DNA from: a virus | Length of the DNA: 46,737 nucleotides | IMG/VR virus record: IMGVR_UViG_3300033153_007131 | Coordinates: 1 to 46,737 of that record | Direction: 5' to 3' (one strand) | In this document: piece after piece, positions 1 to 46,737 of the stretch | How positions within the stretch are numbered: the first letter of the stretch is position 1 | How the letters are laid out: every line of letters begins with the position of its first letter | Made by a program: the position numbers and the translations under genes | The notes under the pieces: generated by a model | Database searches by the model: none | The model's input: only the letters and a program-made list of their open reading frames with translations | Told to the model about the DNA's origin: nothing

Positions 1-114
1 ATACGTTTAATCCCGTTCCATTTTCTTGTTATGCCGATTATGTTGTTATTGGCGATGGTGAGGAGGTCTTACCGAATCTATTGTCTTTTATATACGGCCC
101 GACAAAAGATTTAC
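1..114. repeat. Left copy of 114-bp terminal direct repeat
   Basis: Bases 1-114 are identical to the last 114 bases of the window. Both copies lie inside the same radical-SAM reading frame, which stays open when the ends are joined. That is what a circular or circularly permuted genome looks like after linear assembly. A genuine short direct terminal repeat cannot be excluded from sequence alone. Confidence 0.95.
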
Positions 115-1139
115 CGGAGGGCGTATATGAAAAAGGCTGTAAATCGGTTATGTGGCAGAATACTGACAAAATAAGGTCTTTTGCGCATGTGACAAATAAT
201 ATTACCAGAATAGAGCTTGCGAGGGGATGCAAACATAAGTGTAAGTTCTGCGCAGTGGCACACCTTAAACCTTACCGAGAAACTGATACGGCAGAGGTTA
301 TTAAACTAATTAAAAAATCAAGAACAAAACGTATATCCTGCTTTGCACCTGAACCGTACCTGCATAGCGGGCGATTTAAGATAGAGTCTGTTTGTAGAAT
401 GCTTGGTAAAATAAAAAGTGATACGGATATCAGACTTGACCAATTATGGAAACACCCAGAAACAAAAACACCACGGATAGGACTAGAGGGAATTTCTGAA
501 AAATTAAGAAAATCAATAGGTAAACCAATATCGAATGAGAAAATACTAGACACGATAGACCGGTGTATAAAGGCAGGTAACGGTAGTTTAAGGGCCTATG
601 TTATTCTTGATTTACCCGGAGAGACAGAGGAAGACTGGAACGAATTTAGAGAGTTGCTAAAAAATATCGGCGAGATACCAGGATCAGATAAGTTTTTGAT
701 TAAACCCTCGCCGAATGTTTTTATGCCTAATCCACATACGCCTTTTGAGAGGGAGTCGATTCATTGGGAACGTGATTATAGGAAAAAATGGTTTGAGTTT
801 TTTGAGCGCGGTACTGGTATCAAGTCTTGGAAGGCTATGATTGTCGAATTATCAACCATAATCGGGCCGGAAAAGCGGGTATTGTCTATGTTGTCTACTC
901 GTGGCGGAGTTGAGTTTTATGAAATAGAACGTATACTGACTGATAAAAAATATATTGGGGTTGGTAAAAATGGGCTCAAGCTGTTTAACAAAAAAGGTGT
1001 GATTGACACCTTAGAAAAACTTGGTAGGATTAATAAATATTGTGGAGCTATTTCCAATAATAAACAGGTTTGGGATGTTGTTAAACTGGCAGACAATACA
1101 AAAAAGGGGAGTGATAGGGAATCTATCGAATCAGTATAA
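1..1139 (+). CDS. Radical SAM protein, C-terminal part (gene continues from window end)
   Basis: This is the larger part of a gene that starts at about 46356 and crosses the junction, giving about 468 residues. The frame is open from base 3; the ATG at 81 is internal (residue 117). The N-terminal part, encoded at the window end, looks like a Rossmann-type cobalamin-binding-like domain (GGFNTFNP, then IGDGEEVLPNLL). The radical-SAM core carries the CxxxCxxC cluster motif at about C166, C170 and C173 (RGCKHKCKFC), followed by conserved-looking Gly-rich and GLEGISEKLRKSIGK segments. The family binds a 4Fe-4S cluster and cleaves SAM to a radical; the substrate here is unknown. I see no clear DxHxxG cobalamin-ligand motif, so B12 dependence is doubtful. 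The stop overlaps the start of the small terminase gene (TAATG), so the two are probably translationally coupled. Its placement between a ParB-like gene and terminase suggests a role near packaging or DNA modification, which is inference. Confidence 0.85.
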   Translation, partial: TFNPVPFSCYADYVVIGDGEEVLPNLLSFIYGPTKDLPEGVYEKGCKSVMWQNTDKIRSFAHVTNNITRIELARGCKHKCKFCAVAHLKPYRETDTAEVIKLIKKSRTKRISCFAPEPYLHSGRFKIESVCRMLGKIKSDTDIRLDQLWKHPETKTPRIGLEGISEKLRKSIGKPISNEKILDTIDRCIKAGNGSLRAYVILDLPGETEEDWNEFRELLKNIGEIPGSDKFLIKPSPNVFMPNPHTPFERESIHWERDYRKKWFEFFERGTGIKSWKAMIVELSTIIGPEKRVLSMLSTRGGVEFYEIERILTDKKYIGVGKNGLKLFNKKGVIDTLEKLGRINKYCGAISNNKQVWDVVKLADNTKKGSDRESIESV

Positions 1140-1606
1140 TGGCAAAAAGTAAATACAATAAAGATTTTCCATTACTGGCGGAAGGTTATGCCAGAGAAGG
1201 GATGCGCGATAAGGATATAGCGAAAAAACTAGGGATAAGTGAAGACTCATTTTACCAATACAAGAAAAAATATCCAGAGTTTTCAGAGTCCTTAAAGCGT
1301 GGCAAGGCGCCAGTGGATACAGAGGTTGAAAACGCTTTGTTAAAACGTGCCAAGGGATACAGTTACGAAGAAATACATCAAGACGTTGTTGACACCGGCA
1401 AAAGGGATGAAAACAATAACCCGATATTAAAAATTAAAGCAATAAAAAAAATTAAAAAACAAATAGCCCCAGATGTTACAGCTCAAATATTTTGGCTTAA
1501 AAACCGTAAGCGTAAAAAATGGCGCGATAAGCAGGATCATGAATTATCTGGCCCAGATGGCGCGCCTCTTATATTAAATCTAGGCGAAAAAGAAAAAAAA
1601 CTCTAA
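1139..1606 (+). CDS. terS: Terminase small subunit
   Basis: A 155-residue protein with an N-terminal helix-turn-helix (about residues 10-45: LLAEGYAREGMRDKDIAKKL, then GISEDSFYQYKKKYPEF). This is typical of terminase small subunits that recognise phage DNA for packaging. The middle (FSESLKRGKAPVDTEVENAL) and the ITAQ-like segment APDVTAQIFWLKNRKRKKW match the common TerS pattern in which a basic helix follows the recognition domain. The start overlaps the upstream radical-SAM stop by one base, and the large subunit follows at once. Assignment rests on motif and position; confidence is high. Confidence 0.9.
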   Translation: MAKSKYNKDFPLLAEGYAREGMRDKDIAKKLGISEDSFYQYKKKYPEFSESLKRGKAPVDTEVENALLKRAKGYSYEEIHQDVVDTGKRDENNNPILKIKAIKKIKKQIAPDVTAQIFWLKNRKRKKWRDKQDHELSGPDGAPLILNLGEKEKKL

Positions 1607-2890
1607 GTGTTCAAAGTAACTCCAAGACAAAATCAAGCACTTGAACTTCTTACAAATACAGCTAAACATATAATGCTAGAAGGCGGAAGTAGGTCAGGTA
1701 AAACAGCCCTTCTAGTATATGCAATTATTATAAGAGCTCTCAAGGTAAAATCCCGTCACCTTATTACTAGATTCAGGTTCAATGCAGTTAATCGGTCCAT
1801 ATGGCTCGATACACTACCAAAGGTACTATCGTTAATAGATCCTACGTTAAAATCTGATAAGTATTTCAATAAATCTGATTATTTTTATAAATGCCCTAAC
1901 GGCTCTGAAATATGGATAGCCGGTACCGATGATAAGGAGCGTATAGAGAAAGTTCTTGGCATGGAATTTAGCACGATATTTTTCAATGAATGTTCTCAAA
2001 TACTATATAGTGCAGTTAGTATTTTTCGTACACGACTTGCAGAAAAAAACACATTACAAAAGAAATTTTATTATGACCAAAATCCGCCAAAAAAATCACA
2101 TTGGACATATAAAGTATTCCATGAATATATTGATCCAATGGATAAGCGGAAGCTTGATAAAAATCGCTATACAAGCCTTGTAATGAACCCAACGGATAAT
2201 TTAGACAACATTGCCGAAGGATTTATTGAGGAACTTGAATTATTACCAGAGCGGCAACGCAAGCGGTTTTTAAAAGGACTATATGGAGAAGATGATGCAG
2301 GCGAAGTGTTTAAGACAAACTGGATTCAGCGCATTTATGAAATAGAAACTTATAGCAAGATTGTTATTTCAATAGATCCGGCAGTTACGGCTAATAAAAA
2401 TAGTGATGAAACCGGTATAACAGTGCAGGCCAAGGTAGGTGACTTCGGGTATGTGTTAGAAGCTATTGCAGGCAAGTGGACACCAAACGAATGGGGAATG
2501 AAAGCGGTAGAGCTTTATGTAAAATGGAGTGCAAATATAATAATAGGGGAGGCTAATAATGGCGGTGATATGATTGAGGCTGTTCTCAGGAACATATTAC
2601 AGAATATTCCATACAAAAAAGTCCACGCCACGAAGGGTAAGGTGATAAGGGCGGAACCGATTGCAGGTCTATATGAACGTAAAAAAATATTTCATTATGG
2701 AATGATAACAAACCTTGAGGACGAAATGGATGATTTTACTTATGACTTTGATAGATCAAAACATAAAAGCCCTAATTTAGTTGACGCCATGGTATGGGGA
2801 TTTACTTATTTATTTCCACCAAACAGAAAAGAGCCTACCTTAGTTATCCCAGTAAGCTCTCAAAGTAAATCAACATGGTCAGGAGTATAA
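1607..2890 (+). CDS. terL: Terminase large subunit (packaging ATPase/nuclease)
   Basis: A 427-residue packaging motor that translocates DNA into the prohead and cuts it. The ATPase half shows Walker A GGSRSGKT (residues 26-33) and a Walker B-like strand ending in acidic residues, IFFNE (124-128). The nuclease half begins near VISIDPAV (D257) and ends with VDAMVWGF, which supplies the conserved late aspartate. The start is GTG directly after the terS stop, with only a weak purine-rich stretch as ribosome site, so translation is probably coupled. Length is normal for the family. An out-of-frame ORF at 1956-2183 is a shadow. Confidence 0.96.
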   Translation: MFKVTPRQNQALELLTNTAKHIMLEGGSRSGKTALLVYAIIIRALKVKSRHLITRFRFNAVNRSIWLDTLPKVLSLIDPTLKSDKYFNKSDYFYKCPNGSEIWIAGTDDKERIEKVLGMEFSTIFFNECSQILYSAVSIFRTRLAEKNTLQKKFYYDQNPPKKSHWTYKVFHEYIDPMDKRKLDKNRYTSLVMNPTDNLDNIAEGFIEELELLPERQRKRFLKGLYGEDDAGEVFKTNWIQRIYEIETYSKIVISIDPAVTANKNSDETGITVQAKVGDFGYVLEAIAGKWTPNEWGMKAVELYVKWSANIIIGEANNGGDMIEAVLRNILQNIPYKKVHATKGKVIRAEPIAGLYERKKIFHYGMITNLEDEMDDFTYDFDRSKHKSPNLVDAMVWGFTYLFPPNRKEPTLVIPVSSQSKSTWSGV

Positions 2891-2891
2891 T

Positions 2892-2954
2892 ATGTTGATA
2901 AATTGCAAATCTTGCGTTAATGTTAATATAACTTATTCAGGAATTTTAAAATGA
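2892..2954 (+). CDS. Possible 20-residue leader peptide before portal
   Basis: A short frame, MLINCKSCVNVNITYSGILK, begins 6 bases after a clear AGGAG and ends with a TGA that overlaps the portal ATG (ATGA). It contains one CxxC pair. The strong ribosome site and stop/start overlap suggest real translation that couples terminase to portal synthesis. The peptide is so short that chance is a serious alternative. Confidence 0.3.
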   Translation: MLINCKSCVNVNITYSGILK

Positions 2955-4240
2955 GTAAATATGATCCTTCAAAAGAATACGGTCGCTCCGGTTTAAATCA
3001 TTACGATGGTTATGTTGAAGAAGAGCTACTGCGAGAACTTCCCGAATCAAAGAAGCTAAAAATTTATCGCGAAATGGAAAACAATCCTATCATTTCAGGG
3101 CTGCTTGCCGCATATAGCGGTGTAATAAGTCAAGTTAAATGGCGGACTGATATAGGTAAAGGAGGAAGCGAAGAAGACGCTGAGTTTGTAGAATCATGTA
3201 GACACGATATGTCAAGCTCATGGCAGGAAACTATATCTTCAATTATGCCAATGCTTAGGGACGGTTTTTACTATAGTGAAGTAATTTATAAAAAACGCAT
3301 GGGACCACTACAAAAGGACACCGGAAAACGTAGCCGTTATAATGATGGTAAGTGGGGTTGGCGCAAGTTTGCTGGCCGCGCTTCAGAAACAATTAGCCCC
3401 GGTGGATGGGTAATAGATGATAACGGCGGCATTAAGGGAGTTATTCAGAAAGCACCCCCAGACTATATTGATGTTTTTATTCCGATTGAAAAGTCATTAT
3501 TATTTAGGACAACGTCAGCTAAGAATAACCCAGAGGGCCGCGCACTAATTAGAGGCTCATACGAGCCGTGGTATTATTTCCGCAATATATCAAAGATGGA
3601 GGGAATAGGGGTTGAGAGAGATCTTTGCGGCGTGCCCGTTTTCCGTGTTCCTGCCAATGTGTTAAAAGCTGGACAAGGCGACCTGGGCACTGGACCGGAT
3701 GCACTAGTGTATAAGAAAATTTATGATACGTTTAAAAAAATGTTAACTAGCTTTAAACGTGATGAGCAGGACGGGGTAATACTAAGTAGCGAGGCTGACG
3801 ATAAGGGAAATTTTTATTATGATTTTAAGCTACTTGCTTCGGCCGGGACTAGACAGTTCGATACGGACAAGATAGTAATGCGATGGGGAAAGCTTATAGC
3901 ATTGTCTGTACTTGCTGATGTACTTATGATGGGACTAGAGAACATTGGCAGCATGGCCATGGCAAAAGAAAAGGGTTCATGGCTCCTTATGATGATTACT
4001 GGCATTCTAGACGGTATAAAAGATATACTTAATCGTCACGCTATACCGCGTCTGCTTGAACTTAACGGAATGAGTCTTGAAAACCCACCAACAATAGAGC
4101 ACGGAGGATGTAAGAACGTTGATCCTCGAATGTTCGGCGATGTTATGAGTAAATTACAAGTTGCTGGCTTTATTGAACCAGACCCGAAGTTAAATGCTTA
4201 TATTAGAAATATACTTGGATTACCTGCGGAAGAAGTATGA
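2951..4240 (+). CDS. Portal protein, DUF935 / Mu gp29-like
   Basis: A 429-residue protein matching the DUF935 portal family. Features are an N-terminal region with NNPIISGLLAAYSGVISQVKW, a central segment IEKSLLFRTTSAKNNPEGRA followed by a PWYYF stretch, and a C-terminal half with long helices. The portal forms the dodecameric ring at the capsid vertex through which DNA passes. An AGGA ribosome site lies 8 bases upstream of the ATG. The stop overlaps the start of the Mu-F-like gene by four bases (ATGA), as is usual for this portal/minor-head pair. Confidence 0.92.
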   Translation: MSKYDPSKEYGRSGLNHYDGYVEEELLRELPESKKLKIYREMENNPIISGLLAAYSGVISQVKWRTDIGKGGSEEDAEFVESCRHDMSSSWQETISSIMPMLRDGFYYSEVIYKKRMGPLQKDTGKRSRYNDGKWGWRKFAGRASETISPGGWVIDDNGGIKGVIQKAPPDYIDVFIPIEKSLLFRTTSAKNNPEGRALIRGSYEPWYYFRNISKMEGIGVERDLCGVPVFRVPANVLKAGQGDLGTGPDALVYKKIYDTFKKMLTSFKRDEQDGVILSSEADDKGNFYYDFKLLASAGTRQFDTDKIVMRWGKLIALSVLADVLMMGLENIGSMAMAKEKGSWLLMMITGILDGIKDILNRHAIPRLLELNGMSLENPPTIEHGGCKNVDPRMFGDVMSKLQVAGFIEPDPKLNAYIRNILGLPAEEV

Positions 4241-5175
4241 TTGTTTATCCAGAGCCAATAATAACAAAGTCAAGCAAGGTGGCAATAGTGAAATTGACCC
4301 ATGCACAAAAAGTAGCGCAGTCGCGGCGTATAGCAGCACAAATTACTCGCATGATGCAAATATCATTCAAAGAAGGTATCCGCATTTTTCGCGATACCAT
4401 AACCATGAAAGAGGTATCCAAATCGTTGAAACGAGGCGACTTGAGGGCCGTTAATAAGCTTATGAATTGGGAGCGGTGGGATCGGTCCCTTGCTGGATTA
4501 AGGGATGATGCACTTGAAGCAATGAGATTATCGTCCAAGGCAGCAGAAAAAGCACTACCAAAAGTGTTGCGTCCCAGGTTCAGATTTGACCTGACAAATC
4601 CGAGAATATATCAATGGATCGAAAGGGAAACTGGTAAGCGCATTACGAGAATAGGTATAGATTCCATGAAAGCAGTTCGTGCTCTAGCGCGCAGGGCCGT
4701 TAAGGCTATTAAAGAACGTGGCATACCGCCTGCCAGGGCCGCTAAACAACTTATTGAATACGTTGGCCCTCACGTACGTCAGGCACAAGCGTTAATAAAT
4801 TTTGAAAATCGCTTAATAGCTCGAGGATTTGATCCCGCTGACATTGCTAGGCAGGTTGATGCATATAGGAAAAAATTAATAATCTATCGCGGAAAGATGA
4901 TAGCCAAAACTGAGGCATTCAATGCCGTGAATGCAGGTCAACATGAAGCCTGGAACCAGATGGCCGACCAGAAACTAATCGACCGCGAGAAATCAAAAAA
5001 ACGATGGAGCGCTGGCCCCGGAGCGTGTGAGCATTGTTCCGCAATGGACGGGGTAGCTGTGCCACTCAATGACCCATGGATAACCCCGGACGGTAAGGCC
5101 GTTATGTTACCCGCTGAAATACATCCTAATTGTAGCTGCACAATGTCATTGGAGCCAAAATATATTGGAGTGTAA
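4237..5175 (+). CDS. Phage Mu F-like minor head protein
   Basis: A 312-residue minor capsid protein of the Mu gpF / SPP1 gp7 family (PF04233 type). Diagnostic features are the MIAKTEAFNAVNAGQHEAW block (about 221-239) and the C-terminal putative metal site: ACEHC (C264, C267) followed by MDG, then HPNCSC (H296, C299, C301). These proteins bind the portal and enter the prohead in a few copies. The gene overlaps the portal stop by four bases. A shadow ORF on the minus strand and another at 4194-4454 are not genes. Confidence 0.9.
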   Translation: MIVYPEPIITKSSKVAIVKLTHAQKVAQSRRIAAQITRMMQISFKEGIRIFRDTITMKEVSKSLKRGDLRAVNKLMNWERWDRSLAGLRDDALEAMRLSSKAAEKALPKVLRPRFRFDLTNPRIYQWIERETGKRITRIGIDSMKAVRALARRAVKAIKERGIPPARAAKQLIEYVGPHVRQAQALINFENRLIARGFDPADIARQVDAYRKKLIIYRGKMIAKTEAFNAVNAGQHEAWNQMADQKLIDREKSKKRWSAGPGACEHCSAMDGVAVPLNDPWITPDGKAVMLPAEIHPNCSCTMSLEPKYIGV

Positions 5176-5177
5176 TA

Positions 5178-7757
5178 ATGCCAACAAATGATTATTTACA
5201 AGGATTTTTAAAATACTGTAAAAGCTTTCTCGATAAAGGAACAATTGAAACACTTACCAGCAAGGCCAGAGGGTATGCTGGCGGTAAGAGTAGAGTCCGA
5301 AGTGAGATTCCAACCGTAATAGAAAAGTTAACAGTTGGGCGCATGACACCAAGTACTTTACGTGAACAGTCTGACGAGGAAATAAAACAGGCATGGTACC
5401 GCCTTAATCAACTTTGGGGCGGTATGCGAAAACGCAAAGAACCAGAAAATGAAATGTTCCTAAATGCTGGAATATTTGTACTTGAAGAGTTAACGCGCCG
5501 TAAATTCAAGGTTGACGATAAGGGCGACTTTTATAAATCAATACATGAATTTATACGACGCGCAAAGCGCCACAGGATACGCGCTGCATATTCAACTATT
5601 CCAGAAAAAGAAGGCCTGATTGAGGACTTCGTGTCCGTTGGCGGCAGTATGGCCATGCAAGACAAGGAACCCGAAGATATAGATATAATTATTCGAGCCG
5701 AAAAAACTGAGGATGAAAAATATTACAAGATTAAGTGTGACTTGGTTGATATTGCAATTAGAAACGCACTCGACCGTGATAAATCAAATGACTTACATTA
5801 TATTGCATCTGCCCAGGGTTCATTCACTGACCATAACCCGATATTCCAATTAGCACTTGTTAGGTATCCACAATTTGAAACACATATAATGAAGAAAGAT
5901 GTCCAAGTTCCTGCGTTTGGTCCAAAGAATGCTCCTATATTATTCGTTGGATCATCGCCCGGAAGAATAGAAGCAAATGAAGGGCGACCATTTTGGGGAC
6001 AAATAAAAACAACGATTGAGAACGAATATGCAAAGCCACTCGGTATTCCAAAAGAGGATATAGCAAAGGTTAATGCCGTCCCTCAATATCTTGAGGACAG
6101 TGCCGGTAGAACTAGAGAACCGACAGTCGAGGAACTTGCCAAATGGCGAGAGTGGCTATATGAGCAGATAGATACTCTTAGCCCTACAGCAGTGGTTGCG
6201 CTTGGAGACAAGGCGGCCGAAGCCTTAGGTAAAAGGGCAGACTTTAAACTTATTCATCCCGCTGCATTCAAAAGATATGGAAAGCCTAAAGATTTCGATA
6301 GTGAAATTGAAAAAATTAAAAATCATCTAAAACTTCAAAGAACCGATCACTTATCTAAGTTTGATTATCTGGAAGGATTTTATGCTAAAACGGCAAATGG
6401 TATAAATCACCTTATAACATTAAAAACATTAATAAAACCAAAAGATGAATATTATAATGAAATTGAAAAGATACAAAAGTCCGAATCAATTTATGAAAAC
6501 GATTTATTGATATTAGAAAAAAATGGATATGAAATTAAAAAAGAGGAAGGATTAACTAGTCACCCGAAATTAGGCGAAGAGGGCGGGACAAGGAGTGAAA
6601 TAGCAGCACAGCACTGGTTAAAAAATTGGGCCATAAAGACATTGCCTCAAAAGTCAAATATTGGCCGATTCGCAGCACAGCACCATTGGCGCGGACTCGA
6701 TGAAAATCAAACAAAATGGAGTGATAAAAAACTATGGGAAGATAAAAAACATAGTGTTCATACTGATATTAGAATGGAAGCTGATAAAAATCATTTATGG
6801 GGGATCACCGTTTTTATGGGGGCAGATAGATTAGAAAAGTATAACGGTCATGCGGTTGCAGAACTTCCTTATGACGATGCTCTTCAAATATCATTTAAAT
6901 TATCACAACCATTACCATGGATTGAAGTCGGTGAAAAAAAACCGATGATAATTCCGCCCGGCGAGGTGGCCGCCTCAAAATATAAATGGTCTGTTTTTCA
7001 TGGTGAAGATTTCGGTGATTATGAAATTACTTACGCGAAGGAGCATTTTATAGAATTATTCTTTAGTGGAAAACACATTAAAGGCCGTTATATTCTACAG
7101 TTTGCGCCGGTCGGTGAGAGAAGTATATGGATATTAAAACGCGCTAAGCAAGACGACCAAGAGCCTTTCCTTATGAGTAATAAACTTGAAAACGAGGTCA
7201 GGGACCAGCAACAAAAAAACCGCCGCTGGTTATGGTATGCGAAAGATGGCAAGCCAATTATTATTGATCTTAAAAAAGTTAAACCTGAAGATTTTAAAGA
7301 AGAAGATAATAAAAGATTAAAGAAAGATGATAATGATACCGAAAAAATTATAAAGCAACTTAATGCAGGGTTTTCAAAAGAAGAAAATGCACGCATATAT
7401 AAGATTAACGAACCGAAGCAGATTATATATAGCGTTGTGTTACCTGTTAATTCTCCAATGTCAGACGCGGCCCATGATGGCATTGACTATGCTAACCCAG
7501 AAGAAGTTGAGAAAGCATGCCATAAATACATGGAGGACTACCGAAAAGTTGGTGAGCTGCATAAAAAAGAAATTAATGCTGTGCCGGTTGAAAACTGGAT
7601 TGAAAAGAATGGATTTATTATGAATGGCCAGAAAATAAATAAAGGCGACTGGTGCGCAGGGCTAAAAATACGCGACAGTGAAGCATGGAAGAAATGCGCT
7701 AGCGGTGAGTATAACGCGGTGAGCGTTGAAGGATATAGTAAAGTTGAAAAAATTTAG
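5178..7757 (+). CDS. XkdF-type prohead protease fused to NTase-, UDG- and LigD-PE-like domains
   Basis: An 859-residue multidomain protein at the position normally held by a head-maturation protease. Order: residues 1-130 helical, unassigned. Residues 135-230 resemble a nucleotidyltransferase core, with GGS at 155-157 and DID at 167-169, the family's GG/S-xn-DxD signature. Residues 245-385 resemble a family-4-type uracil-DNA glycosylase (VGSSPG at 258-263, GRPFWG at 269-274, AVVALGDKAAEAL, HPAAF at 360-364). The usual catalytic acidic residue in motif 1 is Ser here, and I see no Fe-S cysteines. Residues 495-660 resemble the LigD 3'-phosphoesterase (HxDxR at H528, D530, R532; PPGEVA; HIKGRY, then WILKR). 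Residues 736-859 match XkdF (YSVVLPV, H795, S849 in VSVEG). In-frame ATG after the F-like gene stop. Activities are inferred from motifs only. Confidence 0.8.
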   Translation: MPTNDYLQGFLKYCKSFLDKGTIETLTSKARGYAGGKSRVRSEIPTVIEKLTVGRMTPSTLREQSDEEIKQAWYRLNQLWGGMRKRKEPENEMFLNAGIFVLEELTRRKFKVDDKGDFYKSIHEFIRRAKRHRIRAAYSTIPEKEGLIEDFVSVGGSMAMQDKEPEDIDIIIRAEKTEDEKYYKIKCDLVDIAIRNALDRDKSNDLHYIASAQGSFTDHNPIFQLALVRYPQFETHIMKKDVQVPAFGPKNAPILFVGSSPGRIEANEGRPFWGQIKTTIENEYAKPLGIPKEDIAKVNAVPQYLEDSAGRTREPTVEELAKWREWLYEQIDTLSPTAVVALGDKAAEALGKRADFKLIHPAAFKRYGKPKDFDSEIEKIKNHLKLQRTDHLSKFDYLEGFYAKTANGINHLITLKTLIKPKDEYYNEIEKIQKSESIYENDLLILEKNGYEIKKEEGLTSHPKLGEEGGTRSEIAAQHWLKNWAIKTLPQKSNIGRFAAQHHWRGLDENQTKWSDKKLWEDKKHSVHTDIRMEADKNHLWGITVFMGADRLEKYNGHAVAELPYDDALQISFKLSQPLPWIEVGEKKPMIIPPGEVAASKYKWSVFHGEDFGDYEITYAKEHFIELFFSGKHIKGRYILQFAPVGERSIWILKRAKQDDQEPFLMSNKLENEVRDQQQKNRRWLWYAKDGKPIIIDLKKVKPEDFKEEDNKRLKKDDNDTEKIIKQLNAGFSKEENARIYKINEPKQIIYSVVLPVNSPMSDAAHDGIDYANPEEVEKACHKYMEDYRKVGELHKKEINAVPVENWIEKNGFIMNGQKINKGDWCAGLKIRDSEAWKKCASGEYNAVSVEGYSKVEKI

Positions 7758-7816
7758 TTGCAATTTAAAAAAATCCGTGGTTAACTTAAATAAAATTTAG
7801 GACATATTAAAAAATT

Positions 7817-8755
7817 GTGTCAACAAAAAACAGATTACATGAAATTGTTATTCAATCAATCGACCTTGTACCGCGGGGCGGTAATAAGAAAAAAATATTT
7901 TTAAAGAAATCGGGGGAAACTATGGGCGAATTTACAGTCGAGAGCTTACAAGAAATTGAAGAGATTATAAAGGAAGAACTTGAAAATGAGGAAAAGATAA
8001 TTAAAGAAGCCAAACTTGAGAAAATATCTGATAAAGCAAAAAATGCCATTAAGTCTATACTTCGGTTGGCCGCTAATTATAAAGAAGAAATCGGTGACGA
8101 TGTTATGAAGAAGCTTGCCTCACTTGCTGGTTATGGTTACCCGGCACCTGAGAAAAAACAGGATGATAACGATAAGGATAAGGATAAAGAAAAAAATCCA
8201 TTCACAAAACCATATCCTGAAGTAAAAAAAGCAGCTCGTGATTTTGTCCCAACTGACAAACGTGAAGAGTTCGACAAGATAATGAAGAGCTTTGAAGTTA
8301 AAGACACACCGGTTGTTGACGATCCCCAAGTGTTGGCACTCATGAAAAAAGATGAAGATAGCCAAAAGCGTATTCGGAAACTTGAGCAAGATACTGAGAT
8401 AAGAAAAGTTGAAGTTCGTATCGAAAAAGAACTCAAGAACCTTAATACTGTCCCTGAAAAATTTGCACCATTGTTACATACAATTGAAAAGGCACTTAAT
8501 GACGACCAGAAAAAAGAATTTAATGAAATATTGAAAGCTGCCGACAAACAAGCTGAAAAGGGAACTGCACTATTAAAAGAATTAGGATCAGACCAAGGCG
8601 ACCCGGAAGCTGGCAGTGCTTATGAGAAGATACAGAAAATTGCTAAAGAAAAGGTAAAGGTCGACCCAGGGCTTACCATTGAAAAGGCTGAAATGTTAGC
8701 CATGGAGGAAAACACAGACCTCTATGACCAATATGAAAAAGAACAACGTAATTAA
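7817..8755 (+). CDS. Scaffold-like acidic/coiled-coil head protein
   Basis: A 312-residue, highly charged, helix-rich protein between the XkdF-type fusion and the decoration and capsid genes, the usual scaffold position. The N terminus (IQSIDLVPRGGNKKKIFLKK) resembles the short LVDxxANRxxFLxxK element common near phage protease/scaffold boundaries. That supports the GTG start at 7817 over the internal ATG at 7922, although the ATG has a good GGGGG ribosome site and may also be used to give a shorter form. Residues 35-75 and 170-235 are predicted coiled coil from heptad-like Glu/Lys/Leu patterns, and 115-125 is a DNDKDKDKEK linker. No enzymatic motif is visible. Scaffold is an inference from position and composition. 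Confidence 0.65.
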   Translation: MSTKNRLHEIVIQSIDLVPRGGNKKKIFLKKSGETMGEFTVESLQEIEEIIKEELENEEKIIKEAKLEKISDKAKNAIKSILRLAANYKEEIGDDVMKKLASLAGYGYPAPEKKQDDNDKDKDKEKNPFTKPYPEVKKAARDFVPTDKREEFDKIMKSFEVKDTPVVDDPQVLALMKKDEDSQKRIRKLEQDTEIRKVEVRIEKELKNLNTVPEKFAPLLHTIEKALNDDQKKEFNEILKAADKQAEKGTALLKELGSDQGDPEAGSAYEKIQKIAKEKVKVDPGLTIEKAEMLAMEENTDLYDQYEKEQRN

Positions 8756-8785
8756 TAAAATTTTAAGTATCAACAAGGAGTTGAA

Positions 8786-9520
8786 ATGAGCGCATATGAA
8801 ATTCCACTATTGCCACTAGGTACACTGAAAGCAGATGCCGACTACCGGCTAAAACAGTTCCGTTTTGTAAAAGGAACCGCTACCGGGGTTGCTCTTGCGG
8901 GGGCAGGTGAAGCTGCAGTAGGCGTATTGAAAAACTTACCTAATATCGGTGAACAAGCAAGCGTTGAAACATACGGCGTTACCCAGATTATATATGGCGA
9001 TACCGTGACTCGCGGGCAAAATGTTATGTGTGATGCAAATGCCGCAGCCGTACCGCATACAGGGACTAACAATTGCAATGGTATGGCGCTTGAAAGTGGC
9101 GTTGCCGGAGATCTGGGAACCATACTTTTAGCATCCAGAAATTCAAGTGGTAAAACCGTTTCGTATAGTACGCTTTGCATTCCGGTTGACTTTACTAAAA
9201 TTGCTAACGGCGATATTGTAACCGAATTCTTGCCTGGTTTTGCTGGTACAATTGAAAAGGTTGATGTTATAATGACCGACCCAGTGACAACCGCAGCAAA
9301 GGCCGCTGACCTTAATCTTGAAATTGATGCTGTAAACGTTACCGGCGGAGTCGTTGCGTTGACAAGTGCAGCATGTACACCATTGGGCAAGGTTGTTGAA
9401 GGAGCCGCAATAACTGCTAATAATACTTTTACTAACGCTCAGAAGATAAGTGTCGAAGCCGCTAACACCGTTGACTTTGTTGAGGGTAAAGGCGTTATTG
9501 TAATCGTACTATCATCATAA
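8786..9520 (+). CDS. Capsid decoration protein (DUF2190-like N domain plus beta domain)
   Basis: A 244-residue Ala/Gly/Val-rich protein directly before the major capsid gene. The N-terminal half (about 1-120) has the look of capsid cement proteins: PNIGEQASVETYGVTQIIYG, then GDTVTRGQNVMCDANAAAV. The C-terminal half (about 125-244) is a second beta-rich domain (IEKVDVIM, LNLEIDAVNVTGGVVALTS, TFTNAQKISVEAANTVDFVE) of a type often attached to head or tail surface proteins. It probably coats the capsid and projects outward. GGAG ribosome site upstream (aaggagttgaa). No catalytic motif. Confidence 0.7.
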   Translation: MSAYEIPLLPLGTLKADADYRLKQFRFVKGTATGVALAGAGEAAVGVLKNLPNIGEQASVETYGVTQIIYGDTVTRGQNVMCDANAAAVPHTGTNNCNGMALESGVAGDLGTILLASRNSSGKTVSYSTLCIPVDFTKIANGDIVTEFLPGFAGTIEKVDVIMTDPVTTAAKAADLNLEIDAVNVTGGVVALTSAACTPLGKVVEGAAITANNTFTNAQKISVEAANTVDFVEGKGVIVIVLSS

Positions 9521-9533
9521 ATGGAGGTAATCA

Positions 9534-10487
9534 ATGTCTAACCTAAGATCTAGCAGAGTACATATTAATCGACCGCTTACTACAATGTCGGTTGCATATA
9601 TCCAAGACGAAAAATATTTTATTTCCGATAAAGTATTTCCAACACTGCCAGTAAACAATGAGTCCGATACTTATTTTCAATACAACAAGGGTGACTTCTT
9701 CCGTAACGTTGCAAAAGAAAGAGCACACGGAACCGAGTCAGCAGGCGGTGGATTCGATCTTGACAATGAGGGAACCTATAACTGTAAGCGAATTTCTTGG
9801 CATGATGATATTGACGAGAAGACACGTGAGAGTGCAGATGCACCGTTAAACATTGAGCGCGATTCAACCGAATATGTTACTCAAGTTCTAATGATAAAGC
9901 ATGAACGCGACTGGTTTGATAAATATTATAAAATCAATATTTGGGGACGTGACCCCGTTCCTGGCACCAAATGGGATGCCGACAATTCCGATCCGGTTGG
10001 AGATATTGACGATGAAAAAGAATATATCTTTTCTCAAACCGCTTTAATGCCAAACACATTAATACTCAGTCCAGATGTTGCAAAGGTACTTCGTAATCAC
10101 CCTGATATTATCGACCGTATTAAACACGTGCAAAAGGGGTTTGTAACGGAGGACATGCTTGCCGGAATTTTTGGCGTAACAAACGTTTTCGTTGCTCGTG
10201 CAATTGAGAACACAGCAAAAAAAGGTCAGACAGATGTCTTTTCTTATATGGCAGCTACAAAATCGGCATTGCTTGTTTATGCTAATCCTAGACCAAGTTT
10301 AAAAAAGCCTTCAGGTGGTTATACTTTCAGATGGAAAAGATTTTCAGGGGCAGGAAGATTTGGTAATTACATGAAAAAATTCTGGATAGAGAAAATTGAG
10401 TCAGATAGAATTGAAGGCAACATGCATTACGACCAAAAGTTAATTGCCCCAGATTGTGGATCATTTTTTAAAACAGTTTTAACATAA
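9534..10487 (+). CDS. Major capsid protein
   Basis: A 317-residue protein of the size and position expected for an HK97-fold coat protein, after scaffold and decoration genes and before the neck genes. Features typical of this coat family are an N-terminal RPLTTMSVAYIQDEKYFISD segment leading to VFPTLPV, a central NTLILSPDVAKVLRNHPDII stretch with FGVTNVFVARAI, and a C-terminal beta region ending near PDCGSFFKTV. I see no HK97-type crosslink evidence. A ribosome site (GGAGG) is present. Identity rests on context and overall pattern rather than a unique motif. Confidence 0.85.
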   Translation: MSNLRSSRVHINRPLTTMSVAYIQDEKYFISDKVFPTLPVNNESDTYFQYNKGDFFRNVAKERAHGTESAGGGFDLDNEGTYNCKRISWHDDIDEKTRESADAPLNIERDSTEYVTQVLMIKHERDWFDKYYKINIWGRDPVPGTKWDADNSDPVGDIDDEKEYIFSQTALMPNTLILSPDVAKVLRNHPDIIDRIKHVQKGFVTEDMLAGIFGVTNVFVARAIENTAKKGQTDVFSYMAATKSALLVYANPRPSLKKPSGGYTFRWKRFSGAGRFGNYMKKFWIEKIESDRIEGNMHYDQKLIAPDCGSFFKTVLT

Positions 10488-10495
10488 GGTAAGCT

Positions 10496-10888
10496 ATGCG
10501 TTATATTGCAGGTCCGCGCGGTATTAAACTTGATATTGATGGCACGGTAAAGACATATGGGCCAGGTGATTTAATACCTGACGGAGTTCGACTTCGTAAT
10601 GTCAAAGCATTAATGCAAATGAAAAAGATTGCTCATGCTGATGATACTGTTTTGGTTGCTGGCCGCAAGGGATTAAAAATACAGGAAGATAACGGAACGC
10701 TCGGGAAATATGAACACGGCGAAAAATTGCCAGATGATTTAAAATTAAGGCGCACTAAATTTCTTGAATCTGCAAATAAAATTGAAAAGGTACCAAAGTC
10801 ATGGGTAAAACCAAAGAATCCTGAACCGGACAAGAATCCTGAACTAAAACCAAAGAAAAAACCGATACCCGCAAAGAAAAGGAGATAG
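10496..10888 (+). CDS. Small head-associated protein with two copies of a ~45-residue repeat
   Basis: A 130-residue basic protein made of two similar units: residues 2-45 (YIAGPRGIKLDIDGTVKTYG, then LIPD and a Leu/Lys helix) and 52-97 (VLVAGRKGLKIQEDNGTLGK, then KLPDD and a similar helix). A Pro/Lys-rich tail follows (102-130). A third copy of the unit forms the next gene. It lies between capsid and neck genes, so a head-surface or head-completion role is plausible. I do not recognise a named family. Confidence 0.7.
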   Translation: MRYIAGPRGIKLDIDGTVKTYGPGDLIPDGVRLRNVKALMQMKKIAHADDTVLVAGRKGLKIQEDNGTLGKYEHGEKLPDDLKLRRTKFLESANKIEKVPKSWVKPKNPEPDKNPELKPKKKPIPAKKRR

Positions 10889-10891
10889 TTA

Positions 10892-11101
10892 ATGGGCTAT
10901 ATAGTTGGGTCAACCGGACTACGCTTTCATAATATCAGGGGTGAAATTGAAATTAGATCTAGCGGTAAGCCTATTGCTAAGCAAGAAATAATGAATTGCT
11001 CTACTGAAAAATTCAAGGCATTGCTGAAAAAGGGAAAGATAATTAAAAAAACCGAACAGAAAATGACAATCAAACACAAAGAAGCAAAAAAGAAAAAATG
11101 A
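10892..11101 (+). CDS. Small basic protein, third copy of the repeat unit
   Basis: A 69-residue protein whose residues 2-50 (GYIVGSTGLRFHNIRGEIEI and onward) align with the two units of the preceding gene. It ends in a Lys-rich tail. GGAG ribosome site precedes ATG. It is probably a tandem duplicate of part of the upstream gene; function unknown. Confidence 0.65.
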   Translation: MGYIVGSTGLRFHNIRGEIEIRSSGKPIAKQEIMNCSTEKFKALLKKGKIIKKTEQKMTIKHKEAKKKK

Positions 11102-11104
11102 CAA

Positions 11105-11536
11105 ATGACATGGTACTATTCAGAAAACCCAGCCACAAGCGACAAAGACGCAGTACGTTATCACATAGGCGATACCGATAAATCTGAAAAATTACTACAA
11201 GATGAAGAAATAAATTATTTACTTGCACAAAAAGGCAGCGTACTTGCTGCATCCGCTCAGGCTTGTAGAGATATAGCTGCTAGGTTTGCACGTAAATATG
11301 ACCAGTCCGTCGGCGGGGTAAAATATAGCTATAAACAGCGTTTTGAAAATTATACAAAACTAGCTGATGAATTGCAAAAAAAATCTAATAAGCTTGGCGG
11401 TGTGCCATATGTTGGCGGTATTTCTAGGTCCGAAAAGAAGGCAGTTGAAAGCGATACTGACCGCGTGAAACCAGCTTTTACGCGTGATCTATTTGATATA
11501 CCAAGCGCAAACCCACTAACAGACGATGATGAATAA
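11105..11536 (+). CDS. Head-tail adaptor (connector) protein
   Basis: A 143-residue protein with the pattern of gp6/SPP1 gp15-type connectors: an N-terminal DAVRYHIGDTDKSEKLLQDE region followed by AQACRDIAARFARKYDQSV and KLADELQKKS helices. These proteins attach under the portal ring. It is followed by two further neck genes with 1-4-base overlaps. The assignment depends on pattern and gene order. Confidence 0.8.
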   Translation: MTWYYSENPATSDKDAVRYHIGDTDKSEKLLQDEEINYLLAQKGSVLAASAQACRDIAARFARKYDQSVGGVKYSYKQRFENYTKLADELQKKSNKLGGVPYVGGISRSEKKAVESDTDRVKPAFTRDLFDIPSANPLTDDDE

Positions 11537-12033
11537 TGGCAAGAAAACCAAAAACAAAAGATATAGATATCGGTGAAAAGCGTGTTCGCAAGGATATGAA
11601 AAAGATAAATAAATCATTCGTTACTATAGGAATACATGCCTCAGCGTCACCATATAAACTAGAACTAGGCACCATACCTGTATATGTAGTGGCAGCATGT
11701 CACGAGTTTGGCACACAAAAAATACCAGAACGCAGCTTTATGCGTTCAACCGTCGATAGAGAGCGTGAAAAATGGTGGAAGTTGATAGAAAAACTTATTG
11801 ACAGCATTACAAAAGGCAAGGTTAAACCAGAGGATGCTTTAAATATTGTTGGGATAGAGGTTATGGAGGCCATTCACGAGACAATTAATAACTTCCTCAA
11901 GTACTTCCCCCAAAAGGATATCAGCCCTGCGAGAATAAAACAAAAAAAGAGAGAGTTTGCAGCACGCCGCCCACTTGTCGCGACATATCATATGCGCGAT
12001 AGTATATTATATAAGGTTACTATAAAAAAATGA
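11536..12033 (+). CDS. Neck/tail-completion protein, HK97 gp10-like
   Basis: A 165-residue protein with the element CHEFGTQKIPERSFMRSTVD (about residues 54-73). This element is characteristic of gp10/gpZ-like neck proteins, where a short FGT...IPxRxFMR motif precedes a long helix. It starts on the last base of the connector stop. Its role is to join head and tail; no enzymatic activity is expected. Confidence 0.82.
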   Translation: MARKPKTKDIDIGEKRVRKDMKKINKSFVTIGIHASASPYKLELGTIPVYVVAACHEFGTQKIPERSFMRSTVDREREKWWKLIEKLIDSITKGKVKPEDALNIVGIEVMEAIHETINNFLKYFPQKDISPARIKQKKREFAARRPLVATYHMRDSILYKVTIKK

Positions 12034-12362
12034 ATTTATTACAAACTCAAGAAGCCATAATATATCGCAGGGCTGAAGGTCATACTCATAATGGCTATTA
12101 TGAACAAGGACCATCAGCTCCTTATAATATAAAAGCAAATATTCAACCTATTAGTGGAAAAGAGCTTGAACAATTACCAGAAGGCGACCGAAATAAAATG
12201 AATAAATGGGTTTATACCGATTTTGTAATAAAATTAAATGATATTATGGTTTATAATAATATTAAGTTTGAGATACAAACGATTGAAGACTGGTCAGATT
12301 TTGAAATATCATATTTTAAAGCAAGGGCCGTAAAACTGGATGACCAGAATGAAGAAATATAG
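12030..12362 (+). CDS. Head-tail stopper-like protein
   Basis: A 110-residue beta-rich protein in the slot of the head-closure stopper. Features are an N-terminal YYEQGPSAPYNIKANIQPIS strand set and YTDFVIKLND, then IQTIEDWSDF near the C terminus. This is the common head-closure pattern of repeated strands around a substituted loop. It overlaps both neighbours. Assigned mainly from order and size. Confidence 0.65.
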   Translation: MNLLQTQEAIIYRRAEGHTHNGYYEQGPSAPYNIKANIQPISGKELEQLPEGDRNKMNKWVYTDFVIKLNDIMVYNNIKFEIQTIEDWSDFEISYFKARAVKLDDQNEEI

Positions 12363-12906
12363 ATTTAATGAAGCTGCTGAAATTGCATTAATTGCATGGG
12401 TTAAGACCGCATTACCAGGCTTTAATGTTGAATGGACAATGCAAGATGCTTATGGTTCAACCAGGGGACGCTTACCACAACTGCCTTATGCCACCCTGCA
12501 TATACCTGGGCCAATTCGTAAAACAGGAAAAGCAGATAAAACATATAAAGAACAAGACACATGGACAGTCACCAAGCGCAGGACATTTATACTTAGTATT
12601 AATTTATATTGTGTAACTGGCCCATTGGATTACATGACGCAGCTCACAGATTCGCTAGACAATGATACGATATCAGAACAGTTAAGGGTTGCGGGATTAG
12701 CTTTTTGGACCCATACCGACCCAGTGGATATATCTGAATTAATGGAAACTAAACACGAATTGCGGTCCACTGCTGATTTTACTTTTGCCATTGCTAAAGA
12801 GTTTAACGTAAAACCAGGCGAAGTTCAGGAAATTGGAATTGAGGGCACGCTTAAAAACAATAAAGGTGAAACTAAAGTAACAACTATAGAGAAAATAGAA
12901 CAATAA
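12340..12906 (+). CDS. Neck/tail terminator protein, LIC_12616-like
   Basis: A 188-residue protein with the pattern of the phage neck-terminator LIC_12616 family: a helix with ALIAWVKTALP at the start, LPQLPYATLHIPGPIRKTGK, then strands with RRTFILSINLYC and a helical C-terminal stretch. It caps the tail tube before joining the head. Two starts are close together (12340 and 12349); I kept the upstream one, which overlaps the stopper gene by 23 bases. Confidence 0.75.
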   Translation: MTRMKKYRFNEAAEIALIAWVKTALPGFNVEWTMQDAYGSTRGRLPQLPYATLHIPGPIRKTGKADKTYKEQDTWTVTKRRTFILSINLYCVTGPLDYMTQLTDSLDNDTISEQLRVAGLAFWTHTDPVDISELMETKHELRSTADFTFAIAKEFNVKPGEVQEIGIEGTLKNNKGETKVTTIEKIEQ

Positions 12907-12918
12907 TGGAGGCACGAA

Positions 12919-14250
12919 ATGAGTAATTTAAATTCAATAATTAATATCAGTATAGCACTGCTGACTAAAGGTGTAAGCAAGGCTGGATTCGGGCTTGGTA
13001 TGTTCCTGTCTGAAGTATCGAGATTTTCAGATAGATATAGGACATATACAGAGGCGGATGATATGTTAAGCGATGGCTTCAAGGATACTGATAATGCTTA
13101 TATTGCAGCGCAGTCTTACTTTGGCCAGAACAATAAGCCTACAAAAATATATATAGGTAGGAAACTTGGCGATGTAAACTCTTTACAGGTCGTTACATTT
13201 GATGATTTGGCAACTGCCGGTACCTTTACTGTTCAGGTTGGGGCACAGACTACAGCTGCGATAAATTGGGATGATAACGCAGCGGCGATAAAAGCAGCAA
13301 TAGAATTACTGACTGGCGTTACTGAGGTTATTGCTACGGGTGATATGCCAGTAAAAGAATTAAAAATTGAGTTTACCGGAGCTGACGGAAATCAGCATTG
13401 GGATGATGTTATTATAGACGTTAGTGCATTAACGGGAGTTACAACCGCAACAGTTAAGCAGGAACAATACGGCAGTACAGCAGAGTCTTATACTGATGCT
13501 CTTGCGGCAATTAGAAACACTCAGGGGGGCGACGATTGGTATGGTATTGGAATAGAGAGCCGCGTTAAGGCTGATATTCTTGAGGTTGCAAGTGTAATGT
13601 CAACATTATTTAAGATGTTTGGTTCATGCACTGATGATGCTGACGTATTAACAAGCGCCGCAACTGACGTTGCGAGTTCATTAAAGGCAGCTAATCGTCA
13701 AAATACATGGATTATATACTCAGAAGATGAATCAAAGTTTCCTGAAATGTCATATTTTGGTGAAAACTTACCAGAGGCACCCGGATCTATTACGTGGTGC
13801 TACAAGGGAATAACCAATACAGTTGATTTTCTAACATCAACCGAGCAGGGATATGCGCTTGGTAAAAACGCTAATATTAATGAAGAACTTGGCGGTAGAA
13901 ATAATGTGCATTTTGGAAAGGTCGCTGATAGTAACTTCATAGACACAATAAGGGGTGCTCACTGGCTACGCGCAAGGATTCAAGAGCGTCTGTGGTACTT
14001 GCTTGTTAACGCTAAAAAAATCCCTTACACTAATAAGGGCGGAGGATTATTAAAAGGTGAAATATCGGCACAACTTGAGGATTCTAGCGATGCTGGTTTT
14101 ACAACGTTAGATTATACAGTCACAGTACCGCTAGTTGAAGATCAGAGTCCAAATGACCGCGCTGCTAGACATTTTCCAGGGACAAAATGGACCGCTGTTT
14201 TGCAAGGCGCGGTTCATACAGTAAAGGTAGAGGGTGAATTATCGGTTTAA
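12919..14250 (+). CDS. Tail sheath protein, DUF3383 family, with inserted beta domain
   Basis: A 443-residue contractile sheath subunit of the DUF3383 type. The start (INISIALLTKGVSKAGFGLG), YIAAQSYFGQNNKPTKIYIGR and the C-terminal LRARIQERLWYLLVNAKKIPY are typical. Residues about 88-186 form an extra domain (GTFTVQV, INWDD, FTGADGNQ) interrupting the sheath fold. A related domain sits in baseplate J at 20865-21179. Such insertions lie on the outer sheath face. GGAG ribosome site precedes the ATG. This gene is the main evidence for a contractile tail. Confidence 0.92.
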   Translation: MSNLNSIINISIALLTKGVSKAGFGLGMFLSEVSRFSDRYRTYTEADDMLSDGFKDTDNAYIAAQSYFGQNNKPTKIYIGRKLGDVNSLQVVTFDDLATAGTFTVQVGAQTTAAINWDDNAAAIKAAIELLTGVTEVIATGDMPVKELKIEFTGADGNQHWDDVIIDVSALTGVTTATVKQEQYGSTAESYTDALAAIRNTQGGDDWYGIGIESRVKADILEVASVMSTLFKMFGSCTDDADVLTSAATDVASSLKAANRQNTWIIYSEDESKFPEMSYFGENLPEAPGSITWCYKGITNTVDFLTSTEQGYALGKNANINEELGGRNNVHFGKVADSNFIDTIRGAHWLRARIQERLWYLLVNAKKIPYTNKGGGLLKGEISAQLEDSSDAGFTTLDYTVTVPLVEDQSPNDRAARHFPGTKWTAVLQGAVHTVKVEGELSV

Positions 14251-14270
14251 AAAAACATAAGGAGTGAATT

Positions 14271-14666
14271 ATGAAAGTATATAACCCAGGTGAAGTTGTA
14301 GTGACCGTATTTGGCACTATATTAGATAACTGGAATACAATTGCAGTTGCTCAAGATGAACGTGACTGTATAGTAAAGTCCGGCACACAGGGCGAAGTAA
14401 CGGCTACAGAAAAACTTAACAAACTAGGTGGCGTAACGATTACAATGGATCAGTCATCTTCTGATAATGCTTATCTTAGTATTCAACGCAAACTGCGCAC
14501 AAAAGGTCCGATAACCGTATTAGATATGTCAGGCGCAGACGTTGCTGTCATGGCCATGGCACGTATAGAGGGGCCGCCAGACATGGAAAAGGGTAATGAG
14601 TCCGGCGAGCATGAATGGAAATGTATCGGAAAGCTTAACGATATTTTTCATGGAGGTAATATATAA
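14271..14666 (+). CDS. Tail tube protein, DUF3277 family
   Basis: A 131-residue protein with the DUF3277 pattern: YNPGEVVVTVFGTILDNW, the KSGTQGEVTATEKLNKLGG block and ITMDQSSSDNAYLS. It forms the inner tube inside the sheath. It follows the sheath gene in the usual order and shares its last base with the start of the chaperone gene. Confidence 0.9.
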   Translation: MKVYNPGEVVVTVFGTILDNWNTIAVAQDERDCIVKSGTQGEVTATEKLNKLGGVTITMDQSSSDNAYLSIQRKLRTKGPITVLDMSGADVAVMAMARIEGPPDMEKGNESGEHEWKCIGKLNDIFHGGNI

Positions 14667-15178
14667 TGGGACGTAATACTGCAATAATAGAAATTAGTGG
14701 TGAAAAGTATGAGTTTTTACAGTTTCCAGGTAAACAGGGTACGGATGAACTGTCAAACCTGCTTGATCTTCTCGGCGTAAGCCTTGGAAAGCTCGTTGCT
14801 GCAATGGGTTCAGCCATTAACGATAACGACAATAAGAAAAGTAAAACATCTAGTTTATTAGATGTGAATACTGAGGATATAGACTTTTCTAAGCTTGGCG
14901 ACTCAATAACAATGCTTTTTACCAGGATGCACGAGAAGAAAGTCAGGCTTACTATTGAACGTTACATGGCCCAGATAATTCATAAAGGCAAAGACGGCGA
15001 GAAGGGCCACGGTAGACTATCAGAGTCTTATGACGTGCATTTTCAAGGCAGACAGTTCTTAATGATAAAGGTTTTTGGTGCCGCCATAAAACATCAGTTT
15101 TCTGATTTTTTCGACGCGTTCGGAGGCGTCAAAAACGTACTGGAAAAGCTGCCTTCGATATTGGGCCAACAAACCTAA
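14666..15178 (+). CDS. Tail assembly chaperone, upstream (G-like) product
   Basis: A 170-residue protein between tube and tape measure, the place of lambda G / T-type chaperones. It is mostly helical with the element LLDLLGVSLGKLVAAMGSAI and a C-terminal FFDAFGG region. Near its 3' end is a T TTT TTC heptamer in the correct phase at 15106-15112. A minus-one slip there bypasses this stop at 15176-15178 and adds a second domain. The unshifted product would be the major form. Confidence 0.85.
   Translation: MGRNTAIIEISGEKYEFLQFPGKQGTDELSNLLDLLGVSLGKLVAAMGSAINDNDNKKSKTSSLLDVNTEDIDFSKLGDSITMLFTRMHEKKVRLTIERYMAQIIHKGKDGEKGHGRLSESYDVHFQGRQFLMIKVFGAAIKHQFSDFFDAFGGVKNVLEKLPSILGQQT
15106..15112 (+). 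promoter_or_regulatory. Minus-one ribosomal slippery heptamer T TTT TTC
   Basis: The zero-frame codons are GAT TTT TTC (residues D147, F148, F149), so the heptamer T TTT TTC is in the X XXY YYZ phase used for minus-one slippage. The minus-one frame is closed one codon earlier and open afterwards for 82 codons. I did not fold a downstream stimulatory structure. Confidence 0.75.
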
Positions 15179-15360
15179 CAGGATGGAAATGGTATTTCTT
15201 GAGGCCGGTACTCGCAGGTATTGCGACCCTTGAGGAATTGGAAACGTACTACTCAATTGACGACTTGGCGGATTTGCACGAAGGAATGGATATACAACAC
15301 GAGATCGAGGAGTATTACTCAAAAAAGGCATCCGCTGAAATGAAAAATAAGAGAAAATAA
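15106..15360 (+). CDS. Frameshift extension of tail chaperone (GT-like product)
   Basis: Minus-one frame open from 15106 to the TAA at 15358-15360, without its own ATG and ribosome site at the front. It reads into LTGWKWYFLRPVLAGIATLE, then ELETYYSIDDLADLHEGMDI, a typical second-domain sequence of tail-assembly chaperones that recruits the tape measure. A slip at the heptamer 15106-15112 would give a 231-residue fusion: 149 residues of the first product plus 82. A later C AAA AAC at 15130-15136 is a weaker alternative. The frame stops (TGA 15103-15105) immediately before the heptamer, which fits the proposed slip site. Confidence 0.8.
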   Translation, partial: FFRRVRRRQKRTGKAAFDIGPTNLTGWKWYFLRPVLAGIATLEELETYYSIDDLADLHEGMDIQHEIEEYYSKKASAEMKNKRK

Positions 15361-15363
15361 ACA

Positions 15364-17361
15364 ATGGTCGTGAGAGAACTTTTAACGCGCTGGGGCGTGG
15401 ATGTGGATGACGCCGGGCTAGTCAAGCTTGACAACGGTATTAAGAACGTCAAGCAATCCCTAATGGTAGTCGGCGCCGCAGGGATAGCCGCCGCCGGGGC
15501 TTTGTTTGGTATAGCCAAAAGCGTTGCTAACGCCGGAGATAAGGCAAGGAAAACCGCTCAGGCCGTGGGGCTTACAACAGAAGCGTTACAGGAAATGCAA
15601 TACGTTGGTGAGCTTGGCGGAATGGGCGCCGAAGAAATGAGCATGAGCATTTCAAAGCTTTCACGTACTGCAAGTGATGCGTCACGCGGAATGGAAACCT
15701 ATAAACGCGCATTTGATGATCTTGGCGTATCGGTTACGGATTCAAACGGGGAACTCAGGGCAAGTGATGAGATAATGATGGACGTGTCCGATCAATTTTC
15801 TAAGATGGAGGACGGCACGAAGAAGACCGCTCTAGCAATGGAACTGTTCGGTCGAAGTGGAGCAAAACTTATACCTACCCTTAACCAGGGAAGTGGCGCT
15901 ATAGCTGGATTGCGCGTTGAGGCGGCGGAAAGTGGCCGGGTAATAAGTGACGAAGCAGCCAGGTCGGCAGAAGAGTTTAATGACTCTATAACACGGCTTA
16001 TGTCAGTTGTAACCGGAATTAAGAACACAATAGGTGTGGGATTAATTCCGATAATAACAAAGCTTGTCAAAGAGACAAAATCATGGCTCATGGAAAATCG
16101 CCAATTAATAAAAAGTAAAATACAAAGCTTCATGATGGGACTAGTAAAGTTCTTAAAAATGTTGTGGGCAATAATGAGTAGAACAGTAAACATTGTTATA
16201 AGGCTTGCCAGCGTATTCGGTGGACTTGAAAATATTATTAAAGCCGTGGCCATTGCGCTTGGAATATTCTACGCAGCTAAGGTTTTAATGGGCATAGGTC
16301 AAATGGCGCAAGGAGTGTTCCTATTTGTGAAGGCGCTGAAAGCAGCGCAAGCCGGTGCTATGCTACTTAATGCTAAAGTACTACTCATACCGATTCTAAT
16401 AGGACTTGGCATTGCGGCACTTACGTTAATTATTGAGGATATTATAGGATTTTTCCAGGGTAAGGACTCGCTAACTGGTATTATAATAGATAGTTTTGAA
16501 AAGAAATTTCCCAAGGCATTTGCCGTTGTAAAAGCAATATTTGAGAAGTTCAAGGCGGTTATAATGACAATTGTAGATGTGGTAGTACCGGTATTTAATA
16601 AGGTTACTGCCGCTGTCACTGGCGCGGCACAGTGGATATGGTCCGCGATATCGTCGAGAAGTAATGAGATTATGAACCTCGTTATGTCTGTAATTAATTT
16701 TCTTGTCAATCGGTTATTATTTCCTGTTAAGATGATAATGGCTGTTATTAAGCTAATATACGGCATGTTCACAGGTAATCTAACAATGATGAAAGATGCA
16801 CTCGGCGATATGTTGGCCACCGTTGTAGAACTTATTATGTCGGCGGTAAAAATTGTTGATAATGTTATGGCCCTAATCTTTGGCGTAGAAAGATGGGAGG
16901 CATTCAAGACAATGGTTGTTGATACTGTCACTTCGCTAAAAGATACTGTAATTGGCGTGTTTGGCGCTATATGGGATTATGTTAGCGGCATGTTTGGGAA
17001 GATAGGGGAAACGGTTGGAAAGGTGGCAGGATGGATAACTGGAATATTCTCAGAAAAACCGGAACTCAAGGTAGCGGCAGAAGCGGCAGCAGCAGGAAAG
17101 CCAGACAAAATAGCTGAGCGCGTAACTGGCATAACTCCAGCGGCGGCACCCGCAAGAGCCGCTAGGCCGTCAGCAAAGATAATTAAATCAGAAATAAAAG
17201 CACCTATAAAAATAGAAATATCGGGCGCGAAAGACCCGGTAAAATTGACCGAAGAAGTGAAGGTAAAACTTCATGAGAAAATGTCAGAGGCTTTTGACGA
17301 ATATATGGAACGAAACCTTTTTGCAGCACAAGAAGAAGGAGAGCCAGAGGCCGAATACTAA
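15364..17361 (+). CDS. Tail tape measure protein
   Basis: A 665-residue protein that sets tail length. The N-terminal part carries the PhageMin-type pattern AGDKARKTAQAVGLTTEALQ, MGAEEMSMSISKLSRTASDA, and RASDEIMMDVSDQFSKMEDG, then ALAMELFGRSG. Hydrophobic segments lie at about 36-50, 285-320 and 340-365, followed by more amphipathic helix-rich sequence with repeated Val/Ile/Met stretches. The C-terminal 130 residues are Ala/Lys/Glu-rich. The gene follows the frameshifted chaperones directly, as expected. It is short for a tape measure, implying a short contractile tail. Confidence 0.92.
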   Translation: MVVRELLTRWGVDVDDAGLVKLDNGIKNVKQSLMVVGAAGIAAAGALFGIAKSVANAGDKARKTAQAVGLTTEALQEMQYVGELGGMGAEEMSMSISKLSRTASDASRGMETYKRAFDDLGVSVTDSNGELRASDEIMMDVSDQFSKMEDGTKKTALAMELFGRSGAKLIPTLNQGSGAIAGLRVEAAESGRVISDEAARSAEEFNDSITRLMSVVTGIKNTIGVGLIPIITKLVKETKSWLMENRQLIKSKIQSFMMGLVKFLKMLWAIMSRTVNIVIRLASVFGGLENIIKAVAIALGIFYAAKVLMGIGQMAQGVFLFVKALKAAQAGAMLLNAKVLLIPILIGLGIAALTLIIEDIIGFFQGKDSLTGIIIDSFEKKFPKAFAVVKAIFEKFKAVIMTIVDVVVPVFNKVTAAVTGAAQWIWSAISSRSNEIMNLVMSVINFLVNRLLFPVKMIMAVIKLIYGMFTGNLTMMKDALGDMLATVVELIMSAVKIVDNVMALIFGVERWEAFKTMVVDTVTSLKDTVIGVFGAIWDYVSGMFGKIGETVGKVAGWITGIFSEKPELKVAAEAAAAGKPDKIAERVTGITPAAAPARAARPSAKIIKSEIKAPIKIEISGAKDPVKLTEEVKVKLHEKMSEAFDEYMERNLFAAQEEGEPEAEY

Positions 17362-18044
17362 TGAATATATTTGATTCAGTAAGTAATAAAAAAAAGAAAA
17401 CAGTTTTACAATGGGTTGACCCGATTGATGGTAAAACAGAAACAATGGCCCTTGATGTATGCTTGTCTGCTACTCATAGCTCTGGCGCTGCTCCAACAAA
17501 TCATCCGGTAGAAGACGGTTCCGAAATAACAGACCACGTTGAACAGAAGCCTAAAGATTTTTCATTTGAAGCCTTCATATCTAACGACCCATTTACATTA
17601 ACGGACGCAGCAGTGGGAGCTGCAACCGGAGCGTTTGGTAATATCCCTGGCCCAGCCGGTAAAATTGCTACCGGAGCCGCTGCTGGTATAAGTGGTGCAT
17701 TATTAAACAGTGACTCAAAAAATCGTGCAAGAGATCATTATAATTTATTACGCGACTTACAATACAATAGCGTGTTAGTTACTATAATTACCAAAATAAG
17801 AGTATATGGAAACATGCTCCTGTCAAGCCTATCCGTGCCTGAAACTGACGAGGATGGTTTGTCTTTTTCTGGCGGCTGGAAAGAAATAAGAATAGTTCAA
17901 AGCGAAACAGTGAAAATACCAGAAAAGAATACTCAATCAACAGGATCTACACAGAAAAAAAAGCTTGGCACTAAAACATCAAAAACACGCTCAGCAAGCG
18001 ATAAAGAGAAAACGTGGGCCAAATCTCTCTTTGATATATTTTAA
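17361..18044 (+). CDS. Dit-like baseplate protein
   Basis: A 227-residue protein immediately after the tape measure. The beginning (KKTVLQWVDPIDGKTETMAL) and the end (LLSSLSVPETDEDGLSFSGG, then WKEIRIVQSE) match the pattern of Dit-like or LysM-less baseplate linker proteins that join tube and hub. Between them is a Gly/Ala-rich stretch (about 85-115). A Ser/Thr/Lys-rich tail follows. Family assignment is tentative, context is strong. Confidence 0.7.
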   Translation: MNIFDSVSNKKKKTVLQWVDPIDGKTETMALDVCLSATHSSGAAPTNHPVEDGSEITDHVEQKPKDFSFEAFISNDPFTLTDAAVGAATGAFGNIPGPAGKIATGAAAGISGALLNSDSKNRARDHYNLLRDLQYNSVLVTIITKIRVYGNMLLSSLSVPETDEDGLSFSGGWKEIRIVQSETVKIPEKNTQSTGSTQKKKLGTKTSKTRSASDKEKTWAKSLFDIF

Positions 18045-18058
18045 AAAAAGGGTAATAA

Positions 18059-18379
18059 ATGTTAGAATTGCCAGTATCATCTAACTTTTCATCATATAGC
18101 TTTAGGACCAACCTGGATGGTACTGTATATGCTTTTAACGTACGTTATAATGAAAGAATGGACCGCTGGGTTTTCGATATTATGACTACTGCCGAAGAGT
18201 ATATTGTAATGGGAGTCCCTATATTACTGGGCGTAAGCCTCCTTGGCTTATATCAAGATGCAAGATTGCCGACTGGTGTATTGTTTGCACTTAACCTTGA
18301 AAATGAATACATTGAGGCCGGACGAAATGATCTTGGAATAAATGTTTTATTATTATACCAACCGAGTACTGAAATATGA
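18059..18379 (+). CDS. Baseplate plug-like protein (Pam3 gp18-like)
   Basis: A 106-residue beta-rich protein with the pattern of the cyanophage Pam3 plug family (DUF6983 type): SFRTNLDGTVYAFNVRYNER, MDRWVFDIMT, then GVPILLGVSLLGLY and a C-terminal LGINVLLLYQPS. It sits between the Dit-like and hub genes, matching baseplate order in such phages. Four-base overlap with the next gene. Confidence 0.78.
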   Translation: MLELPVSSNFSSYSFRTNLDGTVYAFNVRYNERMDRWVFDIMTTAEEYIVMGVPILLGVSLLGLYQDARLPTGVLFALNLENEYIEAGRNDLGINVLLLYQPSTEI

Positions 18380-19188
18380 GTACTTATCTATTTAATAGAA
18401 AAGCAGAGTTGACATTTGGCCCTTATGGCGGCGAGGGTGTACTTGTAACAGGGCTAGATATGGAATTTGATATTGAAAAGACTAGCCAATCAAGTGTTAA
18501 TAAGGGAAAGATAATAGTGTACAACCTTAATCCAGATAATCGTGCCATACTCGCAAGTCAGGATATATTTTGTAAGTTTGCAGTAGGGTATGCTTGGGGC
18601 GAAGAGTTGGGGGAGCTGTTCAAAGGTAGTTTATCTAAGTCAATTACCGTAAAGCAAGGGAATGATTTTGTAAGCACTCTTGAGATAGGCGATGGCCAGA
18701 AAGAATTAAAGGAGTCCAATGTTGATAAAAGCTATTCTCCTGGTATTGATTTGAAATCAGCACTGGGGGACGTTGTCAAGTCAATTGGATTGCCAATTGG
18801 TAAAAATCAGGCTGAAAGTGAATCATTTCAACATGGACTTGTACTTTCCGGTAACTCTAAAAAACAGATGGATAAACTTACTAAAAAACAGGGGCTTGAG
18901 TGGTCGATCCAAGATGGTGAAATTCAAATATTAAAACCTAATAGCGATACTGGCGAAGAGTCTATATTGTTAACCCCTTCAACTGGATTAATAGGTAGTC
19001 CTACAAAGCGCGAGGAAGGATTAGAAATTAAAAGCCTTATAATACCAAAGGCACTTAATCCTGGCCGCAAACTACGGATAGGGAATACAAAGGATACAGA
19101 TGGTGACTATAAAATAATAAAATCTCATTATGTTGGAAATACTGTAAACGGGCCATGGTATGCAACATGTACTGTTAAGGAAATATAA
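18376..19188 (+). CDS. Baseplate hub protein
   Basis: A 270-residue protein with the pattern of gpD/gp27-like hubs: an N-terminal beta domain with KTSQSSVNKGKIIVYNLNPD, KFAVGYAW, LFKGSLSKSITVKQGNDFVS, and a later KKQMDKLTKKQGLEWSIQDG followed by ILKP. Hub proteins form the trimer that carries the spike. The last base overlaps the start of the spike gene. Confidence 0.85.
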   Translation: MSTYLFNRKAELTFGPYGGEGVLVTGLDMEFDIEKTSQSSVNKGKIIVYNLNPDNRAILASQDIFCKFAVGYAWGEELGELFKGSLSKSITVKQGNDFVSTLEIGDGQKELKESNVDKSYSPGIDLKSALGDVVKSIGLPIGKNQAESESFQHGLVLSGNSKKQMDKLTKKQGLEWSIQDGEIQILKPNSDTGEESILLTPSTGLIGSPTKREEGLEIKSLIIPKALNPGRKLRIGNTKDTDGDYKIIKSHYVGNTVNGPWYATCTVKEI

Positions 19189-19850
19189 TGTCAAATGAAA
19201 TAAAAACCACGGAAACAAAAGTAATGGCAGACGTTGTACGTGATATTATAGAACAGCGCCTCGTTGATATTCGCGTATCAACCCCTGGTAAAATAATAAA
19301 GTATAATAGGTCAAAACGAAAAGCTGAAATACAACCACTTCTTAAGAAAAAATATAAAGGCAAAGAACCGTTGTTATTATCTCCAATACCAGACGTGCCG
19401 GTAATAATGCCAACCGGATGCAACGGGAAAGCAACTATTGATATACCATTGAAAAAGGGTGATACGGGGGATATTATATTTTCAGATCGGTCGCTTGATT
19501 TATGGCTCGTGCAGGGCGGTGAGGTTGCCCCAGAAGACCCGCGTAAATTTGACATAACAGATGCGAAATTTTACCCAGGACTTTGTCCGTTTAACGCTAG
19601 TCATGATACTAAAAATCTTGGTGACGATAAACTTGGCGTAATGAACGGTGAAATAAAAATGATATTACATCCAAATGGTAAAATTGAAATCAAGGGACCT
19701 ACGGCGGAAATGGTAGACGCAATAAGCACTTGGATGGGGCACGTTTTAAACGGTAAAATATTAACATTAATGGGTGCCCAGGGTTGGATTGCTGCAACCC
19801 TAGCACTTTTACAGATTGACAAATTGAAGTTTGACACACTTAAATCATAG
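19188..19850 (+). CDS. Baseplate spike protein, gp138 N-terminal-like
   Basis: A 220-residue protein with an OB-fold-like N-terminal half resembling the gp138 membrane-piercing spike: RVSTPGKIIKYNRSKRKAEI, then IPDVPVIMPTGCNG, IPLKKGDTGDIIFSDRSLDL and KFYPGLCPFNA. Its C-terminal part has a short beta region (LHPNGKIEIKG) as in spike tips. It likely pierces the outer membrane at the tip of the contracting tube. Confidence 0.87.
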   Translation: MSNEIKTTETKVMADVVRDIIEQRLVDIRVSTPGKIIKYNRSKRKAEIQPLLKKKYKGKEPLLLSPIPDVPVIMPTGCNGKATIDIPLKKGDTGDIIFSDRSLDLWLVQGGEVAPEDPRKFDITDAKFYPGLCPFNASHDTKNLGDDKLGVMNGEIKMILHPNGKIEIKGPTAEMVDAISTWMGHVLNGKILTLMGAQGWIAATLALLQIDKLKFDTLKS

Positions 19851-19858
19851 AGGGTATA

Positions 19859-20101
19859 ATGGCACTTAGCGGAAATATTTTAGGGGATGAAATTGCATCA
19901 AATTTCTACACTGAAGATATGAGCCAAACAGAAAAAGACAAAATTAAGGCAAAGTGGCGAATAATCGCGAATGCTATTACTAACCATTTCGATAGTAACG
20001 CAGAACTTGACACAGCGGTTTGTAATGGCGCTACTGGCACGGGTGGCCCGGTTGGTCCATATCCGATTGTAAATCAACCAGTGACAGGCGGTATAAAATG
20101 A
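19859..20101 (+). CDS. Small baseplate-region protein, unknown
   Basis: An 80-residue protein between the spike and gp25-like genes. It has a helical N-terminal half (DEIASNFYTEDMSQTEKDKI) and a Gly/Pro-rich end (GATGTGGPVGPYPIVNQPV). The Gly-rich C terminus could be an exposed tip or linker. No family recognised. Good ribosome site (GAGGG) and overlap with the next gene support translation. Confidence 0.75.
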   Translation: MALSGNILGDEIASNFYTEDMSQTEKDKIKAKWRIIANAITNHFDSNAELDTAVCNGATGTGGPVGPYPIVNQPVTGGIK

Positions 20102-20451
20102 GCAGCATAAAGCTTGATATAAATGGCGATATTGATATCACTGGTAACACTATGAATTTAGTTGCCGGTCGTGAAGAAAGGAAACAACACGTAACGCAGC
20201 GATTAAAAATATTTCAGAGTGAATATTTTCTTGACGATCGCAACGGAACCCCTTGGTATTTAATACTTGGAAAGGGCAGCAATTCTGACATTATTGATTC
20301 TTTGTTGAAATCGCGAATATTGCAAACGCCAGGATTCATTAATTTATTAAAATTTTCACTCGATATAAATAATGTTACAAGAAAATTATCAATAAACTTT
20401 TCCGCTCGAACCGTTGACGGGGAAGTTTATTTTAGTGAGACATTGCCATGA
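20098..20451 (+). CDS. Baseplate wedge protein, gp25-like
   Basis: A 117-residue protein of the gp25/lysozyme-like baseplate family. It has LKLDI-type start (IKLDINGDIDITGN), then EERKQHVTQRLKIFQSEYFL followed by DDRNGTPWYL and a C-terminal beta hairpin. These motifs (EYFLD...G.PWY) are diagnostic for the DUF2634/gp25 group. It forms part of the wedge and initiates sheath assembly. Its stop overlaps the baseplate J start (ATGA). Confidence 0.88.
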   Translation: MSSIKLDINGDIDITGNTMNLVAGREERKQHVTQRLKIFQSEYFLDDRNGTPWYLILGKGSNSDIIDSLLKSRILQTPGFINLLKFSLDINNVTRKLSINFSARTVDGEVYFSETLP

Positions 20452-21992
20452 CAACATGGGGCTTAACGCCAGAAGGGCTAGTCATACCGAGACTAGCTGA
20501 CATTAAAAAAGAGTACGAAGAGTTACTTCGCACTAACGTTGATCCGAATTTAATTTTACAACCAGAAACACTTGAAGGCCAAATTGTAGATATTAGTGCA
20601 GAGCGAGAATCAAAATTATGGGAACTTTACGAGGATGTGTACGATTCTCAGTACCCGGATTCTGCGCAAGATGTATCGCTCCATCGCGTTGGCTCTATAA
20701 CTGCATTTACACAATTGCCTGCTCTAGCATCTACTATTATAGGTCAAGCATTGTTTGGCACTATCGGGACTATAATTCCGGTTGGTATTGTTTTTTCTGT
20801 AGAAAATGCACCTGAATCTAAGTTTAGTACACAGGACGCGGTTACACTCGTTGCAGGGGTTGATGAAATACAACGCCTTACATTCTCTGTAGCACCATCG
20901 GCCGGTAGTTTTAAGTTACGTTATACAAAATTAGGTGTTGCAGAAACTACGGTTGCTATAGATTGGGATGATGAAAACACAGATATTGAAAATAAATTAA
21001 ATGAATTAGTTAAGTTATCTGGTACAACCGTTAATGGTAAGCCAACTGTGGGACCGGTAGATATTACATTTGCAGGAGACGACGGTAATCAGCCCCAGGT
21101 CATGCTAGAAATAATTGATAACACATTAACTAATGGTGGCGGCGCGGTTACAATTACACCAACAGAACAGACTCCCGGCGAATATCAGGGACAAGTTAAT
21201 TTACGTGCAACTGAAACCGGACCAATTAGCGCGGTTGCCGGTAGCCTCAATCAAATTGATACCCCATTAAGCGGGCTTGACAGTACTTTTAACCCGGAAG
21301 ACGCTGCACTAGGACGCAATATAGAGTCTGATTCTGAATATAAAATAAGACGTGCACAAAGGCTGCAAATTAGCCAATCCGGTCCAGTTGAGGCCATAAG
21401 GGCGGCATTATTAAATCTAAATGAAGATACACAAAAAATACAGCTTGAAAGTGTTAAGGTTTTTGAAAATGTAACTGACATAACCGACACTCGCGGATTA
21501 CCGCCGCATTCTATTGAAGCAATTGTATACCAGGCTGGTAGTTCGACTACCAGAGATCAGGAAATAGCAGACACGATATGGCTAAACTCGAAATGTGCCG
21601 GTATTCAACCTCATGGCGATGTATCGAAAACGGTAGTTGATAGTCAAGGGTTTTCACATACTAGTAAATTTTCAAGGCCAACCGATAAAGATATTTATTT
21701 AATACTGGATTTGACAACAAACTCACTATACCCGATAGATGGTGATGACCAGGTTAAGGCTACTATGGTAGCATGGGGGAACGATTTAGGGGTTGGTGTT
21801 AGTGTTATCATACGCGGCTCTGATGCATTAACAAGTCAGTTTGATAGCATTCCTGGCATCATAGGTATAGGTGTTAAAATTGGATTTGCACCAAACCCCA
21901 CATTAGACGATAACCTAATAATTGATGATGGCATTGGCGGGAACATTGAACTAAGCAGGTGGGATACCGCCATAATAACGGTAAACTCATGA
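20448..21992 (+). CDS. Baseplate J-like protein with inserted beta domain
   Basis: A 514-residue baseplate assembly protein. The N-terminal block (WGLTPEGLVIPRLADIKKEY, EGQIVDISAERESKLWELYE) and the middle (DSEYKIRRAQRLQISQSGPV, EAIRAALLNL, PPHSIEAIVYQAGS) are typical of the J family. Residues about 140-244 are an extra domain (SFKLRYTKLG, IDWDDENTD, ITFAGDDGNQ) inserted into the J fold. It is related to the domain in the sheath at 13180-13476. J connects the wedge to the fibre network. Upstream overlap with gp25-like gene is conserved among phages. Confidence 0.92.
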   Translation: MTTWGLTPEGLVIPRLADIKKEYEELLRTNVDPNLILQPETLEGQIVDISAERESKLWELYEDVYDSQYPDSAQDVSLHRVGSITAFTQLPALASTIIGQALFGTIGTIIPVGIVFSVENAPESKFSTQDAVTLVAGVDEIQRLTFSVAPSAGSFKLRYTKLGVAETTVAIDWDDENTDIENKLNELVKLSGTTVNGKPTVGPVDITFAGDDGNQPQVMLEIIDNTLTNGGGAVTITPTEQTPGEYQGQVNLRATETGPISAVAGSLNQIDTPLSGLDSTFNPEDAALGRNIESDSEYKIRRAQRLQISQSGPVEAIRAALLNLNEDTQKIQLESVKVFENVTDITDTRGLPPHSIEAIVYQAGSSTTRDQEIADTIWLNSKCAGIQPHGDVSKTVVDSQGFSHTSKFSRPTDKDIYLILDLTTNSLYPIDGDDQVKATMVAWGNDLGVGVSVIIRGSDALTSQFDSIPGIIGIGVKIGFAPNPTLDDNLIIDDGIGGNIELSRWDTAIITVNS

Positions 21993-22663
21993 CAGTAGCA
22001 AAAATAACAACTCATTCAGAAGACGCAAAAAAACGGCTATTAGAACAATATAAAAATAAACCTAAGATCATTGGTTTTATTAAGTCGATAACTGGTGAAC
22101 GCGCACAGCAACTTGAAGACTCAATTTATAAACTTTATTCAAGGCTTGATTTTGATGGTTCGGAAGGTATTCAACTTGATAAAATTGGCACCATTGTAAA
22201 GCAGGGTAGAAACGGGATGACAGATGCTCAATATAGATTATTCTTAAAAGCGAAGGCTTGCGTTAATGTAAGTGAGGGGGACCCAGAAAGATTAATTAGC
22301 GTATGGTCCATACTTGCGCAAGCGAGTTTAGTACAATTAACAGAACAATATCCATGTGGTATAAGCCTTACTGCTAATGGTGCCCCGCCGACTGGTCTTG
22401 AAATATTTGCCTATCATCTTGTACAACAGGCTGCCGCCGGCGGGGTGCGTATATTATCAATCAGTGAATTTGACGACAACACATTTCAGTATGATGGCAT
22501 TGGTCCACAGAGTGACAATGGCGGTTATGATGATGGTAAATATTGCAAGGATTTAATGCCTGTGATACCATTTGCATATGATAGCGATATTGGAGAAGAT
22601 ATATATTCTCAAGGTTATGCTAGTGATTTAGACTCACTCGTTGGCGGTAGATACACAGAATAA
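21959..22663 (+). CDS. Tail protein, gpI / DUF2612-like
   Basis: A 234-residue protein directly after baseplate J, overlapping it by 34 bases from this ATG; an internal ATG at 21989 (MTVAKITTHSED) is closer to the J stop and could be the true start. The sequence RLDFDGSEGIQLDKIGTIVK, then GMTDAQYRLFLKAKACVNVS, is diagnostic for the DUF2612-type protein that anchors tail fibres to the baseplate. The C-terminal 70 residues are acidic and Gly/Asp/Tyr-rich. Confidence 0.85.
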   Translation: MGYRHNNGKLMTVAKITTHSEDAKKRLLEQYKNKPKIIGFIKSITGERAQQLEDSIYKLYSRLDFDGSEGIQLDKIGTIVKQGRNGMTDAQYRLFLKAKACVNVSEGDPERLISVWSILAQASLVQLTEQYPCGISLTANGAPPTGLEIFAYHLVQQAAAGGVRILSISEFDDNTFQYDGIGPQSDNGGYDDGKYCKDLMPVIPFAYDSDIGEDIYSQGYASDLDSLVGGRYTE

Positions 22664-22684
22664 ACAAAAAAGGAGATAACGGTT

Positions 22685-23371
22685 ATGGCAGAGAAGCCTA
22701 GTAAATATGCAGATTGGGTTACAGACGGTGATCCGGCAAAAGTAGAGGAGCCTAGCGGTGCACTCAAGGGTGAGGGTTATATCGCCCTGGAAAAACCAAA
22801 ATCAAAAAACCATAATTGGTTATTTTATAATTTCGATCAATGGACAAAGTATAATGCTGGTAACGCAGAGTACAATGTCATTGTCGGCGGCCCTGCCAAG
22901 GAACAAGATTACGCTAGCCTTGCGGATTATATTGCAGATTCTCCTACGGCGGGTGATCGAATATTAATAAAGGATGATGAAACTATTTCATCAAAAATGA
23001 CAATACCAGCAAATATATTACTATCAATTCAAAAAGGGAAAAAGCTAACTTGTAATACGAATCTTGCAAGCGCTGTTATTGAATTTAGTGACGGCGTAGT
23101 GACAATTGGAGACTTTAGACTAGAGCTTACTCAGGCCGGTGTTACTAATGCAGGTTTTTCTCTTAATGGCAATAATAATTCACATCAAAACTTAATCGTT
23201 GAACTGGACCAGGCCGGGGCAACCCTAACGGATGCGTTTAAAATCGAATCTGGTAAAAATGGAAATGTTGCCAAGGGTATAGCTATTCAAACAGCAGGAA
23301 CTATAACAAATGCGCTTAATGATGCTAGCGGTGAAACAGAAAACGATGTTTCAATAAGGGGGATAGTCTAA
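22685..23371 (+). CDS. Tail fibre/spike-like protein with beta-helix repeats
   Basis: A 228-residue protein. Residues 3-55 have the fibre baseplate-attachment pattern (KYADWVTDGDPAKVEEPSGA, then GYIALEKPKSKNHNWLFYNF). The rest is rich in short repeated strands with Asn/Gly turns (ILIKDDETISSKMTIPANIL, LNGNNNSHQNLIVELD), as in single-stranded right-handed beta-helix fibres. It probably contacts the host surface or links baseplate to the next fibre. The stop overlaps the start of the next gene by one base. Confidence 0.78.
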   Translation: MAEKPSKYADWVTDGDPAKVEEPSGALKGEGYIALEKPKSKNHNWLFYNFDQWTKYNAGNAEYNVIVGGPAKEQDYASLADYIADSPTAGDRILIKDDETISSKMTIPANILLSIQKGKKLTCNTNLASAVIEFSDGVVTIGDFRLELTQAGVTNAGFSLNGNNNSHQNLIVELDQAGATLTDAFKIESGKNGNVAKGIAIQTAGTITNALNDASGETENDVSIRGIV

Positions 23372-24639
23372 TGGAAAAGGGATTACACAGATCAAAGGGA
23401 TTTATTAGTGACCCCGGCGGAATACAGAGATATGGCGTAATAGAACTTCCAAATAATGAATTGCTTAGAAGTTTCTTTTTCCCGAATGTAACAGATCTTT
23501 ACGCGGGCAATAATGCCGGGGGTACGGATTTTAACGGCGCGGCTTGGACGGGGGGTATTAACGGAACAGAACTAGGTGCATTTACTCAAGGCAACAACCA
23601 CGTTGGAAAATCTGTTTTTTGTATCGGTGACGGCAATGAGGGGATAAGACTTGATACAGACGCTTTTGATACCGCTAATGAGAATTTATCCGCAAGTGTT
23701 TGGTATAACATTACTGACTTTACTACCGATAGAGATTTTGTATCTAAATATAGCGCTGTTAATGCCGATAAGAGTTTGCGTTTCTTTTACAATCAAACAA
23801 CAGACACAATTGATTTTGATATATATTATGATGCCGCCGGTAATAAAAATTCTTTATCAATTGCCGCTACTGCTTACAAAGATTCAAAACCACATAAATT
23901 TGAATGTAAATATAAATATATTGGAGCTGCAGAGGCTTATATGTCAATTATTATTGATGGGGTAGCGCGTGCTCATATTAAACTTACCACAAATACTGGG
24001 CGAAACAATAGTGCAGGAGCAGACTTGACTTTTGGTGGCTTTGATACAACTGGCAATACTTATGGGGCTTTATCAGATTGGTGGTATAAGAAAGATTTCT
24101 TAGAATTGAATGAGGATAGGAAAATCTATGCCGCAGGTTCTCGCAAACCTTGCGCAGAAGATGGTAATGGACAGGTTTATATTAATGGTAAACAGCCTGT
24201 TAGGCTTGCTATTACACCGCCTAATTATAGTAAGGATCCCGCGACTAATAACACATTTTATATTCCAACCTCACATAATATTCCAATTCCTGAAAATGGT
24301 AATTATACAGTAGGCATTAATTGTGGCCGAATAGGCGTTAAGACTAATGCCGATACGCTTGATGCACAAGTTAATTATCAATTTGGAAAATCGGCAACCC
24401 CCGGATCTTCGTTAATTGGTCTTTTGAATACAGCAATTCTGTTAGCCTGTCAGGCGGGCGTATCTAACGTGACTATTCGAACTTTTGTATCTGGGATTAA
24501 TGGCAAGGAAAATTGTCATTTTTTAGAAAATGAAATAGTATATCTTAATATAAAGGGAAATAGTGAAGATCATAGCGGAAATCCTAAAACACAATCTGTT
24601 AATACTGATAATATTATAATGGTTTTAGAAAAAGATTAG
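23371..24639 (+). CDS. Tail fibre protein with LamG/concanavalin-like domain
   Basis: A 422-residue fibre-like protein. Residues about 95-250 fit a LamG/concanavalin-like jelly roll (ENLSASVWYNITDFTTDRDF, SLRFFYNQTTDTIDFDIYYD, AYMSIIIDGVARAHIKLTTN, DLTFGGFDTTGNTYGALSDW). The first 90 residues resemble a fibre shaft start (DLYAGNNAGGTDFNGAAWTG). The C-terminal 150 residues form a separate beta-rich domain (TPPNYSKDPATNNTFYIPTS and FGKSATPGSSLIGLLNTAIL). A glycan-binding receptor role is inferred. Related domain arrangement occurs in the larger fibre at 25182-27029. Confidence 0.8.
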   Translation: MEKGLHRSKGFISDPGGIQRYGVIELPNNELLRSFFFPNVTDLYAGNNAGGTDFNGAAWTGGINGTELGAFTQGNNHVGKSVFCIGDGNEGIRLDTDAFDTANENLSASVWYNITDFTTDRDFVSKYSAVNADKSLRFFYNQTTDTIDFDIYYDAAGNKNSLSIAATAYKDSKPHKFECKYKYIGAAEAYMSIIIDGVARAHIKLTTNTGRNNSAGADLTFGGFDTTGNTYGALSDWWYKKDFLELNEDRKIYAAGSRKPCAEDGNGQVYINGKQPVRLAITPPNYSKDPATNNTFYIPTSHNIPIPENGNYTVGINCGRIGVKTNADTLDAQVNYQFGKSATPGSSLIGLLNTAILLACQAGVSNVTIRTFVSGINGKENCHFLENEIVYLNIKGNSEDHSGNPKTQSVNTDNIIMVLEKD

Positions 24640-24650
24640 GAGATAAAAAA

Positions 24651-25118
24651 ATGAAATATTCAATAATATTTGACCAAAATGGAGATGCATCCGAATATAG
24701 AAATGATGAACGTGATTATACTTTAGTTGAAAATGAGTGGGAAGTTACAGAGGTACAATATAATCAAAAATGCTTAAAATTGAACGAACAGAATGAAATG
24801 GTAGAAGACGCAACATTAATTGCCGCATATAAAGATAAAAAAATAGCCGAACTAAAAGCATTATCCTATACCCAAAGAAGATTGTTATTTGATGATAAAC
24901 GTGAAGCCAACGCGCTTGGTGGAGTATATGATGCATCAGGAGCAAGCAATATTCCTACAAATCTTAACAAAGTAAATGCAATAAAAACAATAGAAGCTTG
25001 CAGGGATGAAGTTTTCAGAGTAGAGGCTTTAATTAATGATGAAGCTATAACAACCGCCGATCAGGTTGATACTGAATATGATAAAAATAGTTTCCCCACA
25101 GAAATAATAACGGAGTGA
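24651..25118 (+). CDS. Tail-fibre-associated protein, unknown family
   Basis: A 155-residue protein between two fibre genes. It opens with a short beta segment (MKYSIIFDQNGDASEYRNDE), continues with a charged region and a helical middle (AAYKDKKIAELKALSYTQRR, LLFDDKREANALGG), and ends acidic. The DKREANALGG-type helical region is seen in fibre-assembly-like proteins, but I cannot name the family. Good ribosome site (GGAG). It may be a fibre chaperone. Confidence 0.65.
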   Translation: MKYSIIFDQNGDASEYRNDERDYTLVENEWEVTEVQYNQKCLKLNEQNEMVEDATLIAAYKDKKIAELKALSYTQRRLLFDDKREANALGGVYDASGASNIPTNLNKVNAIKTIEACRDEVFRVEALINDEAITTADQVDTEYDKNSFPTEIITE

Positions 25119-25181
25119 AAAAATATACATTAAATGAATTAATGAATTGTAAAAATTATTAATGTGTGAATAAAAAGTAAT

Positions 25182-27029
25182 ATGGACATAGAACAAATAT
25201 ATAATATTGAAGACCCCAATAATTATATAATGCACGCCGATGCAGAGATAGTTTCAGGTAAAGCAATACCCAAATTAGTTGATAATGCCGGACTTAATTT
25301 CACGCAAGATTACTCCAGTCCTGCAGGATTTATTGTTGACGATCCAACCAAAGCAGAAATAGCAGGCGGTCAAGCACAACAGAAAAATCAGTTAATTCCT
25401 GGAATAATGTGCGCTGCAACATATACAGCCGATAAAGATTTATTGGCCTATAGCCTTGGAAACAAAACGGGTAATCTATTTGGTAATGCAAGCGTTTCAG
25501 GCGGTAAGTTGGATTTAACAGGATATATTTTAGGTACGCATGCAAAATATAATGCAGTTAGTAATGGTAACCCAGTTCAAAAGGGATGCATCCATATAAA
25601 ATTTAGAACAAACTATTATGGCACCCCGACCGAAGATCAACAGATATATAGCAGTGGTAAATTATTAAAAAATGAAATCCAGATTTATCAATGGCATGGT
25701 GACGGCACTACCTATGTCAGAATGCGAGACAAAAATACGGCACAAATTTTTTTAATGGGCGGTGGTATCTTTAGTCCCATTGCCGGCGAGTTAAATGAAT
25801 GGGAATTAAATTTTGATATTGATGCAGGTGGCACTACAAGGTTTTTTATTAATGGTGAAATTAAGGCAACGTCTAACCTTACAGGCGATAGAGACAACGA
25901 TAGCACTGATATTTATTTGGGACGTTTTGTTAGTGCTGGCAATGCACAACCAAATATTTTTATTGAAGAATGGTTTGTAAGTTCGGAAATACAACACACG
26001 GCAAACTACACTCCGGGATGGATGATACCAGAAAATAGATACGTAGAAACTTTTATTGATGAACCAGACGGCGTTTATTCTGGACCAGGATCAATTCAGA
26101 GTTATAACTCATTAGCCTCTACAGAATCAGGAGCGCCTCGTTTTGTTATTAACGGTAAATATTGGACTGGTACAGAATTTCTAGCCTCTGATAAGTCTTA
26201 TAGTAAGTCCTCTCCAATGTCAGATTTTGAAGCAAATAAATTATTATTAACGCCATGCTCACCTACAACCAAAACAATTACTTTCCCCAACAGTAATATA
26301 TTAAACTTAGTTTCTAATTCTGTGATTAACTATACTGGCCAGTTATATTCACAATCAGATCCATGGATAAGGCCGAAAGATTATCTTAACATGAAAGATG
26401 TCAGTAAATTCCTTGCAACAATTATTAAAGCAGGGTCAGATAATATCGGACTGATTCAAGTTGTCAATAATATCAGAAGATACTATACTGATGGCGCATG
26501 GGCCAATAGTGACGGTACTCTAGCACAATCAAATATTGACATATCAATACTTACCGAAGCGGTAATGAAGGAATTAATAGAGCCTGATGTTGGTTCCGAA
26601 TATTACTGGCTTGCCATTTTGCATAGCGGTGATGGACTTACATATCCCGGCCTAGATCAAATAATTATTGGAGGTGATAAATATCACCCTGAAGATTCTG
26701 ATATACCCGAATGCAAAATCTTTTTTCATGCCGAGGAATTATTGGGTGTAAATTATTCTGATGCCCAGCTTGTTGTTAAGTCTTATGATAGCTTTTGGCA
26801 TGGTAAAAGATTCATATTGCCTTTCATCCGAAAATCAGAAATTGATATTAATAACCCGGGATATATAAAATTATCAGTTATTGAAACCTATACTATATCT
26901 AAAACATTACGTTTTTATGTTGAATATACCGACCCAAATGATAATATAAAAAAACAAGCAATATTTAAAGAGGCCATTGTCCCTAATCAGGAAGAAATAA
27001 ACGGTAAAGACTTATTAACATTAGCTTAA
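25182..27029 (+). CDS. Large tail fibre protein with LamG-like domain
   Basis: A 615-residue fibre. Residues about 130-270 form a LamG/concanavalin-like domain (KGCIHIKFRTNYYGTPTEDQ, LNEWELNFDIDAGGTTRFFI, STDIYLGRFVSAGNAQPNIF). Residues 300-420 and 420-615 contain further beta-rich domains, including a possible terminal binding region. Only a weak ribosome site precedes the ATG at 25182, and 63 bases separate it from the upstream gene. It is probably the receptor-binding fibre or its outer part. Confidence 0.8.
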   Translation: MDIEQIYNIEDPNNYIMHADAEIVSGKAIPKLVDNAGLNFTQDYSSPAGFIVDDPTKAEIAGGQAQQKNQLIPGIMCAATYTADKDLLAYSLGNKTGNLFGNASVSGGKLDLTGYILGTHAKYNAVSNGNPVQKGCIHIKFRTNYYGTPTEDQQIYSSGKLLKNEIQIYQWHGDGTTYVRMRDKNTAQIFLMGGGIFSPIAGELNEWELNFDIDAGGTTRFFINGEIKATSNLTGDRDNDSTDIYLGRFVSAGNAQPNIFIEEWFVSSEIQHTANYTPGWMIPENRYVETFIDEPDGVYSGPGSIQSYNSLASTESGAPRFVINGKYWTGTEFLASDKSYSKSSPMSDFEANKLLLTPCSPTTKTITFPNSNILNLVSNSVINYTGQLYSQSDPWIRPKDYLNMKDVSKFLATIIKAGSDNIGLIQVVNNIRRYYTDGAWANSDGTLAQSNIDISILTEAVMKELIEPDVGSEYYWLAILHSGDGLTYPGLDQIIIGGDKYHPEDSDIPECKIFFHAEELLGVNYSDAQLVVKSYDSFWHGKRFILPFIRKSEIDINNPGYIKLSVIETYTISKTLRFYVEYTDPNDNIKKQAIFKEAIVPNQEEINGKDLLTLA

Positions 27030-27049
27030 TCAATAAGGAGTAAAATATT

Positions 27050-27442
27050 ATGAAATTTATCGGAAGAGAAAGTGCAAAAAATGTTTTGAGAAATGTAAAT
27101 AAAAGCAAAAGGATATTTATTACATGGATTTTTCTTAGTGGCTTTTTGGGTGCTATTGTTTTTTTACCACTCTACTGTTTTGCTCAAGAAACAGCAACTA
27201 ATGCAACTAGTCAAACCTGGTTAGGTGCGATATTGTCAAAACTACCGATAGATATTATTTTAATAATGGGCGGATTTTTATTAATATTAAAGGGCGTTAT
27301 TGAAATATTAAAATTATTTGCGGATAAAACCGAAACAGACATTGATAATAAAATATTAAAATTTTTTGGTAAAGTTGCTAGAGTCGTACAGGTGGCATAT
27401 GATTGGATTATGAATAACTCGAGGCCAAAAAAGAAGCTCTGA
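27050..27442 (+). CDS. Holin-like protein with two membrane segments
   Basis: A 130-residue protein with a basic N terminus and hydrophobic segments at about 22-45 (IFITWIFLSGFLGAIVFLPL) and 67-88 (LPIDIILIMGGFLLILKGVI), followed by a charged C-terminal tail ending in PKKKL. Two-span small phage proteins after the fibre genes are usually holins, which time lysis by permeabilising the inner membrane. The first segment ends at FAQE, so signal-peptide-like cleavage is also possible. AGGAG ribosome site. Its 3' end overlaps the convergent nuclease gene by 35 bases. Confidence 0.6.
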   Translation: MKFIGRESAKNVLRNVNKSKRIFITWIFLSGFLGAIVFLPLYCFAQETATNATSQTWLGAILSKLPIDIILIMGGFLLILKGVIEILKLFADKTETDIDNKILKFFGKVARVVQVAYDWIMNNSRPKKKL

Positions 27443-27869
27443 TATTGTCAATTACTATCATCGCATCGTTTAAATCGTAACAGATTTTATATAAAATATT
27501 ATTTCTTTGACAACGTTCTTCAAATTCTATTTGTGCGGGTGATTGCTTTTCACCCCTTAATTTTACCTCAATGAAAAAAACCTTTCCATGAAACCATAGT
27601 TCAATGTCTGGATAACCACGCGGGGTAACGGATGGCAACCATACACCCTTGTAATATGTTCCGGTGCTATCGTGCCGGACACAATCAAAGCCACGCTGTA
27701 ATAAAATATATCCTTCAATATCTTTTTGCAGTTGTTTTTCTAACTGAACATTCTTAGCGCGGAAATGTTTCGTTTCACCATTAACCAGTTTCAGCTTTTT
27801 ACCAGTCTTCTTTTTGAATTTTCCCTTCGTTAGAAAATCAAATTCTTTTTGTGATAAGCGTAGACTCAT
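27408..27869 (-). CDS. VRR-NUC-type nuclease
   Basis: A 153-residue protein with the VRR-NUC restriction-endonuclease-like pattern: SVTPRGYPDIELWFHGKVFF, with D88, then E101 and K103 in IEVKLRG, followed by QSPAQIEFEERCQ. The PD-x12-ExK order is a metal-dependent nuclease site. Such enzymes in phages probably act on branched or flap DNA (Holliday-junction-type in the family). Last gene of the minus-strand block, converging on the holin-like gene. Confidence 0.88.
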   Translation of the reverse strand: MSLRLSQKEFDFLTKGKFKKKTGKKLKLVNGETKHFRAKNVQLEKQLQKDIEGYILLQRGFDCVRHDSTGTYYKGVWLPSVTPRGYPDIELWFHGKVFFIEVKLRGEKQSPAQIEFEERCQRNNILYKICYDLNDAMIVIDNIRASFLASSYS

Positions 27870-28038
27870 GAAAAAATGCCTCGCTAATTAAATCGTCAGC
27901 GTCAATTTCATTTCTTGGATAATTAAACAAACATAACTGATATTCGGGATATATCAAGCAGTTTCGACAATAGTTATTATGATCTAGCACAGTGCCGCAA
28001 ATTTTACACTTTGGCCGTATGTTTTTAACATCGTGCAT
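27838..28038 (-). CDS. Small zinc-ribbon protein
   Basis: A 66-residue protein with two CxxC pairs close together (CKICG at residues 11-15 and YCRNCL at about 23-28), consistent with one zinc site, and an acidic C-terminal half. It overlaps the following nuclease gene by 32 bases. Ribosome site weak. Function unknown; a regulator or adaptor is possible. Confidence 0.55.
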   Translation of the reverse strand: MHDVKNIRPKCKICGTVLDHNNYCRNCLIYPEYQLCLFNYPRNEIDADDLISEAFFHESTLITKRI

Positions 28039-28101
28039 AAACTCATGATAGCATAGATTGTTGAAAATTTGAAATATAACTAGAGGTTATAAGTTTTATA
28101 A

Positions 28102-28449
28102 TTAAATAAAAAACTTCATTTTATGCGCACAACCTGAATAACGTGAGGTTCCATTATGAGGACTTGATTTACTATAACTCGCCCAATGCGCACATTTTGG
28201 GCCTACGCAATGGCATATACCACCTTCATCACGATAACTCATTAATGGGCAAATCTTATCTCCTCCTTTTTTCTCAGCAACATAACATTCCTTCATTATT
28301 TCCTTGGCAACTGTAACCATCAAATTCTTATAACTTGCTGGTAATTTTTCCCAAAGCATTGCTGTTTTTTCCCTAGTTGTATAACCATATTCTTCTGATA
28401 ATCCCTCATAATAACCATGAAATAACTTTGCTAATTGTTCTGGTATCAT
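28102..28449 (-). CDS. Cys-rich protein, unknown
   Basis: A 115-residue protein with a helical N-terminal half and a Cys/His-rich C-terminal half (CPLMSYRDEGGICHCVGPKC, then AHWASYS and a final GCAH). Six cysteines and two histidines in 45 residues suggest bound zinc or an iron-sulphur cluster. It overlaps the upstream membrane-protein gene by four bases (ATGA), so they are co-translated. No family recognised. Confidence 0.65.
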   Translation of the reverse strand: MIPEQLAKLFHGYYEGLSEEYGYTTREKTAMLWEKLPASYKNLMVTVAKEIMKECYVAEKKGGDKICPLMSYRDEGGICHCVGPKCAHWASYSKSSPHNGTSRYSGCAHKMKFFI

Positions 28450-28796
28450 TTACTATCCTTCCTTTTGAGTTTTTGCCACCAGTCTTTTATTTTCTTTTTC
28501 CGCAACTTATTCTTTTCTTTTACGCACCCCGCCCAATTGGTTATTTTTTCACCTGTGGTTTTTGGGAATTTAATGCCATGTTTTTGCTCAAGGTATGGTC
28601 TTATATATAGCTTCATGGTTTTATTAATCTGCTTTAAGATATAAGCCAGAAACCCCAAGCAGACAGCGAATAGCACTAATGACAAGTGCGGATTTCCATT
28701 AAGCAATTTTGCAAATCCGCTAATCATTTCCGGTGCGTTGTCAAGTCCTGATTCGATCAGCTCGGTTATTAGGGTCGGGTTAATATTATTGTTCAT
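28446..28796 (-). CDS. Membrane protein with one transmembrane segment
   Basis: A 116-residue protein with a single hydrophobic segment at about 37-56 (LSLVLFAVCLGFLAYILKQI) and a strongly basic C-terminal tail (KEKNKLRKKKIKDWWQKLKR). Ribosome site GAGG precedes the ATG. The topology with acidic N terminus and basic cytoplasmic tail would suit a holin or anchor protein; the sequence does not match a named holin. Confidence 0.6.
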   Translation of the reverse strand: MNNNINPTLITELIESGLDNAPEMISGFAKLLNGNPHLSLVLFAVCLGFLAYILKQINKTMKLYIRPYLEQKHGIKFPKTTGEKITNWAGCVKEKNKLRKKKIKDWWQKLKRKDSK

Positions 28797-28809
28797 ATAT
28801 TTGTCCTCT

Positions 28810-29049
28810 TTATTTACAGATATGTTTTCCGTTCTTGTTTAGTCGTGGTGTTAAAAAGCGACCTCTGCTAGATAAATATTGGCAACCAGTACCGTAATCA
28901 ATTAATAATGCCATTCCAGAGCGTTTTTTATTGATATAATCATCAGTAGAATCATATTCTGTGAATTGATCCGCTATTTTAATTCCCATCCGACATGCAA
29001 AAAAAAAGGCAATAACATAAAAGATGATTTTAACCCAATATACTTTCAT
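28810..29049 (-). CDS. Small membrane-anchored protein
   Basis: A 79-residue protein with an N-terminal hydrophobic stretch (VKIIFYVIAFFFACRMGIKI, about 6-25), probably a signal anchor, followed by a polar region ending in KHICK. Function unknown. It sits directly before the 116-residue membrane-protein gene. Confidence 0.55.
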   Translation of the reverse strand: MKVYWVKIIFYVIAFFFACRMGIKIADQFTEYDSTDDYINKKRSGMALLIDYGTGCQYLSSRGRFLTPRLNKNGKHICK

Positions 29050-29051
29050 AT

Positions 29052-29293
29052 TTATTTCTCCAAGGCTCCTACAGCCAATAATGCTGCGTGGCAGATTGCG
29101 AGAGGGGCGGTTATTTCACTAGAATATAAATTACTCTCATCTTCTCGATATATTTCAACACACCACTGATCGCGGAACCAATTAAGCAGAAAAGTTTCAT
29201 ATTCTTTTATATTCTCAAAAACCAACCCATAACCTTCTCAGCCACTAGCCTGTCAATCTCCTGAGGTTTGTCTTTTATGTCTGACCATTTCAT
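29052..29293 (-). pseudogene. Frame-disrupted ABA-sandwich-like protein
   Basis: Reading from 29293, the first frame gives MKWSDIKDKPQEIDRLVAEK, then VMGWFLRI and a stop at 29207-29209. The minus-one frame continues ENIKEYETFLLNWFRDQWCV, and later EITAPLAICHAALLAVG, to a stop at 29052-29054. Together they match the usual phage ABA-sandwich protein, with VAEKVMGW near the start and PLAICHAALLAVG at the end. One base is missing relative to an intact gene, at or near a run of five T residues on the coding strand. It may be a real mutation, an assembly error in a homopolymer, or a slip site, though the run is not a canonical heptamer. Good GAGG ribosome site. Confidence 0.6.
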
Positions 29294-29316
29294 CCCTCAC
29301 CTTCCTTCACCCCAAC

Positions 29317-29604
29317 TCATATTATTTTATTCCTCCTCAATGTACCTTTTTTTACTATCTTTCTCCAATTTTTAGGAATAGACTTCTTCTTGTTTTCCTC
29401 CATTCGCTGTTGTCTTATAAAATCCTCCAAATTAGCATTTGCGTTTTCATTACAAGTATTATTCAATCTGTTTTTTGATACAGAATCAGGTTTCGTTTTC
29501 CCATCCCATTGATATCTAGGACAATCTACATCACAAGTTTCATAAGTACATTTATCAGGTATTGGACAAGGTTTATTTTTACAACTTCTTTCTCCCCAAC
29601 TCAT
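29317..29604 (-). CDS. Small Cys-rich protein, unknown
   Basis: A 95-residue protein with a Cys-rich N-terminal third (CKNKPCPIPDKCTYETCDVD, then CPRYQW) and a basic helical C-terminal part. Six cysteines in about 30 residues suggest metal binding. GGAG ribosome site precedes the ATG. The first bases (ATGAGTTGGGG) recur just downstream of its own stop, at 29309-29319 on the minus strand, as a small partial duplication. Confidence 0.6.
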   Translation of the reverse strand: MSWGERSCKNKPCPIPDKCTYETCDVDCPRYQWDGKTKPDSVSKNRLNNTCNENANANLEDFIRQQRMEENKKKSIPKNWRKIVKKGTLRRNKII

Positions 29605-29608
29605 AATT

Positions 29609-30514
29609 TTACTCCTCTAAATGTTCACACATTCTTTTATAATATTCTTCCCAAGTTTGTTTTCTAAATTCTGGTTTCCAATTCACCCACCTTGCAAATC
29701 TTTTATGTAATTTAGGGGGTTTGGTGTTATTTCTATCTCGGTATGGTTGAACAAAAGGGTCAAGTCTCATCCCTTTTAAAAATCTTACTATCTCAATAAC
29801 ATCATCCAAACTATCTTTTAAAAGTACATATACGAAAAATTGACTTGGGACAGTATTATACCACCTTAACAGTTCAGTAGATTTCCTTATTGGTTCAATC
29901 ATCTTTAAAGAATCACAGGCCATTCTTAAGGGAGATAACCATTTAACTTTTGATAGTAATTTTGCAATAGAATCATCAATTAATCTTGCATCTAATCCCT
30001 GGTTAAAATCAACTCTAATTTTCAATTTAACAATTTTTTCAATTTGATGTATTCCATATTCTGAAGCTAATATATTATTATCTAAAAGAACAACACCATC
30101 TTTTCTTTTTATGACTTGTTCAATATCTCTATATGGATGAATATCACCTTCTATTTGAGGAACAATACAAGTTGAACATTTTCTAATACAACCTCTTGTC
30201 AAATATCCCAAATCTGTCTTAATGTTTGGATAAAGTGTATAATCTGGTTTAGTACTATCAATTATTAAAGGTAATTTTAACTTAAAATCAAATGCTGATC
30301 CTCCACAAATAGAATTTTCTGGAACTTTTGATTTATTAGAAAATGTAAAAACTGATGAAGTATAAACTTTATCATATTTTTTATCTGTATTATACCACTC
30401 AACACTACAACCTCTTTGCTTATAAAAAGCAGATATCTTCATTAATGCCAAATTCTGAAACATTGGTAATTTTGTCTTAATACCAATATCCGGAGTATAA
30501 AGAGCAATATTCAT
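29609..30514 (-). CDS. Radical SAM protein (second)
   Basis: A 301-residue protein. The cluster motif CxxxCxxC is at C109, C113, C116 (TRGCIRKCSTCIVP), and GGSAFDF and IDSTKPDYTLYP precede it. The latter block is common to phage radical-SAM proteins that have a Rossmann-like N-terminal region. Residues 145-250 contain the rest of the barrel, including RVDFNQGLDARLIDD. Expected chemistry is SAM cleavage to a deoxyadenosyl radical; substrate unknown. AGGAG ribosome site 10 bases upstream. It belongs to a different subgroup from the protein crossing the window junction and from the DUF5131-like one at 33806. Confidence 0.88.
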   Translation of the reverse strand: MNIALYTPDIGIKTKLPMFQNLALMKISAFYKQRGCSVEWYNTDKKYDKVYTSSVFTFSNKSKVPENSICGGSAFDFKLKLPLIIDSTKPDYTLYPNIKTDLGYLTRGCIRKCSTCIVPQIEGDIHPYRDIEQVIKRKDGVVLLDNNILASEYGIHQIEKIVKLKIRVDFNQGLDARLIDDSIAKLLSKVKWLSPLRMACDSLKMIEPIRKSTELLRWYNTVPSQFFVYVLLKDSLDDVIEIVRFLKGMRLDPFVQPYRDRNNTKPPKLHKRFARWVNWKPEFRKQTWEEYYKRMCEHLEE

Positions 30515-30650
30515 TTTCAGTATTCTCCTTCATGCAAGACACTAAATAGTGCCTGAAATGACAATCATCACACGCATCAGTTTTTTTATTTTCACAATTA
30601 TCCCTAACGTATATAAGATTTTTGTATTCTTCTTCATTTTCAATTATCAT
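30477..30650 (-). CDS. Small Cys-rich protein, unknown
   Basis: A 57-residue protein starting at the ATG at 30650 (MIIENEEEYKNLIYVRDNCE), chosen because TGGAG lies 9 bases upstream; the longer upstream frame lacks a ribosome site. It contains CENKKTDACDDCHFRHYLVS, then C and a final YCSLY. The Cys/His set suggests a metal-binding finger. It overlaps both neighbours by a few bases. Confidence 0.6.
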   Translation of the reverse strand: MIIENEEEYKNLIYVRDNCENKKTDACDDCHFRHYLVSCMKENTENEYCSLYSGYWY

Positions 30651-31089
30651 TTTTTTTAACTCCATAAAGTTCTTTGAGTTCTTTATTCGCATGGTTTATT
30701 ACACGCTGTGCAGCTTTTCCAGATATAAACCGTGATTCGCTTGAAAGCATTGTGCTTGAGTATACAGGCACAAATTCTTTTTTATCTGTATCATATAGTA
30801 TAACAAAGCCCCCTTTTCCAACAATTCCTGCAAGATGCTCAATATAGCGGTGTAGTAAATCTTTTCGAGTAGGGGCAGCATAATGTTTATACCAATCCGC
30901 ATAACTCGGTAGTTCTGGTTTTATTTCACACCAAACAGGTTTATCAAAATCTGATGATATTAACATATAGTGTTTTCGCGATTCTTGTAGCATTAGAGTT
31001 GTTAATGACCCATCATGATCTTTGTGCTTTATAATGCCTTGTTTATCACGCCAATTCTCAATTTCATATAACTTTTTCCATTCGTTCAT
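30640..31089 (-). CDS. Hypothetical phage protein
   Basis: A 149-residue protein starting at 31089 (MNEWKKLYEIENWRDKQG), preceded by AAAGGAG 5 bases upstream; an in-frame ATG ten codons earlier has no such site. It is a mixed alpha/beta protein without cysteine clusters or catalytic motif that I recognise. Region 60-75 (WYKHYAAPTRKDLLHRYIEH) is basic. Confidence 0.6.
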   Translation of the reverse strand: MNEWKKLYEIENWRDKQGIIKHKDHDGSLTTLMLQESRKHYMLISSDFDKPVWCEIKPELPSYADWYKHYAAPTRKDLLHRYIEHLAGIVGKGGFVILYDTDKKEFVPVYSSTMLSSESRFISGKAAQRVINHANKELKELYGVKKNDN

Positions 31090-31134
31090 GTTTTCTCCTT
31101 TTTTGATTCTCAATCTCAATTACCCGTCTTCTTA

Positions 31135-31215
31135 CTAAGTTAACAATTCACAAATCATCCACAAAATACCAAAAAAAGCCCACGCAAACATTATAACCGT
31201 TATCGCGTGTCCCAT
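31135..31215 (-). CDS. 26-residue membrane peptide
   Basis: Frame MGHAITVIMFAWAFFGILWM, then ICELLT, with one hydrophobic span covering most of the peptide. AAAGGA lies 8 bases upstream. It fills the gap between the 121-residue exported protein and the next gene. Tiny single-span proteins of phages may regulate lysis, but nothing here proves a function. Confidence 0.45.
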   Translation of the reverse strand: MGHAITVIMFAWAFFGILWMICELLT

Positions 31216-31217
31216 AA

Positions 31218-31583
31218 TCACAATCCTTTCTTTATTCCATAAATTATCGCAGATGTCACCCCGACCCCCACAACCACACCGCCCATAAACTCCCATGATA
31301 ATATCATATCGGGGAGTGTAACTTCACTAGCTTTCAACGCCTCGTTTTTCAAGTATTTGATTTCTTCTACGTAAATTGCTTCACGCTCTAAACAGCCGTC
31401 ACGGTCACTAATGCAATCAATAACTGCTTCCTGATAAAAATCTGTTACGGCGTTCCACTTACCGTCAAGTGCAATCACAAGCTTCTCTTCCGGTGCTTCT
31501 TCAATCAGATGAAAGTCGAAGTATTGCGTTAATTGTGCATAACAGGTTGATGATAGCAGTATAAAGATTAGTATTGTTTTCAT
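31218..31583 (-). CDS. Exported envelope protein, possibly spanin-like
   Basis: A 121-residue protein with an N-terminal signal sequence (TILIFILLSSTCYAQLTQ; cleavage either at A16 or lipid attachment at C14, although the T before C14 is a poor lipobox) and a C-terminal hydrophobic segment (MGGVVVGVGVTSAIIYGIKKGL). The middle is acidic and helical. A secreted front anchor plus a C-terminal transmembrane span is the layout of unimolecular spanins, which fuse inner and outer membranes at lysis. Spanin assignment is inference. Confidence 0.5.
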   Translation of the reverse strand: MKTILIFILLSSTCYAQLTQYFDFHLIEEAPEEKLVIALDGKWNAVTDFYQEAVIDCISDRDGCLEREAIYVEEIKYLKNEALKASEVTLPDMILSWEFMGGVVVGVGVTSAIIYGIKKGL

Positions 31584-32044
31584 ATCGGTTCCCTTTCTAC
31601 ATAAACGCAGCTTGATATTTCAAGTCTTCTTATTGTACTACATAAGAACTGAACTTCGCTGTTTTTGTCTGCAACAAAAAATGCCGATTCTTTTACAATG
31701 CGTGCTCTGGTTATCTTATTAAATTTATTCCCAGATACCTCTAACAGTCCCCACCTATCAGGCAGCTTATCAATGCTTATCAACCCCTTTGGTACCATAA
31801 AATAGCGTTCTTGTCCAATTCCGCCATCAGGATTTTGTCTAAATGATTTCTTTTTATCAGCGTAAAAATCTGACAATGAGGTTTTACACTCGATTAAGCA
31901 AGAGCAACCACAACAAAACCCAATCGCATCAGGTGTTTCCGGTATCCCGGTTGCTCGTTCAGTGATAACTATACCACAACACTTATGATTTCTTAACCAG
32001 CTTTCGGCTTTTTTGACTAGCTGTTTATGTGTCATTGTTTTCAT
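31580..32044 (-). CDS. PD-(D/E)XK-like nuclease
   Basis: A 154-residue protein with an N-terminal helix, TERATGIPETPDAIGFCCGC, and LIECKTSLSDFYADKKK, giving D39, E52 and K54 in the PD-x12-ExK order of restriction-like nucleases. SFRQNPDGGIGQERYFMVPK follows. It may cut host or phage DNA or assist recombination. Its start overlaps the stop of the upstream 50-residue gene (ATGA). Confidence 0.72.
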   Translation of the reverse strand: MKTMTHKQLVKKAESWLRNHKCCGIVITERATGIPETPDAIGFCCGCSCLIECKTSLSDFYADKKKSFRQNPDGGIGQERYFMVPKGLISIDKLPDRWGLLEVSGNKFNKITRARIVKESAFFVADKNSEVQFLCSTIRRLEISSCVYVEREPI

Positions 32045-32193
32045 TTGTAATCACTCCCATCTTCGTTAACTCTCTTTCCTTTACACCCTATCATACCACC
32101 AAAAATATACGAGGCAAATCTACCTAGCGGAATATCAAAGTACTCGCTCATTTCCCAAATTATGGTGCAGATTTTTTGCTTAATTGTTTTCAT
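32041..32193 (-). CDS. Small protein, unknown (50 residues)
   Basis: A 50-residue frame (MKTIKQKICTIIWEMSEYFD, then IPLGRFASYIFGGMIGCKGK and RVNEDGSDYK). The TGA overlaps the next ATG (ATGA). It is a plausible small amphipathic or membrane-associated protein. It begins with the same four residues, MKTI, as the exported 121-residue protein, but I found no further similarity. Confidence 0.55.
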   Translation of the reverse strand: MKTIKQKICTIIWEMSEYFDIPLGRFASYIFGGMIGCKGKRVNEDGSDYK

Positions 32194-32194
32194 A

Positions 32195-32401
32195 TTACAA
32201 TTTCCCCACGATATACTTATTCTTTTCTTCCCTGGTCATTTCCTTAACGCGGTCATTTTCCTGCTTTCTGCGTTCTAGCCGTGCCGCAATCCTTCTATCG
32301 AACTCTGCAATAGTATCATTAATTTTATTGCGCTGTGAGGCTGTTATGTGCCCGGATAGTGCTTTTAATAGTGCTATAAGAAGTTCTATAAATATGTTCA
32401 T
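32195..32401 (-). CDS. Small protein with N-terminal hydrophobic segment
   Basis: A 68-residue protein with a short hydrophobic N terminus (MNIFIELLIALLKALSGH) and a charged helical remainder (RRIAARLERRKQENDRVKEM), consistent with a membrane-tethered coiled coil. AGGAG ribosome site directly upstream. Function unknown. Confidence 0.6.
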   Translation of the reverse strand: MNIFIELLIALLKALSGHITASQRNKINDTIAEFDRRIAARLERRKQENDRVKEMTREEKNKYIVGKL

Positions 32402-32434
32402 ATTACTCCTTTAAATAATTCAAATAAATTAATT

Positions 32435-32686
32435 TTAAATACTTTTGCTATTTTCTGGAAATAAATTATTTAAAGTATCCCATTCTTCTTTCGTTTTCTT
32501 TAGTTCATCTTCATCAACAACAATTTCGCACTTTTCACAAAATATATGATATTTTAAGCCACACTCATTGCACAATATTGTTATTATAATATTATCTTCA
32601 TAAAAAACTTCTTGTCTATCCAGTTCTCCACATATAAGATGTGACGCCTCGTCTGCATGACATCTTGGGCATTTATCTCGGTTCAT
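32435..32686 (-). CDS. Zinc-ribbon protein
   Basis: An 83-residue protein with CPRCHADE near the N terminus, then CNECGLKYHIFCEKC in the middle. Six cysteines and two histidines in the family pattern of one or two zinc fingers. A helical acidic tail follows. The start overlaps the stop of the gene upstream (ATGA). Confidence 0.65.
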   Translation of the reverse strand: MNRDKCPRCHADEASHLICGELDRQEVFYEDNIIITILCNECGLKYHIFCEKCEIVVDEDELKKTKEEWDTLNNLFPENSKSI

Positions 32687-32832
32687 TTCCCCTCGCTTTC
32701 TATAGTTTCCGTTATTTCAGTGTAGTAACTACCACAGACACAATGCCAGATACCATCACCGGCATAATCAAAATTTCTATCCTGATCTCCAATTTTTCCG
32801 CATTTCAAACACATACGAATTACTTTTATCAT
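32683..32832 (-). CDS. Small zinc-ribbon protein (49 residues)
   Basis: Frame MIKVIRMCLKCGKIGDQDRN, then FDYAGDGIWHCVCGSYYTEI and TETIESEGK. It has CLKC and CVCG pairs, a classical four-cysteine zinc ribbon. The stop overlaps the next start and the beginning overlaps the YopX-like stop, so it is embedded in the same transcript. Confidence 0.65.
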   Translation of the reverse strand: MIKVIRMCLKCGKIGDQDRNFDYAGDGIWHCVCGSYYTEITETIESEGK

Positions 32833-33248
32833 TTTCCCTCCAATTCTTTATCCTCGTGAATGTTGCCGATTATTTCTATACTACCGTCATTGTTACACGG
32901 TAAATTATGTAAAGAATGTTCTTCTTCTCCCGCTTCCGCATAAAATCCCCAGGCCGTTTCTGAATTATAATCATCGCTAGTGTCGTGTTTGCCAAACTTC
33001 ACTATCCAATTTCTACCAATAAATTCACCATTAACATTGTTCCAGTAATTTTTAATTATATCACCTTCAAAAATCAGTATACTGTTCTTATCCCATAACC
33101 CAACACATTGCTCATAAATAATTTTATTACCACCATCAATTGCCATTTGGCACTCATTAAAAAACGAAGCGAGGCTTTTATATTTATCAGAATGATAATA
33201 ACAGCCGTTAAAGCAATCCCACGCCCTGAATTTTAGCCTATCGTTCAT
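32829..33248 (-). CDS. YopX-like protein (copy 1)
   Basis: A 139-residue protein of the YopX family, common in phages but of unknown function. It has FRAWD at residues 7-11, VGLWDKNSILIFEGDIIKNY and a C-terminal IEIIGNIHED. The region encoded by 32855-33075 is nearly the same as 35003-35223 in the second YopX-like gene, differing by scattered substitutions, while the N-terminal halves are unrelated. That indicates a recent partial duplication or recombination between the two genes. Confidence 0.85.
   Translation of the reverse strand: MNDRLKFRAWDCFNGCYYHSDKYKSLASFFNECQMAIDGGNKIIYEQCVGLWDKNSILIFEGDIIKNYWNNVNGEFIGRNWIVKFGKHDTSDDYNSETAWGFYAEAGEEEHSLHNLPCNNDGSIEIIGNIHEDKELEGK
32855..33075 (-). 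repeat. 221-bp segment duplicated in the second YopX gene
   Basis: This segment matches 35003-35223 base for base with only scattered differences and no length change. It encodes the shared C-terminal half (for example IKNYWNNVNGEFIGRNWIVK against IKNYWNNVDSEFIGRNWIVK). Confidence 0.9.
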
Positions 33249-33583
33249 ATTGCCCTCCTAGCCTTACCTATTGCCGTCACTACACTCTCTGTTTTTCTAT
33301 GTGTCGGTAGTTTTTCAAACATTTTTTCACAGGCCATTAAGTCAGACTCGTCACCAGGTAACTCTTGATCTGATATAGATATTTTTTCATAGGCTATTTC
33401 AACAATAGAATTACTTGATATACCGAAGTCTCTATTTAATGAAAAGCTGCACATACCAGCATTATTTGCTCTATTTAATAAAAATTCAATATCTTTTCTT
33501 AGATTATCATTTTCAGCTTTAAGATCTTTAATAGTAACATCTTTGTTATACATTAGACACCCACCTGTTTTTATCTCGTTCAT
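33245..33583 (-). CDS. Hypothetical protein
   Basis: A 112-residue protein starting at 33583 (MNEIKTGGCLMYNKDVTIKD), chosen because AGGAG lies 8 bases upstream and the same 24-base initiation segment precedes another gene at 33809. A short coiled-coil stretch (DLKAENDNLRKDIEFLLNRA) is followed by a mixed region. The end of the gene overlaps the YopX start. Confidence 0.6.
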   Translation of the reverse strand: MNEIKTGGCLMYNKDVTIKDLKAENDNLRKDIEFLLNRANNAGMCSFSLNRDFGISSNSIVEIAYEKISISDQELPGDESDLMACEKMFEKLPTHRKTESVVTAIGKARRAI

Positions 33584-33604
33584 TTTGGAAACTCCTGTAT
33601 TTTT
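33581..33604 (-). repeat. 24-bp duplicated initiation region, copy 1
   Basis: This segment, including AGGAG and the start codon, is identical to 33807-33830. Both copies precede a start codon at the same spacing. Confidence 0.9.
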
Positions 33605-33809
33605 ATAAATATTCAATATCTTCTGGCATTTTGTCTACAATTTCAAACTCAACTTTTATACCATTTACTTTTTCATCATTCTCAAACCATTTATCATCAA
33701 GATACTGTTCAATAATATCAAGTATCTCTTGCCAGTTATTTCCTTTTTCCTTCAGTGTAATATAATAATCATCATATCCATTATAGTTTTTTATTTTAAT
33801 TACACTCAT
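33603..33809 (-). CDS. Small acidic protein, unknown
   Basis: A 68-residue protein (MSVIKIKNYNGYDDYYITLK, then EKGNNWQEILDIIEQYLDDK). Mixed alpha/beta and acidic. AGGAG ribosome site lies in the repeated initiation segment. No family recognised. Confidence 0.6.
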   Translation of the reverse strand: MSVIKIKNYNGYDDYYITLKEKGNNWQEILDIIEQYLDDKWFENDEKVNGIKVEFEIVDKMPEDIEYL

Positions 33810-34561
33810 TTTGGAAACTCCTGTATTTTTTCCGGCCAGTTAAGATTATCTTTTATAAATAGTGGAATGTCATAGTAATGACATTTTGACATTATTTCTT
33901 CTATCCATATTTTTTTTATAACAATTTTGTCTGTTCTGTTGCCTGTCTCTGCGCCGACAATGACCCACTTTGGCAACAAACTAGGGGCAGTAAAAAGTAT
34001 ATTTTCTTGAATTGGTTCAATTGACACGAAAATATTTTTATGCATAATTTTACTTATACTATTCATTCTAGTCTGATAATCAAAATTATTACTAGCGCTA
34101 TAACCCAACCAGCAATTACTCGGCCAATCACTAAAAAAAGTATAACGTTTTGGATTTTTAGTTAAAAACATAAATGTGTGTTGTGGGTTATCTCTGCAAA
34201 CAGTTATTGTGTCTACAATCCAATCACTAGAAACCCAATCACCGAATAGATCACCCATGCTTACGACAAAAATCCTTGATGGTTTTTTAATCTTGTAAGG
34301 TTCTTTTAGTCTATCTTTATAAAACATTGGTTCAAAATTATTGAAAATTGGAAACCTTTTAGCAATTCTGCGTGCATAACAGAACTCACACCCATGATTA
34401 CAGCCAGTAACAGGATTCCATGTGTAATCACACCATTCTATTTTTGTTTTATTCATCCTCAACCTCGGCCATCTGAATATTTTGCCACACTGCCGGCACT
34501 GTATTCGCGTACCGTTTTCTATTTCATAAAATTCATCATGTTCACAATTTGGACATAGCAT
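33806..34561 (-). CDS. Zinc ribbon fused to DUF5131-type (Gp37/Gp68) radical SAM protein
   Basis: A 251-residue protein. Residues 1-30 form a zinc ribbon with C3-x2-C6 and C22-x2-C25. From M37 onward the sequence is the phage Gp37/Gp68 (DUF5131) type: NKTKIEWCDYTWNPVTGCNH, with CxxxCxxC at C54, C58, C61, then FVVSMGDLFGDWV, and FMFLTKNPKRY, IFVSIEPIQENI and WVIVGAETG. Family members are common in phages and carry a 4Fe-4S cluster; substrate is unproven. The N-terminal ribbon is not usual in the proteins I recall, and an internal ATG at 34453 could give the plain form. Good AGGGGG ribosome site before 34561. Confidence 0.88.
   Translation of the reverse strand: MLCPNCEHDEFYEIENGTRIQCRQCGKIFRWPRLRMNKTKIEWCDYTWNPVTGCNHGCEFCYARRIAKRFPIFNNFEPMFYKDRLKEPYKIKKPSRIFVVSMGDLFGDWVSSDWIVDTITVCRDNPQHTFMFLTKNPKRYTFFSDWPSNCWLGYSASNNFDYQTRMNSISKIMHKNIFVSIEPIQENILFTAPSLLPKWVIVGAETGNRTDKIVIKKIWIEEIMSKCHYYDIPLFIKDNLNWPEKIQEFPK
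33807..33830 (-). repeat. 24-bp duplicated initiation region, copy 2
   Basis: Identical to 33581-33604; it includes AGGAG and the ATG of the 68-residue protein. Confidence 0.9.
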
Positions 34562-34570
34562 TGTAACCCC

Positions 34571-34966
34571 CTAAACTTCAATTATATTAAGCGCGAAAAA
34601 ATTATAATTCTTTAGCACGTTCAAAAACTCCTTGAAAGTTTTACCAGAATTTAAAACCGCCCGATTACCTGACAGTTTCCCGAAATACTGAGCCAAGAGT
34701 ATACAACCCTTGGTGTTTCTAGTAACGTTTCCGGCATGGAATAAAACGTTTGATCTATTCGGAACGCCTTGAACCTCGAAGGTTTCGCCGTACCGTATTG
34801 ATGTAATTTTCTTGCAACTATATACCCCTTTTGGTATTGAAGATATATTTTTCTTATTCTTATTCCAGGGCGGTTCTAGTGTTACGCAAAAAGCCACACC
34901 GTCAATTTTCAGTACTCCGAATGTGCCTTTATCGCTCTCATCTACTCTGATTAAATCTACTCGCAT
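34571..34966 (-). CDS. DUF5675-like protein, possible cell-wall enzyme
   Basis: A 131-residue protein of the DUF5675 type: the first 60 residues with FGVLKIDG, TLEPPWNKNKKNISSIPKGV, and then FHAGNVTRNTKGCILLAQ with H77 and C88. The HxGN...GC arrangement recalls the His/Cys pair of L,D-transpeptidase-like (YkuD) folds. The phage has no other recognisable endolysin, so a peptidoglycan role is attractive, but it is inference. Confidence 0.72.
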   Translation of the reverse strand: MRVDLIRVDESDKGTFGVLKIDGVAFCVTLEPPWNKNKKNISSIPKGVYSCKKITSIRYGETFEVQGVPNRSNVLFHAGNVTRNTKGCILLAQYFGKLSGNRAVLNSGKTFKEFLNVLKNYNFFALNIIEV

Positions 34967-34979
34967 ATTACTGCTCCTT

Positions 34980-35438
34980 TTATTTTAATAATTCTGGATT
35001 TTCGTAAATGTTACCGATTACTTCTATATCACCATCGTTGTTACACGGTAAATTATGTAAAGAATGTTCTTCTTCTCCTGCTTCCGCATAAAATCCCCAG
35101 GCCACTGATGAATAATAATCATCACTGGTATCGTGTTTACCAAATTTCACTATCCAATTTCTACCAATAAATTCACTATCAACATTGTTCCAGTAATTTT
35201 TAATTATATCACCCTCGAAAATCTCTTCACCGTGTTTGTCCTTGAGATGGGTTGATTGCGCAATAACTAAATCATCATCTGATTGATGATTAAATGAGTC
35301 ACCATTATTTTTGAATAATCTAAATTTTTCACCATCAATATTTGGGTGAATGAATATTATTTTTTGATTTGACAATTCATCATAATTAACCCATCGTTTT
35401 TCTGGTTTATGCCAGACCCTAAACTTAAACTCTCTCAT
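34980..35438 (-). CDS. YopX-like protein (copy 2)
   Basis: A 152-residue YopX-family protein: FKFRVWHKPEKRWVNYDE at the start, then THLKDKHGEEIFEGDIIKNY and a C-terminal DIEVIGNIYENPELL. Its N-terminal half differs from copy 1 but the C-terminal half is nearly identical, as encoded by 35003-35223. Function unknown. Its stop/start arrangement with the ATPase gene is a four-base overlap. Confidence 0.85.
   Translation of the reverse strand: MREFKFRVWHKPEKRWVNYDELSNQKIIFIHPNIDGEKFRLFKNNGDSFNHQSDDDLVIAQSTHLKDKHGEEIFEGDIIKNYWNNVDSEFIGRNWIVKFGKHDTSDDYYSSVAWGFYAEAGEEEHSLHNLPCNNDGDIEVIGNIYENPELLK
35003..35223 (-). repeat. 221-bp segment duplicated from the first YopX gene
   Basis: Near-identical partner of 32855-33075 without insertions or deletions. 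Confidence 0.9.
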
Positions 35439-36928
35439 TTTTTTACCCTCTTTACCGGCTTACCGTTTACTATTTCTCGCTCACATGGATGCTCTGGCTT
35501 TCCACAGCGGGTATAACACACCCGTATTCCTGCTTTTTCCGCTGCCTCGTGAAACTCTTTTTTATGTTTAAAGTCAAGATACTGTATTTCATCTATGAAA
35601 ACTGCAATATGACCTCGCTGTTTTGCGAATGCAAATGAAATTTCACTAGCTACTATGGCTCGTTGGGCACTGCTTAGACGGTCAATATGACGATTACCCA
35701 CATACAATTTTTGGTCACGGAAAGCCAGGTCCTTTACTGGTAATTCGCAACGATCAATTAATAGCTTTGGTATCTCGTAAGCAAACGTTTTATAGAGTTG
35801 ATCTTCAAAATTATAACGCTTTTCTATTTCCTCGGCGTCATGTTTACGTTTTGCAATTTGTGCATGCTGAATTTGCAGTTCTTTATAGCGATCAATTTTC
35901 GCTTGACGATTTTCGATTTCAGCCAGTTCAGTATTGAGCTTCTCGGAGCTTGGAACCTTGCTATTTTCAACCGCTTTTTCTGCTTGACCTATTTCTTCTA
36001 TTATTTCTTCCATCTGTTCTTTAGTCGATTTTTTAATTACCCCTTCCATGCTGATTTTAGTCTTAATATCATTGTTCGCTTTCTCATGCCGTTCTTTTAG
36101 ATTAGCAATAGCTTTTTCAAATTTAGTATCATTGCGCTCAATACTAGCCTGTAGTCTCTGTTCGGTTTCATTGCTATCTGTTATACGGTTTTCAAGTTCA
36201 GTATGTTTGTCTGTTAAAGTTTCAAGTCTGTGCGTGGCTATATCGTATTTATCGGCAATGCCCTCTATGGTGTGTATTTGCTTCTTAACTCGCTCTCTAT
36301 CGGCATCTACAGACTCCTGCTTTTCCTCCATTTTTTCAGGTAACGCCGGGGCGGTTTCTAATAGTTCTGAGCATATTTCTTTTGCCCTTTTTAATTCTTG
36401 ATATGTTGCAAGCCTTGTAATCTCGTATTGCTCCGCCTGTTTTTCGCACTCTTCAAATGCGTTCGCATTCAGATCGAACGGATAATAGCCGTCTTTTGGT
36501 ATGTCGCTGTCTTTAATTTCGGGTGAAACGTTTTGTTTAATGTAGCCGACAATATCACCACTAATAAGCTTCAAGGGGTTAATCGCTCTCTTGTCTAGCA
36601 ATTTATCAAGAAAACTTTTCGGCGTGACGCCTTTTTCTAATCCCTTTCCTGTCAATCTATTTCCTTTTTGAGTCTGGATGCGCGACACTGATGCAACTAA
36701 TTTATCCTCCTCATATTCAGAAAGGCGTATCTCGGATTTTTCCTGACCATCTCTGATTTTTTCTAGGTCGTGTGACCCGTCTAAAATAGATTCGATAGCC
36801 GTTAGTATATTAGTCTTGCCCTGTGCATTATCCCCAACAAGCCCAGTAACACCGGGGCTTAGATCAAGATTAAGTTTTTCAATTGTAAGGAAATTTTCAA
36901 TTGATAGTATATAAGATTTTGCTTTCAT
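35435..36928 (-). CDS. RecF/SbcC-like ABC ATPase
   Basis: A 497-residue SMC-related ATPase. Walker A GDNAQGKT is at residues 32-39, with SIENFLTIEKLNLDLSPGVTG before it as in RecF and Rad50. A long coiled coil spans about 160-380. The C-terminal half has RLSSAQRAIVASEISFAFAK, a signature-like segment, followed by AVFIDEIQ (Walker B). I see no CxxC zinc hook at the coiled-coil tip. The C terminus is Cys-rich (VCYTRCGKPEHPC). It probably works with the RecT and RecE-like proteins upstream in end processing. No SbcD partner is visible. Confidence 0.85.
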   Translation of the reverse strand: MKAKSYILSIENFLTIEKLNLDLSPGVTGLVGDNAQGKTNILTAIESILDGSHDLEKIRDGQEKSEIRLSEYEEDKLVASVSRIQTQKGNRLTGKGLEKGVTPKSFLDKLLDKRAINPLKLISGDIVGYIKQNVSPEIKDSDIPKDGYYPFDLNANAFEECEKQAEQYEITRLATYQELKRAKEICSELLETAPALPEKMEEKQESVDADRERVKKQIHTIEGIADKYDIATHRLETLTDKHTELENRITDSNETEQRLQASIERNDTKFEKAIANLKERHEKANNDIKTKISMEGVIKKSTKEQMEEIIEEIGQAEKAVENSKVPSSEKLNTELAEIENRQAKIDRYKELQIQHAQIAKRKHDAEEIEKRYNFEDQLYKTFAYEIPKLLIDRCELPVKDLAFRDQKLYVGNRHIDRLSSAQRAIVASEISFAFAKQRGHIAVFIDEIQYLDFKHKKEFHEAAEKAGIRVCYTRCGKPEHPCEREIVNGKPVKRVKK

Positions 36929-36933
36929 GATTA

Positions 36934-37485
36934 TTATCCTTCAATAATTGATATTAAAATATCAAGTTGTATTTTCCGTTCTGCAGCCCTGTACGCAGCA
37001 CTGTCCGCAGCCCAGTACGCAGCACTGTACGCAGCCCAGTACGCAGCCCTGTCCGCAGCCCTGTCCGCAGCACTGTACGCAGCCCAGTCCGTAGCATTAA
37101 TCGCAGCACTGTCCGCAGCACTGTACGCAGCCCAGCCCACAGCATTAATCGCAGCACTGTAAGCCGGTTCTTCTTTAAATATCTCTATATTAGAATTAAA
37201 ATCATTTTCCTGGTACAGAACAATAATCAACTGTGCAAAATTAATTATTTCTTTGACACCCGATTGCTCTGCTGCTCGTAGAGCACACCTTACAGCAAAC
37301 ATCCTTTGTAGCCGCTCTAAATCTGGTATTGGTCTACAGAAAACAGAAAGCTTGTCTTCGATGGACAAATCGAGTTCAAGAAACTCTAGCAACGTGCCTG
37401 ACCAATTATTGTAGTATGTCATATAATTAGTCCACCGTGCATTACATGGAGATAATGATTTTACAAAATCTTTTGTTATTTTCAT
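36934..37485 (-). CDS. Alanine-rich tetrapeptide-repeat protein
   Basis: A 183-residue protein. Residues 1-107 are a mixed helical region with RCALRAAEQSGVKEI. Residues 108-169 consist of about 16 tetrapeptide units of the AAxx form (for example AAYSAADRAADRAAYWAAYS), encoded by a 12-base near-repeat. A short unrelated tail follows. Some Ala-rich phage proteins of this type are annotated as Imm-5-like putative immunity proteins, but I cannot confirm that. Similar repeats occur in variable phage proteins and may vary in copy number. Stop/start overlap with the RecT-like gene. Confidence 0.7.
   Translation of the reverse strand: MKITKDFVKSLSPCNARWTNYMTYYNNWSGTLLEFLELDLSIEDKLSVFCRPIPDLERLQRMFAVRCALRAAEQSGVKEIINFAQLIIVLYQENDFNSNIEIFKEEPAYSAAINAVGWAAYSAADSAAINATDWAAYSAADRAADRAAYWAAYSAAYWAADSAAYRAAERKIQLDILISIIEG
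36981..37164 (-). repeat. 12-bp tandem repeat array in Ala-rich gene
   Basis: About sixteen near-copies of a 12-base unit (plus-strand pattern gcag-c-ctgt-c) make the tetrapeptide repeats. Because the unit is a multiple of three and lacks stops, it leaves other frames open as well, which explains the spurious plus-strand and second minus-strand ORFs here. Confidence 0.85.
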
Positions 37486-38441
37486 AGATCAAACTCTCCC
37501 TCGTCAAACAGTGGCGGCTCTTCCCCAATTGATTCTTTTTGTTTTTCAAGTGTTGTTTGTCGATCTTCAATTGCAGCGAGTATGAGTTCTTTATCAACTT
37601 TTTTAATTTTCTGTTTTTCAATTGCAACCTTGAAATTATATAAATCCTGTAGTGTGTCAATCTTTTCAACCTCTGAAATTGTTGTTTCAAGTTTTTTATC
37701 AATTTTTGCCGCCGTTTTCACTGGTTCCGGTATTGGTTCTGGCCCTTTTTCCTTTTTTTCAAAATCGTTATTAAGTTGATCAGTAGGATTAGTAAATATT
37801 TCACCCGCCATACCTGTAATATCTTTCATTTGCTGATTTTCTGGTAGTATATCAAAATCGGATTCCATGAGTGGTATACCAAGAAGTACATCTGAAAAGT
37901 TATCTTTTAGAAATCTTGAGCGCGGTTTATGTTTTAACATATCGCGTGTAAATGTTTTCCAAACATAATTTTTGAATAGGCCGGCATGTTCTGCGTCTTC
38001 AATTGTGAAAAAATATTCTTTTTCCTCTTCTTCTTTTCTTTTTCCGATGCAAATTGCAGCATACGGTTTTTCATTCAGATTTTTGTTCTTAACACAAATC
38101 TCATTCATGTTTTTATCGACAATTGACTCCTTAATATATTCCAATAATCCTGAATTGCGTACCATTGCAAGCGGTAAGTCACCATACAGAGCAGGACTGC
38201 CATTCACTATATACAAGTGTTTCATTCCGGTAATAGGCTTAATTCCAAGTTCTGAACATACTTGCAAGCCCACAAATGCCTTTTCTGTACTGTTAAAGTG
38301 ATTCGGCAATAGCCCTGACTTTACAAATACCTGCGCTACCTGCCATAGTCCAGCCATGTTCTTGGGTGCCAACATACCATCTTTAGATACTTCGACAACT
38401 GCTAATTCACTTAATTTTTTTGATTCTTTTTGTTTTTCCAT
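37482..38441 (-). CDS. recT: RecT-like single-strand annealing protein
   Basis: A 319-residue protein. Residues 30-100 show the RecT/Bet pattern: FVKSGLLPNHFNSTEKAFVG, LQVCSELGIKPITGMKHLYI, VNGSPALYGDLPLAMVRNSG. It binds single-stranded DNA and promotes annealing. The C-terminal 120 residues are acidic, Pro/Glu/Lys-rich and unlike the core, possibly a partner-binding tail. It lies next to a RecE-like exonuclease, the standard recombination pair. Confidence 0.88.
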   Translation of the reverse strand: MEKQKESKKLSELAVVEVSKDGMLAPKNMAGLWQVAQVFVKSGLLPNHFNSTEKAFVGLQVCSELGIKPITGMKHLYIVNGSPALYGDLPLAMVRNSGLLEYIKESIVDKNMNEICVKNKNLNEKPYAAICIGKRKEEEEKEYFFTIEDAEHAGLFKNYVWKTFTRDMLKHKPRSRFLKDNFSDVLLGIPLMESDFDILPENQQMKDITGMAGEIFTNPTDQLNNDFEKKEKGPEPIPEPVKTAAKIDKKLETTISEVEKIDTLQDLYNFKVAIEKQKIKKVDKELILAAIEDRQTTLEKQKESIGEEPPLFDEGEFDL

Positions 38442-38469
38442 GATATTATCTCCTTTTTGTTATAAAATT

Positions 38470-39369
38470 TCATTGTTTCATCCATTGTTCTTCTTTTTTC
38501 CACATCCACGGCTCAAATTTCAGTTCTATGGCTTTCTCTGGGTAACACGACCAGTTATCACTATCAACACACTGTTTATATTGTTTTAAAAAATGACCAC
38601 ATAACATGTGTCCGTGCATTATTTCATCTTGACCGAATGGATATACTATAACACCGTAGGGCGGTTCCTTTTCAAGTGCAACTAAAATTGCAGGTGGTTC
38701 TATTCCCAATACCGCCTTAATCCCTTGCTGATAAAACGCTAGACTAATGTGATAACCCAACGTATACGATGTTTTTGAAAAATCTTCATGGGCAACACTA
38801 TTGGCAGTTTTAAGGTCAACTAAATATTTATCGCTCAAATAATCCGGTTTGCACTTACACAACACTCCTGTTTTTACATCTTTCCAAAAGATTGACTGTT
38901 CTGACTTACCACCACTCAATAGTTTTGATGAAACTTTATGTTTACAAACTGCTTCGTGCATGCTTTTACAAATATTAATATCTTCTTGAGTTACGATTTC
39001 ACAACCTTGATTTTTTAATTTCCACTCTCGAACAGCGTTTTTATATACATTTGTTGACCTGGGAGCCTTTGCATCTGCCTTACAGAGAGCTAATGCAAAA
39101 TCATCTGTGTGATATGTGCTGCTAAATTCATCTGGAAGCAATATAAAATCATGTACCATACTGCCAAACTTCATTGCTTTTGTGGGTTCATGGCGTTCTG
39201 TTATAGCAACATAAACATGTGCAGGCGATAACGAGAACTTTTTTAAAACGCTGGACGACAACCCAGGGCCAGCATGATAAACTTCGTTGCTGAGCTCTTT
39301 TGCTGAAAAGATGCGTCCTGCCAGTTTGTCTTGCTTTTCGAGTTCTAACAGATCATTAACTGTAATCAT
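38470..39369 (-). CDS. RecE-like exonuclease (PD-(D/E)XK, DUF3799 type)
   Basis: A 299-residue nuclease with the family's order: GPGLSSSVLKKFSLSPAHVY, AMKFGSMVHDFILLPDEF (H73), CKCKPDYL with D176, and VDLKTA with D185 and K187. These are the metal-binding and catalytic residues of RecE/lambda-exonuclease-type enzymes that make 3' single-stranded ends. It pairs with the RecT-like gene. First sizeable gene transcribed leftward after a 53-residue gene. Confidence 0.9.
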   Translation of the reverse strand: MITVNDLLELEKQDKLAGRIFSAKELSNEVYHAGPGLSSSVLKKFSLSPAHVYVAITERHEPTKAMKFGSMVHDFILLPDEFSSTYHTDDFALALCKADAKAPRSTNVYKNAVREWKLKNQGCEIVTQEDINICKSMHEAVCKHKVSSKLLSGGKSEQSIFWKDVKTGVLCKCKPDYLSDKYLVDLKTANSVAHEDFSKTSYTLGYHISLAFYQQGIKAVLGIEPPAILVALEKEPPYGVIVYPFGQDEIMHGHMLCGHFLKQYKQCVDSDNWSCYPEKAIELKFEPWMWKKEEQWMKQ

Positions 39370-39404
39370 ATTATTTTCCTTTATTGTTTTTTATCCTTTT
39401 GTAT

Positions 39405-39566
39405 TTATTTTTTGTAGTTTTTTAAACCAATTTCCAATAATTCACCAATAAAATCTTTTTTGAAATATCTGCCATATTTATTTTTCAACTGATTTAATAA
39501 TGTATAGATACTTTTTTCTGTTTTCTGAGATATTTCAGCCTCAAATTTAATTGCCTTTTTTTTCAT
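39405..39566 (-). CDS. Small basic protein, possible DNA-binding regulator (53 residues)
   Basis: Frame MKKKAIKFEAEISQKTEKSI, then YTLLNQLKNKYGRYFKKDFI and GELLEIGLKNYKK. It is the first gene leftward from the control region and is short, basic and helix-rich, with a beta-strand-like start. That would suit a ribbon-helix-helix-type repressor acting on the nearby palindromes. AAAGGA lies upstream. Function inferred from position. Confidence 0.55.
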   Translation of the reverse strand: MKKKAIKFEAEISQKTEKSIYTLLNQLKNKYGRYFKKDFIGELLEIGLKNYKK

Positions 39567-39578
39567 TTCAAAATCCTT

Positions 39579-39598
39579 TTTTTGATTTAAATCAAAAA
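39579..39598. promoter_or_regulatory. 20-bp perfect palindrome, possible operator
   Basis: TTTTTGATTTAAATCAAAAA is a perfect inverted repeat overlapping the leftward minus-ten box (39595-39600). It could bind the 53-residue or another early regulator. Confidence 0.55.
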
Positions 39599-39623
39599 TA
39601 AATCAAGCTATGCAATTTGTCAA
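39595..39623 (-). promoter_or_regulatory. Leftward sigma70-type promoter
   Basis: On the minus strand: TTGACA at 39618-39623, 17-base spacer, TATTTT at 39595-39600. It reads into the 53-residue gene and the recombination block. Confidence 0.7.
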
Positions 39624-39671
39624 GAAAAAACTGGGAAAAAAGCAAGAAAAAATCGGGTAATTGTATCGACA

Positions 39672-39702
39672 AATGAATTTTGTATTCATTATATTATTCA
39701 TT
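39672..39702. promoter_or_regulatory. Inverted/direct repeat cluster, possible operator
   Basis: AATGAAT (39672-39678) and ATTCATT (39684-39690) form an inverted repeat with a 5-base spacer. A further ATTCATT lies at 39696-39702, just before the rightward minus-35 box. The layout fits cooperative repressor binding. Confidence 0.5.
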
Positions 39703-39708
39703 TTTGTA

Positions 39709-39737
39709 TTGACAAAATTATTGAATTATGTTAAGAT
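39709..39737 (+). promoter_or_regulatory. Rightward sigma70-type promoter
   Basis: TTGACA at 39709-39714, 17-base spacer, TAAGAT at 39732-39737. A TATAAT also occurs at 39742-39747 and may be the true minus-ten with a poorer minus-35. It drives the early rightward genes. Confidence 0.65.
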
Positions 39738-39767
39738 TAAGTATAATTAAGAAAAGGAGAAAAGGTT

Positions 39768-40007
39768 ATGAAATATTTATTAATAAGAAATGATCGCTGC
39801 TTTGGAGTAACAGAGACTGAAGATAATATCAAAAATTGTAATGTAAATTACGGAAAATTTATTAATGGTGGCCCAATGCTTCATCAGTTTGGTAGAGCAA
39901 CAGCACGAGCAATCAACAAAACAAATTTAAAGAAATTTCTTGGAGGACACAGTACTGAAGAAAGAGAATGGCTGCTCTCAGATAAAGATTATTATGATGT
40001 AAATTAA
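39768..40007 (+). CDS. Early protein, unknown (79 residues)
   Basis: First gene to the right of the control region. It has an N-terminal YLLIRNDRCFGVTETEDNIK, NYGKFINGGPMLHQFGRATA and a charged C terminus. No family recognised. AAGGAG ribosome site 8 bases upstream. As an immediate-early gene it may interfere with host functions. Confidence 0.7.
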   Translation: MKYLLIRNDRCFGVTETEDNIKNCNVNYGKFINGGPMLHQFGRATARAINKTNLKKFLGGHSTEEREWLLSDKDYYDVN

Positions 40008-40022
40008 AAAAGAGGAGGCTAT

Positions 40023-40238
40023 ATGCAAACACTATGGAAATATATAAAAGAAAATAAACTAGAATTAAATGATGAATACTTAAATTTATTCAGAATGTCT
40101 TATCTTAGTGAACAATTTGTTAATGGTGATAATGAAATAGTAGCACATTGTGAATGTGGACGCTGTATTCAATGCCGTGAAAGGGGCACTAAAAATTATG
40201 CGCTATCAATTGGCACAGTAGAGCAATTTATATTATAA
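40023..40238 (+). CDS. Early small Cys-rich protein
   Basis: A 71-residue protein with a helical N-terminal part and a zinc-like CECGRCIQC cluster in the middle. Good GAGG ribosome site. Likely a small regulatory protein; function unknown. Confidence 0.65.
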   Translation: MQTLWKYIKENKLELNDEYLNLFRMSYLSEQFVNGDNEIVAHCECGRCIQCRERGTKNYALSIGTVEQFIL

Positions 40239-40269
40239 AAATTGAATATGATAAAAAATAAGGATAACC

Positions 40270-40449
40270 ATGAAACAAATAGACAAAAAACAAATAATCA
40301 AAAAAATCAATGCTGAAAAGATTGAGCGCGAAAGGTTCACGTTCTATCTTGACAAAAAAATTATCGCCGCTTTTAAAAATGATTGTGCAGCGCGGGGAGT
40401 ATCACAGTCTCAGACCGTTGAGCAGTTAATCAAAACTTGGGTTAATTAA
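40270..40449 (+). CDS. Ribbon-helix-helix-like regulator (59 residues)
   Basis: Frame with a basic N terminus followed by RFTFYLDKKIIAAFKNDCAA, then RGVSQSQTVEQLIKTWVN. This is the strand-helix-helix pattern of RHH (CopG/MetJ-type) repressors, where the short strand contacts DNA. It is short and has a weak AGGA site. Probable transcription regulator of the early region. Confidence 0.65.
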   Translation: MKQIDKKQIIKKINAEKIERERFTFYLDKKIIAAFKNDCAARGVSQSQTVEQLIKTWVN

Positions 40450-40512
40450 TACTGTGATTCGCTTTATTTTAGCTATTTTTCTTATTTTATTGAATTGATC
40501 AAAGGATAAATT

Positions 40513-40671
40513 ATGAGTGAAAATGAATATCTTTGTCTTGGCGTAGACCGTGAGATGATACAGCAGAAATTAATTGAACAGCATAAGGAAATTTTACAAC
40601 TCCACAATGAAATAAAAACCTTGCGGATTGAGAACGAATTGCTTAAAAAGAAAATAAGGAGGAAGATATGA
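40513..40671 (+). CDS. Small coiled-coil protein (52 residues)
   Basis: Frame MSENEYLCLGVDREMIQQKL, then IEQHKEILQLHNEIKTLRIE and a basic end. Leu and Ile heptad spacing from residue 17 suggests a short coiled coil. AAAGGA site upstream. Function unknown. Confidence 0.55.
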   Translation: MSENEYLCLGVDREMIQQKLIEQHKEILQLHNEIKTLRIENELLKKKIRRKI

Positions 40672-40675
40672 TAAT

Positions 40676-40828
40676 ATGCCGGATGATTGGGACATTCTAA
40701 CAATCCACAAAGCGATTAAGTGGCATTACATCAAACTAAAACTACACAATCCAGAAGGATTACCGTTTAAGAAATTTGATAAAAAATACTCCATTAAAAT
40801 GCGAAAAAGTTTTTGCTATTGGATTTAA
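40676..40828 (+). CDS. Small basic protein (50 residues)
   Basis: Frame MPDDWDILTIHKAIKWHYIK, then LKLHNPEGLPFKKFDKKYSI and KMRKSFCYWI. Its AGGAGG site (40657-40662) is 13 bases from this ATG and only 5 from a decoy ATG at 40668, whose frame closes after 10 codons, so the start is uncertain. No known family. Confidence 0.4.
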   Translation: MPDDWDILTIHKAIKWHYIKLKLHNPEGLPFKKFDKKYSIKMRKSFCYWI

Positions 40829-40852
40829 AGATTTCATAACCAAGGAGGTCAC

Positions 40853-43216
40853 GTGAAATATTGCGATATTAGAAACTATCACGATTTTTTAAAAATACGA
40901 AATGAACCAATCTATAATTACATTGATTATGGCAAGGTTGCTTTACCAACATTTAGCAATGATATCAATGAAAAAAAAATAGCTTATGACGGTTCAAATA
41001 TATTGTTTGATTATCAAAAATATATTGTTTCAGTTGCGATGGTTCGGCAGAGATTTGCGGTTTTTGCTGATGCTGGCCTCGGGAAAACTTTTATATTTCT
41101 TGAGTGGTTAAATCATATTGATAAATTAAATCAGCAATCTAAATTTTACGAAGGTATGCGTTTTATAATATGTGCGCCTAATCTTATCGTTCCGCAAATA
41201 ATAAAAGAATCTGAAAAGATAGATCTTGATTATAAATTACATGATGCAAGATATAATTTTGATTCTTTTTTACAATCAAAAGAGCCTGGGTGTGCCGTTA
41301 TAAACCATCATAAGTTTTTACGTGAAAGAGATTTATCATCTATAGATGCCTTTGTTTTAGACGAATCAAGTATACTAAAATCTGATATAGGTACAATAGG
41401 CAACAATTTAATAAACTCGGTTAAATCCATTAATTGGATAATGGCGTGTTCTGCCACTCCTGCACCGAATGATAGAACTGAGTATGCAAGTCACGCCGTA
41501 TTTTTAAAATATTATAAAACAAGGGAAGAATTCTTATCTAACTTTTTTATAAATGATGGATCTAAAAAGTTCATGCGATTAAAGCCCCTGGCCTATGATG
41601 AATTTTATAAAAATATGGCTTTCTGGTCGATCTACGTTAAATCACCTGTGAATTTTGGATTTGAAAAGAAAATTGAACTACCACCAATTAATTTTAATGT
41701 TGAAAAAATAGATTATACAGACCAACAGTACAACGCAATAAAATCACTTGATAACGGAGGTGATTTATTATTATTTGATGATATGTCTGGAATGCACAAA
41801 AGAAAACGAATAGCTCAAATTTCACGAGGGTTTGATTATAAAACTAAAAAAAGATATGAGAGCAATAAGATAAAAAGAATAGTAGATATTGTAATACTTG
41901 ATCATTTAAATGATCAAGTGCTGGTCTGGGTTGAGTTTGATCTTGAAGGCGAATTACTTGCTGAAAAAATAGAAGGTGCAGGTATTCTTGACGGTAAAAT
42001 GGATAATGAAAAAAGGGAATCAATAATTCTTGATTTTATTAACGGTGATCTTCGTGTTTTAATTACAAAACCGTCTCTAGTTGGATTTGGCTTAAATTTT
42101 CAGTTTTGTACTAATGTTGTTTTTTCTGGGATAACCGATAGTTATGAATCGTTTTACCAGGCAATAAAGCGTTGTCACAGGTTCGGGATTAAGAAAAAAT
42201 TAAATTGTTATATTCCAATAACGGAAGGGGAAAATGTTATGTATGGCAATATTATGAATAAGGCTAAAAAAATAGAACTAGATCAACATTTGCAAGAGGC
42301 AAGATTTAAAAATCAATATGACCAATTTGTTTATGAAAATGAAAATATTACACTAACTCACGAATTATTTGAAACTAAAAACTGTAAAGTTTTTCATGAT
42401 GATTGCATTTTGGGAATGAAAGAACTTAATAAAGAAAGCATTGATTTATCAATTTTCAGTCCACCGTTCAGATCACTATATGTATATACAAGCTCTAATC
42501 ACGACCTGGCAAATTGTAAAAATCAGGAATTTGAATTTGAAACAGGTTTTAAGTTTTTTTGTGAAGAATTGTTCAGGGTAATGAAAACGGGGCGAATGAC
42601 CTGCTGTCATTTACAGCAATTAACCTACACGCTTGCAAGTTTTGGGAGACTGGGATTAAGAGATTTTAGGGGAAAAATAATCGAATTATTTGAAAAAGCA
42701 GGTTTTTGGTATTATGGTGAATTTGTTATATCGAAAAACCCTCAGGCGGTAGCAATTAGGACAAACGCCCATAGTTTGATGTTTGCTACATTGAAGCGCG
42801 ATTCGAGCAGATTGGCACCATGTTTCAACGACATGGTTTTGATATTCAAAAAACCAGGCAATCCAGAAGTTCCAGTATTACCGCTTGAAAATGGAGAATA
42901 TAATCATGAAGAATGGATACGTGACGCGTGTGGAATTTGGACAGACATAAGAGAATCAGATGTTTTACAGGCTAGAAATAAATTAGGAAATGAAGAAAAG
43001 CACTTATGTGCATTACAAACAGAGGTTATCAGAAGGCTTATGAAACTATATTCTAATCCGGGAGAATTGGTTTTAGACCCCTTTTCTGGTATTGGGTCAA
43101 GTGGTTATATTGCAACTGAGTTAAAAAGAAACTATATAGGATATGAAGTAAATCAAAATTATTTCAATATAACTAAAAAATATATTACAGCAAATCATCA
43201 AGAAAGTTTAATTTAA
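40853..43216 (+). CDS. SNF2-type helicase fused to beta-class DNA methyltransferase
   Basis: A 787-residue fusion beginning with GTG behind AAGGAGG. Helicase part: Walker A DAGLGKT at 73-79, DExx-type LDESS at about 169-173, SAT at 200-202, and motif VI QAIKRCHRFG from 436, with FINGDLRVLITKPSLVGFGL before it. These fit the SNF2 translocase family. Methyltransferase part, from about 515: SPPF at 536-539 (motif IV) and, much later, DPFSGIGSSG at 742-751 (motif I). This is the circularly permuted beta-class order, probably N4-cytosine or N6-adenine. The two domains may self-protect DNA while translocating. No nuclease domain is visible, unlike typical type I or ISP restriction enzymes. Confidence 0.88.
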   Translation: MKYCDIRNYHDFLKIRNEPIYNYIDYGKVALPTFSNDINEKKIAYDGSNILFDYQKYIVSVAMVRQRFAVFADAGLGKTFIFLEWLNHIDKLNQQSKFYEGMRFIICAPNLIVPQIIKESEKIDLDYKLHDARYNFDSFLQSKEPGCAVINHHKFLRERDLSSIDAFVLDESSILKSDIGTIGNNLINSVKSINWIMACSATPAPNDRTEYASHAVFLKYYKTREEFLSNFFINDGSKKFMRLKPLAYDEFYKNMAFWSIYVKSPVNFGFEKKIELPPINFNVEKIDYTDQQYNAIKSLDNGGDLLLFDDMSGMHKRKRIAQISRGFDYKTKKRYESNKIKRIVDIVILDHLNDQVLVWVEFDLEGELLAEKIEGAGILDGKMDNEKRESIILDFINGDLRVLITKPSLVGFGLNFQFCTNVVFSGITDSYESFYQAIKRCHRFGIKKKLNCYIPITEGENVMYGNIMNKAKKIELDQHLQEARFKNQYDQFVYENENITLTHELFETKNCKVFHDDCILGMKELNKESIDLSIFSPPFRSLYVYTSSNHDLANCKNQEFEFETGFKFFCEELFRVMKTGRMTCCHLQQLTYTLASFGRLGLRDFRGKIIELFEKAGFWYYGEFVISKNPQAVAIRTNAHSLMFATLKRDSSRLAPCFNDMVLIFKKPGNPEVPVLPLENGEYNHEEWIRDACGIWTDIRESDVLQARNKLGNEEKHLCALQTEVIRRLMKLYSNPGELVLDPFSGIGSSGYIATELKRNYIGYEVNQNYFNITKKYITANHQESLI

Positions 43217-43290
43217 ATTGACCTCACGACAAAATAAATATATAGTTAATTATCATATTGTTTCCTTATAAGTGTTTATTATTTCTATTT

Positions 43291-43330
43291 GGGGGGCTGT
43301 AGAAATTTCTCGGCCTCCCTTGTTTTTTTC
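43291..43330 (+). terminator. Rho-independent terminator 1
   Basis: Stem GGGGGGC (43291-43297) with GCCTCCC (43313-43319), including one G-T pair; the loop contains a small palindrome AGAAATTTCT. It is followed by a T-rich run at 43320-43329. It closes the helicase-methyltransferase transcript. Confidence 0.75.
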
Positions 43331-43359
43331 TTTACAAAATGCAATTTCTTACGTATAAC
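43331..43359 (+). promoter_or_regulatory. Promoter between two terminators
   Basis: TTTACA (43331-43336), 17-base spacer, TATAAC (43354-43359). It would start an RNA near 43366. Confidence 0.55.
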
Positions 43360-43365
43360 GAGAGT

Positions 43366-43502
43366 AAATTTAAGTTAAATATAAAATGACCAGCACAATT
43401 AAGATTAAAAATTTTTTATATATATTTTGCTAAATCTGTGTTTAGGTTTTTGCAAAAAACTAAGGGCTGGGTTATCTCGCTGGTCGCCTGGCCCTTTTTT
43501 TT
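43366..43502 (+). ncRNA. Candidate structured small RNA or leader
   Basis: A short transcript predicted from the promoter at 43331-43359 to terminator 2. Segments that can pair: GACCAGC (43388-43394) with GCTGGTC (43479-43485, in the loop of terminator 2, so a pseudoknot or a competing fold is possible); AGATT near 43403 with AATCT near 43433; and a GTTTTTGCAAAAAC palindrome near 43446-43459. No ORF of more than a few codons with a ribosome site is obvious. Could be a phage regulatory RNA or an attenuator for the next genes. Confidence 0.4.
43462..43502 (+). terminator. Rho-independent terminator 2
   Basis: AAGGGC (43462-43467) with GCCCTT (43491-43496), a 23-base loop and a T run at 43495-43502. 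It lies just before the replication-type genes and may be read through or antiterminated. Confidence 0.75.
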
Positions 43503-43538
43503 GTGGCGTTTGTCATAGAAAAATAAAGGAAAACCAAA

Positions 43539-44327
43539 TTGGCTAAAAAACGATTAATTGAAACTGCAATATGGAAAGATAAGTGGTTCAGAAAATTAAG
43601 CCGCGATACTAGAGAAATATATTTATTTCTCTTATCTGGCCCAGACACATTGGAATCCGGTTTCGTTGAAATGCCAGATGAAATATTGAAAGCGTATTTA
43701 CCCCATGTTAAAAATATTGGAAAAGCACGAAAAGAATTATATCCAAAAATACAATTTGACGATAAGCAAGATTTATACTTAATGGTTAAGTTTTATGAAA
43801 AAAATTGTAAGTCTCCAAAAATGATAAAACCGGCGTTAAATGATTTAGAAAAATTTAAAAATTCTAGGCTTGTTGTTGTGTTCTGCGATAAGTATGCGTA
43901 TATTAAAGAATTTAAGCTTTTTTTAGATACCCTATGCCATACCCTACCGATACGCTGTAGTGATAATGAACAAGAACAAGAACAAGATAATGAAAATGAT
44001 AATATATTAAATAAGAATATTGATAGAAATAAAAACAAGAAAATAATTTTCAATTCTGCGATTTTAAAGTTTGATAATATAACTCCTAATAAAAAAGAAT
44101 TTTGGGAAAAAACGTACCCAGCTGTTAACATAGATCAAGAATTAATGCGAATGGTCGCCTGGATAATTGCTAACCCGACAAAGAAAAAATCAAACTACGA
44201 AAGGTTTATTAATAATTGGCTTGTAAAAGAACAAGACAAGCCACGGAACAATAACTATCAACAAACAGAATGGGTTGATTTTGACAATAAAAATATGGAG
44301 AACTTAAATGACGCAAGACCAATTTAA
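43539..44327 (+). CDS. Replication-initiation-like protein
   Basis: A 262-residue protein with a TTG start preceded by AAAGGA. The N-terminal 100 residues (KWFRKLSRDTREIYLFLLSG, then GFVEMPDEILKAYLPHVKNI) have the winged-helix pattern of phage replisome-organiser proteins. A Gln/Glu/Asn-rich linker (DNEQEQEQDNENDN) follows and the C-terminal half (ANPTKKKSNYERFINNWLVK) resembles DnaD-like tails that contact helicase. It is followed at once by the gene at 44308. Assignment is moderate. Confidence 0.7.
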   Translation: MAKKRLIETAIWKDKWFRKLSRDTREIYLFLLSGPDTLESGFVEMPDEILKAYLPHVKNIGKARKELYPKIQFDDKQDLYLMVKFYEKNCKSPKMIKPALNDLEKFKNSRLVVVFCDKYAYIKEFKLFLDTLCHTLPIRCSDNEQEQEQDNENDNILNKNIDRNKNKKIIFNSAILKFDNITPNKKEFWEKTYPAVNIDQELMRMVAWIIANPTKKKSNYERFINNWLVKEQDKPRNNNYQQTEWVDFDNKNMENLNDARPI

Positions 44328-44835
44328 GATAGCAATTAAACGTTTGAAGATGTCTTTTCCTAGGACAATATTTAAAATTGATCCGATCGGTAAAATATCA
44401 ATGGAGGCAGCACAGCTTTTTGATGATTTTAAATCTGTTAGCGATGATGATTTTTATCGAGCTTGTGAACGTTTCAGATTTACAATAAAAACATTAAACG
44501 GGCCAACCACGGCAGATTTTTATGACTTGCTTGGATCAAAACTTAACCAAGATAAAATAAAATATTCTTGCGATGAATTTAATTGCATCAATGGCATAAT
44601 TGAAGTTGCAAAATCAGCGGATGAATGGAATGGCAGGCAAGTCCAGGATAAAAGATTGTGCCCAAATGGATACTGTACGGGGCGAAAATATTATAAGCAG
44701 TTCTATGCTGCTAAATATTTTGACCGAGCGCAAGATGAATTCATGCTTCACGAACTTTTAGATAAAAAAATATATCATATAGAAGAAAGAAATATTAAAA
44801 AATTAGCTAGATCTGTCGGAAAAGGTGTAAAATGA
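44308..44835 (+). CDS. Replication-associated protein, possibly helicase-loader-like
   Basis: A 175-residue protein overlapping the previous gene by 20 bases. Residues 1-75 form a helical domain (FKIAIKRLKMSFPRTIFKID, DFYRACERFRFTI, then TTADFYDLLGSKL) like the front of loader proteins. The C-terminal half includes CPNGYCTGRKYY and is basic. The role with the upstream initiator is inferred from order. No ATPase motif. Confidence 0.6.
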   Translation: MTQDQFKIAIKRLKMSFPRTIFKIDPIGKISMEAAQLFDDFKSVSDDDFYRACERFRFTIKTLNGPTTADFYDLLGSKLNQDKIKYSCDEFNCINGIIEVAKSADEWNGRQVQDKRLCPNGYCTGRKYYKQFYAAKYFDRAQDEFMLHELLDKKIYHIEERNIKKLARSVGKGVK

Positions 44836-44981
44836 AACAAGTTACAGCATTAAAAAGATACTGTTTCAAGTGCCCAGTTTGTAAAGAGTGGACAGTTGTT
44901 GACGAAAATATAAGCCACGTTGGCATGATTCTAGTGTGTGACCACTGCGGCAATACATGCCAGTTGAAGGATATAAAATAA
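44832..44981 (+). CDS. Small zinc-ribbon protein (49 residues)
   Basis: Frame MKQVTALKRYCFKCPVCKEW, then TVVDENISHVGMILVCDHCG and NTCQLKDIK. CPVC and CDHC pairs form a zinc ribbon. It overlaps the upstream stop (ATGA). Confidence 0.65.
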   Translation: MKQVTALKRYCFKCPVCKEWTVVDENISHVGMILVCDHCGNTCQLKDIK

Positions 44982-45023
44982 AAAAAGTTACTCATAAATA
45001 AAAATCGTGTTATAACTAAATAT

Positions 45024-45257
45024 ATGGAACTTCAAATAATTACTTGGTCTGCTGGCGGGTTGATTGCTCTTTTTATGTTACTGCTGCAACGATCCTACAG
45101 GGCACGCGATACTTTCGAGAAAAGAATCAAGGAAGATATCGAAAACATAAATATTAAAATTATAGAAATTGAGAAAAGCATTATCAGACTTGAAATGACA
45201 CTTAAAAATATGCGACAAGATGGTTGTGAAATGCATAATAAAAAAAATAATTCTTGA
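45024..45257 (+). CDS. Small membrane protein with coiled coil, XhlA-like layout
   Basis: A 77-residue protein with a hydrophobic N terminus (LQIITWSAGGLIALFMLLLQ, residues 3-22) and a helical remainder with Ile/Leu heptads (IENINIKIIEIEKSIIRLEM). The layout matches XhlA-type membrane-associated lysis or anchoring proteins, but orientation is reversed relative to some. Function unproven. Its TGA overlaps the minus-35 box of the next promoter. Confidence 0.55.
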   Translation: MELQIITWSAGGLIALFMLLLQRSYRARDTFEKRIKEDIENINIKIIEIEKSIIRLEMTLKNMRQDGCEMHNKKNNS

Positions 45258-45282
45258 CAAAGTATAATAAGTTTATTAAGTT
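45254..45282 (+). promoter_or_regulatory. Promoter upstream of the late-leading genes
   Basis: TTGACA (45254-45259), 17-base spacer, TAAGTT (45277-45282); TATAAT lies at 45263-45268. The same TTGACA-17-TAAG pattern occurs at 39709. With the TAAGTT box, transcription would begin at or within a few bases of the ATG at 45292 (leaderless). Confidence 0.5.
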
Positions 45283-45291
45283 GTTTTTATT

Positions 45292-45489
45292 ATGCAAAAC
45301 CCCGGACGCAAAACTGGAAATGTGGCGCTTGTATCTACACAGGTCAACAAACGCAATCACGAGTATCTATGTTTTCGCGCTTTTCATGAAAAAAGGACAA
45401 TCACTTCAGTGCTAAATGAAATTATTAAAATTTACCAAAAGGAACATAAACATGAGGGGAAAAATAAGACTATTTCTCGCTGGGCGTGA
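45292..45489 (+). CDS. Ribbon-helix-helix-like small protein
   Basis: A 65-residue protein. VALVSTQVNKRNHEYLCFRA, then FHEKRTITSVLNEIIKIYQK is a strand-helix-helix pattern as in RHH regulators. No ribosome site precedes it. It may be the first gene of the operon that leads through ParB, radical SAM and terminase to the structural genes, and so a control gene. Confidence 0.6.
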   Translation: MQNPGRKTGNVALVSTQVNKRNHEYLCFRAFHEKRTITSVLNEIIKIYQKEHKHEGKNKTISRWA

Positions 45490-45754
45490 TATGTTGATAG
45501 GACAGGTAATTGACGCAAAGGCAAGCTATGCCATTCTCAGACAGCCGCGCTCCGTTGAGATATCGCAAGGCCGTACTGAAAAAGAAGTGAGTGTTAATTT
45601 TAAACGCATTGCGTTCTTGAAAAACGGTGGTAAATATCGAATGTCTCTTACTAATGTTGACATTGTAGAGCCCGAAGAAGAGCTATTGGCGGGTTATAAG
45701 CGTTCAGTTAGCGGTGTTAGTATCGTGCAGCCGAAAGGTTTGGTGACAGTATAA
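45452..45754 (+). CDS. Small beta-rich protein, unknown
   Basis: A 100-residue protein starting at 45452 (MRGKIRLFLAGRDMLIGQVI), chosen because AAGGA lies 8 bases upstream; the earlier in-frame ATG is inside the previous gene without a site. Alternating strands and glycine turns suggest a compact beta-barrel-like fold. No family recognised. Confidence 0.6.
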   Translation: MRGKIRLFLAGRDMLIGQVIDAKASYAILRQPRSVEISQGRTEKEVSVNFKRIAFLKNGGKYRMSLTNVDIVEPEEELLAGYKRSVSGVSIVQPKGLVTV

Positions 45755-45757
45755 TAA

Positions 45758-46384
45758 ATGAAAAAAACTATCGAAATAAAATGCAAAGCTGCCGATACCC
45801 TGGAACTAGAAAAACTCACTGAATTGCAAGGTAACCTAAAAGATTTGTCTAATGAAAATTATGAGAAATTGAAAAACCAGATACTAACTCATGGATTTTC
45901 TTTCCCTTTCCATGTTTGGAAAAACAGTAATAAAAATTATATTTTAGATGGCCATCAAAGGCGGCGTGTCGTAAGTAAGTTACAGTCGGAAGAGGGCTAT
46001 TATATACCGAAACTTCCCGTAAGTTATATTGAAGCAGAAAATAAAAAAGAGGCAAAAGAGAAATTACTAGCTTGCTTATCTGAATATGGCAACATGACCC
46101 CATACGGCCTTTATGAATTTATGGGCGAGGATATTGATTTTTCAGAGCTTGATAATTTTCGATTGCCTGAGATTGATATTGATAAGTTTGAGTCGGAGTT
46201 TTTCGGAGGGCATAATGTTGATGGCGGGGGAGTTGCGGACGGCGTTGTTCCATATAAGGGTGACAACATAAGGGTTAGATTGTTTTTTCATCCTGGACTA
46301 TGGATAGGGAAACGAGAAGAAGTATTGATGATTATTGAAAAAATGAAAAAGACTTATGATTGTGAAGTCAAAATCGACGATTAA
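45758..46384 (+). CDS. ParB-like nuclease-domain protein
   Basis: A 208-residue protein with a ParB/Srx-type core: LQGNLKDLSNENYEKLKNQI, THGFSFPFHVWKNSNKNYIL, and DGHQRRRVVSKL (DGHQRR is the characteristic motif), then a C-terminal acidic region. ParB-like domains in phages are found near packaging and DNA-modification genes and can bind or cleave DNA or use a nucleotide. It overlaps the start of the radical-SAM gene by 29 bases and may act with it. Exact activity unknown. Confidence 0.85.
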   Translation: MKKTIEIKCKAADTLELEKLTELQGNLKDLSNENYEKLKNQILTHGFSFPFHVWKNSNKNYILDGHQRRRVVSKLQSEEGYYIPKLPVSYIEAENKKEAKEKLLACLSEYGNMTPYGLYEFMGEDIDFSELDNFRLPEIDIDKFESEFFGGHNVDGGGVADGVVPYKGDNIRVRLFFHPGLWIGKREEVLMIIEKMKKTYDCEVKIDD

Positions 46385-46737
46385 AATAGGCTATTGTGGT
46401 TTTGGGCGTGATAACTTCAATTACGGTCTTGCTCTTTGCCTTTCATTGTGTGTCACTTATGAGAAATATCAAGTTTCTCCGAAAACCGTTAAGTATGTTG
46501 ACGTGTTATTGTTCTCTTGTTTTTGGTGGGAACATATATATCTGCTTGCAGATTTTTTAAGAAAGGCAAATATAAACCCAGAAAAGAAAAGCGGCAGGCC
46601 AGTTATTATTATAGGTGGGTTTAATACGTTTAATCCCGTTCCATTTTCTTGTTATGCCGATTATGTTGTTATTGGCGATGGTGAGGAGGTCTTACCGAAT
46701 CTATTGTCTTTTATATACGGCCCGACAAAAGATTTAC
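46356..46737 (+). CDS. Radical SAM protein, N-terminal part (continues at window start)
   Basis: The frame starts at ATG 46356 (MIVKSKSTIKIGYCGFGRDN), overlaps the ParB-like gene by 29 bases, and runs off the window end, continuing at base 3 of the window to 1139. GTG at 46362 is an alternative start. This part carries the Rossmann-type domain: VDVLLFSCFWWEHIYLLADF, PVIIIGGFNTFNPVPF and ADYVVIGDGEEVLPNLL. The total is about 468 residues after joining at the repeat. Confidence 0.82.
   Translation, partial: MIVKSKSTIKIGYCGFGRDNFNYGLALCLSLCVTYEKYQVSPKTVKYVDVLLFSCFWWEHIYLLADFLRKANINPEKKSGRPVIIIGGFNTFNPVPFSCYADYVVIGDGEEVLPNLLSFIYGPTKDL
46624..46737. repeat. Right copy of 114-bp terminal direct repeat
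   Basis: Identical to bases 1-114. One copy should be removed for a circular map, leaving 46623 bases. Confidence 0.95.

What the first reader, a model, noticed from the sequence alone, without database searches (positions are those of the whole stretch)
5178..7757. XkdF-type protease fused to three DNA-enzyme-like modules in a head-gene position
Seen: one uninterrupted 859-residue frame between the Mu-F-like minor head gene and the scaffold-like gene. It contains a GGS...DID nucleotidyltransferase signature (155-169), a UDG-like block (VGSSPG, GRPFWG, HPAAF), a LigD phosphoesterase-like block with HxDxR (528-532), and a C-terminal XkdF-like domain with H795 and S849. Known: XkdF-type proteins serve as prohead proteases, and the other three families act in DNA end or base repair. 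Inference: the repair-like modules may be carried into the head, released by self-cleavage and ejected with DNA, or protect the packaged ends. A DNA-repair-like cassette joined to a capsid protease would be a new virion-borne system. The UDG-like motif 1 lacks the usual acidic residue, so parts may be structural only.
Basis: partly seen in the sequence, partly recalled or inferred. Interest (0 to 1): 0.88.

Follow-up and report, generated by a model that had tools for sequence, protein, structure and literature searches.

The report
Phage head protease carrying DNA-repair enzymes
A virus gene between its head-building genes encodes one long protein that joins a head-maturation protease to several DNA-repair-like enzymes, and it proves to be a small, unusual member of a family of giant virus proteins, most of which also carry a DNA ligase, so some viruses may load a DNA-mending kit into their particles.

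Summary
The 859-aa frame is real and uninterrupted. Its C-terminus is an XkdF (Peptidase_S78_2) protease with conserved His795 and Ser849 (E=6e-22). Residues 246-372 are a divergent uracil-DNA-glycosylase-superfamily domain (E=4e-17) without Cys and without the family-4 Glu. The NTase and LigD-phosphoesterase-like blocks were invisible or sub-threshold in Pfam, but were confirmed through relatives. Starting from XkdF loci I found a family of 870-2200-aa polyproteins in IMG/VR viruses, a Myxococcales MAG and the archaeal virus ANMV-1. Their usual order is [Dam]n, helical domain, Pol-beta-like NTase, PE1, PE2, ATP-dependent DNA ligase and C-terminal XkdF. Twenty of 23 scanned members carry the ligase. 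In the four neighbourhoods checked they follow portal or MuF genes. Profiles built without the window protein find its PE (2e-10), NTase (4e-7) and helical domain (1e-6), in the same order, with no false hits in 7,403 ORFs. The window protein is thus a compact, ligase-less member with a UDG insert. The general idea, multi-enzyme 'polyvalent' proteins with a C-terminal assemblin-like protease, is published (Iyer 2017). The end-repair and ligase content is not mentioned there. Packaging, self-cleavage and catalysis are inferred, and no usable structure model was obtained. I rate it a new variant of a known kind.

The parts
5178..7757 (+). 859-aa XkdF-terminated multi-domain (polyvalent) protein, P0001
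   Evidence: continuous frame; domains below
5178..5570 (+). residues 1-131: N-terminal helical domain shared with XkdF polyproteins
   Evidence: matches L080 residues 8-126 at E=7.5e-10 in a small set; profile without P0001 E=1.3e-6; all-helical AlphaFold2 model, block pLDDT 55-87
5571..5906 (+). residues 132-243: minimal Pol-beta-superfamily nucleotidyltransferase-like domain (GGS 155-157, DID 167-169)
   Evidence: family profile E=4.5e-7; blastp to L169 E=5e-6; Polbeta Pfam E=0.0013, sub-threshold
5913..6293 (+). residues 246-372: uracil-DNA-glycosylase-superfamily domain, no Cys, motif A GSSPG
   Evidence: Pfam PF03167 E=3.6e-17, 63.2 bits against cut-off 24.3; PDB family-4 UDGs E=8e-8; no Cys
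6657..7193 (+). residues 494-672: LigD-phosphoesterase-like domain (H503-x-R505-G506, H528-x-D530-x-R532)
   Evidence: PE1 family profile E=2e-10; hhalign to PE1 E=3.4e-8, probability 95; the PE2 sister domain aligns to LigD PE at E=1e-6
7395..7745 (+). residues 740-856: XkdF / Peptidase_S78_2 prohead-protease-like domain, His795 and Ser849
   Evidence: Pfam PF14550 E=6.3e-22; His and Ser invariant over 12 diverse XkdF proteins
4237..5175 (+). MuF-like head morphogenesis gene, upstream neighbour
   Evidence: phrog_3517 E=5.7e-34
2951..4240 (+). portal protein gene
   Evidence: phrog_113 E=8.8e-53
7817..8755 (+). unassigned 312-aa gene between the polyprotein and the scaffold
   Evidence: phrog_13547, unknown function, E=1e-9
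8786..9520 (+). head scaffolding protein gene
   Evidence: phrog_673 E=5.3e-18
9534..10487 (+). major head protein gene
   Evidence: phrog_1005 E=8.7e-82

Best explanation
The gene encodes a virion-destined polyvalent protein. The C-terminal XkdF protease takes the place of the stand-alone prohead protease and anchors the protein in the procapsid through the scaffold or portal (inferred). On head maturation it cuts itself and other head proteins, leaving the N-terminal part (helical domain, Pol-beta-like NTase, UDG-like domain, LigD-PE-like domain) inside with the genome (inferred). These modules recognise and process damaged or broken phage DNA ends, bases and gaps, in the packaged genome or on entry into the next cell. 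In most relatives an ATP-dependent DNA ligase in the same chain seals the product. This virus encodes no recognisable ATP-dependent ligase and would rely on the host's. Shown: the domain homologies, their conserved order with relatives, and the head-gene location. Inferred: packaging, cleavage, ejection and catalysis. The UDG may bind rather than excise.
For: XkdF with intact His and Ser. NTase and PE belong to a family with the same order in which a DNA ligase (20 of 23 scanned), Dam methylase (8) and, once each, polynucleotide-kinase 3'-phosphatase and 2H phosphoesterase occur in the same chain. Nearly every module with a clear assignment in this family, XkdF apart, is a nucleic-acid enzyme. 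XkdF is fused in 16 of 27 loci of the last scan. Portal (and, where seen, MuF) upstream, and scaffold and major head genes downstream where visible, in L145, L143, L152 and ANMV-1 as in the window. PE1 HxRG and HxDxR residues are invariant in 20 of 20 members and kept in P0001. Of 85 non-redundant XkdF proteins, the 30 with an N-terminal extension of 150 aa or more all have XkdF at the very C-terminus. Published precedent: assemblin-like peptidases always C-terminal in polyvalent proteins. The window's XkdF branches outside the repair-family XkdF clade in a weakly supported tree, hinting at an independent fusion.
Against: No virion proteomics or biochemistry. The UDG motif A is GSSPG, without the family-4 Glu, and there is no Fe-S cysteine set. 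By eye, LigD's PE histidine of motif EDHP has no equivalent in the viral PE family. PE1-to-LigD similarity is weak (E=5e-4, probability 33), and the AlphaFold2 model of this region is unusable (pLDDT 42). No ligase in the window. UDG occurs in no relative found (not among the Pfam families).
Confidence: 0.5

Rival explanations
1. Counter-defence effector: the N-terminal modules are injected mainly to defeat host immunity (nucleotide-signal or RNA targets, restriction breaks) rather than to repair the phage genome, as proposed for most polyvalent proteins.
For: Polyvalent proteins are read this way. Relatives and other XkdF fusions carry Dam methylases, 2H phosphoesterase, inorganic pyrophosphatase and Nudix plus histidine-phosphatase modules. 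The NTase could modify proteins, as Iyer et al. propose for their Pol-beta NTases.
Against: The conserved core of this family is NTase + PE + DNA ligase, a DNA end-joining set; UDG acts on DNA bases. The two readings overlap: repairing restriction cuts would be both.
Confidence: 0.25
2. Late intracellular enzyme: the protein repairs nicks and gaps in phage DNA at the packaging site during head assembly and is not retained in the mature virion.
For: Encoded among packaging and head genes next to the portal; nicks and gaps can stall packaging (general knowledge). Some relatives without XkdF occupy the same position, as in ANMV-1.
Against: Fusion to a prohead protease predicts a location inside the procapsid. 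A cytosolic enzyme would not need the fusion.
Confidence: 0.17
3. The extra modules are degenerate scaffolding: UDG, NTase and PE folds serve only as internal core or scaffold mass of the prohead protease.
For: UDG lacks the usual acid; the PE family lacks the EDHP histidine by eye; many XkdF proteins carry extensions without any recognised enzyme.
Against: PE1 H, R, H, D and R are invariant in 20 of 20 relatives; NTase GG/GS and DxD are kept in P0001 and in most relatives inspected; the ligase with a KxNG motif is kept in most members; separate scaffold genes are present.
Confidence: 0.08

Closest known systems
Polyvalent proteins of phages and conjugative elements (Iyer et al. 2017, PMC5512222)
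   Same: Several disparate enzymatic domains in one chain, encoded near late virion genes; minimal Pol-beta NTases; assemblin-like peptidase always at the C-terminus; related accessory modules (2H, InPase) in other XkdF fusions.
   Different: The main text mentions no LigD-PE or UDG module, and 'ligase' only for RNA ligases; here the core is a DNA end-repair set.
ANMV-1 virus AJP62006 'ATP-dependent DNA ligase' (KP703175)
   Same: NTase, ligase, PE1 and PE2 in one 866-aa protein directly after the portal gene; P0001 PE matches it at E=2e-6 in a small set.
   Different: Has the ligase, lacks XkdF and UDG; domain order NTase-ligase-PE.
Bacterial DNA ligase D (NHEJ)
   Same: Polymerase-type, PE and ATP-dependent ligase activities combined in one polypeptide; PE2 aligns with LigD PE at E=1e-6, probability 91.
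   Different: LigD polymerase is an AEP primase-type enzyme, not Pol-beta (known biology); no protease; no ligase in the window protein.
Stand-alone XkdF prohead proteases (PBSX XkdF, psiM2 ORF12, phage P26059A)
   Same: Same protease domain and head-gene position.
   Different: No repair modules; often protease plus scaffold instead.
Type-4 uracil-DNA glycosylase / UdgX
   Same: Nearest UDG subfamilies in NCBIfam and PDB searches; GRPF.G and HP motifs kept.
   Different: Scores far below subfamily cut-offs; no Cys; motif-A Glu replaced by Ser.

Membership tests
XkdF / Peptidase_S78_2 (PF14550) | Pfam score above gathering cut-off | tested here: met
   78.4 bits against 24, residues 740-856
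XkdF / Peptidase_S78_2 (PF14550) | Conserved His and Ser (putative catalytic) | tested here: met
   His795 and Ser849 are invariant columns of the 12-sequence alignment
XkdF / Peptidase_S78_2 (PF14550) | Proteolytic maturation of head proteins | not testable with these tools
   needs virion mass spectrometry or an in-vitro assay
Uracil-DNA glycosylase superfamily (PF03167) | Pfam score above cut-off | tested here: met
   63.2 bits against 24.3
Type-4 UDG / UdgX subfamilies | NCBIfam cut-off, Fe-S cysteines and motif-A Glu | tested here: not met
   56.6/250, 54.8/190 and 49.8/125 bits; zero Cys in the domain; GSSPG in place of GE.PG
Pol-beta-superfamily nucleotidyltransferase | GG/GS...DxD active-site motif | tested here: met
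   GGS 155-157 and DID 167-169, aligned with GS/GG...D[IV]D of relatives
Pol-beta-superfamily nucleotidyltransferase | Significant match to a curated family | tested here: inconclusive
   Polbeta E=0.0013, sub-threshold; family profile against PDB gives African swine fever virus PolX only at E about 1
LigD 3'-phosphoesterase (LigD_N, PF13298) | Pfam match | tested here: not met
   no match up to E=10
LigD 3'-phosphoesterase (LigD_N, PF13298) | H...HxDxR catalytic signature | tested here: met
   H503, H528, D530 and R532; invariant in 20 relatives
LigD 3'-phosphoesterase (LigD_N, PF13298) | Profile-profile homology and the EDHP histidine | tested here: inconclusive
   PE2 of the family E=1e-6; PE1, the type P0001 matches best, E=5e-4 with probability 33; EDHP His not seen by eye
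Viral XkdF repair polyprotein family found here | Helical domain, NTase, PE and C-terminal XkdF in this order | tested here: met
Viral XkdF repair polyprotein family found here | ATP-dependent DNA ligase module | tested here: not met
   absent in P0001 and in the window; also absent by the local ligase profile in relatives L166-L168, which otherwise have the core
Polyvalent proteins | Several functionally disparate enzymatic domains in one chain near virion genes | tested here: met
   definition
Polyvalent proteins | Delivered into the host with the DNA | not testable with these tools
   needs virion proteomics and ejection assays

The most novel reading that the evidence does not exclude
A widespread but unrecognised class of viruses packages a complete DNA end-repair kit (Pol-beta-type NTase, LigD-like phosphoesterases, ATP-dependent ligase, with optional UDG, Dam or 3'-phosphatase) as a single polyprotein with its own prohead protease, which frees the enzymes in the capsid for ejection. 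It would be a virion-borne NHEJ/BER-like machine in tailed viruses.
Probability: 0.42. Interest if true: 0.87.

Novelty: new variant of a known kind. Interest (0 to 1): 0.68.

Why it matters
Large DNA viruses of eukaryotes such as African swine fever virus carry repair enzymes in their particles (general knowledge); my literature searches found no comparable kit in tailed viruses of prokaryotes. If these polyproteins are packaged, they would explain how long-lived virions in soil, sediment or groundwater mend accumulated nicks, gaps and uracils before replication, or how they undo restriction cuts at entry. The family's fixed order, its link to the head protease and a single-gene layout make the question directly testable. 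It would also give a source of compact LigD-like phosphoesterases, ligases and proteases.

Tried and rejected
Close relatives by single-protein scans of viral contigs: none. First NTase-UDG DNA pattern had a wrong gap and did not match the window; the corrected pattern found four loci, none related to P0001. XkdF alignment too diverse for the scan. First genome scan: no relative. Global alignments of P0001 with relatives misplace the PE domain because of the UDG insertion, so domains were treated one by one. AlphaFold2 of the PE region gave pLDDT 42 and its fold search no significant match: no structural claim is made. AlphaFold2 of residues 1-240: helical part fair, NTase part pLDDT below 50. 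PE1 and NTase profiles against PDB sequences: nothing significant. Rejected: assembly join or frameshift (one frame throughout, GC3 0.25-0.39 across domains); 'ordinary stand-alone prohead protease' (735 aa of extra, mostly homology-supported sequence). Altered copies of the protein, printed by a script for a degenerate search, were not used; plain motif patterns replaced them.

Full report
WHAT IS THERE. The window is one 46,737-base virus record from IMG/VR. The frame 5178-7757 is a single 859-codon gene whose ATG lies 3 nt after the stop of the MuF-like gene. Gene order is terminase, portal, MuF-like, this gene, an unassigned 312-aa gene, scaffold, major head protein; tail sheath, tape-measure and baseplate genes follow, so this is a contractile-tailed virus.

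DOMAINS SEEN DIRECTLY. Pfam gives XkdF/Peptidase_S78_2 at 740-856 (E=6.3e-22) and UDG at 246-372 (E=3.6e-17). XkdF His795 and Ser849 are invariant across 12 diverse XkdF proteins. The UDG domain is divergent: NCBIfam type-4/UdgX scores lie far below cut-off, there is no Cys in the domain, and motif A is GSSPG where PDB family-4 enzymes have GE.PG. Whether it excises or only binds bases is open. The NTase block gives only a sub-threshold Polbeta match (E=0.0013) and the LigD-like block none. In a single-sequence PDB search of that block the two best of 177,635 sequences were both LigD-type phosphoesterases, but at E=0.39 and 0.87, which is a lead and not proof.

FINDING THE FAMILY. Single-protein scans found no close relatives and tblastn in phage records gave only single-domain hits. 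A DNA motif for the XkdF core retrieved 119 XkdF stretches from IMG/VR. Of 85 non-redundant XkdF proteins, 30 have an N-terminal extension of at least 150 aa, and in all 30 the protease sits at the very C-terminus; 31 others have instead a short N-terminus and a C-terminal extension, as expected of protease-scaffold proteins. Extensions of other XkdF proteins include Nudix plus histidine phosphatase, D12 methylase, inorganic pyrophosphatase and 2H phosphoesterase. Two proteins, L127 (1522 aa) and L134 (1347 aa), carry the same helical domain and NTase-like domain as the window protein, a LigD-PE-like domain, an ATP-dependent DNA ligase (E=2e-18, 3e-15) and a terminal XkdF. Searches from their shared domains added ANMV-1 AJP62006, two copies of more than 2,000 aa in a Myxococcales MAG with several D12 methylase domains, and 27 viral loci.

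ARCHITECTURE OF THE FAMILY. With local profiles the commonest order is [Dam]n - helical domain - NTase - PE1 - PE2 - ligase - XkdF; 16 of the 27 loci end in XkdF, and the others mostly have NTase - ligase - PE1 - PE2 without XkdF, as in ANMV-1. Several of the 27 are near-identical and a few are cut by contig ends, so the count is of loci and not of independent lineages. Three near-identical loci (L166-L168) lack the ligase but otherwise have the core, and are the closest in layout to the window protein. Pfam on 23 members: ligase 20, XkdF 12, D12 methylase 8, and one each of polynucleotide-kinase 3'-phosphatase, 2H phosphoesterase and metallo-beta-lactamase fold. Where neighbours could be checked (L145, L143, L152, ANMV-1) the protein follows the portal, with a MuF-like gene between them in L152, and precedes scaffold-like and major head genes in L145 and L143. 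The family is rare in cellular genomes: 1 of 195 in the phylum of the Myxococcales MAG.

IS THE WINDOW PROTEIN A MEMBER? Profiles made from 13-20 non-redundant members without the window protein find it in 7,403 ORFs at E=2e-10 (PE1), 4.5e-7 (NTase) and 1.3e-6 (helical domain), in the right order and with no unrelated ORF below 1e-3. Earlier leave-one-out profiles from only three relatives gave 1.6e-3, 4.9e-3 and 2.6e-8. Pairwise blastp agrees (L169 NTase 5e-6; L172 helical domain plus NTase 5.6e-7; L179/L180 PE about 1e-5). The PE1 residues H-x-R-G and H-x-D-x-R, invariant in 20 of 20 members, are H503, R505, G506, H528, D530 and R532 here. The UDG domain is unique to the window among relatives found (no UDG among the Pfam families). 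In a FastTree of XkdF domains the window's domain falls outside the group holding all 12 repair-family XkdFs, next to XkdFs without these modules, but with weak support (0.47-0.74). This hints that the same cassette was fused to the protease more than once.

HOW SURE IS 'LigD-PE'? The family's PE2 aligns with true LigD PE domains at E=1e-6 (probability 91) and PE1 at E=5e-4 (probability 33), the latter with Q.H...H.D.R in register. By eye, the LigD histidine of the EDHP motif is missing. No usable structure model could be made. I call it LigD-PE-like.

MECHANISM. Best reading: a polyvalent protein carried into the procapsid by its protease part, cut free on maturation, and acting on phage DNA in the particle or just after entry. 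Precedents: assemblin-like peptidases lie always at the C-terminus of polyvalent proteins and are thought to act in virion assembly (PMC5512222); phage P1 DdrB is processed before packaging; the SPN3US prohead protease acts on head proteins in a phage whose head holds a large mass of ejection proteins (abstracts of PMC7411985 and PMC10052503). The specific claim of DNA repair rests on module content. The window itself has no ATP-dependent ligase and would need the host's. Packaging, cleavage and every catalytic activity are inferred. Rivals are counter-defence delivery, a late packaging-site repair enzyme that stays outside the virion, and dead structural modules.

NOVELTY. The kind (polyvalent proteins) is known. 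The published account's main text mentions no LigD or UDG module, and ligase only in the sense of RNA ligases; the ANMV-1 paper's main text does not mention the ligase; literature searches found no described fusion of a head protease with DNA ligase or UDG. The library holds open-licence papers only, so this is absence in that library. I therefore file it as a new variant of a known kind.

Noticed in passing
L137:1913-3193 (ANMV-1 AJP62005): Annotated 'MutT-like phage hydrolase' but matches a portal-protein family (phrog_146 E=2e-30), which places the ANMV-1 ligase gene directly after the portal.
   Followed up: yes
L137:5868-9368 (ANMV-1 AJP62007): 1166-aa Cys-rich hypothetical protein after the ligase gene; its C-terminus looks MuF-like by eye (CDYCRDMW...LPPYHEHCRC).
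   Followed up: no
L012:2489-2959 (Pseudomonas phage PAK_P1 and PaP1-type phages): Stand-alone XkdF domains are labelled 'DNA methyltransferase' (phrog_1530); probably a label carried over from D12-methylase/XkdF fusions such as L113.
   Followed up: partly
window:40853-43216 (+): 787-aa fusion of a DEAD/Helicase_C helicase with an N6/N4 DNA methylase, resembling the methylase-helicase dyad of polyvalent proteins.
   Followed up: no
window:81-1139 (+): Radical SAM protein directly upstream of the terminase genes; role unknown.
   Followed up: no
window:7817-8755 (+): 312-aa gene of unknown function between the polyprotein and the scaffold gene (phrog_13547).
   Followed up: no
L152 and L153 (Myxococcales MAG contig, 105.8 kb): Two copies of the polyprotein, about 92% identical in PE1, about 93 kb apart in opposite orientation, each next to MuF-like or portal-like frames; element boundaries not worked out.
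   Followed up: partly
L149:2957-9376, residues about 900-1190: Extra segment between helical domain and NTase that looks by eye like an ADP-ribosyltransferase (YRGIKG ... SFTTSKTKAFDF); no Pfam match.
   Followed up: no
L031:7234-9681, L135:8609-10045, L077:947-2158: XkdF fused to Nudix plus histidine phosphatase, to inorganic pyrophosphatase, and to 2H phosphoesterase: a broad set of C-terminal-XkdF polyvalent proteins.
   Followed up: partly
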